Shown piece after piece: positions 1-41,599 of a stretch of 41,599 nt of DNA. A program made the translations under genes and the position numbers. The notes beneath the pieces were generated by a model. It saw only the letters and a program-made list of their open reading frames with translations. It did no database searches and was not told the DNA's origin. The stretch comes from Syntrophaceae bacterium (lineage in GTDB: Bacteria; Desulfobacterota; Syntrophia; Syntrophales; UBA5619): NCBI GenBank assembly GCA_003141195.1, contig PLLC01000098.1, positions 6,676-48,274 on the forward strand, written 5' to 3'. The stretch's first letter is position 1; each line of letters starts with the position of its first letter.

Positions 1-86
1 GTTTGGAAGCGGGCGTTTTCCCCAAAGCCCCCCAGGCCATTATCCCGAAATGCGGCCTCGCTTTTTCCGATTTTCTCATTTGTCGC

Positions 87-116
87 TTGACATGGCCACG
101 AACTACATTATATAAA
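87..116 (+). promoter_or_regulatory. Sigma70-type promoter of tRNA-Glu
   Basis: TTGACA at 87-92 and TATAAA at 111-116 are separated by 18 bp. The predicted start near 123 lies about 55 bp before the mature tRNA-Glu. The box pair closely resembles the one ahead of the four-tRNA operon at 33106-33134, which supports it as a stable-RNA promoter. Confidence 0.7.
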
Positions 117-176
117 ATCGTCCTTCCGAGGGATGTTAGATGGCAACATCATCAGGTCTTTTGAGCTCTTACACAT

Positions 177-252
177 GTCCCCATCGTCTAGTGGCCTAGG
201 ACACTGGCCTTTCACGCCGGTAACCGGGGTTCGACTCCCCGTGGGGACGCCA
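177..252 (+). tRNA. tRNA-Glu (anticodon UUC)
   Basis: A full cloverleaf can be drawn. The acceptor stem GTCCCCA pairs with TGGGGAC, the discriminator is G, and CCA is encoded at 250-252. The anticodon loop CTTTCAC gives anticodon TTC, and the T arm carries GGTTCGACTCC. The total is 76 nt including CCA. It has its own promoter upstream and is followed at once by a decayed gene end, so the locus may have been a recombination or integration point. Confidence 0.96.
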
Positions 253-265
253 ATAATGATATCAA

Positions 266-288
266 AGGATTGGGTTATGCTCAATCCT
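266..288 (+). terminator. Possible weak terminator after tRNA-Glu
   Basis: A 7-bp stem, AGGATTG (266-272) with CAATCCT (282-288), encloses a 9-nt loop. No T-tract follows, so this is only a candidate processing or termination hairpin at the expected place behind the tRNA. Confidence 0.3.
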
Positions 289-299
289 GATGTCGTGGT

Positions 300-502
300 T
301 ATGGGACTGGCCGTCCGCAACGGCGATTCCATCGAAATCGACATCGTCACGTAAGAAGCTGAACCTGCTGCTTCCGGACGAGGAGATCGCCGCCCGCTTG
401 AAGGCGCTTCCAAAGCGGCCGGCGCCGATTGATACCGGTTTTCTCGGCCTCTACTGCCGTCACACGGCGCAGGCCGATAAGGGCGCCATACTGGAGGATT
501 GA
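300..502 (+). pseudogene. ilvD: 3' remnant of dihydroxy-acid dehydratase gene (ilvD), frameshifted
   Basis: Two adjacent frames read as the extreme C-terminus of IlvD, the Fe-S dihydroxy-acid dehydratase of branched-chain amino-acid synthesis. The first gives LAVRNGDSIEIDI and then hits TAA at 352-354. The +1 frame continues with KKLNLLLPDEEIAARLKALP and ends in GYL-like GFLGLYCRHT, ADKGAILED and a stop at 500-502. The order matches the conserved IlvD tail (GD-IEIDIP-RKL-LLVSDEEI, GYL-RYA, A-GA). One extra base near 345-352 would explain the shift. The roughly 500 residues that should precede it are absent and tRNA-Glu lies there instead. The family call rests on motif memory, not on an alignment. 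Confidence 0.6.
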
Positions 503-503
503 A

Positions 504-1760
504 ATGCCGCTCCCAAAGATGACCCTCTGCCGGCAGGCTTTTCCCCGCGATGCCATCGCAACGCCCATAGAGACCCTGACATCTCTCATAAGATCGAGCT
601 GGATCCCGGATAAGGTCCGGCCGAGGCAGACGGTGGCCATTACCGGTGGCAGCCGGGGGATCGCCGCCATCGTCCCGCTCATGCAGGCGCTCGTTGCTGC
701 GCTTCAAGGACTTGGCGCCCGACCCTTCGTCGTCAACGCGATGGGGAGCCACGGCGGCGCCACGGCGGAAGGGCAGAAAGAACTTCTGACGTCGCTGGGG
801 ATGACGGAGGCCGCCCTCAACTGTCCGGTCACGGTCAGCATGGAGGTCGATCCGGTCGGCGAACTGGCGGACGGCTTCCCTGTCCTCTGCGACCGGAACG
901 CGGCGCGGGCCGACCACATTATCGTGATGAACCGGATCAAGGCGCACACGGCGGTCACCGGCCCGGTCCAGAGCGGTCTCTGCAAGATGTGCACCGTGGG
1001 GCTTGGCAAGGTGGAACAGGCCTCCCGCCTCCACCGCTACGGCCCGTCCCGCATGGGAAAGATCATCCAGGAAGTCGCCTCGACGCTGGCCCGCCGGGCG
1101 CCGGCACTGGCCGGGATCGGCATCGTGGAGAATGCCTACGGCGAGGTGGCAAGGCTGGAGCTTGTCCGGCCGGAGGCGTTCCCCGCGACGGATGCGAGAC
1201 TCCTGCAGGAGGCCTTCCGTCTCACTGCAAAACTGCCCATTTCCGAACTCGACCTCCTCATCGTCGAGGAGATGGGCAAACGTTACAGCGGCGCGGGCCT
1301 CGACCCCCATGTCATCGGGCGCTTGCGCATCTGGGGCGAGCCGGAACCGGAATCTCCCCGAATCGAGCGCGTGGCCGTCCTGGGGCTCGATCCCTCCTCC
1401 CACGGGAACGCCCAGGGCGTCGGCCTCGCCGATTTGATCACGCAGCGGCTCTTCCACGACATCGATTTGGCGATAACTTACAAGAACACCCTCACCAGCA
1501 CCTACGTCCAGCGGGGGATGATCCCCATCATCGGCGGCACCGACCGGGAGACGATCGCAAACGCCATTTATTCCATCCCGCTCGTCCGAGGGAATCAGCT
1601 CCGGATCGCCTGGATCAGAAATACGAATCAGTTAGAAGAGATCGCCCTCTCCCCGGCGGCGCTCGCCGGTTGCGGACCGGAGACGCGCCTCGAAAAAATC
1701 CGCGAGATCGACTGTGGATTCAATGAAAAGGACCTTTTAATCCCCTGGGGAAAGAAGTGA
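504..1760 (+). CDS. LarA-like nickel-pincer cofactor-dependent isomerase family protein (DUF2088)
   Basis: A 418-residue protein whose N-terminal half fits the lactate-racemase N-terminal (Lar_N/DUF2088) superfamily. Recognisable segments are ITGGSRGIA, VNAMGSHGGATAEGQ, MNRIKAHTAVTG and GLCKMCTVGLGK. The GSHGGAT block corresponds to the nucleotide/cofactor region of the family, and the lysine-histidine-rich MNRIKAHT segment is where cofactor and catalytic residues lie in LarA relatives. The ATG at 504 has GGAGG at 493-497 and starts 1 nt after the stop of the ilvD remnant, so the two were probably once cotranscribed. True LarA needs LarB/LarC/LarE to build the Ni-pincer nucleotide, and none is in this window. 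The substrate is unknown: related groups act on various 2-hydroxy acids, so racemase should not be assumed. Confidence 0.72.
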   Translation: MPLPKMTLCRQAFPRDAIATPIETLTSLIRSSWIPDKVRPRQTVAITGGSRGIAAIVPLMQALVAALQGLGARPFVVNAMGSHGGATAEGQKELLTSLGMTEAALNCPVTVSMEVDPVGELADGFPVLCDRNAARADHIIVMNRIKAHTAVTGPVQSGLCKMCTVGLGKVEQASRLHRYGPSRMGKIIQEVASTLARRAPALAGIGIVENAYGEVARLELVRPEAFPATDARLLQEAFRLTAKLPISELDLLIVEEMGKRYSGAGLDPHVIGRLRIWGEPEPESPRIERVAVLGLDPSSHGNAQGVGLADLITQRLFHDIDLAITYKNTLTSTYVQRGMIPIIGGTDRETIANAIYSIPLVRGNQLRIAWIRNTNQLEEIALSPAALAGCGPETRLEKIREIDCGFNEKDLLIPWGKK

Positions 1761-1917
1761 GAATCGGTTGGCCAAGGCGTTGAAAATCAACCCCGCGACA
1801 ACATCGCCGTGGTTCTCGGAGATGTCCGCCCTCGGCGGGGGCCATCCCTCCCCTCCGGAACGCCTTCTCCAGTTGCAACTCGCTTGATTCAGAACTGAAT
1901 TGTCCATGATGTAAATT

Positions 1918-1959
1918 CTGTAAATTTTTTATTGACAGTGGATGAACGTCATGTTAGAG
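1918..1959 (+). promoter_or_regulatory. nrpR promoter with overlapping palindrome
   Basis: TTGACA at 1932-1937 with a 16-bp spacer to TTAGAG (1954-1959) is a plausible promoter 20 bp ahead of the nrpR ATG. An imperfect 21-bp palindrome (1918-1938, arms CTGTaAAT and ATTgACAG) covers the -35 box. A tandem GTAAATT lies at 1911-1917 and 1920-1926. Overlap with the -35 is a typical place for autorepression. The sequence does not match the GGAA-N6-TTCC operator described for methanogen NrpR. Confidence 0.45.
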
Positions 1960-1979
1960 GCATCGGCAAAGGATTACCG

Positions 1980-2999
1980 ATGCCGATGAAGCAGATATTT
2001 AACATCGAAGATATCGAGAAGAAGATTCTCCTCATCCTGCGGATTCTCCACGAGTCGCCGGAGCCGGTGGGCGCCCGTATCATCGCCCGGCGCATGCAGG
2101 ATCACGGGGTCACCCTGAGCGAACGGGGTGTCCGCTACCATCTCAAGATGATGGACGACCGCGGCCTCACCCGGCTCATCGGCCGACATGACGGCCGGGC
2201 CATCACGGAACAGGGGATCGAAGAGATCGGCAATGCCCGGGTCCGCGACAAGATCGGCTTCGCCATCTCCCGCATCGAGATTCTCGCCTATCGGACATCC
2301 CTCGATCTGGACCGGCGGCAGGGTCTCATCCCCGTCAACATCTCCTTCTTCCCCAAAAAGGTTTTCAAAAAGGCCCTGGAGATGATGAAGCCCGCCTTCA
2401 GCGCCGGCATTCATGTCAGCGAACTGGTCGGTTGCGCCGACGAGGGCGCCCGGCTCGGCGAGCTGGCGGTGCCGGCGGGATATGTCGGATTCGCCACGGT
2501 CTGCAGCATCGTGGTGAACGGCATCCTCCTCAAGAACGGCATCCCGATGGATTCCAGGTTCGGCGGCATCCTGCAGGTCAAGGATGGCAAACCGCTGCGC
2601 TTCGTCGAACTGATCCACTATTCCGGCTCATCCCTCGATCCGTCGGAGGTCTTCATCCAGGGGAGGATGACCTCCGTCCGGCAGGCAGCGGAGAAGGGGG
2701 ATGGCAAAATCCTCTCCAATTTCAGAGAGATTCCCGTTCCGGCGCTTAAGCTGGTCGATAAATTGATCACAGACCTCCGGAACGCTGGAATTGGGGGGGT
2801 TCTCGCCATCGGCGAGGTCGGCGAGCCGATCTGCCAGATCCCGGTCGACATGAACCGGGTCGGCATGATCCTCTACGGCGGGCTGAATCCGGTCGCCTGC
2901 GCCCGCGAGACGGGAATCGAGGTGGAGAACCGCGCGATGTCCACCGTCATGGAGTATCAGGAATTGCAGAATTTCTGGGAACTCTGCAAGAAGCAATAG
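1980..2999 (+). CDS. nrpR: NrpR-type transcriptional regulator (HTH plus DUF128)
   Basis: A 339-residue regulator. Residues about 8-90 form a winged helix (IEKKILLILRILHESPEPVG, then GVTLSERGVRYHLKMMDDRGL). Residues about 95-335 form one NrpR/DUF128 effector domain with the segments GCADEGARLGELAVPAG, CSIVVNGILLKNGIP and MNRVGMILYGGLNP. NrpR was defined in methanogenic archaea as a repressor of nitrogen-assimilation genes released by 2-oxoglutarate, and bacterial homologues exist. The ATG at 1980 is preferred over an upstream in-frame TTG at 1932 because that TTG is the -35 box and AAAGGA sits just ahead of 1980. A glutamate dehydrogenase gene starts 46 bp downstream in the same direction, which strongly suggests local nitrogen control. 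Only one DUF128 copy is visible. Confidence 0.85.
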   Translation: MPMKQIFNIEDIEKKILLILRILHESPEPVGARIIARRMQDHGVTLSERGVRYHLKMMDDRGLTRLIGRHDGRAITEQGIEEIGNARVRDKIGFAISRIEILAYRTSLDLDRRQGLIPVNISFFPKKVFKKALEMMKPAFSAGIHVSELVGCADEGARLGELAVPAGYVGFATVCSIVVNGILLKNGIPMDSRFGGILQVKDGKPLRFVELIHYSGSSLDPSEVFIQGRMTSVRQAAEKGDGKILSNFREIPVPALKLVDKLITDLRNAGIGGVLAIGEVGEPICQIPVDMNRVGMILYGGLNPVACARETGIEVENRAMSTVMEYQELQNFWELCKKQ

Positions 3000-3045
3000 G
3001 GACGGTTACATTCACCATTAACACGCAGAAAGAGAGGAAAAATTT

Positions 3046-4293
3046 ATGGGCAAGGATAATCCGTTTGCGGTAGCACAGAGGCAGCTCGATCAGTGCGCAA
3101 AGATACTCCATCTAGATCCCGGCGTGCAGGCGATCCTGAGGGTTCCGTCGCGCGAACTTCACGTTTCGATCCCCGTCCGCATGGACGACGGCTCCCTGAA
3201 GGTGTTCCAGGGATTCCGCGTCCAGTACAACGACGCCAAGGGACCCTGCAAGGGGGGAATCCGCTTCCATCCCAACGAGACCATCGACACCATCCGTGCC
3301 CTTGCCGCCTGGATGACTTGGAAGTGTTCGCTCCTCGACCTGCCCCTGGGCGGCGGGAAGGGCGGCGTCATCTGTAACCCCAAGGAGATGTCCCAGGGTG
3401 AACTGGAGCGGCTGTGCCGGACTTACATCGACCAGGTTTGGCAGATCATCGGCCCGGAGAAGGACGTGCCGGCGCCGGATGTCTACACCACCCCCCAGAT
3501 GATGGCCTGGATGATGGACGAGTATTCGAAGATCTCCGGCAAGAACCAGTTCGGCACCATCACCGGCAAACCCCTTGCCGTCGGCGGCTCTCAAGGACGC
3601 GGCGACGCCACCGCGAGAGGCGGCCTTTTCACGGTCCGCGAGGCGGCCAAGGAGTTGGGGATCGACCTTTCGAAGGCCACCATCGCCGTCCAGGGTTACG
3701 GCAACGCCGGTTACTATGCGGCCTACCTCGCGCAGACGATGTTCGGCTGCAAGGTCGTCGCCGTCAGCGACTCAAAGGGCTGTATCCTGAACAACAGCGG
3801 GCTCGATACGGAGGCCGTCAGAAAGCACAAGGCAAAGACCTCCACCGTCTGCAACTTCCCGGTCGCGAAGGCCATCAGCGATGCAGAGCTCCTCGAACTG
3901 GACGTGGACATCCTCTTCCCCTCGGCCCTGGAGAACGTGATCACCGAGGAGAACGCCCCGCGGATCCGGGCGAAGATCGTTGCCGAGCTCGCCAACGGTC
4001 CCACGACCCCAGAGGCGGATGAGATCCTCCGCAAGAACGGCGTCCACGTCATCCCCGACTTCCTCTGCAACGCGGGCGGCGTGACCGTCTCCTACTTCGA
4101 AATGGTGCAGAACTTCTACATGTACTACTGGGAGGCGGAGGATGTGTACAAACGCCTGGACAAAAAGATGACCACCGCCTACCATGCGGTCCTCAACACC
4201 TCGAAGAAGTACAACATCAACATGCGCCAAGCCGCCTACGTCGTGGCGGTGGAGCGCGTCGTCGAGGCAATGAAGCTCCGCGGCTGGGCATAA
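3046..4293 (+). CDS. gdhA: Glutamate dehydrogenase (Glu/Leu/Phe/Val dehydrogenase family)
   Basis: A 415-residue dehydrogenase, the usual length for the family. It converts 2-oxoglutarate, ammonium and NAD(P)H to glutamate reversibly in the cytoplasm. Visible motifs are [11 protein letters not shown] (68-78), the catalytic-lysine block PLGGGKGG (K105), the catalytic Asp in PAPDVYT (about 145) and the Rossmann motif GYGNAG (217-222). The acidic residue after beta2 (AVSDSKG, D242) favours NAD over NADP, but this is only suggestive. AGAGAGGA precedes the ATG by about 7 nt. The gene follows nrpR on the same strand and ends at a strong terminator (4318-4346), making nrpR-gdhA a compact nitrogen module. 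Other amino-acid dehydrogenases share the fold; context favours glutamate. Confidence 0.9.
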
Positions 4294-4317
4294 ACAGCCA
4301 ATACGGCGAAACAACAG

Positions 4318-4346
4318 ATAAGGGGGACATCAGGTCCCCCTTATTT
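4318..4346 (+). terminator. Intrinsic terminator after gdhA
   Basis: A perfect 11-bp stem, ATAAGGGGGAC (4318-4328) with GTCCCCCTTAT (4334-4344), has a 5-nt loop and is followed by TTATTTATG. It lies 24 bp after the gdhA stop. The rest of the spacer to 4563 shows nothing beyond the RBS of the next gene. Confidence 0.8.
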
Positions 4347-4563
4347 ATGCCTGCGCGGCACCGTTTCGCGGCATCCTTCCCCCGGGAAACGGATGTCCGT
4401 TCCATGGACTTTTCTTTGCCTTCTCACCCGCGGGGAGAGAATTCCTTGCGGGGTTTGACTTTTGTGCGCAATCCCGGTATGGATCTTCTGTCAATGATCA
4501 CGGATCAATTATGGTTTCTTCGTGGTTCATTGTTCCAAGAGCGGACACCGGAAAGGAAAGATC

Positions 4564-7527
4564 ATGCACGTAAAAAACGTCTGCCCGCCCCCGACGTTTG
4601 CCGCCGGGGATAAGAGACATGGTTTCCATATCCTCCGGGTGGAGCAGATCCCGGAAATCCGGGTCACCGCTTATGAGATCGAACACGAAAGGACCGGGGC
4701 GAAGCTCCTGCACCTCCACTGCGACGACCGGGAGAACCTCTTCTCCATCGGTTTCCGGACACCGCCCAGGGATTCGACCGGCGTGCCCCACATCCTCGAA
4801 CATTCCGTGCTGGCCGGCTCCGAACGCTACCCCCTCAAGGACGTCTTCAACGAACTCCTGCGGGGAACGCTCCAGACCTTCATCAACGCCTTCACTTACC
4901 CCGATAAGACGATCTACCCCGTCGCCAGTCAGGAGAAGCGCGACTTCTTCAACCTTGCCCGGGTCTATACCGACCTGGTCCTCCGGCCGCGCCTCCTGCG
5001 GGAGACCTTCCTCCAGGAGGGCCACCATCTCGAATTCGATGCGAACGGGGAATTGGCCGTCTCCGGGATTGTCTACAACGAGATGAAGGGGGCCTACTCC
5101 TCGCCGGAGGCCCTGATGTACAAGGCCATCCAGGAAAACCTCTATCCGGAGACGCCCTACGCCTGCGACTCGGGGGGCGATCCCGAGAGGATTCCCGACC
5201 TGACTTACGAACAGTTCCGGGCATTCCACCGGACCTTCTATTCGCCGACGAACGCACGCCTCTTCCTCTCCGGAAACATCCCGACGGAGGAGCACCTCGC
5301 CTTTCTCGCGGAGATACTCGCCGGTTTCGATCGCGTCGCAGTCGATTCCTCCATTCTCATCCAGCCCCGCTGGAAAGATCCCCGGGCCGTTCACGGCTGC
5401 TTTCCCATCGACCGGGAAGAGAAATCAGAGGGAAAAACCACGGTGAATCTGGCCTGGATGACGGCGGAAAACACCGCCGGCGAGACGGCGATGAAGCTTG
5501 CGATCGTCGCCGATCTGCTCGTCGGCAGCGCAGCGTCCCCTCTCCGGAAGGCCCTCATCGATTCGGGCCTCGGGGAGGACCTTTCTCCGGTCACCGGCCT
5601 GGAGAGGGACCTGAAGCAGATCGCCTTCGCCGTCGGCCTCCGGGGGACGGACCCGGGCAAGGCCCCGCAAATCGAGGCCCTGATTCTCGATTCGCTGCGA
5701 GATGTGGCGGCCAAAGGGTTCGAACGGGAGCTGATCGAGGGCACCCTCCACCAAGTGGAATTTCACGGACGGGAGATGGTCCGCGGCAACTATCCCTATG
5801 GGATCGTCCTGATGGGGCGGGCCTATCACACCTGGCTTTATGACGGGGATCCCCTGACGGACATGAATTTCCCTCGCACGATCCATGAAATCCGCCGGAA
5901 ATGGGAGACCCATCCCGCCCTCTTCCGGGAGGCGGTGCGGCAATGGTTCCTCGACAATCCCCACCGTCTCCTCTCCGTCATGGAACCGAGCCGGACCTTC
6001 CAGGAGGAGCGGGAGCAGAAGGCCCGACAACGGCTGACCCGTCTCGCGGCCTCCCTTTCTGAGGAAGAAAAGGAACAGATCCGTCAGGAAACCCTGCTCC
6101 TGAAGCGGTTTCAGACGGAACCGGACCCACCGGAGGCGGCTGCGACCCTGCCGAAGCTCAGGATCGGCGACATCTCCCGCGAGATCGAAACGATCCCCAC
6201 GGAGAGAGCGGCCGCGGGCGGCGTCCCGATCCTTCGCCATGACCTTTTCACGAACGGCATCGCCTATCTCGATCTGGCCTTCGACGTCTCCGACATCCCC
6301 GAGGAGCTGCAAGCCTATCTGCCGCTTCTGGGAAAGCTCACCGTCCAGATGGGGGCGGCGGGACTCTCCTACGAAGCGATGGCGAAGCGGATCTCCCTGC
6401 GGACCGGCGGCCTGGGCGTCAATCTTGCCGCCGGTGCAACCGCCGACGGCAGCGGAAACTGGCAGAAGATGGTTTTTTCCGTCAAGGCCCTCTACCGGAA
6501 TGCGGATGAGGCGGTCGGGATCGTCCGGGATATCCTGACGGAGGGGGATCTGACCGACGCCGCCCGGATGCGGGAGCTGATCCTCGAAAAGAAGAACAAT
6601 CTCCACGCCTCGGTCATCCCCTCGGGTCATCTCTTCGCCCAGATGGCGGCCGCGGCGAGCCTTTCTCTCCCGGCCTGGCGGACCGAACAATGGCACGGGA
6701 GAACCCAGCTCCGTCTCATCGCCGGCACGGCTGACCGTCTGAGCGATCTTCGGGAGGATCTCCGGGAAAAGCTCGCACGTCTCCGCAAGATCGTCTTTGT
6801 CCGGAGACGGCTGCTCCTGAACATGACGGCCGACGCCGAGGGACTGCAAAGGCTCACCACAGCGGCCGATGCCCTGCTCGCGGCCCTGCCGGCCGGAAAT
6901 CCGCCGGAGAACCCGGAGGTGCGGAACCGCCGCCCCGTCCACATCGGGATCGCCATCCCCGCCGAGGTCTGCTATGTCGCCAAGGTCCTCGCGGCGCCTC
7001 CCTATGCCGATCCGCTTTCCGCCCCTCTTTTCGTCCTGGCGAGACAGCTTTCCAACGGCTATCTCTACCGCCATATCCGGGTTCAGGGAGGGGCTTACGG
7101 GGGATCCTGTCACTATGAACCGGTCAGCGGCCTGTTCGCCTTCCTCTCCTACCGGGACCCCCATCTGGCGGAAACAATCGATATCTACCGAAATGCCGTG
7201 GATTTTGTCTGCAACAACCCGGTCCCCCGGGAAGAACTGGAGAAAGCCGTGATCGGCACGATCGGCGCCCTCGACCGACCCTTGGATCCGGCCGGAAAGG
7301 GTTACACCGCCCTTATCCGGGAGTTTTCCGGTCTGACCGATCCGCTCCGCCACCGCTTCCGGGAAGAGGTGCTCGCCGTCGATCCGGAACGCCTGCAGGA
7401 GACTGCCCGGCGCTACTTCCCGCCGGCGTCGGGAGCGGCGGTTTTCGCCGTCTGCGCGCCGGAGGAGCGGCTCCGGAAGGCCAACGAAACCCTGGAACAG
7501 AAATTGGAGATTGAGAAATTGAGCTGA
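4564..7527 (+). CDS. M16C-family (insulinase-type) zinc metallopeptidase, presequence-protease-like
   Basis: A 987-residue protein with the inverted zinc motif HILEH at 76-80 (context GVPHILEHSVLAGS), which defines M16 peptidases. The downstream metal-ligand glutamate is in the YNEMKGAYSS block. Length and layout (two homologous halves, the M16C-associated middle region and a degenerate C-terminal half) match the PreP/CYM1 subfamily, which degrades short unfolded peptides inside a closed chamber. No signal peptide is evident (MHVKNVCPPPTF), so it is probably cytoplasmic and serves peptide recycling. ATG 4564 has AAAGGAAAG just upstream; an in-frame GTG at 4522 is less likely. The gene stands alone and converges on a small minus-strand gene 6 bp away. 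Confidence 0.88.
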   Translation: MHVKNVCPPPTFAAGDKRHGFHILRVEQIPEIRVTAYEIEHERTGAKLLHLHCDDRENLFSIGFRTPPRDSTGVPHILEHSVLAGSERYPLKDVFNELLRGTLQTFINAFTYPDKTIYPVASQEKRDFFNLARVYTDLVLRPRLLRETFLQEGHHLEFDANGELAVSGIVYNEMKGAYSSPEALMYKAIQENLYPETPYACDSGGDPERIPDLTYEQFRAFHRTFYSPTNARLFLSGNIPTEEHLAFLAEILAGFDRVAVDSSILIQPRWKDPRAVHGCFPIDREEKSEGKTTVNLAWMTAENTAGETAMKLAIVADLLVGSAASPLRKALIDSGLGEDLSPVTGLERDLKQIAFAVGLRGTDPGKAPQIEALILDSLRDVAAKGFERELIEGTLHQVEFHGREMVRGNYPYGIVLMGRAYHTWLYDGDPLTDMNFPRTIHEIRRKWETHPALFREAVRQWFLDNPHRLLSVMEPSRTFQEEREQKARQRLTRLAASLSEEEKEQIRQETLLLKRFQTEPDPPEAAATLPKLRIGDISREIETIPTERAAAGGVPILRHDLFTNGIAYLDLAFDVSDIPEELQAYLPLLGKLTVQMGAAGLSYEAMAKRISLRTGGLGVNLAAGATADGSGNWQKMVFSVKALYRNADEAVGIVRDILTEGDLTDAARMRELILEKKNNLHASVIPSGHLFAQMAAAASLSLPAWRTEQWHGRTQLRLIAGTADRLSDLREDLREKLARLRKIVFVRRRLLLNMTADAEGLQRLTTAADALLAALPAGNPPENPEVRNRRPVHIGIAIPAEVCYVAKVLAAPPYADPLSAPLFVLARQLSNGYLYRHIRVQGGAYGGSCHYEPVSGLFAFLSYRDPHLAETIDIYRNAVDFVCNNPVPREELEKAVIGTIGALDRPLDPAGKGYTALIREFSGLTDPLRHRFREEVLAVDPERLQETARRYFPPASGAAVFAVCAPEERLRKANETLEQKLEIEKLS

Positions 7528-7533
7528 TTCCGG

Positions 7534-7808
7534 TCACTCACTATGCGCGATGAGGCCGACCGACGCAAGCAGGACGATGACGGCTCCGATGCTGAAATAG
7601 AGGACGGTATAACCGGTCAGCTTATTTACTCCCTGGGCGACGAAGAGGTCGAAGTTGAAAACGTAACCCCAGTAGAGCATGAAACAGTAGTTAATGAACA
7701 GGGCCATTCTGAGGCGGCCGACGAGCAGGGCGACTGTGCTCAGGCTCACAGGAGCAGAATCAGTTGAACCGTGGGAACGGCCAGTTGTGTGGACGTAATG
7801 ATTTCCAT
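7534..7808 (-). pseudogene. Small three-helix membrane protein gene, apparently missing one base
   Basis: From ATG 7808, with AAGGAG at the right distance, the frame reads MEIITSTQLAVPTVQLILL and then a stop. The neighbouring frame continues seamlessly with PVSLSTVALLVGRLRMALF, NYCFMLYWGYVFNFDLF and YTVLYFSIGAVIVLLASVGL, and stops at 7534. The total is 275 nt, one short of a multiple of three. Restoring one C in the run at CTGCTCCTGTGAG gives LLPVSL and a 91-residue protein with about three membrane helices. Function is unknown. It converges on the peptidase gene. It may be truly frameshifted or a homopolymer sequencing error; both frames look protein-like, which argues against chance. Confidence 0.6.
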
Positions 7809-7982
7809 GGTGTTGTCTCCTTAAATCATGAAAGCTGATCAAGGCCTTGCGGCCGATACTCAGTTGTATCATCTTTGTTATTTCCGGGAATGTCAACGGA
7901 ATTGATTTCCCGATGTTTTCAGGGGAACAAGACAGGCACGTCGGACGCCGTCGGTTTCCGGGCAGAATGGAGGAATGGAATC

Positions 7983-8474
7983 ATGAGACTGAAAAAAATT
8001 CTTGTTTTGAGTGTGCTGCTGCTCCTGGGCCTGAACGTCATCGCCTGTTCCGGTTCCCTCTTCCGGAACTACGGCCAGATCCTCCCCAGCGAAGAGGCGG
8101 ACCGGGATCTGGAAGGCAACGTGGTTCACCCGGAGTTCCGCTACTACACCAGCGGCTCGGACCTCTATCCGAACGCGCTCATAGGACTGCATCGGGATTA
8201 TAGTCTCGACCGGGAGACCCTCTGGAAGGAGGTCGCCATGACCCCCGTGAAGCTCCGGGAAATTGTCGGCTTCATGAAGGCCAAGGCGTACGAGTTTCGC
8301 CAGTTTCCCCACGGATTCGATCTGATCGACACGGGGGGCAAGAAGATCGGTTTCTGGTACTCCATCTTCACGGCACGGACATTCCTCCACTTCGAGGAGG
8401 ATGGAACCGTGATGATCCTTACGCCCGCGCTCGAAACCTACGAAAAGCTGGAAAACGAAAATAGTAAAGATTGA
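7983..8474 (+). CDS. Predicted lipoprotein of unknown function
   Basis: A 163-residue protein with a lipoprotein signal, MRLKKILVLSVLLLLG then LNVIAC, the Cys being about residue 22. It should therefore be exported and lipid-anchored. The remainder (YYTSGSDLYP, LIGLHRDYSLDRETLW, then a beta-rich FDLIDTGGKKIGFWYSIF and FHFEEDG-type tail) has no family I can name. ATG 7983 has GGAGG at 7969-7973. An upstream in-frame start at 7875 would place residues before the signal and is rejected. The next gene on the strand is a flavodoxin 89 bp downstream; no functional link is evident. Confidence 0.75.
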   Translation: MRLKKILVLSVLLLLGLNVIACSGSLFRNYGQILPSEEADRDLEGNVVHPEFRYYTSGSDLYPNALIGLHRDYSLDRETLWKEVAMTPVKLREIVGFMKAKAYEFRQFPHGFDLIDTGGKKIGFWYSIFTARTFLHFEEDGTVMILTPALETYEKLENENSKD

Positions 8475-8563
8475 CGGGAATTTCCGGGGGTGTTTGTCCC
8501 TTGCATTTACCCGGAAAATCCAGTAAGGGCTTCGCAAAACCCATCAGAGGAGGCAAGGATACG

Positions 8564-9058
8564 ATGAAGGCTCTGGTCACCTACTACTCCCAGACCGGGA
8601 ACACTGAGAAGCTTGCGCGCGCCATCTACGAAGCGATTCATGTGGAAAAGGAACTTCTCCCCGTTCAGGACGTCAAGGGTACCGTGGGCTACGACATCAT
8701 CTTCGTGGGATTCCCCGTCCACGCCCACAGCGTTCCCGCCAAGCTCTTCCCCTTCTTCAAGGGTCTGCCCGACGGACAGAACATCGCCCTCTTCTGCACC
8801 CACGGCTCGCTCCGGGGCGGCCATCTGCCGAAGCAGGCGCTGGAGCACGCGGTCGGTCTCGCCACCCGGGCGAAGATCCTCGGCACCTTCGGGGTCCGGG
8901 GCAAGGTGGATGCAAAGATCATCGAGGCGCTGGTGAAGCAAGCGGAGCACCGGGCATGGGCGGAAGAGGCGCAGGAGGCCAGCAATCATCCCGATGATGA
9001 CGACCTCGTCGACGGGAAGGAGTTCGCCCGGAGCGTCTTGGCAAAAATCGGCCGTTAG
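8564..9058 (+). CDS. Flavodoxin-like protein
   Basis: A 164-residue protein opening with the FMN phosphate-binding signature YYSQTGNTEKLA after a beta strand (MKALVT). DIIFVGFPVHAHSVPAK and IALFCTHGSLRGG follow, the second and third FMN loops of flavodoxin-fold proteins. It probably carries one FMN and transfers electrons in the cytoplasm; flavodoxin/nitric-oxide-synthase-type family members are typical. ATG 8564 is preceded by AGAGGAGG about 10 nt upstream. The Asp-rich segment HPDDDDLVDGKEF near the C-terminus is unusual for a short flavodoxin. It is followed by a terminator shared with alaS. Confidence 0.85.
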   Translation: MKALVTYYSQTGNTEKLARAIYEAIHVEKELLPVQDVKGTVGYDIIFVGFPVHAHSVPAKLFPFFKGLPDGQNIALFCTHGSLRGGHLPKQALEHAVGLATRAKILGTFGVRGKVDAKIIEALVKQAEHRAWAEEAQEASNHPDDDDLVDGKEFARSVLAKIGR

Positions 9059-9206
9059 GCCGTACTTCCGCCGCAACCAGTCCGGCCGGACGCCTGTCCC
9101 GGCCCGCGCCGCCCCTCTCCGCGACCCGGGGCAAACCGGGGAGCGCCTTTGCGGAGAATCATCACCCCTTCCCCTCCGGGAAGGCCGGGATGAAACAAAG
9201 ATAACC

Positions 9207-9241
9207 AAAGAACCCCGGAAGTGGACCTTCCGGGGTTCTTT
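9207..9241. terminator. Bidirectional terminator between flavodoxin and alaS
   Basis: A 15-bp perfect stem, AAAGAACCCCGGAAG (9207-9221) with its complement at 9227-9241, has a 5-nt loop. Its arms carry A and T runs on both sides, so it can work for the plus-strand flavodoxin gene and for the minus-strand alaS ending at 9248. Confidence 0.85.
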
Positions 9242-9247
9242 GTGGGT

Positions 9248-11884
9248 TCAAAGCAGATCGGAAAGTTTCTCCAGGGCCTGCTCCAGGAACTCCGGCTTCG
9301 GACCTCCCGCCTGGGCCATGTCGGGCCGGCCGCCGCCGCTCCCGCCGACGAGCGGGGCGATCGACTGGATGATCTTTCCCGCATGGTACCGGTCGGTGAG
9401 GTCCTTGGTGACCAGGCAAAGGAGCATCGCCTTCCCGTCCGCCCGGCTCCCGAGGAGGATGATCCCGGAGCGGAGCCGGTCGCGGAGCTTGTCGCCAAAA
9501 TCCCGGAGGGTCTTGACGTCGGAGGCCTCCACGACGGTCGCAAGGACCGCAACCCCGTGGATCTGCCGGACGCGTCCCATCAGATCGCCGGAATCCTTCG
9601 CCGCCAGTTTGCCCTTGAGCGCCTCGATCTCCCTCTCCAACTCCCGTTCCCGCCGGAGAAGCTTTTCCGTTCTGTCCGACGTCTCCAGGAGGCCGATCTT
9701 CAGGAGTCCGGCCGTCTTCCGGAGTTCGTCCTCAAGGCGTCGCACATGGGCGACAGCCGTTTTCCCCGTCACCGCCTCGATCCGGCGCACCCCGGCCGCC
9801 ACGGCCGATTCATGGACGATCTTTAAAAAGCCGATATCGCCCGTCCTTTTCACATGGGTCCCCCCGCAGAGCTCGCTGCTGAATCCGACCATCCCGACGA
9901 CACGGACCGTCTCCCCGTACTTCTCGTCGAAGACCGCCGTCGCCCCGGTCTTCACCGCCTCCGCAAGGGGCATGACAACGGTTTCGACGGGGACATTCGC
10001 CCGGATCATCCGGTTGGCCAGGTCCTCGATCCTGACCAGCTCTTCCTCCTCGATCCGGGAAAAATGGGTGAAATCGAAGCGGAGCCGTTCGGCGTTCACC
10101 AGGGAGCCGGACTGCTTGACATGCTCCCCGAGGACCGTCTTCAGCGCCGCTTGGAGGATGTGTGTGCCGGAATGGTTGGCCTCGGTCGCCCGACGGATCT
10201 CGTCATCCACCTTCAGGAGGACATCATCCCCCATCCGGATCTTTCCCTTTCGCAGCCGCCCGACATGGCTGATCAGTTTGTCGAGGGGGCGCTTCGTATC
10301 CGTAACCTCGAAGAGAAAGCCGTCGCCCTCGATCACGCCGGCATCGCCGACCTGGCCGCCGATCTCCCCGTAGAACGGGGTTTTGGAAACAATGACCTCT
10401 GCCTCATCCCCCTCTCCGATCTCCTCCGTAGGCTGTCCCTGCTTCAGGAGCATGGTCACACGCGAACGGCCTTCCGTCACCCCTTCGTAGCCGGCAAACT
10501 CCGTGACGGTCCCATTGAAGGTGAGCTGGTGGTAGACCTCGGAGATCGCCTCCTGGCCGCTCCCCTTCCAGGATTCGCGCGCCTTTTCCCGCTGGGCGGC
10601 CATCGCCCTCTCGAAGCCCTCCATGTCGAGGGAGATGCGGTCCTTCCGGACGATGTCCGCCGTGAGGTCGGTGGGAAAGCCGAAGGTGTCGTAGAGCTTG
10701 AAGACGATCTCGCCTGGGATCACCTCTCCCGCGGCCGTTTTCAGGGCGGTCACCTCCTCCTGGAGGATCCGGAGGCCGGCGTCGAGGGTCTCGATGAAGC
10801 GCTGCTCCTCGCTTTCCACGACCTTCCGGATAAAGGCGGCCTTGTCGACCAGGTCCGGGTAGGCCCCCTTCATCTCGTCGATCACGACCCCGCACACATC
10901 GTTGAGGAAGGGCCGGTCCATACCGAGGAGTTTCCCGTGGCGCGCCGCCCTCCGGAGGATCCGCCGGAGGACGTAGCCGCGCCCCTCGTTGCTCGGCAGA
11001 ACGCCGTCGCCGATCAGGAAGGCCACGGCGCGGCTGTGGTCGGCGATGACGCGGATGGAGATATCGTCTTCCCCGCTCCGTTTGTAGGTCCGGCCGCTGA
11101 TCTTCTCGATGAAGCGGATGATTCCCGTGAAGAGGTCGGATTCGTAGTTGCTCGTCACCCCCTGGACGACGGCGGCCAGCCGCTCCAGTCCCATCCCCGT
11201 GTCGATGTTCGGCTTCGGCAGGGGGGTCAGCTTCCCGGAGGCGTCGCGGTCGAACTGGGTGAAGACGAGGTTCCAGATCTCGAGGTGCCGGTCGCATTCG
11301 CAGTGCACGTCGCATGTCGGCTTTCCGCAGCCCGTCCCCTCCCCCTGGTCGTAGAGGATCTCGGAGCAGGGACCGCAGGGACCGGTCTCCCCCATCATCC
11401 AGAAATTGCTCTTCTCCCCCATCCGGACGATCCTCTCCGTCGGGACCCCCATCCCGTCATGCCAGATCCGGAAGGCTTCATCGTCGTCCGTATAGATCGT
11501 GATCCAGATTTTCTCCTTCGGCATCCCCATGGTAACGGTGAGGTACTCCCACGCCCAGGCGATTGCCTCCTTTTTGAAGTAATCCCCGAAGGAGAAGTTT
11601 CCCAGCATCTCGAAGAAGGTGTGGTGGCGCGCCGTGACGCCGACGTTTTCCAGGTCGTTGTGCTTCCCGCCCGCCCGGACGCACTTCTGCGAGGTCGCCG
11701 CCCGGTGGTAGCCCCGGTCCTCCAGCCCCAGAAAACAGTTTTTGAACTGCACCATTCCGGCGTTGGTGAAAAGGAGTGTCGGGTCGTCCTTGGGAACGAG
11801 AGGGGAACTGGCGATCCGCGCATGCCCCTTCCCTTCGAAAAATTTCAGAAAACTCTCCCGGATCTCACTCCCCGTCATCGTCAT
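9248..11884 (-). CDS. alaS: Alanyl-tRNA synthetase
   Basis: An 878-residue class II synthetase of normal bacterial length that charges tRNA-Ala. Visible are the N-terminal catalytic domain (IRESFLKFFEGKGHARI, SSPLVP, DPTLLFTNAGMVQFK, FFEMLGNFSFGDYFK, and ETGPCGPCSE with the unusual insert CGKPTCDVHCECDRHLEIWN), the editing-domain zinc motif (NHSGTHIL and CGGTHVKRTG) and a C-terminal DHHA1-like region with GGGRPDMAQAGG. The start ATG at 11884 overlaps the recX stop by 20 nt, showing translational coupling at the end of the recA-recX-alaS operon. An ATG two codons later is also possible. Confidence 0.97.
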   Translation of the reverse strand: MTMTGSEIRESFLKFFEGKGHARIASSPLVPKDDPTLLFTNAGMVQFKNCFLGLEDRGYHRAATSQKCVRAGGKHNDLENVGVTARHHTFFEMLGNFSFGDYFKKEAIAWAWEYLTVTMGMPKEKIWITIYTDDDEAFRIWHDGMGVPTERIVRMGEKSNFWMMGETGPCGPCSEILYDQGEGTGCGKPTCDVHCECDRHLEIWNLVFTQFDRDASGKLTPLPKPNIDTGMGLERLAAVVQGVTSNYESDLFTGIIRFIEKISGRTYKRSGEDDISIRVIADHSRAVAFLIGDGVLPSNEGRGYVLRRILRRAARHGKLLGMDRPFLNDVCGVVIDEMKGAYPDLVDKAAFIRKVVESEEQRFIETLDAGLRILQEEVTALKTAAGEVIPGEIVFKLYDTFGFPTDLTADIVRKDRISLDMEGFERAMAAQREKARESWKGSGQEAISEVYHQLTFNGTVTEFAGYEGVTEGRSRVTMLLKQGQPTEEIGEGDEAEVIVSKTPFYGEIGGQVGDAGVIEGDGFLFEVTDTKRPLDKLISHVGRLRKGKIRMGDDVLLKVDDEIRRATEANHSGTHILQAALKTVLGEHVKQSGSLVNAERLRFDFTHFSRIEEEELVRIEDLANRMIRANVPVETVVMPLAEAVKTGATAVFDEKYGETVRVVGMVGFSSELCGGTHVKRTGDIGFLKIVHESAVAAGVRRIEAVTGKTAVAHVRRLEDELRKTAGLLKIGLLETSDRTEKLLRRERELEREIEALKGKLAAKDSGDLMGRVRQIHGVAVLATVVEASDVKTLRDFGDKLRDRLRSGIILLGSRADGKAMLLCLVTKDLTDRYHAGKIIQSIAPLVGGSGGGRPDMAQAGGPKPEFLEQALEKLSDLL

Positions 11885-12365
11885 GGAACCCTTCCTCCTC
11901 TGTTTTTTTCAGTGTCTTCAAGATGAGGCCCGTGGGGAATCCCTTCCCCATCAGACCTCTGGCCAATCCGGCCTTTTCCCGTTCGGTAAGCGATGCGACC
12001 GGCCGTCCCCGGATCTTCTTCCGGAGCAGCCGTTTTGCCGCCTCCTCCTCGTCGAGCTCCCCGCGGACCTCCGCGATCACCCGCGCAGATAGCCCCGCGT
12101 CGATCCCCCTCTCCCGGAGATCAAAGGCGATCCGCCGGTCTCCGGCGAGACGGCTGACCGCAAGCACCCGCGCCCGCTGCCTCGCGAAGGCCTCGTCGTT
12201 CAGGTAGCCGAGCTCCCGGCACCGCCGCATAACCCCCTCGACAACCGGCGCCGCGAAACCGCCCGCCCGCAGTTTTGCGCGCAATTCCTTCTCACTGTGC
12301 GCCCGGAGGGTCAGGAGGCGGAAGGCCTTTCCTTCGGCCCGACAGAGCTCGCGGTCCTCGTTCAT
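11865..12365 (-). CDS. recX: Regulatory protein RecX
   Basis: A 166-residue all-helical protein of RecX type with three tandem helical repeats (SEKELRAKLRAGGFAAPVVE, RELGYLNDEAFAR, and RLLRKKIRG with RGLMGKGFPTGLILKTL). RecX binds RecA filaments and caps or inhibits them. The start ATG at 12365 lies 3 nt from the recA stop and the end overlaps alaS by 20 nt, so it is clearly part of a recA-recX-alaS transcript. Confidence 0.92.
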   Translation of the reverse strand: MNEDRELCRAEGKAFRLLTLRAHSEKELRAKLRAGGFAAPVVEGVMRRCRELGYLNDEAFARQRARVLAVSRLAGDRRIAFDLRERGIDAGLSARVIAEVRGELDEEEAAKRLLRKKIRGRPVASLTEREKAGLARGLMGKGFPTGLILKTLKKTEEEGFHDDDGE

Positions 12366-12368
12366 ATC

Positions 12369-13403
<1,035 letters not shown>

Positions 13404-13469
13404 AGACACCTCCTTCGTCCCTCTCCCCGGTTCGTGCTGTTGTTTGGATTTTTCCCTCACGTTTCGGCG

Positions 13470-14063
13470 TTATGCCCCCTCCTGCCCCGCAAAGGGATAC
13501 CCTGCAAGCCGCGTATAAACCGCCCCCCGGGGCGTCAGATCGCTTTGAAACAGGCCGAGGCCGGAGGCGACAAACCGTCCCGCCGTATACGTTTCTCTCT
13601 TTTCCAGCGCCTCCGCGAGACCGATCAGCCCTTTCGGCGATTTGATCCGCCCCAGGGTGAGATGCGGCCGGAAGGGCCGCTCCTCCCTTGGAAAGCCGAT
13701 CTCCTGGAGCGCCCGTTCCAGCTCCTTCTGGAAAGTCACCAGCCGCGCCACATCCCCGTTCATCCCCAGCCAAATGATCCGGGGCCGGTTCATGTCGGGA
13801 AAGACCCCCGCGCCGCCGATCGCGAGTTCGAAAGGCTCGACCGCCGCCGCGGCCTTCTCCGCGACCGCCGAGATGTTCGCGACCGCGTTTCCGGAGATGT
13901 CGCCGAAGAACTTCAGGGTCAGGTGGATCGACTCCGGCCGGACCCAGCGGAGATCCCCGTGGATGAGTTTCTGCAACCGGTTCTGAACCTGCCCGATTTC
14001 CCGGAGGATCTCCTCCGGCGGATCGAGCGCCAGAAAGGAGCGGATCGTCTGCTCATCCGTCAT
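13470..14063 (-). CDS. thpR: RNA 2',3'-cyclic phosphodiesterase (2H family, LigT/ThpR)
   Basis: A 197-residue 2H phosphoesterase. The two catalytic HxTx motifs are visible as HLTLKFFGD (about 47-50) and HLTLGRIKSP (about 134-137). It opens 2',3'-cyclic phosphate ends on RNA. The N-terminus RSFLALDPPEEIL and the C-terminal LFQSDLTPRGAVYTRL are classic for the family. It overlaps the cinA stop by 11 nt and precedes recA by 66 nt, a recurrent gene order in deltaproteobacteria. Confidence 0.93.
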   Translation of the reverse strand: MTDEQTIRSFLALDPPEEILREIGQVQNRLQKLIHGDLRWVRPESIHLTLKFFGDISGNAVANISAVAEKAAAAVEPFELAIGGAGVFPDMNRPRIIWLGMNGDVARLVTFQKELERALQEIGFPREERPFRPHLTLGRIKSPKGLIGLAEALEKRETYTAGRFVASGLGLFQSDLTPRGAVYTRLAGYPFAGQEGA

Positions 14064-15312
14064 CGCGCGACTCCTCCGAGAGATATCGCCAGACCATCAG
14101 GAGGGCGGCCTGGGAGGCCATAACCTTGTTCCGCCGCCTCTCCCAGCGGAAGGCGTAAGGACGGCAGACCGGCGTTCCGCCGTCGGCCAGCGCGATGAAG
14201 ACCGTCCCCACCGGCTTCGCCTCTGTCCCGCCGGAGGGACCCGCGATCCCCGTCACGGCGAGACCCAGACTGGTTCCCGCCGACTTCCGGACCCCTTCTG
14301 CCATCAGACGCGCCGTTTCGGCGCTCACCGCACCGTGCTCGCGGATCACCGCCTCCGGAACGCCGAGGAGGGCGGTCTTGGCCGCGTTGCCGTAGGTCAC
14401 GACCCCGCGTTCGAGAAAGGCGGAGCTGCCGGGGATGTCCGTGAGACGATCCGTGATCAGGCCGCCCGTGCAGGACTCGGCCACGGCGAGCGTAAGATTC
14501 CGCTCCGCCATCCGCCGGGCAACGTTTCCCGCGAGCGACTCCTCTCCTTTGGCGAAGATATATTTCGAAAGCCTTGCCTCGACCCTCGCCCCCGCCTCGC
14601 GAAGCTTTTCCCCGGCCACGTCCGCAGATGCCTCCCGCGCCGTCAGGACGAGGTGGTTTTCCGGAAAGTTCGGGTAGAAACCGATCCCGACGCCGAGGCC
14701 AGCGAGATCTGCATCGGCCATCGCCTCGTCCACCGCCGCCTCGGGGAGTCCGAAGAGCTTGAAGGTAACCGTCTCCACGTGCAGGGCGGCCTCCGGAAAC
14801 GCCTTCCGGAAAAGAGGGATCACCCTCTCAAAGAGCATCCGCCGCGCCTCGGCGGGGACGCCCGGGATGACCGCAACGATCCGTCCCGCCCGCCGCAGGG
14901 CGAAGCCGGCCGCCGTCCCCGTCGGGTTGGGGATGATCTCCGCCCCCTCCGGGAAGACGGCCTGTTTGGCGTTGTTCTCTGTCCATCGGAGCCCTCGTCC
15001 TTCAAAAATGGCCCGGATATGCGCGAGGACGGCGGGATCGCTGTACAGCCTCAGGCCGAAGGCCTTGGCCACGGCCGTCGTCGTGATGTCGTCGGCCGTG
15101 GGGCCAAGCCCCCCGGTCACGATCACAGCATCAACACGCGCCAGCAGATGGGCAAGCGCATCATGGATGGCGCCGTCGTCATCGCCCACGGACATCATCC
15201 CCGCGACCGACCATCCCTGCTCCTGCATCGCGCGGGCGATCAGGGCGGAATTGGTATCCTGGATCCGGCCGCTCGTCAACTCGTTTCCGATCGTCAATAT
15301 GCCGATTTTCAT
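14053..15312 (-). CDS. cinA: CinA family protein (NMN amidohydrolase-like, with molybdopterin-binding-like domain)
   Basis: A 419-residue protein. Residues 1-170 form the MoCF-like domain (MKIGILTIGNELTSGRIQDT, TGGLGPTADDITT, FPEGAEIIPNPTGTAAGF, VIPGVPAE). The C-terminal about 160 residues form the CinA/PncC domain (LAVAESCTGGLITDRLT, GVVTYGNAAKTALLGV, GIAGPSGG). The C-domain of relatives deamidates NMN in pyridine-nucleotide recycling; the N-domain of relatives hydrolyses ADP-ribose. ATG 15312 has GAGG upstream. The same reading frame stays open beyond the start, but that part is out-of-frame pgpA and not protein-like. It overlaps thpR by 11 nt. Confidence 0.93.
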   Translation of the reverse strand: MKIGILTIGNELTSGRIQDTNSALIARAMQEQGWSVAGMMSVGDDDGAIHDALAHLLARVDAVIVTGGLGPTADDITTTAVAKAFGLRLYSDPAVLAHIRAIFEGRGLRWTENNAKQAVFPEGAEIIPNPTGTAAGFALRRAGRIVAVIPGVPAEARRMLFERVIPLFRKAFPEAALHVETVTFKLFGLPEAAVDEAMADADLAGLGVGIGFYPNFPENHLVLTAREASADVAGEKLREAGARVEARLSKYIFAKGEESLAGNVARRMAERNLTLAVAESCTGGLITDRLTDIPGSSAFLERGVVTYGNAAKTALLGVPEAVIREHGAVSAETARLMAEGVRKSAGTSLGLAVTGIAGPSGGTEAKPVGTVFIALADGGTPVCRPYAFRWERRRNKVMASQAALLMVWRYLSEESRDDG

Positions 15313-15365
15313 GCAATACCTCGATATCCGATTTTCACAAGAGGCGCACCTTCGCACCCCCGTTC

Positions 15366-15836
15366 TCATATCCCCAGCCACCGGATCAGAACCTGAAGCG
15401 CCAGATTGCCGTAGACACCCGCCGCCAGATCGTCCGCAACCACCCCGCAACCGCCCGGGAGCCGCTCCTGAAAGAGCCGCGCCGGGAAGGGCTTTACGAT
15501 ATCGAACAGCCGGAACAGCACAAAGCCCAGGGCCATATGGGGAACCGTCGGCGCAACCAGGAAAAGGGTCCACTGGAGACCGGCGATCTCGTCGATCACG
15601 ATGCACGGTGCGTCCTTCCGGCCGAAGATCTTCTCCGCCTCGTCCGAGACATGCCAGGCGAGGCAGGTGAAGGCCAGAACCGTGATCAGCCAGAGCGGCC
15701 AGGGGAGGACCGAAAAGACCCAATACAGCGGGATGCCGACCAGTGTTCCCGCCGTCCCCGGCGCCAGGGGCGCAAGCCCGCTCCCGAAACCCGTGGCCAA
15801 TATCTTGACGAATCTTTCGTTCAGGGGACACCTCAC
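15366..15836 (-). CDS. pgpA: Phosphatidylglycerophosphatase A
   Basis: A 156-residue inner-membrane phosphatase that dephosphorylates phosphatidylglycerophosphate. Family hallmarks are GSGLAPLAPGTAGTLVG, the acidic IVIDEIAGLQWTL segment, LFRLFDIVKPFPA and ADDLAAGVYGNLALQVL, with several membrane helices. The start is uncertain. GTG at 15836 gives MRCPLNERFVK but has no good Shine-Dalgarno. A GAGG lies within codons 1-3 of that reading and could serve a CTG at 15824 (LNERFVK). It is the first gene of the pgpA-cinA-thpR-recA-recX-alaS run and the likely promoter region lies in the repeat-bearing spacer upstream. Confidence 0.9.
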   Translation of the reverse strand: MRCPLNERFVKILATGFGSGLAPLAPGTAGTLVGIPLYWVFSVLPWPLWLITVLAFTCLAWHVSDEAEKIFGRKDAPCIVIDEIAGLQWTLFLVAPTVPHMALGFVLFRLFDIVKPFPARLFQERLPGGCGVVADDLAAGVYGNLALQVLIRWLGI

Positions 15837-15841
15837 CGGCT

Positions 15842-16000
15842 GTTGAAAAAGCCCGTCTGCGGCGTTCCCCCATCCTTCCCTTCGGCAAGCTCAGGGCAGG
15901 CTATTTGCCTGTCATGGTGAGCCCGTCGAACCATCAGAGGCCTTGCATCCGGACATCCCGTATCCAGCACGGGACAAGCTTTTGAACAACCTTTTTCAAC
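15842..16000. repeat. MITE- or REP-like element with 10-bp inverted ends
   Basis: GTTGAAAAAG at 15842-15851 and its exact complement CTTTTTCAAC at 15991-16000 bound 159 bp. Inside, 15891-15932 holds an imperfect palindrome (CGGCAAGCTCA ... CAGGC-loop-GCCTG ... TGGTGAGCCCGTCG). It resembles the AAGCTCAGG / GGTGAGC(C)CGTCGAACC intergenic palindromes common in environmental proteobacteria. A second hairpin, TCCCGT/ACGGGA, lies near 15957-15974. It sits between divergent pgpA and dinB. No ORF is inside. Copy number elsewhere cannot be judged here. Confidence 0.5.
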
Positions 16001-16126
16001 CCTCTCCTCAAGCGGATCCGGGCGGGAAATTACACATGCCGGCGGTAAACTAACCTCTTTTCCCCCGCCCTGTCAATGACGACTTACCGACTTTTTGCGA
16101 AACCGTCTCCGGTTTTGAAAAATCCC

Positions 16127-16155
16127 TTGACAATAGAACGATAGTTCTATTATAT
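16127..16155 (+). promoter_or_regulatory. dinB promoter with LexA-type operator in the spacer
   Basis: TTGACA at 16127-16132 and TTATAT at 16150-16155 have a 17-bp spacer. A perfect-armed palindrome, AATAGAAC (16132-16139), GATA, GTTCTATT (16144-16151), fills the spacer. GAAC-N4-GTTC is the core of the LexA box known from Gram-positive bacteria. Placed over the promoter of an error-prone polymerase, it is best read as an SOS operator. lexA itself is not in the window. Confidence 0.72.
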
Positions 16156-16203
16156 CTGAAATCGGGAAAAGGCAAGCAGTTTTTGTTCGGAACAGGCCGC
16201 ACC

Positions 16204-17514
16204 ATGAATGATGTCATTTTCAGCCTCCACAACTGGCCGCGGGCGATCCTCCACATCGACGGGGACGCCTTCTTCACCTCCTGCGAAGAGGCCATCCACC
16301 CGAAGCTGAAGGGGAAACCGCTCATCACGGGGGGCGAGCGAGGGATTGTCGCCTGCGCGAGCTACGCGGCCAAACGGCTGGGGATCAAACGGGGGGTTAC
16401 CCTCCACGAGGCGAAGCGGATCTGCCCGGGGCTGATCGTCCTCCCCTCCGACTACGAGACCTACAGCCTCTTCTCCCGGCGGATGTTCAACATCATACGC
16501 CGCTTCACCCCCCAGGTGGAGGAGTATTCCATCGACGAGGCCTTCGCCGACCTGACCGGGATGAGGCGAGCCCTCCGGGCCTCCTATGAATCGATCTCCC
16601 TGATGATCCAGACGGAGATCGCGCGGGAGATGGGAATCACCGTCTCCGCAGGCCTCAGCATCACCAAGGTCCTCGCCAAGGTCGCCTCCAAACACCGGAA
16701 ACCCATGGGTTTCACCGTCATCCCGGGGAGGGCCATCGCCGCCTATCTGGAGACGCTGCCCGTGGAAAAGGTCTGGGGGATCGGCCCGGCGACGACGGAC
16801 TACCTCTCCAAGATGGGCGTCAAGACCGCGCTGGAATTCGCCCGCCTCTCCGAAAAAACGGTCCGGGAGCGGTTCACGAAGCCGGGTGTGGAGATCTGGC
16901 GGGAGCTCCGGGGGGAGTCGGTCTATCCGGTCCTGCCGGAGGAGAAGAGCAGCTACACCTCGATCAGCAAGACGAAGACCTTCGCCCCGCCGACCTCCGA
17001 CCGGGATTACCTCTTCGCCCACCTGCTCCGGAACCTGGAGTCGGCCTGCATCAAGGCGCGGCGCTACGGCCTCGCTCCCCGGCGGATCGGCGCCTTCCTG
17101 AAGAAGCAGAACTTCGACACGGAGGGCCGGGAGGCGAAACTCAACCGCCCCTCTTCCCTCCCGCCGGAGCTCTCCGAGCTGCTCCGCGGCCTGTTCAACG
17201 GGATGTACAAGCGCTACGAGATTTACCGGGCGACCGGCGTCGTCCTGATGGACCTCGTCCAGGATACGCGGATCCAGTACTCCCTCTTCGAGGACCCCCT
17301 CCGGGCGGAGAAGATCCGGGAACTCTACGAGGCGGTCGACGCCCTCAGCGGCAAATACGGCAAGCACACCCTCCACCTCGGCGCCTCCCACCCCCTCGAG
17401 GTCCGGGGCAAAGGCCGCCGCGGAACGCCCACCGTCCGCGAACAGACGCAGCTCTACGGCGAAACCCGCCGCAAACACCTGGGCCTCCCCCTCTTCCAGC
17501 ATGATCTGACCTAA
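16204..17514 (+). CDS. dinB: DNA polymerase IV (Y family)
   Basis: A 436-residue translesion polymerase. The first metal-binding motif is IDGDAFF (usual family form DMDAFF/DMNAFF), YAAKRLGIKRG is the finger region, and YSIDEAFADLTG carries the catalytic DE. AGLSITKVLAKVASKHRKP and a helix-hairpin-helix (VEKVWGIGPATTDYLSKMG) follow. The little-finger domain runs to about 345, and the tail ends PLFQHDLT, a place where beta-clamp motifs occur. ATG 16204 lies about 42 nt from the predicted transcription start; a TTG at 16183 in frame is possible because the Shine-Dalgarno before 16204 is poor. It is expressed alone, with a probable LexA site. Confidence 0.93.
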   Translation: MNDVIFSLHNWPRAILHIDGDAFFTSCEEAIHPKLKGKPLITGGERGIVACASYAAKRLGIKRGVTLHEAKRICPGLIVLPSDYETYSLFSRRMFNIIRRFTPQVEEYSIDEAFADLTGMRRALRASYESISLMIQTEIAREMGITVSAGLSITKVLAKVASKHRKPMGFTVIPGRAIAAYLETLPVEKVWGIGPATTDYLSKMGVKTALEFARLSEKTVRERFTKPGVEIWRELRGESVYPVLPEEKSSYTSISKTKTFAPPTSDRDYLFAHLLRNLESACIKARRYGLAPRRIGAFLKKQNFDTEGREAKLNRPSSLPPELSELLRGLFNGMYKRYEIYRATGVVLMDLVQDTRIQYSLFEDPLRAEKIRELYEAVDALSGKYGKHTLHLGASHPLEVRGKGRRGTPTVREQTQLYGETRRKHLGLPLFQHDLT

Positions 17515-17593
17515 TCCGGCATGGCTTTCATGCCCGATGGCCTTGCCTGGAAACCATCTTCGAAAAATTCCGGGGCGCGGCGTGCCCTTCGCC

Positions 17594-18676
17594 TTACCGC
17601 TTTGACGCCAGCAGGAACGCCTCCAGCTTTCCCTTTTCTGTGAGGACCTTCATTCCCATCTCCTGGGCCGTGGCCGGTATCTCAGGTAGCGGCTCCCTCC
17701 GGACGAGGGAGAGCGCCTCCGTCGGACAGGTGGTCACGCAGAGACCGCAGCCGATGCAGTTCGCAGGCGTCACGACGGCGATGTCGTCCTGCAGCTCGAT
17801 GGCGCCGACGGGACAGCGCTCATCGGCGCAGATCCCGCAGCCATTGCAGCTATCCGGATTTACCGCGGCCTGAAAGCCGCTCGTGGCAAAGGCGTGAGGG
17901 AGCTTAAGCTGGGTGAGTCCCCGGAGGATCCCGCAGCAGCATGGGCAGCAGTTGCAGATGAAGGTGGCGCGATCCTGGCTGTTGCTGCTTGTATGCACCA
18001 GCCCTGCCTCCTCGGCCCGATCCAGCACCTGTTTCGCCTCCTCCCGGCTGATCTCCCGGGTGTACCCGCGCTGCACGAGAAAACGCCCCGTGGCCTCAAA
18101 GGTAAGACACACCTCCCGCGGGGCGTCGCAGGCCCCGACGGTGATCCGGCAGGCGCATGCACCCAGCGCGATGTAGCCGGCCTCATCGATGAGATGCGCC
18201 ACCTCCTCATAGGGATGGATGCGGGTCGTCAGATCCAGGGCCTCCCCTACCGGCACCACACGGGCGAGTGGCGTCGAGCTTCCTCCGAACGAGGCCCCCA
18301 GGCCATCTGCGTGGTATTCCTCCCAGAGCTTCCCCAGCCGCGCGTCCATGGGCGTCCCATCGATCTTCATGAAGGGAAACTCGAAGAGGCCCGGGATGGT
18401 CGGCAGCAGGGCATAGGCGCGCTTCCCCTCCTTCTCCCGGCAGAAGACGACCGCCCGGTCCGCCATCCGCTCCAGCAACCCCTCCGCCGTTTCAGCAGGG
18501 ATTCCACAGGCGGCGGCAATCGCTTCCGCCGGCCGCAGGGAGAAGCCCATCGCCGCGGCAACCGCCGCCTCCTCCGGGCTGAAGAGGATACGGAGAATTT
18601 CGTCAAAGGAGTCTGACTTCGGCGCGCCGGAGGGGTGGGCATCGAGAAGCAAACGCAGCTTTTCGTAGTGATCCAT
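17594..18676 (-). CDS. 4Fe-4S binding protein with N-terminal winged-helix-like region
   Basis: A 360-residue protein. The N-terminal about 120 residues are helical (SDSFDEILRILFSPEEAAVA, AEAIAAACGIPAETAEGLLE) and look like a winged-helix-type module. The middle contains cysteine clusters GACACRITVGAC and FICNCCPCCCGIL. The C-terminus has two ferredoxin motifs, CNGCGICADERCP and CIGCGLCVTTCP, for two [4Fe-4S] clusters. Such proteins recur near hydrogenase or oxidoreductase genes in anaerobes; their exact partner is unknown. It is the last gene of the hypA-hypB run, starting 14 nt after the hypB stop with AGGAGG upstream. A role in electron transfer tied to hydrogenase maturation or regulation is inference. 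Confidence 0.8.
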   Translation of the reverse strand: MDHYEKLRLLLDAHPSGAPKSDSFDEILRILFSPEEAAVAAAMGFSLRPAEAIAAACGIPAETAEGLLERMADRAVVFCREKEGKRAYALLPTIPGLFEFPFMKIDGTPMDARLGKLWEEYHADGLGASFGGSSTPLARVVPVGEALDLTTRIHPYEEVAHLIDEAGYIALGACACRITVGACDAPREVCLTFEATGRFLVQRGYTREISREEAKQVLDRAEEAGLVHTSSNSQDRATFICNCCPCCCGILRGLTQLKLPHAFATSGFQAAVNPDSCNGCGICADERCPVGAIELQDDIAVVTPANCIGCGLCVTTCPTEALSLVRREPLPEIPATAQEMGMKVLTEKGKLEAFLLASKR

Positions 18677-18690
18677 GGTTCCTCCTTTAT

Positions 18691-19362
18691 CTATTTATTC
18701 CGGAAGACCTCGATCTCATCGGCCAGCCAGCGGGTCCACTCGGAGACCCCCTCCCCCGTCCGGCAGGAGAGGGAGAGGATGCGGATCCCCGGGTTGAGGC
18801 GGAGCACCCTTTCTCTCAGTGCCTCCGGGTCGAAATCCGACCCCTCCAGGTAGTCGGTCTTGTTGATCACCAACAGATCGCTGACGGAAAAGATCAACGG
18901 ATACTTGAGCGGTTTGTCGTCCCCCTCGGGAACGCTCAGGATCACGGCCCGCCGTGCGGCGCCGGTGTCGAATTCGGCGGGGCAGACGAGGTTGCCGACG
19001 TTCTCGATGATGATGCAGTCCAGGGCCGCGAGGTCCAGTTCCTTGAGGGCGGCTGCGATCATCGGCGCATCCAGGTGGCAGGCGCCGCCCGTCCGGATCT
19101 GCACCGCCGGAATCCCCTCCCGGACCATCTTCTCCGCATCGACCATCGCTTCGATGTCCCCCTCGATCACGGCGATCTGGAATACATCTTTCAGCGCCCG
19201 GACGGCCCGGAGGATCAGGCTCGTCTTCCCCGACCCGGGGGAGGACATCAGGTTCAGCATGAAGACGCCCTGTCGCCGCAGCTCCGCCCGGATATCGCCC
19301 GCCTCCTGCCGGTTTTCGGCCAGGAGCTCCTCCCGCACTTCGATCAACCGCACTTCCACCAT
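18691..19362 (-). CDS. hypB: Hydrogenase nickel-incorporation GTPase HypB
   Basis: A 223-residue SIMIBI GTPase that delivers nickel to [NiFe]-hydrogenase precursor with HypA. The P-loop is SSPGSGKTSL, switch and metal region VIEGDIEAMVDAEK and TGGACHLD, Walker B-like IIIENVGNLVCPAEFD, and base recognition VINKTDYL. The His-rich nickel-storage N-terminus seen in some HypB proteins is absent. ATG 19362 follows GAGGAGAG; an upstream in-frame TTG is less likely. It lies 25 bp after hypA. No hydrogenase structural gene is in the window, so the target enzyme lies elsewhere. Confidence 0.95.
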   Translation of the reverse strand: MVEVRLIEVREELLAENRQEAGDIRAELRRQGVFMLNLMSSPGSGKTSLILRAVRALKDVFQIAVIEGDIEAMVDAEKMVREGIPAVQIRTGGACHLDAPMIAAALKELDLAALDCIIIENVGNLVCPAEFDTGAARRAVILSVPEGDDKPLKYPLIFSVSDLLVINKTDYLEGSDFDPEALRERVLRLNPGIRILSLSCRTGEGVSEWTRWLADEIEVFRNK

Positions 19363-19387
19363 CAATCTCTCTCCTCGAAAAAAACGG

Positions 19388-19753
19388 CTACGCCCCGAAT
19401 CCGTTAACCACCTCGATCTGCTGCACGAAACACTCCCGGCCGGTAGCGAGCGTCATCTCCGCGGATGAGCAGAGCGGGCAGCGGATCTCCTCGCGCGTCC
19501 GGGGATCGGCCGGGAAAACATGCCCGCATTGATCGCAGCGAAACGTCGTCGGTATACGTTCGATCCGGATCACCGCCCCCTCCGCAATGGTTCCCCTGCT
19601 GAGGTGGTCGAAGTAGCGCTGCACCCATTCGTTGACGAGATCGCTCAACCCGCCGATCCTCACGCTGACGCTGACGACTTTCCCGGCTCCGCCCTCGTTG
19701 GCGTGGCGAAGCACAACCTGGAGAAGACTTTCCGTAACGGCAAGCTCATGCAT
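19388..19753 (-). CDS. hypA: Hydrogenase maturation nickel metallochaperone HypA
   Basis: A 121-residue protein starting MHELAVTESLL, where His2 is the known nickel ligand. The C-terminal half has the zinc site CDQCGHVFPADP ... CPLCSSAE. It passes nickel to HypB and the hydrogenase large subunit. It is first in a hypA-hypB-ferredoxin operon. The upstream spacer of about 40 bp reaches the tail of the decayed toxin-antitoxin region, so its promoter may sit inside that island edge. Confidence 0.94.
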   Translation of the reverse strand: MHELAVTESLLQVVLRHANEGGAGKVVSVSVRIGGLSDLVNEWVQRYFDHLSRGTIAEGAVIRIERIPTTFRCDQCGHVFPADPRTREEIRCPLCSSAEMTLATGRECFVQQIEVVNGFGA

Positions 19754-19794
19754 GATTAGACTTGGATTCCCTTCCCGTTTATGCGCCGCTTGTT

Positions 19795-19878
19795 CTACTG
19801 ATCGGGTTCAATCGGTGCGCTCGTCATCGCCTGCAATCTGTCTCTCCAGTTCCTCCAAAGGCGGGAATCTTTCTTCAT
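19795..19878 (-). pseudogene. 27-codon ORF in the toxin position after mntA
   Basis: ATG at 19878 overlaps the mntA stop as ATGA and has AAGGAGG 10 nt upstream, an arrangement made for a coupled partner gene. The frame closes after 27 residues (MKKDSRLWRNWRDRLQ...). HepT/HEPN toxins normally occupy this slot and often begin MKKD-like, but the rest is missing. I read it as a truncated remnant; homology cannot be proven from so few residues. Confidence 0.35.
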
Positions 19879-20165
19879 ATTGGCCGTGCCTCCTTGAGAA
19901 TTTTCCGACGTAAAAGCCAATATAGGCCATCTTCGGATACCACATCCACTTTTGCACCAAGCAGGTCCTTCAGATCCAGGACCAGAGCGCTCAGATCCAG
20001 CAAGTTACGCCCCTCTTCCATCTTCACCAGCAGATCGACGTCGCTTTCCGGGCCGGGTTCGCCTCTGGCAACCGAACCGAAAACGCGGATGTTCCGCGCG
20101 CCATGCTTTGCCGCAAGAAGCATAACGGCATCGCGTTTTTCTTTCAGCCGTTTTTCGATTTCCAT
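19875..20165 (-). CDS. MntA-type nucleotidyltransferase-domain antitoxin
   Basis: A 96-residue minimal nucleotidyltransferase with the canonical GSX10DXD motif (GSVARGEPGPESDVD) after IRVF and preceded by a helical N-terminus (MEIEKRLKEKRDAVMLLAA). A further acidic strand follows (KVDVVSEDG). Proteins of this size usually act as antitoxins that AMPylate a HEPN toxin encoded next door. ATG 20165 has GGAGG at 20175-20179. The partner toxin is reduced to a 27-codon ORF, so this antitoxin appears orphaned. Confidence 0.8.
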   Translation of the reverse strand: MEIEKRLKEKRDAVMLLAAKHGARNIRVFGSVARGEPGPESDVDLLVKMEEGRNLLDLSALVLDLKDLLGAKVDVVSEDGLYWLLRRKILKEARPI

Positions 20166-20179
20166 CACAGGATGCCTCC

Positions 20180-20233
20180 TTATCTCGGCGTCGCCAGGAA
20201 CACGGCATTCCGCGCCAGAACGACGGTATCCAT
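20180..20233 (-). pseudogene. 17-codon ORF in the toxin position after a VapB-like antitoxin
   Basis: ATG 20233 starts 2 nt after the antitoxin stop and encodes MDTVVLARNAVFLATPR before TAA. PIN-domain VapC toxins often start M-x-x-VVLDTN, and this peptide keeps MDTVVL then diverges and ends. It is probably the scar of an internal deletion of vapC, but similarity over six residues is weak evidence. Confidence 0.35.
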
Positions 20234-20235
20234 TG

Positions 20236-20415
20236 CTACGCCCTCTCGACAGGCAAGCCCTTCGTGGCCGTTAGAAAGGCCGCAAAGTCGTCGTCGTCCT
20301 TCCAGAGATCCGATCCCTTGCCCCAGATGTCTTCCAGACGCTGAATCGGCCTTACCTCCTGTTCAATCGCCAGTTGTTCGAGCGACTTTTCCGTCCAAAA
20401 CTGTTCCGCTCTCAT
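20236..20415 (-). CDS. VapB-type antitoxin-like small protein
   Basis: A 59-residue acidic protein (65 if the ATG at 20433 is used). The pattern FWTEKSLEQLAIEQEVRPI followed by a short acidic tail with DDDDFAAFL matches the small antitoxins paired with PIN-domain toxins, whose consensus is FW-x-x-KTLDELA-EQGV-PV-x-LEEL. Neither start has a strong Shine-Dalgarno. The partner toxin is absent or reduced to a 17-codon ORF just downstream. A candidate small-RNA promoter faces away from it 16 bp upstream of the earlier start. Confidence 0.55.
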   Translation of the reverse strand: MRAEQFWTEKSLEQLAIEQEVRPIQRLEDIWGKGSDLWKDDDDFAAFLTATKGLPVERA

Positions 20416-20423
20416 AATATTTC

Positions 20424-20454
20424 TTGCAAACATTTAGCAACTACGCCATATAAT
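20424..20454 (+). promoter_or_regulatory. Promoter of a candidate small RNA
   Basis: A perfect TATAAT at 20449-20454 with TTGCAA at 20424-20429 (19-bp spacer, somewhat long). The predicted start near 20461 is the first base of a compact structured segment ending in T6. Confidence 0.45.
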
Positions 20455-20460
20455 GGCTGC

Positions 20461-20519
20461 GACCAAGACAGCCGCGAGTGTGCGACTGGTGAGACGAAAG
20501 TCTCCTTGGCCGCTTTTTT
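20461..20519 (+). ncRNA. Candidate small structured RNA (three-way junction plus T6 terminator)
   Basis: Closing stem: GCGACCAAG (20459-20467) pairs with CTTGGCCGC (20505-20513) with one A-C mismatch. Inside are a hairpin with arms AGCCGC (20470-20475) and GCGACT (20482-20487), also with one C-A mismatch, and a perfect 5-bp hairpin GAGAC-GAAA-GTCTC (20491-20504) with a GNRA tetraloop stacked on the closing stem. Six T follow at 20514-20519. A TATAAT box lies just upstream. No ORF fits it and it matches no riboswitch or sRNA class I know. It could instead be a palindromic repeat or leader element. Confidence 0.45.
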
Positions 20520-20520
20520 A

Positions 20521-20825
20521 TGGCCATTTTTTAATGCCGCACCCCTGAAGACGACCATCATGGCGCCAGAATCTTCGGTGAATGGCCTTGTATTCCGGAC
20601 CTTCCTCATCCCTTGCTATTTTCCTGTAGAACACGTTTGTGCAGAGATCGCCTACCTGAATGAGATTCGATGTGTGTGCCTTGGCAAAAAGGGTTCATCC
20701 GGTTGACGCGTACTTTCATGGAAATGGATGAAATCAAAGCCCGATAGCAAGCAACCTCACTTTCTACGAAGCAGTTAAGGTTGGTCAATGAAACATCTTG
20801 AAGATTTACGAAAGGAATCTTAACG
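20521..20825. other. Spacer with no recognisable gene
   Basis: This lies between the candidate small RNA and the methyltransferase stop. Short frames are open on both strands, but none has a ribosome-binding site with a protein-like sequence. I see nothing else supportable. Confidence 0.5.
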
Positions 20826-21956
20826 TCACGCCTCACCGGCGCGAGACCCGCGGCGGGTCTCGCGTACGTGTGAAGGCGATTGTTGGGACTTGTATATCTT
20901 ACGCTCCTCCAGAAGAACCATCTGTCTCGCCTCCGAGGTCATATCTTCGAGTGCATCACGTGATGTCTTGACTTTCCGCTCTGATCCAAGGCTGCAGACG
21001 ATGTCATCAAGAACCAGACTTGCATCATCCACTTGAAGTTGCCCAAGAATACGCCGGACAACCTCCACGCTTCGCCCTTCAAGAAACCGAAACGCGGAGG
21101 AAAGAAGATATTCCTTGTCCTGCTCAAACGTGAGCCATTTCCTTCTGAGTGCTTCGGCTGCAAAACCTGTCGTATTTGAGCCACCAAATATGTCGAGGAC
21201 AACATCACCCTCATCAGTAAGCATTTTTATGAAAAATGCGGGCAACTCGGGGGGGAAGCGTGCCGGGTGGCGCTGTAGCCCAAGTTCTTTGCAGAGCCAG
21301 AGGTAACTGGAGTTGCTATCAGTGTTTGGAATGGTCAAAAGGTTGGAGGGGATCGCGCCTCCATTATCCTTGCCAAAGTTTGCACTAATGTCATGCCCGG
21401 ATGGCCGCTTCTTCGGCTTGTAAAAGCTATCGGGATCCTGGATCAGTTTCTTCATCCGCTCGGAATATGGTGCGAGCACTTTTCTGACATCGGCTTTCGG
21501 CGTGTCCGTCTTGCCAAACCACCAAATCGTATTAACGGAGTCCTTCACGCGAATCTTGCGCTTGTTTACCCATTCGATTGGCGAGGGTAGTTTTGCTGGA
21601 TTAAACCAGTAGAAGTCCTCGGCTAAATGAAATCCCACATCGTCGCAGAGTGTTAAGAGAACTCGGAAGTTGTAGAGCGAGCGCGACGGGATGCCTGCCC
21701 GATATGCCCCGCCCAAATCCAAGACAAAACTGCCGCTTCTCTTCAGAACTCGCAACACTTCTTTACTGAAAGGCGTAATCCACGTGACGTACTCTGTTTC
21801 CTCAACATTTCCGTAGGATTTTTGTCGCCTGAGCGCAAACGGCGGAGATGTCATCACAAGATCAATGCTCTCGTCGGGTAACTCGCTTAGCAGAGCAAGT
21901 GCGTCACCAACGAAAGCACGTCCTTGTTTCGTACAATAAAGAGGTTTGCTTCGCAT
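20826..21956 (-). CDS. Site-specific DNA methyltransferase, beta class (m4C or m6A)
   Basis: A 376-residue SAM-dependent methyltransferase. The catalytic motif IV, TSPPF, comes first (36-40) and the SAM-binding motif I, DIFGGSNTT (255-263), comes second, the beta-class order. SPPF is more typical of N4-cytosine enzymes than of DPPY m6A enzymes. HPARFPPELPAFFIKMLT ahead of motif I is standard for the family. The start ATG 21956 is 1 nt after the stop of the HEAT-repeat protein gene, so the two are cotranscribed. The last residues (VRETRRGSRAGEA) are encoded by an 11-bp palindrome, which may be an inserted repeat that extended the protein. Confidence 0.88.
   Translation of the reverse strand: MRSKPLYCTKQGRAFVGDALALLSELPDESIDLVMTSPPFALRRQKSYGNVEETEYVTWITPFSKEVLRVLKRSGSFVLDLGGAYRAGIPSRSLYNFRVLLTLCDDVGFHLAEDFYWFNPAKLPSPIEWVNKRKIRVKDSVNTIWWFGKTDTPKADVRKVLAPYSERMKKLIQDPDSFYKPKKRPSGHDISANFGKDNGGAIPSNLLTIPNTDSNSSYLWLCKELGLQRHPARFPPELPAFFIKMLTDEGDVVLDIFGGSNTTGFAAEALRRKWLTFEQDKEYLLSSAFRFLEGRSVEVVRRILGQLQVDDASLVLDDIVCSLGSERKVKTSRDALEDMTSEARQMVLLEERKIYKSQQSPSHVRETRRGSRAGEA
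20840..20864. repeat. Perfect 11-bp hairpin inside the methyltransferase 3' end
   Basis: CGCGAGACCCG (20840-20850) and CGGGTCTCGCG (20854-20864) form an 11-bp stem with a 3-nt loop. It lies in the last codons of the methyltransferase gene. It could be a REP-like insertion or a terminator-like structure; no T-run follows on the minus strand. Confidence 0.6.
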
Positions 21957-21957
21957 T

Positions 21958-23433
21958 CTAGTATTCCGTCAGGCCATCGACCCAACTTGCCAGAATCTGC
22001 CAGAGAACACTTGCCGCAAAGTAGACCTCGGGGTCTGATCTACAAATTGCGTCAACGTCTTGTTCGGCAAGCTTGTCTTTCCCGTGCCCAATAATGTAGC
22101 TGATCCACCGTCTGAGATTGTCATCGGCATCTCGCAGAACATCCCGAGGGTTGAAGCCTCCGGTCTTGGCAAGGGCCCATGAGATTCCATCCCGTCGTGA
22201 TGGATCACTATTTTTTAGCAGTTCCACGAGATGGGCTATCTGTGGTTCAGCGATCTTCAAGAGTGCTCGCGCCGCTTCTGTCTTGATCTCCAATGCGGTA
22301 GAATTGAAAGTGTCAACCAGTGCAGTTGCGGTTGTTGCGGTCGCAAACTGCCCAAGCGCCCAAGCTGCGCCCGCGCGAATCTCTTCATCCCGTCCGGCAT
22401 CCTGCAACACCTCGATCAGCAGGCGCTCGCTTCGGTCCTTGGGAATCTCCGACACCACGATAACGGTTTCAAGTTGCGTTTCAAGGGGAACGTCCAACAC
22501 GGAACTTCTCAACTTGGCCTCCATGAATGCCCAGCCGGTAGGGTGGTCATAGGCTGCGAGGGCTGCTGCTGCCTCAAGTTGGACGTAAATGTCCTCCTGG
22601 GAATGGTTCATTCGCTCTTCGAGTGCCGGATGAGCGGTTGTATATCCGCGGAACCTTAGTGCTTTGGCGGCAGCATAGCGCTCGCTCAGGTTTATGCTTC
22701 CAAGCTTTCCGATAAAGGAGGCCTCATCGACTTGCGTCGGACACGTAAGCGTGAGGTGTACGGGCACGACAGCCGCAACAATCTGATTTGTTTCGACAGC
22801 ATCGTTCACTTGAACCTGTGGGGTCAGGCTTATTGCGCCTTTGCTTCGACTCAACTGGATGGTCTGGCATCGCGCGGGAGGAGGAGGCTGCAAGCGGAGT
22901 CTCTTTGGAGAGACTTCAGAAATCGTTGATTTCTGGCTGGCAACTGCGCATGTCCACAGCACCCGGATTTCTGATCCTTCTTCAACACCTTTCGGTTTCG
23001 TGATTGATATGCGTTTTGCAGCAAAAGCATCTCGTAAGTCCTTCACGCTGATGAAATGAACCGGAGAAATGCGTCTCAGGTCTACGGGAGACTCGGCGTT
23101 CTGCTCAAAAACGACAATCGAAACATAATCGTCGTCTCGCATACCTGCATCCCACGTTCGCCTTGGGTCTTTCAGCGAGTGGGACATGGAGATTTCCGGT
23201 TTTGTCTTGCCTCGGGATTCAAAGCGGAGTCCGGTATTCAGACAGAGAATGTCCGGAACACGGACGCGCTTGATCTTGATCTTCTTCCATATCTTGAATC
23301 CGGTGGAGCCGCGCTCAAGTTCTATCGGGTTGAAGCCCATTGCCGTCAAACGCTCGATTGTCGCATTAGTACCTGCGGCGCCGACCGCAAGCTTTCTGAG
23401 GAAGCTGTCATCGCTCTTGAAGTTACTCGCCAC
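21958..23433 (-). CDS. Putative restriction endonuclease: nuclease-like N-domain fused to HEAT repeats
   Basis: A 491-residue protein. The N-terminal about 115 residues run GAAGTNATIERLTAMGFNPI (19-38), then VPD (59-61), then FESRGKTK (71-78) and a D-rich DDDYVSIVVFE (101-110). PD and E-S-R/K spaced by about 10 residues resemble a PD-(D/E)XK nuclease core with a variant third residue. Residues about 240-485 are alpha-helical HEAT-like repeats (AAAKALRFRGY, QLEAAAALAAYDHP, GAAWALGQFATATTA, EAARALLKIAEP, GISWALAKTGG). GTG 23433 follows AAGGGTGG. It sits 1 nt before the methyltransferase start, so a restriction-modification role is likely. Nuclease activity is inferred, not seen. Confidence 0.6.
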   Translation of the reverse strand: MASNFKSDDSFLRKLAVGAAGTNATIERLTAMGFNPIELERGSTGFKIWKKIKIKRVRVPDILCLNTGLRFESRGKTKPEISMSHSLKDPRRTWDAGMRDDDYVSIVVFEQNAESPVDLRRISPVHFISVKDLRDAFAAKRISITKPKGVEEGSEIRVLWTCAVASQKSTISEVSPKRLRLQPPPPARCQTIQLSRSKGAISLTPQVQVNDAVETNQIVAAVVPVHLTLTCPTQVDEASFIGKLGSINLSERYAAAKALRFRGYTTAHPALEERMNHSQEDIYVQLEAAAALAAYDHPTGWAFMEAKLRSSVLDVPLETQLETVIVVSEIPKDRSERLLIEVLQDAGRDEEIRAGAAWALGQFATATTATALVDTFNSTALEIKTEAARALLKIAEPQIAHLVELLKNSDPSRRDGISWALAKTGGFNPRDVLRDADDNLRRWISYIIGHGKDKLAEQDVDAICRSDPEVYFAASVLWQILASWVDGLTEY

Positions 23434-23729
23434 GGTGCCACCCTTATCTGTTATTGCTAATAGTCATTGTCTGCTGCGATGCCGTTTTTCGGCCCATCAA
23501 GTTATTCTAAAGTTTCTGGATAACTCCACGCCCCACGGGAATCTTCAGGGCTCTATGCAATGACCATTTATCTGTTGTCTTTGCACTCGCGGACTACCGG
23601 CTTCCTCTATCCATTTCTAAGTATTCTAAAATGACACTAATCCCGTGATAATTTTTTCACAACCATTTATTTTTATTTTTCGGTATATCATATCAATATA
23701 AAGATTATGAAGAAGATGGAGGATTCCAC
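23434..23729. other. AT-richer spacer upstream of the restriction-modification unit
   Basis: It contains no long ORF. It probably holds the minus-strand promoter of the nuclease-methyltransferase pair on its left side and, near 23660-23720, an AT-rich stretch ahead of a possible small plus-strand ORF. No promoter is clear enough to place. Confidence 0.4.
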
Positions 23730-23831
23730 ATGCTGGCACCTCACAGAGTCGGCCGTACATATCATAATTTCCGAGGAAATAAAATCAATGATTACGCGTT
23801 TCTATACGAACCGGCTCACTTGAGCCGATAG
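23730..23831 (+). CDS. Possible 33-residue small protein
   Basis: ATG 23730 is preceded by GGAGG at an ideal 7-nt distance (GATGGAGGATTCCAC) and reads MLAPHRVGRTYHNFRGNKIN with a stop at 23829-23831. The sequence is basic and aromatic with no recognisable family. Its 3' end overlaps the relE 3' end on the other strand by 16 nt. Only the ribosome-binding site argues for it. Confidence 0.3.
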   Translation: MLAPHRVGRTYHNFRGNKINDYAFLYEPAHLSR

Positions 23832-24079
23832 ACATCTTTTCTTTGGCCGATTTTTACCACCCACACGGTTAATTCATCGTCCCGGAGGGCGTAAAGGATT
23901 CGGTAAGTTCCCTGACGGATTCGGTAGCGCTCCTGCCCCGTGAGTTTCTCACACCCGGGCGGGCGTGGGTCCACGGCAAGCGCCGCGATGCGCTTCATGA
24001 TTTGTTGAAGAGATTTCTTGGGAATTTTTTCGATGTCCTGCCAGACAGACTTTCGAAAGAAAATCCTATATTCGGCCAT
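23816..24079 (-). CDS. RelE/ParE-family toxin
   Basis: An 87-residue RelE-fold protein (YRIFFRKSVWQDIEKIPKKS, CEKLTGQERYRIRQGTYRIL, ELTVWVVKIGQRKDVY). RelE toxins cleave mRNA on the ribosome. The conserved core R-x-R-x-G-x-YR-x-x-Y is intact and the length is normal. The start overlaps the antitoxin stop by 14 nt, the standard antitoxin-first order. Unlike the two other toxin loci nearby, this pair looks complete. Confidence 0.9.
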   Translation of the reverse strand: MAEYRIFFRKSVWQDIEKIPKKSLQQIMKRIAALAVDPRPPGCEKLTGQERYRIRQGTYRILYALRDDELTVWVVKIGQRKDVYRLK

Positions 24080-24299
24080 CTTTCTTCAGCCTCTTCAGGA
24101 TGTCCTCATAACCGATCAACGGCTCGTTGGCCCGCTCCTCAAACGCCGCAAGGTCCTCAGCATCCTCGGCGAGGGTTTCCCGAACGGCATTGTTGACCAA
24201 TTCCGAAACAGATCGGGAAGTCTCCGCCGACTTCATCCGCAACGCCTGGTGCAAGGCAGAATCGAAATAGATCGTGGCCCGTTTCGTTCCAGTTTCCAT
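24066..24299 (-). CDS. Ribbon-helix-helix antitoxin (CopG/RelB-like)
   Basis: A 77-residue protein. METGTKRATIYFDSALHQAL is a classic RHH beta strand and helix, then SETSRSVSELVNNAVRETL follows. The acidic C-terminal tail (AEDAEDLAAFEERANEPL) would wrap the toxin. ATG 24299 has AGGAGG upstream. It is first in the operon and likely autorepresses through the repeats at 24324-24354. Confidence 0.88.
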   Translation of the reverse strand: METGTKRATIYFDSALHQALRMKSAETSRSVSELVNNAVRETLAEDAEDLAAFEERANEPLIGYEDILKRLKKDGRI

Positions 24300-24323
24300 G
24301 GTGTAACCTCCTAAGGTCTTTGC

Positions 24324-24355
24324 AGCACCATAGCACCATGACGCCATAACGTCAA
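24324..24355 (-). promoter_or_regulatory. Toxin-antitoxin promoter with operator repeats
   Basis: On the minus strand, TTGACG (24355-24350) is a -35 box and TATGGT-like sequence is near the -10. Two exact tandem AGCACCAT repeats (24324-24331 and 24332-24339) and a palindrome TGACG-N6-CGTCA (24339-24354) overlap it. RHH antitoxins commonly bind short tandem or inverted repeats at their own promoter. Confidence 0.55.
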
Positions 24356-24358
24356 GTG

Positions 24359-25603
24359 CTATTCAGCTTTGGCTTCCGCGGCGGGCAATTCCTGTACATC
24401 CTTCAATTTACGCCCGATTGCCCGTGTTCGCGTCTGCGCCTGTTCGATGGTATCGGATGCCTCGTGGATCTTCTTCTGCACCTTGTCCAGAACATCCCCG
24501 TATTTCGTCCACTCCGTCTTGACCGCCGACAGCAGGTTCCAGACTTCGCTGGACCGTTTCTGAATCGCCAGCGTCCGGAAACCCATCTGCAGGCTGTTGA
24601 GGAGCGCCCAAAGCGTGGTCGGTCCGGCGATCACCACGCGGCATTCCCGCTGGACGAATTCGACAAGGCCGGTGCGGCGGATCACTTCGGCAAACAGGCC
24701 CTCCGTGGGCAGAAAGAGGATACCGAAATCGGTCGTCTTCGGCGGGTTCAGGTACTTGCTGCAGATATCTCCCGCGCATTGCTTGATGCGCGCCTCAAGC
24801 TGCTTCACGGCGCTCTCCGCGGATTCGGCATCGGCCTTCTCCTGCGCATCCATGAGGCGCTGATAGTCTTCCACGGGGAACTTGGCATCGACGGGAAGCC
24901 ACACAACCTCTTTCTCATCCTCGCCCCGGCCCGGCAGCTTGATTGCGAATTCCACCCGCTCGCCGCCCTCTTTCACGGCCACGTTGGCCGCATACTGATC
25001 CGGCGTGAGCACCTGTTCCAACATCGCGCCAAGCTGAACCTCACCCCAGGTGCCGCGCGTCTTCACGTTCGTCAGCACCCTCTTCAGATCGCCCACGCCG
25101 GCCGCCAGGGATTGCATCTCACCCAATCCCTTGGATACCTGCTCCAGCCGTTCGCTGACCTGTTTGAAGGACTCGCCCAGCCGCTTCTCCAGCGTACCCT
25201 GGAGCTTCTCATCCACGGTCGCCCGCATCTGATCCAGTTGCTTCGCGTTATCTGCCTGAATCGCCTGAAGACGTTGCTCCACGGCCTCCCTCAGCATGTC
25301 GAGCTTCTTGTCGGTGGTCTGCGTGAGAAGACCGACCTGCCCGTATAGTGTGTCCCCGACCCCTTTAAGCGCGCCGGTAAGCTCTTCGCGGGACTGCCGG
25401 AGCGCCTGGGCCGTCTCCTCCCGGTTCTTGGCGATCTCCTCCCGGACGGATCGCTCCGTGCGCTCATACGATTGTTCCACAGATCGAATGGCCTGTTGGA
25501 CAGGGTTCACGTCGACAGGGACTTTGCGAACCAAGAGGAAAATCTGGATCATTGCGATCACAATCAAAAGGGCTATGACGATGACCAGGAGCAAACCATT
25601 CAT
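24359..25603 (-). CDS. rmuC: DNA recombination protein RmuC
   Basis: A 414-residue protein with an N-terminal membrane helix (LLLVIVIALLIVIAMIQIFLL). A long coiled coil follows (about 40-175, EQSYERTERSVREEIAKNRE and onward). The RmuC core is visible as TRGTWGEVQLGAMLEQVLTP, VWLPVDAKFPVEDYQRL and ILFLPTEGLFAEVI with GPTTLWALLNSLQMGFRTLA. The core has a nuclease-like fold, and RmuC limits inversion at short inverted repeats in E. coli. The stop lies within 10 bp of the toxin-antitoxin promoter downstream, so the island abuts it tightly. Confidence 0.93.
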   Translation of the reverse strand: MNGLLLVIVIALLIVIAMIQIFLLVRKVPVDVNPVQQAIRSVEQSYERTERSVREEIAKNREETAQALRQSREELTGALKGVGDTLYGQVGLLTQTTDKKLDMLREAVEQRLQAIQADNAKQLDQMRATVDEKLQGTLEKRLGESFKQVSERLEQVSKGLGEMQSLAAGVGDLKRVLTNVKTRGTWGEVQLGAMLEQVLTPDQYAANVAVKEGGERVEFAIKLPGRGEDEKEVVWLPVDAKFPVEDYQRLMDAQEKADAESAESAVKQLEARIKQCAGDICSKYLNPPKTTDFGILFLPTEGLFAEVIRRTGLVEFVQRECRVVIAGPTTLWALLNSLQMGFRTLAIQKRSSEVWNLLSAVKTEWTKYGDVLDKVQKKIHEASDTIEQAQTRTRAIGRKLKDVQELPAAEAKAE

Positions 25604-25688
25604 GACCTTATCCTCGATATGGGTTTTCGGTAAACCCGGTTTTGATTCTTCAGCCGAGAAGCGCGTTGTTGATCGTTGGCATGTTGGA

Positions 25689-25716
25689 GTAGTACAATAA
25701 TGATATTATTTGTCAA
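25689..25716 (-). promoter_or_regulatory. Candidate rmuC promoter with palindromic spacer
   Basis: On the minus strand, TTGACA (25716-25711) and TACTAC (25694-25689) are spaced by 16 bp. The spacer contains the palindrome AATAAT-GAT-ATTATT. The -35 overlaps the trmFO stop codon. The -10 box is weak. Confidence 0.4.
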
Positions 25717-27101
25717 GAAAGGATATGCGTAAACGGCACCGGGATGATTGTTTGTTCCGTGCATCCATCACCTTCCATTTCGGCGAGAAGCGCCTGCCAG
25801 GCGGCGAGGGCAGCGAAGGAGCGCCGGGCGTAATGGGCCCCCCGGTCCTTCTTCCGGACGCGCCAGGGAAGGGGCGGGAAGAGGCCGAAGGTCACGTTCA
25901 TCGGCTGAAAGGTCTTCTGGTCGGCATTCGTGATATGGGCGACGAGCGCCCCCAGGCCCGTCTCCCGCGGCGGGGGGATTCCCTCCCGGCCGGCGACAAG
26001 ACTGGCGGCGTTCAGTCCCGCGAGGAGGCCCATCGCCGCGGATTCGACGTACCCCTCCACGCCGGTGATCTGCCCGGCAAAAAAAAGCTGCGGATGCGAC
26101 CGGAGCTGGAGCGTTTCCGTGAGGAGGGTCGGGGCATTGAGGAAGGTGTTCCGGTGGGCGCTACCGAAACGGGCGAACTCCGCGTTTTCCAGGCCGGGGA
26201 TCATCCGGAAGAGACGCCGCTGCTCCGGCCAGGTTAACTTCGTCTGAAACCCGACGATGTTGTAGAGGATTCCATCCCGGTCCTCCCGGCGGAGCTGGAC
26301 GACGGCATGGGGCTGGTTGCCCGTCCGTGGGTTGATGAGGCCGACCGGCTTCATCGGGCCGTGGGCGAGAGTCTCGATCCCCCGCCGGGCGATCACCTCG
26401 ATCGGGAGGCACCCTTCGAAGCATTTGATCTCCTCGAAGGCGCGGAGGGGGATCTCCTCCGCCTCAGTGACCTCCTTCCAGAAGGTCTCGTAGGTCTCCC
26501 GGTCCATGGGACAGTTCAGGTAGTCCGCCTCGCCGTGGCCGTAACGGGAGGCGGCGAAGACGCGGCTCAAATCGATGGATTCCCCCTCGACGATCGGGGA
26601 GATCGCGTCGTAGAAGTAGAGGTATTCGCCGCCGGTGATCCGTGCGATGCTCCCGGCGAGGGCGTCGGAGGTGAGGGGACCGGATGCAACGATCGTGATT
26701 CCCTCCGCGGGGATTTCCGTGACTTCGCCGCGGATCAGCTCCAGACCAGGTTGTGCGGTTAGTCTTTCTTCTATCCGGCGGGAAAAGGCGTTTCGGTCCA
26801 CCGCGAGCGCCTTTCCGGCCGGGACGGCCGTGGCATCGGCCGCCGCCAGGATCAGGGAATCCATCCGCCGCATCTCCTCCTTCAGGAGGCCGACGGCGTT
26901 TTCCAGAGAGGCGGAACGGAGTGAGTTGCTGCAGACGAGTTCCGCGAGGTGCGGCGACTTGTGGGCCGGTGAGAAACGGTCGGGCTTCATCTCGCGGATC
27001 CGCACCCGGCGGCCGCGCCGGAGGAGCTGCCATGCCGCCTCGCAGCCGGCGAGCCCCCCGCCGATCACGGTGACCGGGGCATCCTGCGTTGCCATATTCA
27101 C
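25713..27101 (-). CDS. trmFO: Methylenetetrahydrofolate-tRNA-(uracil-5-)-methyltransferase TrmFO
   Basis: A 462-residue flavoprotein that makes m5U54 in the tRNA T-loop using methylene-THF and FADH2. The FAD-binding [14 protein letters not shown] lies near the N-terminus, followed by [21 protein letters not shown]-like [32 protein letters not shown] and [22 protein letters not shown] 27101 is preferred because AAGGAG lies 6 nt upstream; ATG 27095, two codons later, would be 12 nt away. It lies downstream of dprA and the topoisomerase gene on the same strand, the order seen in many bacteria (dprA-topA-trmFO). Confidence 0.94.
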
Positions 27102-27157
27102 AAGGTTCTCCTTGACGCCACTCACGCCGGTTGCGGCGTCGTGTCTCCGGGTTTCTC

Positions 27158-29809
27158 CTACGCCGGCGCCTTGTACTTCATGATATTCCGGCAGTCCGGA
27201 TAGCCCGTGCAGCCGAGGAATTTTCCGTATCGGCCATGCTTCACGGCCATCGGCTTTCCGCACTTGTCGCAGGGAACGTCGGTGAGTTCGGCCGGAGCGG
27301 CCGCAGCACCCGCCTGTGCGCCCCTCGGCGTCCGGACGATGTTCTTGCATTCGGGATAGCCGGAACAGCCGAGGAAGGTCCCGAAACGGCCCCTCTTCAC
27401 GACCATCGGTTTTCCGCATTTTTCACAGACGGCGTCGCTCTCTTTTCCCCCGGCAGGGACAGCAACCGGCGCTCCATCCGGGCCAATGTTCATCGTATGT
27501 TTGCATTCCGGATAGCCGGTGCAGCCGAGGAACTTCCCGAAGCGGCCCTGGCGGAGGGACATCGGTTTGCCGCAGAGGGGGCAGGGAATGTCCGGACCGT
27601 TCCCCTCGCCGTTTGCCGCGCGATCTTCAAAGACAAATTCCACTTTCCAGTCGTCATTGAGGCGGAGTTTGGCGGAGAAGGGCTTGCGGGTTTTGAACGA
27701 GAAGAAGCTATCCAGCGGTCCGATCTCCCGCTTCTCCATCAGTTCAATGGCCTCATCTTTGGTGATTAGACGCTGGCTCACGGTCTTGTAGAGCTTGAAA
27801 TCGCAGCCGGCACATTCATAGGCCTTGAGTTTCTCCCGTAACGGAACGCCACACTTCGGGCACTTTCCGAAAGGTTCGCTGTTCTCGAATCCGGTGTCCA
27901 TGTCGAATCCCCGGGCTTTTTCCACGATCTGAGCGGTAAACCGCATGATGTCCCGCATGAAGTCTGGGCGGGAGAGCTTGCTTTTCTCCATCAGAAGCAG
28001 CTTGTTCTCCCACTCGCCAGTCAGGGTGGGAGAGACGAGCTCCTGCACCGGAATGGCCTCCAGCAGGCGGATCAGGTTCATGGCCTTTGAGGTGGGCACA
28101 AGATCCCTGCGGTCGCGCGTCAGATAGTGAGCGCTGATCAGCTTCTCGATCGTTTCAGCCCGCGTGGCCGGAGTGCCCAGACCCCGATCTTTCATGGCTT
28201 CGGCCAATGTCTCGTCTTCCAGCAGCTTTCCTGCCGTCTCCATTGCAGCCAGAAGCGAGGCGTCGTTGTATCGAGGCGGCGGATTGGTCCGGTATTCGTC
28301 CAGTTCCACTTTGCGGGTCAATATGCCGTTGATGTCCCCAAGGGCGGGCAGATGGCTGGCGATACCGATATCCGGCTCCGCCTCCTCTTCCTTTCCGAAC
28401 GCCTCGCGCCAGCCAACCTTCGCCAGCACCCTTGCGGTGGTGCGGAAGATATCTTCGCCGACACGGGTGGTCCTTTCAACGATTTTCCATACGGCCGAGT
28501 CCATGAAGGCAGCCAGGAATCGGCGCACGACCAGGTCGTAAACCTTCTGCTCCACGGCGGTGAGCCCTTTGGGCGATTCGCCGGTGGGGATGATCGCAAA
28601 GTGATCGGAGATTCGGGTGTTGTCGAATATCCGCTTCGCCATCTGGGCCCGGGAAGGATCGCCGATGCGGTGGGCGAGCGGGGCGTACACTCCGTCCAGG
28701 GAACCGAGTATCCGGCTCACCTCGGCGGGGTAGTCTTCGGGCAGACATTTGCTGTCGGTGCGTGGATAGGTGAGCACCTTGTGCTTTTCGTAGAGGGACT
28801 GGGTCGCCGAAAGGGTGGCCCGCGCAGAAAGTCCGAAGCGCCGGTTCGATTCGCGTTGCAAGGAGGTGAGGTCAAAGAGGGCGGGGGGGGCTTCTCGGGT
28901 TTCCTTCGCCTTGTCGGTCGCCACGGCGGGCTTCCCCGCACAGCGCGCCGCAATCTCGTCCGCCGTTGTTTTGGACCAGATCCTGTCGGCTCGGTCGTCC
29001 GGATCGCCGGACTGCTTCTTGAAGTGTTCCCGAATCCAGACACCTTCGTATGCGTCTCCCGATACCTCAAATATACCTCTAACAATCCAGTAATCGCGGG
29101 ACACGAATGCCTGGATCGCCTTTTCCCGCTCCACCAGCAGGGCCAGCGTAGGGGTCTGGACACGGCCCAGGTTGGCTGTTTCCTTTACATTTCTCCCGAA
29201 TAGGCGGATGGTGAAGGCGCGCGTGGCGTTGATGCCGACCAGCCAGTCCGCTTCCGATCGGCACATGGCGGCGTCGGCGAGACCGGCCTTCCTGTCTCCC
29301 GGCAGCAGATGCGAAAAACCTTCCCGGATCGAGGCGGGCGTCATGGATTGCAGCCACAGACGCTCGGTGCTTTTGTCGATCCCCAGGTACTTCATGATGT
29401 AGGTGAAGATGAGTTCGCCTTCGCGCCCTGCGTCGCAGGCATTCACGATGCCGTTGATCTCCTTGCGCTTTGCCTCTCGCTTGATGATGTCGAGCAGTTC
29501 AGGGCCCCTTTCGGAGGCCGTTTCGTCCGGATCTTTCTTCTTGCGGAAGCGGCCCTTGGAACCGTCGCTTCTGGACGGCTTGAGCTGGAATGTTTCAGGC
29601 AGAATGGGAAGGGTTTCGAGCCTCCAGAACCCGTACTTTTTCTTGTCCAGATCCTCGGGCATGCAAAGCTCCACAAGGTGGCCAGCGGCGGAGCAGACGA
29701 CCAGGTCATCCCGGTCGAAGACCTTGCCACGCGCCTTGAAGCCTCCCAGGGCTTTGGCTATGTCGCGGGCGACGGATGGTTTTTCGGTTATGACAAGCTT
29801 CTTGGACAT
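27158..29809 (-). CDS. Type IA DNA topoisomerase, Topo III-like core with C-terminal zinc ribbons
   Basis: An 883-residue enzyme. The N-terminal Toprim domain ([28 protein letters not shown] at 126-135) is of Topo III type; TopA enzymes usually read VESPAKA and DPDREGEA. The catalytic tyrosine is Y348 ([14 protein letters not shown]). A CPKCG/CAGCD module (about 645-670) is followed by three TopA-type zinc ribbons ([46 protein letters not shown], each with a C-TGYPEC-like end). It relaxes negative supercoils or decatenates. ATG 29809 is chosen; TTG 29815 has better spacing to AGAGG. It occupies the slot where topA normally stands between dprA and trmFO. Confidence 0.9.
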
Positions 29810-30048
29810 TGGCAATTTTTCCTCTTAAATAAGGATTCCGAAAAATGAAACCCAATCTCGGCTCACAGGGCGATCGGCGTCGGTCAAAATCGCCGGATGG
29901 ATCCTTCCGGAAAAAAACAAATGTTTCCCTTACATTCGGTGATAATAACGGGATCACGGTTTCGTAAGGACGGTGGTATATATGGCAAAGATGTCCTGGA
30001 GTCAATGAGAATCGACTGGGACGCTGAGGCGGTGAGGGCAGAGGGTCT

Positions 30049-31215
30049 TCACTCCTTACGAATAAACTGTTTGCCCGGCATCTGCCGGATGAGACCGCGG
30101 AGCTCTAAAATGAGCAGGGCGTTCAGGACCTCCTGGGCGGTGAGGCCGGAGGATGTGATCAGTGTGTCGATATCCACGGGCCGGGACGAGATCAGCGACA
30201 GCAGTCGTTGCTCTGGATTCCCGAGACCGGCCATCTCGACCCGTGCAGGCGCGGTCGTTTTTTTCGGATCGGGTGCAGGCGCGTCCAGCCGGGAAGAGAC
30301 GGAGACCGAAGATTCATTTGAGGCGGACGGCGGCACACCCGCCTGCGGGAGGATCTCTTCGAGGATATCCTCAATATTCTCGACCAGCCTCGCTCCCTGT
30401 TTGATCAGGCGATGGGTCCCCCGCGAACCGGCGGCGCCGATCTCACCCGGAACGGCGAAGACCGAACGTCCCTGTTCAGCGGCGATCCGCGCCGTAATCA
30501 GGGAGCCGCTTTTCTCACCGGCCTCCACGACGACGACCCCGAGGGAGATGCCGCTGATGATCCGGTTCCGCGACGGGAAATTGGGGGCGTTGGGCGGCGT
30601 GCCGAAGGGGAATTCCGTAATTAGCGCGCCGTGGGCGACGACGGCCCCTGCCAGCCCCTCGTTCTCCGGCGGATAGACGATGTCGAGACCGCAACCCAGA
30701 ACCGCGATCGTCCTTCCCTTGCCGGCCAGCGCCCCCCTGTGGGCCGCGGCGTCGATGCCCCGGGCAAGACCGCTGACAACGGTGATTCCCTGGAGAGCGA
30801 GTTCGCGGCTGATTTTTTCCGTGGTGTACCGGCCATAGACGGAGGCGAGGCGCGATCCGACGACCGCCACGCAGATCTCCTCCGGGCAGAGAGAACCCTG
30901 CACATAGAGAAGAGGAGGGTAGTCGTAGATGTTCAGGAGGTTCCGGGGGTAGATCGGGTCCTCGCAGGTTACGATGGCGACTTCGAGTTCCCGGGCCCGT
31001 TCGATCTCCCGCTCGGCCATCCCCCAGTCGGAGAAGGAGCGGATGTGATCCGCCGTCTTCGGGCCGATTCCCGGGATCACCTGGAGGGTCTGCGCGGTAG
31101 CGGAAAAGACCGCCCGCGGTGAAGAAAAGGCCTGAAGCAGGGTCCGGAAACCCACACATCCTACCTCTTCCACCGCCCGGAGGGCGATCCAGTATTTCAG
31201 CGATTCCTGATCCAT
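30049..31215 (-). CDS. dprA: DNA-processing protein DprA/Smf
   Basis: A 388-residue protein with an N-terminal helix-hairpin-helix (LQVIPGIGPKTADHIRS), a Rossmann-like DprA core and a C-terminal winged-helix (DTLITSSGLTAQEVLNALLI). The core shows VAVVGSRLASVYGRYTTEKI, VVSGLARGIDAAAHRGAL, IAVLGCGLDIVYPPEN, FPSRNRIISGIS and VPGEIGAAGSRGTH. It loads RecA on single-stranded DNA during transformation. A low-complexity linker (about 290-335) separates core and wing. It is divergent from the secreted-protein gene at 31400. An imperfect inverted repeat, CATGACCG/CGGATCATG (31250-31272), lies in the shared upstream region. Confidence 0.95.
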   Translation of the reverse strand: MDQESLKYWIALRAVEEVGCVGFRTLLQAFSSPRAVFSATAQTLQVIPGIGPKTADHIRSFSDWGMAEREIERARELEVAIVTCEDPIYPRNLLNIYDYPPLLYVQGSLCPEEICVAVVGSRLASVYGRYTTEKISRELALQGITVVSGLARGIDAAAHRGALAGKGRTIAVLGCGLDIVYPPENEGLAGAVVAHGALITEFPFGTPPNAPNFPSRNRIISGISLGVVVVEAGEKSGSLITARIAAEQGRSVFAVPGEIGAAGSRGTHRLIKQGARLVENIEDILEEILPQAGVPPSASNESSVSVSSRLDAPAPDPKKTTAPARVEMAGLGNPEQRLLSLISSRPVDIDTLITSSGLTAQEVLNALLILELRGLIRQMPGKQFIRKE

Positions 31216-31399
31216 CTCTTCATCCGTTCCGGTACTTACGGTTTGAAAGCATGACCGATTTTACGGATCATGCATGAAAAAACGAGGGAAGATATATCGG
31301 ATCTTCGAGGGGTGTCAAGTCTTTTCACGGCGAAAAACCGTTGCGTTCTTTGGTGCTTTGGGTTAGAAGCGACCCATACATGATCGGTATGGAGTGCTT

Positions 31400-33073
31400 A
31401 TGGCAAGGCATTTTTTCACCACTTTTATACTTCTTTTTCTCGGGCTTTCCGCCGTGACGGTCTTTGGTCAGAATGTTCCGAAACCCCCTTTGATTCCAGT
31501 CGATGACCTGGATGCCCTCCGTTCAGTTCTGACGGTCAACCCCCAGGAAATCGACCTCGGCGCCCTTGGTCCGGGAGAAGAGGCGAAAGGAACCTTCTAT
31601 CTGAAGAATGTGGGATCGGGGAACCCGGAGTGGTTCGCGGAAGGACCAGAAGGATGGAAACTGACTGAGAATCAGATTCTCTCCGGCTTCATCGGTCAGC
31701 CGCCGGAGCCTCTGCGGATCCATCTTGTTTATGTAAGGGAGGTTGGCGCGTCGAAAAACCGGAGCTGTTCGTTGATCCTCCGTCTGGAGGCGGGAGGTGA
31801 GGCAACCGCCTTCCGCCGCGAGGTCCCTGTCGGAGATCTGCGGGAAGAGATCCGTTTCAATTATGACGGCGGGACGATATCCGTTTTCTTCCATGTCAGA
31901 CTTGCTGAGCTGGCCTCCGCGCCCCTTTTAGAAGCGGAGCCACTCCGGATGGATTTCGGAACGATCCGCCCGGGCGAGCAGATTACGAAAAGGATCCTTC
32001 TTAAGAATCGGGGAAGGGAGACTCTGAAGTGGAAGGCGGGCGTCGCGGGAGGAAAGGGAATGCCGTCAACGGCGCTGCCTCCTGTGGGGAGGTACGTTTC
32101 TTTAAGGAACGAGGTCGCCGGGACAGTCGTGCATTCGTTCGGCGGGCCGCTTCGGGAAGGCCTGGAACTTTCCGGAACCTGGACGGAAGAGGGCGGCTAT
32201 CCCTCCGGACAGGGTGAACAGAACGTCCTGCGCTACCGCTTCACGGGGACGGGAATCAGCCTTTATTTCTGGAAATCTCCGAATGGCGGCCCCTTCAGTG
32301 TATTTCTCGATGAGCGGTTTATAAGCCTTGTCGACGGCTACGCAGAGCGCCGGGAGAGAGGAGAAGCCCTGATCATTGAAGGACAGCTTGAAGGTCCTCA
32401 CCTCCTCGCCATCGTCAACGGGGCGGGGAAGGTGACGCTGGAGGGGGTACGGGTCTTCGGAATACCGATCCAGAAAGGACCTCTCGGCTGGATCAGCGTC
32501 TTTCCGGACAGCGGCTTCACCACCCGGCAGACGAACTACATCAGCGTTGCAATCAACACGCGCAAGCTTACACCCGGAATTTACGGGGATTACGTCTTTT
32601 TCACCTCCAATGGCGGTGAGGCCAGTGTGGAGGTCATTCTGGAGGTGGCGGCGGAAATGACGCCGCGATTCCTGGACGTTCACCGTTATCTCACTGGGTC
32701 CGACTACCTCTATACGACAAATCCACAGGCTGAGGCTTCACGCCTGCGGTTGAAAGGATACCGACACATCGGGATTGCTTTCCGTCTCTTTGCCCCGGGG
32801 ACGCCGGGAACGACCGATTTCTTTAGGTGGTTCAACCCCTCAAAAGGAGACCACTATTACTCCTACGATTCGAAAGGAGACAAGCCGCTTTCGGGCTATC
32901 TCTTCGAGGGGGCCATCGGAAACATCGCCACCTCACGCCTCACGGGTACGCGAGAGCTCTACCGTTGGTTCAATCCGGCCAAGAACGGCCATTTCTATAC
33001 GACCGATCAGGCCGGAGAAGGGCTCGCCAAAAAGGGATATCGCTTCGAGGGAATCGCCGGATTCGTCCGTTGA
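31400..33073 (+). CDS. Secreted multidomain protein with C-terminal DUF5648 repeats
   Basis: A 557-residue exported protein with a signal peptide at about 1-25 (FFTTFILLFLGLSAVTVFG). Two ASH-like Ig domains have the signature LTVNPQEIDLGALGPGEE and LRMDFGTIRPGEQITKRILL. A jelly-roll-like region (LRYRFTGTGISLYFW, PFSVFLDERF) is followed by a BACON-like Ig domain (WISVFPDSGFTT, TPGIYGDYVFFTSNGG). The C-terminus has DUF5648-type repeats (DYLYTTNPQAEA, FFRWFNPSKGDHYYS, LYRWFNPAKNGHFYTTD, KGYRFEGIAGFV). These modules are typical of carbohydrate or surface binding, so adhesion is a guess. ATG 31400 has GGAG upstream. Confidence 0.75.
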   Translation: MARHFFTTFILLFLGLSAVTVFGQNVPKPPLIPVDDLDALRSVLTVNPQEIDLGALGPGEEAKGTFYLKNVGSGNPEWFAEGPEGWKLTENQILSGFIGQPPEPLRIHLVYVREVGASKNRSCSLILRLEAGGEATAFRREVPVGDLREEIRFNYDGGTISVFFHVRLAELASAPLLEAEPLRMDFGTIRPGEQITKRILLKNRGRETLKWKAGVAGGKGMPSTALPPVGRYVSLRNEVAGTVVHSFGGPLREGLELSGTWTEEGGYPSGQGEQNVLRYRFTGTGISLYFWKSPNGGPFSVFLDERFISLVDGYAERRERGEALIIEGQLEGPHLLAIVNGAGKVTLEGVRVFGIPIQKGPLGWISVFPDSGFTTRQTNYISVAINTRKLTPGIYGDYVFFTSNGGEASVEVILEVAAEMTPRFLDVHRYLTGSDYLYTTNPQAEASRLRLKGYRHIGIAFRLFAPGTPGTTDFFRWFNPSKGDHYYSYDSKGDKPLSGYLFEGAIGNIATSRLTGTRELYRWFNPAKNGHFYTTDQAGEGLAKKGYRFEGIAGFVR

Positions 33074-33105
33074 AGCAAGAAATGAAAAAAGTGTGCATTC
33101 GATTC

Positions 33106-33134
33106 TTGACAAAAGATGGCAAAGGGTTTATAAA
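33106..33134 (+). promoter_or_regulatory. Near-consensus promoter of the tRNA operon
   Basis: TTGACA (33106-33111), exactly 17 bp, then TATAAA (33129-33134). The predicted start near 33141 is 40 bp before tRNA-Arg. Only the last base of the -10 differs from consensus. Confidence 0.85.
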
Positions 33135-33180
33135 CCGCCTTCTTTTGAAAGTAACTGAATGCAGTGCGTCGCGAGGATAA

Positions 33181-33257
33181 GCGCCTGTAGCTCAGATGGA
33201 TAGAGCAACGGACTTCTAATCCGTGGGTCGAGAGTTCGAATCCCTCCAGGCGCACCA
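33181..33257 (+). tRNA. tRNA-Arg (anticodon UCU)
   Basis: Acceptor GCGCCTG pairs with CAGGCGC. Anticodon loop CTTCTAA gives TCT. The T arm GAGTTCGAATCCCTC is close to standard, and CCA is encoded. 77 nt. It is first in a four-tRNA operon. Confidence 0.96.
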
Positions 33258-33266
33258 GGCATGGAT

Positions 33267-33344
33267 GGTGGGTGTAGCTCAGTTGGTTAGAGTGCCGGGT
33301 TGTGGCCCCGGAGGCCGAGGGTTCAAATCCCTTCACTCACCCCA
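33267..33344 (+). tRNA. tRNA-His (anticodon GUG)
   Basis: The anticodon stem CCGGG...CCCGG surrounds a loop with GTG. A G at position -1 (33267) faces discriminator C (33341), the identity element of tRNA-His. CCA is encoded at 33342-33344. Confidence 0.95.
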
Positions 33345-33379
33345 AATATTGCGTCCGGCCGCGACAGGAAACGGATGAA

Positions 33380-33456
33380 GCGCCCGTAGCTCAGCTGGAT
33401 AGAGTCGCAGACTTCGAATCTGTTGGTCGTAGGTTCGAATCCTACCGGGCGCGCCA
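33380..33456 (+). tRNA. tRNA-Arg (anticodon UCG)
   Basis: Acceptor GCGCCCG pairs with CGGGCGC. Anticodon loop CTTCGAA gives TCG. T arm TAGGTTCGAATCCTA, CCA encoded. It is the second arginine tRNA in the operon, with a different decoding set from the first. Confidence 0.95.
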
Positions 33457-33486
33457 GATTTGCGTGCAGACATAACAACCGAATAT

Positions 33487-33562
33487 GGGCCCTTAGCTCA
33501 GCTGGTAGAGCAACTGACTCTTAATCAGTAGGTTGTCGGTTCGATCCCGACAGGGCTCACCA
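33487..33562 (+). tRNA. tRNA-Lys (anticodon CUU)
   Basis: Acceptor GGGCCCT pairs with AGGGCTC (one G-T). Anticodon loop CTCTTAA gives CTT. T arm TCGGTTCGATCCCGA, CCA encoded at 33560-33562. It is last in the operon, 10 bp before the terminator. Confidence 0.95.
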
Positions 33563-33571
33563 AATTAAATC

Positions 33572-33607
33572 AGGGGGTTACGGAGAAAAACCGCAGCCCC
33601 CTTTTCT
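33572..33607 (+). terminator. Intrinsic terminator of the tRNA operon
   Basis: GGGGG...CGG pairs with CCG...CCCCC around an A-rich loop (AGAAAAA), with small internal bulges. TTTTCTT follows. Confidence 0.75.
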
Positions 33608-34596
33608 TACTTTTGTTGTTCTCTCCCCATCCTCTCCCCACTTTGGGAAATTCCCTGCCACTTTTTCTTTGAGAAATAGTCTTTCTTGTCCAGAATATAA
33701 TCTTAATAGCTGCTTCCCGGACAGGGTACAGCCGACGATTATCATTATGCCGGTTGCTGTCCACATCCGCATCATGCCAAACCCCGCTTATGATTTACCC
33801 GGTCATGGCTTCGCAGGATGCCCCAGGTTGAACGACCCGCCGCCGGTCTGATAGGAGTCCCCCGGCGCTCACGGTCGTCCGGAGCCTGATACCATCGATC
33901 TGCCGCTCGTGGGGCTTATCAGATTCGTCCAGGAGCAACGATCTGCCCGTACCCTTACTCTGAGCATGTCCAAATGAGATCGTTGATTTTAGGCCATCAC
34001 GATCTTTCATTGCATCCATGCCTCTCCAGCCATAATACCCCATTCCCTCCGCCGATCCGCTCCTCTGGGAACAATGAGGGCTCCCGGAAACGTTTCCAAC
34101 CGGTGGGGTGGGACACCCTCCCGGGGGAGGGCAGCGCGATACAAAGGGTAGGGTGAAGCATTCAGATCAGACAGCGGGCGGTTTCGGATGCTATTCTTTA
34201 CCAGCTTTCTCTTGGCAATCAGCGATACGTTATCAAGGAAAAGGGTAGTTGTCTGGAAATGACAACACCTACAAATAAACGATTTTCAATTTGGAATTGA
34301 GGTGATCATTACCAGTCGAACTGAAGTGTCTGATAGTAATGCCAAATCTGTGGTATTGCACCATCGACTCTCCTCTGTTCAGTATGTGGGAGCACAGGAA
34401 TGTGACCGTCAGCATGAAAAATCGTCCGTAATCCTTGAGCAAGGAGATTGAGTCATACACTTCTGAGCGTAGTGGTAGTACCGCTTCAAATCAAACAGTT
34501 CCCGCGCTGCCCGTTCACTCATAACAAACGGCATTACCTGCGACAGTCCAGATCAACTCAGCTTGAACGCTGGGCAGCCGACGCGAAGCAATCCCT
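33608..34596. other. About 1 kb without a supportable gene
   Basis: No frame combines a ribosome-binding site with a recognisable protein. Landmarks are a 12-bp palindrome GGAAACGTTTCC (34086-34097), a hairpin CCCTCCC/GGGAGGG (34116-34131), and a short minus-strand stretch near 34430-34540 that reads protein-like (MPFVMSERAARELFDLKRYY) but is soon broken by stops. It may be decayed coding DNA or an uncharacterised RNA or repeat region. Confidence 0.4.
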
Positions 34597-34893
34597 TTAA
34601 TCCCCGTAGTGAAGAACGATGGGGGGGAAAAAGATTCCGATGCCCGGCGGTTGAGGCGGTTCATAGATGACCCGCGGCGGGACATAAACACGCCTGTCTT
34701 GCACGTAGCGGTTGCGGTCATACCCACGTCCTCTTTGCTCGTAACGGCCGTTGTCATGTTTTCCCATACGTTTCTGGTTATCTTTGCCGAGGGCCGGCAC
34801 CACGTCTATACTGCCGATCATTGCGGCTAAAACAAGCCCCATCATAATCTTGCCCACTAAGGATCTAAAATTCCATGTATTTGATGTTTTCAT
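34597..34893 (-). CDS. Small exported Arg/Tyr/Pro-rich protein
   Basis: A 98-residue protein. A signal-like N-terminus (SLVGKIMMGLVLAAMIGSID, then VVPALGKD) is followed by a Gly/Arg/Tyr-rich segment (RYEQRGRGYDRNRYVQDRR) and a Pro-rich end (PPRVIYEPPQPPGIGIFFPP). ATG 34893 has GGAG nearby; an in-frame upstream ATG at 34941 lacks one. It is probably periplasmic or surface-exposed. Similar short proteins are found beside Spy/CpxP-type genes, as here. Function unknown. Confidence 0.6.
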   Translation of the reverse strand: MKTSNTWNFRSLVGKIMMGLVLAAMIGSIDVVPALGKDNQKRMGKHDNGRYEQRGRGYDRNRYVQDRRVYVPPRVIYEPPQPPGIGIFFPPIVLHYGD

Positions 34894-34963
34894 AAAGTCA
34901 CTCCATTCTTGGATCGATTCCAATCGCCGGTTTGGCGTCATCTTTAGGTTGCAGTATTATCGA

Positions 34964-35455
34964 TTATTTCCTCTTGGCCTTTCCATATATCCCCGTTCGG
35001 AATATTGTATCGGTACTCTTCTTCTGTTCATCCGACATACTGGAATAGAGCGCCTCGAAAGGCGGGATGAACTTCTTCATTTGATCTGAATGGGCTTCAG
35101 TAATTTGACTGTGGAATTTCATATGCTCGACAGCGTTCATCGTCTTGGTGCTTTCAGCCCTCTCCTTGGTAAGGGCGCCGGTAAAGGCGTCCATGTCTTT
35201 CGCATTTTCCCGCATCACCTGAGTAAGGTTATTCCATAATTCTTTCTGGGCCTCGGTGATATTTAGCGCGCCTTGAAGCTGTTTGATCTGGGCCTCAGTA
35301 TGCTCGACAGCAGAGGTTCTGGCAACTGCCGACGATTTCTTTTTGCCTGATGCTGCAAAAGAAAGATTTGCATTGACGAAAAAGATAGCGGCCAGAAACG
35401 CCACCATCACAACAACGAGTGTAACCGGGATAGCAACTTGATAAGCCTTTCGTTT
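34964..35455 (-). CDS. Spy/CpxP-like periplasmic protein (LTxxQ-type)
   Basis: A 163-residue protein with a signal anchor (VAIPVTLVVVMVAFLAAIFF, then NANLSFA). A helical domain carries the LTxxQ-like repeats ALNITEAQKELWNNLTQVM and ...ALYSSMSDEQKKSTDTIF. The family includes Spy and CpxP, which bind unfolded proteins in the periplasm. AAAAGGAGACAGATC precedes ATG 35455. A perfect 20-bp palindrome lies 30 bp upstream of the start. It is part of a run of minus-strand envelope genes. Confidence 0.7.
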   Translation of the reverse strand, partial: KRKAYQVAIPVTLVVVMVAFLAAIFFVNANLSFAASGKKKSSAVARTSAVEHTEAQIKQLQGALNITEAQKELWNNLTQVMRENAKDMDAFTGALTKERAESTKTMNAVEHMKFHSQITEAHSDQMKKFIPPFEALYSSMSDEQKKSTDTIFRTGIYGKAKRK

Positions 35456-35484
35456 CATGATCTGTCTCCTTTTAAGTTTAATCT

Positions 35485-35504
35485 TTAGCGCTTGCAAGCG
35501 CTAA
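35485..35504. promoter_or_regulatory. Perfect 20-bp palindrome upstream of the Spy-like gene
   Basis: TTAGCGCTTGCAAGCGCTAA reads the same on both strands with no spacer. It is located between a TATAAC-like -10 (about 35513-35508 on the minus strand) and the Shine-Dalgarno of the gene starting at 35455. It could be a repressor operator or a 5'-UTR stem. Confidence 0.55.
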
Positions 35505-35566
35505 GAGGTTATAAACCAAATTACTCAACTTTCGCACATTAGAGCAGTGATGCTCTCCTTTCTTTC

Positions 35567-35710
35567 CTAACGCCGTTCTTCATGCCTTTGATCCCTGTCA
35601 TGTCCTCCACCTCTTCCATCCCTGCCATCTTCATACCACCATGGCCAACATCCTCCAATAGAGACAAGCAGCATCACTAAAACCATTGCCAACATAATGA
35701 TTCTCTTCAT
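35567..35710 (-). CDS. 47-residue lipoprotein-like peptide
   Basis: ATG 35710 is preceded by AAAGGAGGAGGCG, an excellent ribosome-binding site. The protein starts MKRIIMLAMVLVMLLVSIGG with Cys at about 21 (lipobox SIGGC). It continues WPWWYEDGRDGRGGGHDRDQ and ends with charged residues. After processing only about 27 residues remain, so it is a tiny membrane-anchored peptide rich in Gly, Asp, Arg and His. It lies between the two Spy-like genes and probably shares their response. Confidence 0.6.
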   Translation of the reverse strand: MKRIIMLAMVLVMLLVSIGGCWPWWYEDGRDGRGGGHDRDQRHEERR

Positions 35711-35776
35711 CGCCTCCTCCTTTGAATATTGACAACTAATGAGGGAAGTATCCAGAACTTTGACTTTTATTGATCA

Positions 35777-36289
35777 TTATTGTTTTTTCATCATCCTCTT
35801 TGCCGGTTTTTTCTCACCCATCTTCATTGGCATCGTCAACATCATCTTCTGCATTTTTTTAAACTGTTCATCCGTCAAAATAGTCCGCATTTCTTTCGCG
35901 GCTTTTAACATTTCCAGATGATGGGCTGTCTTTATCTCTGCAATATTTTTAACAGCAAAGCTGGCCTTCTCTATGTCAAAATCTTTCGCTTCCATGATTT
36001 CCATAAGATCGATCTTTGCAATCTTCAGGTCAGCCTTGAATCGTGCCTGTTTTTTTTGCATTTCGCGATGTAAAGGCTTAATTTTCATGATCTGGTCATC
36101 GGTAAGCCCCATCATATCTGCATGATTGATGCACATATCCATCATATCGCCCATCTTGTCCATCTTGCCCATTCCCATCATCTGTCCATGTCCTTCTCTA
36201 TGACCCTTCATGGACATATCCATCATCTGTGAAAAAGCGGGCGCAGCAAAAATAACCGTCAACAACAGTGAAAGTACTATTTTTTTCAT
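35777..36289 (-). CDS. Met/His-rich Spy/CpxP-like periplasmic protein
   Basis: A 170-residue protein with a clean signal peptide (KKIVLSLLLTVIFAAPAFS). The Met/His-rich start of the mature part (QMMDMSMKGHREGHGQMMGM) suggests Cu(I) or other soft-metal binding. A helical domain has LTDDQIMKIKPLHREMQKKQ and ILTDEQFKKMQKMM, fitting the LTxxQ heavy-metal/envelope-stress family. ATG 36289 has AGGAGG upstream. Whether its main job is chaperoning or metal buffering cannot be told. Confidence 0.75.
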   Translation of the reverse strand: MKKIVLSLLLTVIFAAPAFSQMMDMSMKGHREGHGQMMGMGKMDKMGDMMDMCINHADMMGLTDDQIMKIKPLHREMQKKQARFKADLKIAKIDLMEIMEAKDFDIEKASFAVKNIAEIKTAHHLEMLKAAKEMRTILTDEQFKKMQKMMLTMPMKMGEKKPAKRMMKKQ

Positions 36290-36371
36290 AATTTCCTCCT
36301 ATTTGTGCCAGAATCGCATAACCGGCGGCCTTTGTAAGGTCTCCGGCCGTTCCAAGGCTAATTCAATCTAC

Positions 36372-36875
36372 TCATGTCCCTGTCGTAAAGCTCCATCTAT
36401 AGCTACAACTGAGTTCTCTGTTGTCCGAGGCTCTCTTGGCATACGTGGTAATAGTCGCCGTATACTCGGTATTGATATCGAGAGCTGCGTCTGGCTTAAA
36501 GGTCGCTATCGTGTTTAAAGGGTCATTCATAGTGACGGTACCCTTTACGGGGACTTTGTTGTTACTATCCCTGAGCGTGAACGTGAGCACCTCTGGGTTT
36601 TTGGAATCGACCACTTTGAGCGTTGTCGGATCCATCGCCTCACTGAAGATAGCTGTGATCTGTGTGCTGGTCGATACACCACCGGCACCGTCAGTGATAT
36701 TTGACGAAGTCACAAAGGGTCCCACCGCTTCAGTACATGTGCCGGGAGCGACCGAATCGTGTTCGGCTTTTAGCAGAGCTGCCTCATCACTACCACCGCA
36801 TCCTGTAATTAACAAAACACTTAAAACTAACATAATAAATGAAACAAAAACTTGCTGAGTCTTAAATTTTTTCAT
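36372..36875 (-). CDS. Lipoprotein with one SbsA-type Ig-like domain (Big_5)
   Basis: A 167-residue lipoprotein: signal VFVSFIMLVLSVLLI then TGCGGSD (lipobox ITGC). One bacterial Ig-like domain follows with the signature GAGGVSTSTQITAIFSEAMD, TFTLRDSNNKVPVKGTVTMN, TATFKP-like IATFKPDAALDINTEYTATI and YRWSFTTGT. Usually such domains occur in tandem in long surface proteins; here a single copy makes the whole protein. ATG 36875 has GGGAG upstream. It could be a truncated member or a genuine short form. Confidence 0.75.
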   Translation of the reverse strand: MKKFKTQQVFVSFIMLVLSVLLITGCGGSDEAALLKAEHDSVAPGTCTEAVGPFVTSSNITDGAGGVSTSTQITAIFSEAMDPTTLKVVDSKNPEVLTFTLRDSNNKVPVKGTVTMNDPLNTIATFKPDAALDINTEYTATITTYAKRASDNRELSCSYRWSFTTGT

Positions 36876-37032
36876 ATATTCTCCCATTGAAAATTATTAA
36901 ATTGAAGATCGTGTATTACGAGTCTTCTTCTACTTACTCCGTTCCTCCTTGCCTCTTTAAAAACTTTCCTAGTTCTTACTTAAGATATACCAGCCTTTGT
37001 AATGTCAAGATATCAGGCTGTGCGCGACAACG

Positions 37033-37218
37033 TCAGCCGCCGGATCGGGCACGATACGCCAAGTAGCCGACGATGATGAGGATCGCCAAAAGCGCGAGCC
37101 GCCCCATCCACATCAAGCTCGTGTGGGCGACGTGTCGCGTACCCTTCGGTTTGATGCCGGTGACGGCCAAAATGCCGGCGATGATTACTGCGAGACCGAG
37201 CCATCCTAACCAAGTCAT
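37033..37218 (-). CDS. Small two-helix membrane protein
   Basis: A 61-residue protein. TWLGWLGLAVIIAGILAVTG and MWMGRLALLAILIIVGYLAY form two membrane segments joined by a basic loop (KPKGTRHVAHT). ATG 37218 follows GGGGACTGAACGAT, a moderate ribosome-binding site; an upstream in-frame start at 37275 adds nothing protein-like. Family unknown. It lies among other small envelope genes. Confidence 0.55.
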   Translation of the reverse strand: MTWLGWLGLAVIIAGILAVTGIKPKGTRHVAHTSLMWMGRLALLAILIIVGYLAYRARSGG

Positions 37219-37299
37219 ATCGTTCAGTCCCCCATCAGCCCAGGAAATCACCTCTATGTGTCGTTCTTTCAGCATGTTGCAATCACGGCGCCTGCCGAG

Positions 37300-37502
37300 T
37301 TATTTACGGTCGATTTCGATGTTTTCCTTGGTGCCGCTGTGGGAGACTGCGATCATGATGCCGAGTCCAGTCAGTATTACGACTCCGATGACTGTCCATG
37401 CAATGCCGACACTGGCCAAAACTCCCATTTTCCAAAGCGCAGCCAGAACACCACCACAATAAACACGATATAACCGATAAGATACATGCCGGTCCATTTC
37501 AT
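37300..37502 (-). pseudogene. Small membrane protein gene, apparently missing one base
   Basis: From ATG 37502 (AAAGGAG upstream) the frame reads MKWTGMYLIGYIVFIVVV and then becomes non-membrane sequence with an early stop. The neighbouring frame continues LAALWKMGVLASVGIAWTVI and GVVILTGLGIMIAVS, ends SGTKENIEIDRK, and stops at 37300. The length is 203 nt, one short of a multiple of three. Adding one base at GTGGTGGTGTTCTGG restores a 67-residue two-helix protein. Either the gene is frameshifted or the base was lost in sequencing a GTG repeat. Confidence 0.6.
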
Positions 37503-37590
37503 GATGAGTCTCCTTTGGATTACAAACTGTAATTTGATAAGAAAGACGAGAGCCGCCTATGCCGTCTTGTCTTTTACTGGAGTCTATCAT

Positions 37591-37928
37591 TTAACATCCG
37601 GTCTATAAGGGTGACAATCACCACGAAGACCCTATGATTCTCTGTTCGTTAACATCCAGTAGAATAGACTCAATACGAGCATCGCAGTATCTCGTCAGTT
37701 TAATTCTCTCGTAGCTACTATTTTGCTGGTGCTGGCGCAGGTGCTCCAGCCGCTCCCTTCTCCAGTGCTGGCCCTTCATTTTTGAGTTGAGTAGACCGGT
37801 TTCTTCCGGTACTACAGGTTGAGATTTCTATTCTCCGCTTGCTGCCTGGTTTCTTAGTGGTGCCAGAGCACTTCAACCATACATCCATTGGCCGAGACGA
37901 GCCTGGATGCTAATTTTCTAAAAAAGTT
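37591..37928. other. Spacer containing only a doubtful ORF
   Basis: No clear gene. The best minus-strand frame (37718-37888, 56 codons from ATG 37888) reads MDVWLKCSGTTKKPGSKRRI and ends ALEKGAAGAPAPAPAK. The Ala-Pro tail resembles the end of small secreted proteins, but there is no good ribosome-binding site and no signal peptide. It may be the 3' remnant of a broken gene. Confidence 0.3.
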
Positions 37929-38492
37929 CTACCGGTACCGATTTAGATCCGATTCCAATGAGTCAAGCCGACGGGAAATTTCTGCTCTACCCTCGTACGT
38001 GGCGGATCTGCCTCCCTCCGTCATCCGCAAATAATCACTCCGAATGGAGTCCAGCCTGGATTGATAATCTCTCTCCTCTGTCAGAGGCAAGCGCCGGCTG
38101 ATTCTTCCATCATCGATTCTCCTTTGGAGTGCGATAATCCTGTCCCCATTCCTCGGTTCTTCAATTCTTGTGGGCCGGGCCAGCGCCCTGTTGATCTCAT
38201 CTCCAAGCGCATCAAGTCTTCCATGAAGACTGTTCCATTCTTCCCGCTCGACACTTCTGTCTCTCAGCGCCTCATAGTCTGTTCGAATACCCTTCAGTGT
38301 CGTCAGAAACATCTGGGACTGATCTGTGGTAAGCGCGCCGGTTTTCAGCCCATCCCCAATCTTCTCCTGGATTACAACCATCTTATTCTCTGCACTTCTT
38401 TGATTGTCTGGCCATGTTTGCATAGTGGCGCAGCCAGAAAACAAAGCTAACCCAAAACCCATTAGCACTGTCAATAATATAGCTTTTTTCAT
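37929..38492 (-). CDS. Predicted lipoprotein with coiled-coil domain
   Basis: A 187-residue protein with a lipoprotein signal (KKAILLTVLMGFGLALFSGC, Cys 21). The mature part is helical and charged: MVVIQEKIGDGLKTGALTTD, then three related heptad-like stretches (LKGIRTDYEALRDR, LHGRLDALGDEINRAL, QSRLDSIRSDYLRM, RRLDSLESDLNRYR). The repeated RxDxLxxD pattern suggests internal duplication. AGGAGGAGAGAT precedes ATG 38492. Outer-membrane anchored, function unknown. Confidence 0.7.
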   Translation of the reverse strand: MKKAILLTVLMGFGLALFSGCATMQTWPDNQRSAENKMVVIQEKIGDGLKTGALTTDQSQMFLTTLKGIRTDYEALRDRSVEREEWNSLHGRLDALGDEINRALARPTRIEEPRNGDRIIALQRRIDDGRISRRLPLTEERDYQSRLDSIRSDYLRMTEGGRSATYEGRAEISRRLDSLESDLNRYR

Positions 38493-38533
38493 ATCTCTCC
38501 TCCTATTCAGTATGACCGTGACCGGATCGACAC

Positions 38534-38623
38534 TTACCGTCGTCTACGCCAATAGTAACCACCGCCCCCGCCGAACAATAGAACTAACACGACAACGATG
38601 ATGATGAGCGTTGTAGTACTCAT
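38534..38623 (-). CDS. 29-residue single-helix membrane peptide
   Basis: ATG 38623 follows AAAGGGAGGAAATGACC. The product is MSTTTLIIIVVVLVLLFGGG, then GGYYWRRRR: one hydrophobic helix, a Gly run and an Arg cap. It resembles the small Gly-rich membrane peptides (DUF3309-like) found in many proteobacteria, often near stress genes. It is too short for standard gene callers; the ribosome-binding site and composition are the evidence. Confidence 0.6.
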   Translation of the reverse strand: MSTTTLIIIVVVLVLLFGGGGGYYWRRRR

Positions 38624-38682
38624 GGTCATTTCCTCCCTTTACTTTGCAGTGATCATCCAGTCCCTTTGGTCTTGAACTCGGA

Positions 38683-39438
38683 CTAATCGATGGTCATCCG
38701 GTTCTTTACCTCCTTCACACCATTTACGTCGTTGGCGAATTTAGTGGCCAGGTCCTTTTCAGCCGCGGTTTTCGCCTTGCCACCCAATGTAACCACACCC
38801 TTCTTCGTTGTGACCGAGGTTTTGAGCGCGCTGGTCGAGCGGTGATATAGCAACGTCATCTTGACTTGGGCGGTGATCGAAGCATCATCGATCTTGTCGC
38901 CTGCCGTTCGTGTCTTTTTGGAGGTCTTTCCCACAGTCATCTCATTATTTACGTTTTTAACCCCTTCGACATCCTTGGCGTATTCAGTCGTTAGATCCTT
39001 TTGTGCCTGGCTGGTCGCTTCGCCTTGCAAGGTGACGATTCCGTCTTTCACATTCACTTCAGTTTTGATGCCGCTCACGCTGCGATGGAATAAGAGCGCG
39101 GCTTTCACCTTCGTTATGAGCCACGCATCCGAGTTCTCAGCTGGGCGTTCACCCTTGAGCTCTATCTTGTTGTCCACACTCTTGACCCCTGGCAAGCTCG
39201 CCACGGTCTCCTCGGCCAATGACTTGTGGGATTCTTCGGAGACAGTTCCCGTCAAGGTTACGGCACCGTCTTTGGCCTGGATTTTGATATCATCAGTCTT
39301 GAGGTAGGTCTTGAACACATACGACTTCTTGGCAGATGATTCAATGCTGCTGTCCATTTTCGACGCGTGCACAGGCACGCTGACAATTAGCAGAGCGACA
39401 ACCGCCACCATTAGAGATATAGAACATATTTTTTTCAT
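38683..39438 (-). CDS. Periplasmic protein with three BON domains (OsmY-like)
   Basis: A 251-residue protein with a signal peptide (KKICSISLMVAVVALLIVSV, then PVHA). Three BON repeats follow, each with a glycine-marked strand: KDGAVTLTGTVSEESHKSLA, KDGIVTLQGEATSQAQKDLT and KKGVVTLGGKAKTAAEKDLA, each ending in a GVK-x-V-x-N motif. OsmY-type proteins bind the membrane or partner proteins under osmotic or envelope stress. ATG 39438 has AGGAG upstream. An ISL3 element has inserted 28 bp upstream of the start, so native expression may be altered. Confidence 0.88.
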   Translation of the reverse strand: MKKICSISLMVAVVALLIVSVPVHASKMDSSIESSAKKSYVFKTYLKTDDIKIQAKDGAVTLTGTVSEESHKSLAEETVASLPGVKSVDNKIELKGERPAENSDAWLITKVKAALLFHRSVSGIKTEVNVKDGIVTLQGEATSQAQKDLTTEYAKDVEGVKNVNNEMTVGKTSKKTRTAGDKIDDASITAQVKMTLLYHRSTSALKTSVTTKKGVVTLGGKAKTAAEKDLATKFANDVNGVKEVKNRMTID

Positions 39439-39465
39439 GGCACGTACTCCTATTGTTGTCAGTGT

Positions 39466-39473
39466 TATTTTTT
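39466..39473. repeat. Left 8-bp target-site duplication
   Basis: TATTTTTT directly before the left inverted repeat, identical to 40860-40867. Eight bp is the size typical of the ISL3 family. Confidence 0.75.
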
Positions 39474-40859
39474 GGTTCTTTCGTAAAAAAGTTGAATATC
39501 GGCCAGTCAATCGATAGAAGCTTTTTAAAAAAAGTTGCATAATAAAGCACATCGGGTGCAAGCCGTATCTGGTATGGTTTTGCTTGCCAACAACGCCAAC
39601 CGGAGGGCGAGACCCGATGCGATTGGATACTATCACAGAGCTCCTTGGCATTCCAAACTATAAAGTGACCCACGTGATCCAAAATGACGGCAGCAGTCTC
39701 CACTTTATCATTGACCAGATCAAGCCGTTGCCCCCCGTCTGTTCCGGCTGTGGCCGTGTCCATGCGGGAGGAATCCACAGCATAGGTGCGAATATGGTTG
39801 AGGACTTGCCCATCAGCGGCAAGAGGGTTTTCCTTCATGTTCCCCGGAGGAAGGTTCGCTGTCTCGAAGACGGAACGATCCGAGTTGAGGAGATCGCCTG
39901 GATCAGAAAGCGCTTTTCTCTGCGGTTTGCTGAGCAGGTTTACCGACTCACCGCCATTGCCACCAATCAGGAGGCCGGTTGGTACTTGGGCTTGGACGAT
40001 GAAACGGTATACCGTATCGACAAATGCATGCTGGAAAAACTGGCACAGGAGAGGCTCGATTCTCCTGTGACCCCGACTCTGATGAGCGTTGATGAGGTCT
40101 CCTGGCAGAAACGACATAAGTATGTCACCAACGTGATCGACATCGAGAAGCGGAAGGTGATCTGGAATCACAACGGTCGCGGGAAGTATGTCCTGGACAA
40201 GTTCTACCGTAAGCTTGGCCCGGAAGGATGTGAAAATATCCAGGCGGTGGCTAGTGACGGGGCAAGAGGATTCTTATCCTCTACCAAGGCTTTCGCGAAG
40301 AATGCCCTGATCGTCCTGAATCACTTCCACGTGAAGAAGAACCTCAACGATGCACTGGATATGGTCCGCAAGGAAGAACTCCGCAAGGCCCAAAAAGAGA
40401 ACAACGATGAACTGTCTCAGATCCTTCATTGCAACCAGAGATTCATCCTCATGCAGAGCAAAAAGAGCAAACGGAAAATGGATGTTCTCAACAAGCTGGC
40501 CGTTCTCAACGAACGCATTTATCAGGCGATGCTTTTGAAAGAGCAGTTTCTGGCCGTCTACAAGACCAAGGATCAGAAAATGGCCCGAACAAATCTGAAA
40601 GAATGGATCATTGCCGCCATGAAATCAAAAATCTCTGCTTTCGTAGAATTGGGAAACAAGTTTTTCCGGAAACGCCACTTCATCCTCAACTATTTCGTCT
40701 GCAATATCACAACGGCTATTTCCGAAGGCATCAATAACAAGATCAAACGGTTATCCCCCATGGCATACGGCTTCAAGGACGTCTATTACTTCTTGCTCAA
40801 GATCCATCAGCATTGCGGAATGCTTAACCCAAGGCTTTCAACTTAAATACGAAAGATGG
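39474..40859 (+). mobile_element. ISL3-family insertion sequence, apparently intact (1386 bp)
   Basis: The ends GGTTCTTTCGTAAAAAAGTT (from 39474) and the complement of 40837-40859 share TCTTTCGTA and AAGTTGAA in the same register, 17 of 23 positions. The outermost three bases differ. One full transposase ORF is inside. The element is bounded by the exact direct repeat TATTTTTT, so insertion is probably recent. It separates the BON-domain gene from its former upstream region. Confidence 0.85.
39617..40846 (+). CDS. tnp: ISL3-family transposase
   Basis: A 409-residue transposase. The N-terminal zinc finger CSGCGRVH and a recognition region (PISGKRVFLHVPRRKVRC) are followed by an RNase H-like DDE core: MSVDEVSWQKRHKYVTNVID (first Asp), AVASDGARGF (second Asp), VLNHFHVKKNLNDALD, and the last acidic residue in ISEGINNKIKRLSPMAYGF. 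ATG 39617 has GGAGGG 8 nt upstream. No frameshift or stop is visible, so the enzyme should be active. It copies and moves the surrounding element by a cut-and-paste route as known for the family. Confidence 0.93.
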   Translation: MRLDTITELLGIPNYKVTHVIQNDGSSLHFIIDQIKPLPPVCSGCGRVHAGGIHSIGANMVEDLPISGKRVFLHVPRRKVRCLEDGTIRVEEIAWIRKRFSLRFAEQVYRLTAIATNQEAGWYLGLDDETVYRIDKCMLEKLAQERLDSPVTPTLMSVDEVSWQKRHKYVTNVIDIEKRKVIWNHNGRGKYVLDKFYRKLGPEGCENIQAVASDGARGFLSSTKAFAKNALIVLNHFHVKKNLNDALDMVRKEELRKAQKENNDELSQILHCNQRFILMQSKKSKRKMDVLNKLAVLNERIYQAMLLKEQFLAVYKTKDQKMARTNLKEWIIAAMKSKISAFVELGNKFFRKRHFILNYFVCNITTAISEGINNKIKRLSPMAYGFKDVYYFLLKIHQHCGMLNPRLST

Positions 40860-40867
40860 TATTTTTT
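40860..40867. repeat. Right 8-bp target-site duplication
   Basis: TATTTTTT directly after the right inverted repeat, matching 39466-39473. A further T follows on this side only. Confidence 0.75.
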
Positions 40868-40912
40868 TAACTCCCTTACTCCAAATACTTCATTCCTTTC
40901 GGAGCCCTGGTT

Positions 40913-40971
40913 GCGGTGTATCATGCAACGCCAGCCTGTGGGCAAGGAAACGCCGGTGCATGATACGCCGC
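40913..40971. repeat. Long inverted repeat (15-bp stem, 29-nt loop)
   Basis: GCGGTGTATCATGCA (40913-40927) pairs with TGCATGATACGCCGC (40957-40971) with a single G-T. The 29-nt loop itself contains CGCC/GGCG-type pairing. It lies 6 bp after the YtxH gene stop (minus strand), so it may end that transcript, although no T-run follows. Confidence 0.6.
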
Positions 40972-40976
40972 TCTCA

Positions 40977-41294
40977 CTACTTCCCAAAAACCTTCTGGAC
41001 CTGACCGATCTTTTCCTGAACTTCGCCGGCTATCTTTTCACCGGTACCTTCGGCTTCTTTCTTTAACTCCTTCGCTTGATGCTTGACTTCCTCGATGATG
41101 TCTTTTGCCTTTGTACCGACATCGGCATAAATTTCCTTTGTATCCTTTAAAAACTCGTTCCCTTTCTCCTTGATATCAGACCTCAGTTCTTTTCCGGATT
41201 TCGGTGCGAAGAAAATGCCTGCCAATGCACCCAAAACGCCTCCAATCAATAATCCCATGCAGAAACGACATTGTGGGTTTTCCTGCTCTACCAT
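40977..41294 (-). CDS. YtxH-domain small membrane protein
   Basis: A 105-residue protein. The Gly-rich helix FCMGLLIGGVLGALAGIFFA followed by PKSGKELRSDI is the YtxH/GPGG signature. A long amphipathic helix follows (ADVGTKAKDIIEEVKHQAKE, LKKEAEGTGEKIAGEVQEKI). Such proteins are general-stress membrane factors. ATG 41294 (MVEQENPQC) is preferred over TTG 41300. It groups with the BON and PRC-barrel genes, a common stress-gene association. Confidence 0.85.
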   Translation of the reverse strand: MVEQENPQCRFCMGLLIGGVLGALAGIFFAPKSGKELRSDIKEKGNEFLKDTKEIYADVGTKAKDIIEEVKHQAKELKKEAEGTGEKIAGEVQEKIGQVQKVFGK

Positions 41295-41396
41295 ATTCAA
41301 TTCGCCTTTCTTTCTTTTTACTATAAGAGATATCCCTTCATTACGGTGCTGTTCTCCTGTCGCGGAGGGAAATATTTGCTTGCCTTCACTTTGGAA

Positions 41397-41440
41397 GGGC
41401 GCTCGCCGATCCAGAAATCAGCGAAAATCAGCGAGCGCCC
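41397..41440 (-). terminator. Hairpin after the PRC-barrel gene
   Basis: GGGCGCTCGC (41397-41406) and GCGAGCGCCC (41431-41440) form a perfect 10-bp stem with a 24-nt loop. It lies 12 bp past the stop of the minus-strand gene entering from the right edge. Confidence 0.55.
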
Positions 41441-41452
41441 GAATCGTCTATC

Positions 41453-41599
41453 CTACAGCTTCCAGTAGGGGTCGTAGCCGTAGTACTTGTAAATGCTGTT
41501 TCCCCAAGTCCTGTCCGCAAAATCTGGCCACTTGACGTCTGGGTCAAACCCGGGAGCGGCCTTCAGCTTCTCCTTATCCACGTTGAGGATGAGCTTGTT
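41453..41599 (-). CDS. PRC-barrel domain protein, C-terminal part (cut by window edge)
   Basis: The last 48 codons of a minus-strand gene. The visible end NKLILNVDKEKLKAAPGFDP, WPDFADRTWGNSIYKYYGYD and PYW resembles the tail of PRC-barrel domain proteins (xVDKxKLxxAPGFD, NWPDMxDxxWxxxIxxYYG). The stop is at 41453-41455. The N-terminal barrel is outside the window, so the call rests on the tail alone. Confidence 0.6.
   Translation of the reverse strand, partial: NKLILNVDKEKLKAAPGFDPDVKWPDFADRTWGNSIYKYYGYDPYWKL

Follow-up and report, generated by a model that had tools for sequence, protein, structure and literature searches.

The window, the whole 41,599-nt stretch of Syntrophaceae bacterium DNA that was analysed, carries two tandem genes, one for a 491-aa HEAT-repeat protein and one for a 376-aa DNA methyltransferase, and raises the question of whether they form a restriction-modification system in which the HEAT protein cuts DNA. 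We favor, with a probability of about 0.82, an orthodox Type II system with CAGCTG as its predicted target, in which the 491-aa protein is an independently acting endonuclease that replaces R.PvuII. The 491-aa gene lies upstream, and a single nucleotide (21957) separates it from the methyltransferase gene. Both reading frames, this gap and the methyltransferase motifs TSPPF and DIFGGSNTT had been described in the original prediction, and all were found in place. The features of the pair are as follows.

20826..21956, minus strand: M.PvuII-type N4-cytosine DNA methyltransferase gene, 376 aa, ATG start; predicted target CAGCTG
21958..23433, minus strand: HEAT protein gene, 491 aa, GTG start (ORF list); putative Type II restriction endonuclease
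23014..23433, minus strand: N-terminal domain, residues 1-140, presumed PD-(D/E)xK-like nuclease (predicted secondary structure and conservation)
23206..23256, minus strand: PD-x10-ESRGK motif, residues 60-76 (homolog alignment)
23251..23328, minus strand: basic segment, residues 36-61, candidate DNA-binding loop (conservation and model)
22759..22953, minus strand: middle beta domain, residues 161-225 (VIA-align to bacterial RNA polymerase beta and a weak profile match)
21982..22725, minus strand: HEAT-repeat array, residues 237-484, about seven helix pairs (Pfam HEAT_2 and AlphaFold2 helices)
20880..23470, minus strand: DNA block common to the window and its nearest relative, L031, at 85% identity

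Genes for a ParE-type toxin and a ribbon-helix-helix antitoxin are situated directly upstream of the pair (window positions 23816-24347 and 19875-20168 are listed), and a nucleotidyltransferase-domain gene lies downstream of it.

The methyltransferase and its predicted target

The 376-aa enzyme is an ortholog of M.PvuII, which makes N4-methylcytosine in CAGCTG, and CAGCTG is therefore predicted as its target. It matches the M.PvuII structure 1boo over residues 3-303 (E 1.4e-135) and is 61.8% identical to the protein encoded by pPvu1 (NC_002632), the original Proteus vulgaris PvuII plasmid. PADLOC MTase_II (E 1e-150) and Pfam N6_N4_Mtase (E 3e-39) also match, and the TSPPF catalytic motif (T36-F40) is invariant in the alignment; full-length homology together with this motif places the enzyme in the M.PvuII family of beta-class N4-cytosine methyltransferases. 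At one related locus, L022 in a Chlorobiaceae bin (G710:C5:97287-112820), four full or partial M.PvuII-type methyltransferase copies are present within 16 kb.

Avoidance of CAGCTG, a target set before any count was made, was measured against maximum-order Markov expectations in 23 genomes carrying the HEAT protein (1.0 Mb sampled) and 31 non-carriers (0.67 Mb). Carriers contained 49 sites where 246 were expected (0.20), as against 129 of 208 (0.62) in non-carriers, and CAGCTG ranked first among the 64 palindromic hexamers for the contrast between carriers and controls. The per-genome medians of observed over expected were 0.04 and 0.58, respectively (Mann-Whitney p 2e-4). The window's own genome has 19 sites versus 66 expected, and in the cassette flanks, where 21 were observed and 82 expected, CAGCTG again ranked first. 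Avoidance of the predicted site supports a Type II system without strictly defining one, and in a survey of thousands of genomes it arose only from Type II systems with an independent endonuclease and methyltransferase (PMC4687349). Avoidance by itself does not prove which protein is the cutter. It was the same at loci with a broken and an intact HEAT gene (0.28 vs 0.24), so that comparison is uninformative. Some controls without the system are also low in CAGCTG (G385, 2 observed and 17.7 expected; G416, 0 and 12.7). The samples of G385, G416 and G182 show strong avoidance, and no M.PvuII relative was found in them; these are perhaps traces of a lost system, or of an unrelated one.

The pair could in principle be a restriction-modification system that recognizes a site other than CAGCTG, or that cuts at a distance from it, with recognition and cleavage split between the HEAT and nuclease domains. 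An identity of about 60% to M.PvuII leaves specificity unfixed, and the endonuclease is unrelated to R.PvuII, but we regard this variant as unlikely given that CAGCTG, predicted in advance, gave the top contrast among 64 palindromes.

Partners of the methyltransferase and the R.PvuII slot

A scan of GTDB species genomes identified 32 loci related to the 491-aa protein at 41-88% identity, mostly 70-88%. The genomes are labelled Pseudomonadota, Chlorobiota, Planctomycetota, Armatimonadota, Verrucomicrobiota, Thermodesulfobacteriota, Cyanobacteriota, Actinomycetota and others; many are metagenome bins, and the phyla are given as labelled. Within the window's phylum the protein occurs in about 1% of genomes (4/395). 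Wherever the contig reaches far enough to show the adjacent gene (30 loci), an M.PvuII-type methyltransferase directly follows the HEAT gene, without exception. The arrangement is that of a Type II restriction-modification system: a methyltransferase gene with a separate, putative restriction gene adjacent to it, the two being co-inherited (30/30 loci, and movement as a block, below). No third gene is conserved around the pair, including a gene for a C protein.

PvuII is a textbook restriction enzyme, and the PvuII system of pPvu1 (M.PvuII, R.PvuII and C.PvuII) shares with the window pair an orthologous methyltransferase, an expected CAGCTG target and an adjoining restriction gene. It differs in having C.PvuII and divergent genes, whereas the window pair is in tandem and has no conserved C protein gene, and in the restriction protein itself. 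R.PvuII is a small PD-(D/E)xK enzyme with a subunit of 18.3 kDa (PMC4081073); the window's 491-aa protein has several domains, and no homology between the two was detected. Three classes of R.PvuII orthologs have been published, including C-REase fusions, each retaining R.PvuII (PMC3850674). The window pair resembles them as a PvuII-type variation around a related methyltransferase, but in it R.PvuII is replaced.

Other M.PvuII-type methyltransferases with at least 53% identity to the window's enzyme were used for comparison. At 12 of these other loci the neighbour of the methyltransferase is an R.PvuII homolog, in many cases accompanied by a C protein, and in a maximum-likelihood tree the HEAT-linked and R.PvuII-linked methyltransferases form one well-supported clade. 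No R.PvuII homolog was found anywhere in 25 genomes carrying the HEAT protein, while the positive control, G149, was detected. Alignment of the N-terminal domain with R.PvuII by hhalign gave a probability of 0.4% over a 14-column match, which does not place the domain in the R.PvuII family. Because the domain shows no profile homology to R.PvuII, the HEAT protein looks like an unrelated replacement rather than a diverged form, although the profiles are shallow and a very remote common ancestry is possible. An M.PvuII-type lineage would then have given up its small partner and acquired a large one that has three domains and no relation to it. The possibility, raised at the outset, that the methyltransferase lacks this partner in most genomes does not apply to the near clade; distant M.PvuII relatives are found with R.PvuII or with other proteins. 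Distant M.PvuII-type enzymes (52-56% identity) at L063, L064, L065, L066 and L070, for instance, adjoin different proteins (182, 330, 333 and 458 aa), possibly additional restriction enzymes of unrelated origin.

The HEAT gene is broken by stops, frameshifts or deletions at 10 loci among L002-L034. The methyltransferase is visible and intact at nine of these ten, and the reverse case occurs once, at L002. This asymmetry agrees with a restriction gene, whose loss is harmless; it carries modest weight, being 9 versus 1 between genes of unequal length in draft assemblies, and some of the frameshifts may be assembly errors. Taken together, the conserved pairing, the occupation of the R.PvuII slot, decay of the 491-aa gene beside a retained methyltransferase and CAGCTG avoidance give good support to the restriction-modification reading proposed originally.

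Domains of the 491-aa protein

An AlphaFold2 model built with 19 homologs reached a mean pLDDT of 83.4 and a pTM of 0.80 for the full protein, and 84.6 and 0.83 for residues 1-236 alone. Three parts follow one another: a nuclease-like N-terminal domain, a middle beta domain and a HEAT array. The original prediction had the first and the last but overlooked the domain between them (about 161-225). The HEAT repeats it described are borne out by a Pfam HEAT_2 match in four stretches (E 1.5e-15) and by the helical array modelled at residues 237-484, and profile match and modelled solenoid together make this a HEAT-repeat protein.

Residues 1-140 are modelled as an alpha helix, strands at 36-38, 62-64, 70-76, 81-86 and 103-112, and a helix at 130-138. 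Residues 1-120 are the best-conserved domain (87% mean identity across close homologs). Of the proposed PD...ESR/K core, PD (60-61) and ESRGK (72-76) were found, but the canonical PD-(D/E)xK lysine position (E+2) is occupied by R74, and K76 sits at E+4. D61, E72, R74 and K76 are invariant in 19/19 aligned homologs, four of them with 41-44% overall identity; in the model D61 lies just before one strand and the other three on the next. The segment at 36-61 (PIELERGS..FKIWK.IKIKR.R.PD) is basic and nearly invariant (identity 99% among close homologs, 81-88% among distant ones), with low model confidence at residues 42-55. It is a candidate DNA-binding loop that may become ordered on DNA.

The conserved motif and predicted secondary structure make the N-terminal domain a likely, putative PD-(D/E)xK-type catalytic domain, in keeping with the nuclease originally proposed. 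Structure searches added no solved nuclease to that proposal: in Foldseek and VIA-align comparisons with residues 1-236, RNA polymerase beta occupied the match lists and no solved nuclease fold was matched. Because polymerase matches fill the lists, the absence of a nuclease match for residues 1-140 is uninformative. Weak viral matches appeared in the structure comparison, one of them to a VRR-NUC protein. This nuclease-like part is in no family library searched: Pfam, PADLOC and NCBIfam contained no restriction-enzyme family for residues 1-140, and residues 1-236 gave chance-level or weak matches in Pfam, PADLOC and PHROGs (phrog_9902, E 0.0025 at residues 122-164, in 12 members). Matches of the N-terminal domain to ribosomal L14 in a sequence search of solved structures were attributed to chance. 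The nuclease assignment is the weakest link of the case.

Residues 161-225 resemble bacterial RNA polymerase beta (VIA-align Z ~10, rmsd ~2, 62-66 residues, 16-24% identity), and the best, weak match of the sequence profile of residues 152-236 was to the same segment of plastid beta (E 0.19). DNA glycosylases of the AlkD/AlkC type are HEAT solenoids able to bind DNA. The 491-aa protein shares the solenoid with them but has no glycosylase match, and a nuclease-like domain is joined to its HEAT repeats. Pfam, PADLOC and the freely accessible literature searched yielded no restriction enzyme of a HEAT or polymerase-like kind.

These features would also suit a non-nuclease accessory or sensor of the methyltransferase, such as a regulator, or an effector of abortive infection that responds when methylation is lost. 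Restriction enzymes seldom have HEAT repeats or an RNA-polymerase-like domain, and RNA polymerase beta fills match lists in which no nuclease fold appears. Yet the HEAT gene occupies the R.PvuII slot in carriers that have no other R.PvuII, these carriers avoid CAGCTG, the acidic/basic motif is conserved, and it is the HEAT gene that decays while the methyltransferase is kept; an accessory or sensor role is on balance improbable.

Pairing, methyltransferase orthology, CAGCTG avoidance, lack of R.PvuII in carriers, asymmetric decay, attC sites and domain order are computational results; for the Type II system that we favor, we infer the cutting activity, the catalytic residues, the exact specificity and what the middle and HEAT domains do, as follows. 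The 376-aa enzyme would add an N4-methyl group to the cytosine of host CAGCTG sites, and the 491-aa protein would cleave unmethylated CAGCTG in incoming DNA independently of the methyltransferase. The PD...ESRGK N-terminal domain would supply the likely PD-(D/E)xK-type catalysis, and the RNA-polymerase-beta-like domain and HEAT solenoid presumably hold DNA or a partner subunit; the original prediction gave the repeats a possible part in recognition or in sensing. The 491-aa enzyme would take the place of R.PvuII next to the shared methyltransferase, with no C protein involved, and the two genes would have reached widely separated bacteria, travelling in several lineages as an integron gene cassette. 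A more speculative extension, which we consider quite doubtful, is that the polymerase-like domain and the solenoid license or target cleavage, for instance through binding of the factors or DNA-protein complexes with which RNA polymerase normally associates; cutting would then respond to the invader's state in addition to the unmethylated site. The pair raises the questions of what part the HEAT solenoid and the polymerase-like domain play in DNA recognition and cutting, and of how one methyltransferase comes to change its restriction partner.

Mobility of the pair

Outside 20880-23470 the window shares nothing with its nearest relative, L031; the flanks are unrelated, and the pair therefore moves as a unit. 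An empty insertion site was sought in the relative G385, which has only rmuC in common with the window and a different gene order. Searches of plasmid and phage records returned no relatives of the 491-aa protein. At several loci the pair has the ends of an integron gene cassette, with TTGGGCGTC starting the sequence 5' of the HEAT gene and GACGCCCAAC...hairpin...GTTRRRY 3' of the methyltransferase. An attC model built from six sites places attC just 3' of the methyltransferase in eight loci, two of them outside the model (L002, E 2.7e-19; L018, E 4e-13), and at L007 it matches immediately 5' of the HEAT gene (E 2.4e-8). As a control, further matches of the model adjoin bona fide integron integrases. 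In several lineages an attC follows the genes on their 3' side, and at least eight loci carry the pair as an integron gene cassette complete with its own attC; such cassettes offer a concrete means by which it could have spread so widely. The window copy is not classed as a current cassette because the attC model found no match within the window. In the passages of PMC12444791 that cite Darracq 2025, Kieffer 2025 and Getz 2025, integron defence genes, restriction-modification included, are attC-tagged cassettes, and the carriage of several loci of the pair is to that extent alike.

That the methyltransferase is a solitary enzyme, housekeeping or phage-derived, beside an unrelated HEAT neighbour can be dismissed as very unlikely on the pairing alone (30/30 loci) and also goes against the 1-nt spacing, the block movement between unrelated flanks and the attC at the pair's end, even though viral contigs (L038, L040, L044) carry M.PvuII-type methylases with no recognisable adjoining restriction gene.

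The window's own genome has no full integron integrase above the cut-off; elsewhere in it (L087, G000:C3) attC-like matches lie about 1 kb apart, at 14225-14286 and 15264-15327, possibly a cassette cluster lacking an integrase. At L002 the pair is preceded by an integron integrase (TIGR02249, E 7.8e-112), a ThsB-type TIR gene and a small membrane-protein-like gene, in that order; positions 5483-7947 there form a small defence cluster within the integron, in which ThsB-type TIR and SLATT-like membrane protein genes precede the pair. A similar order is seen at L021 (G709:C24:157188), where, upstream of 7998, an integron integrase remnant, a ThsB-type TIR gene and a SLATT-like gene are followed by the pair.
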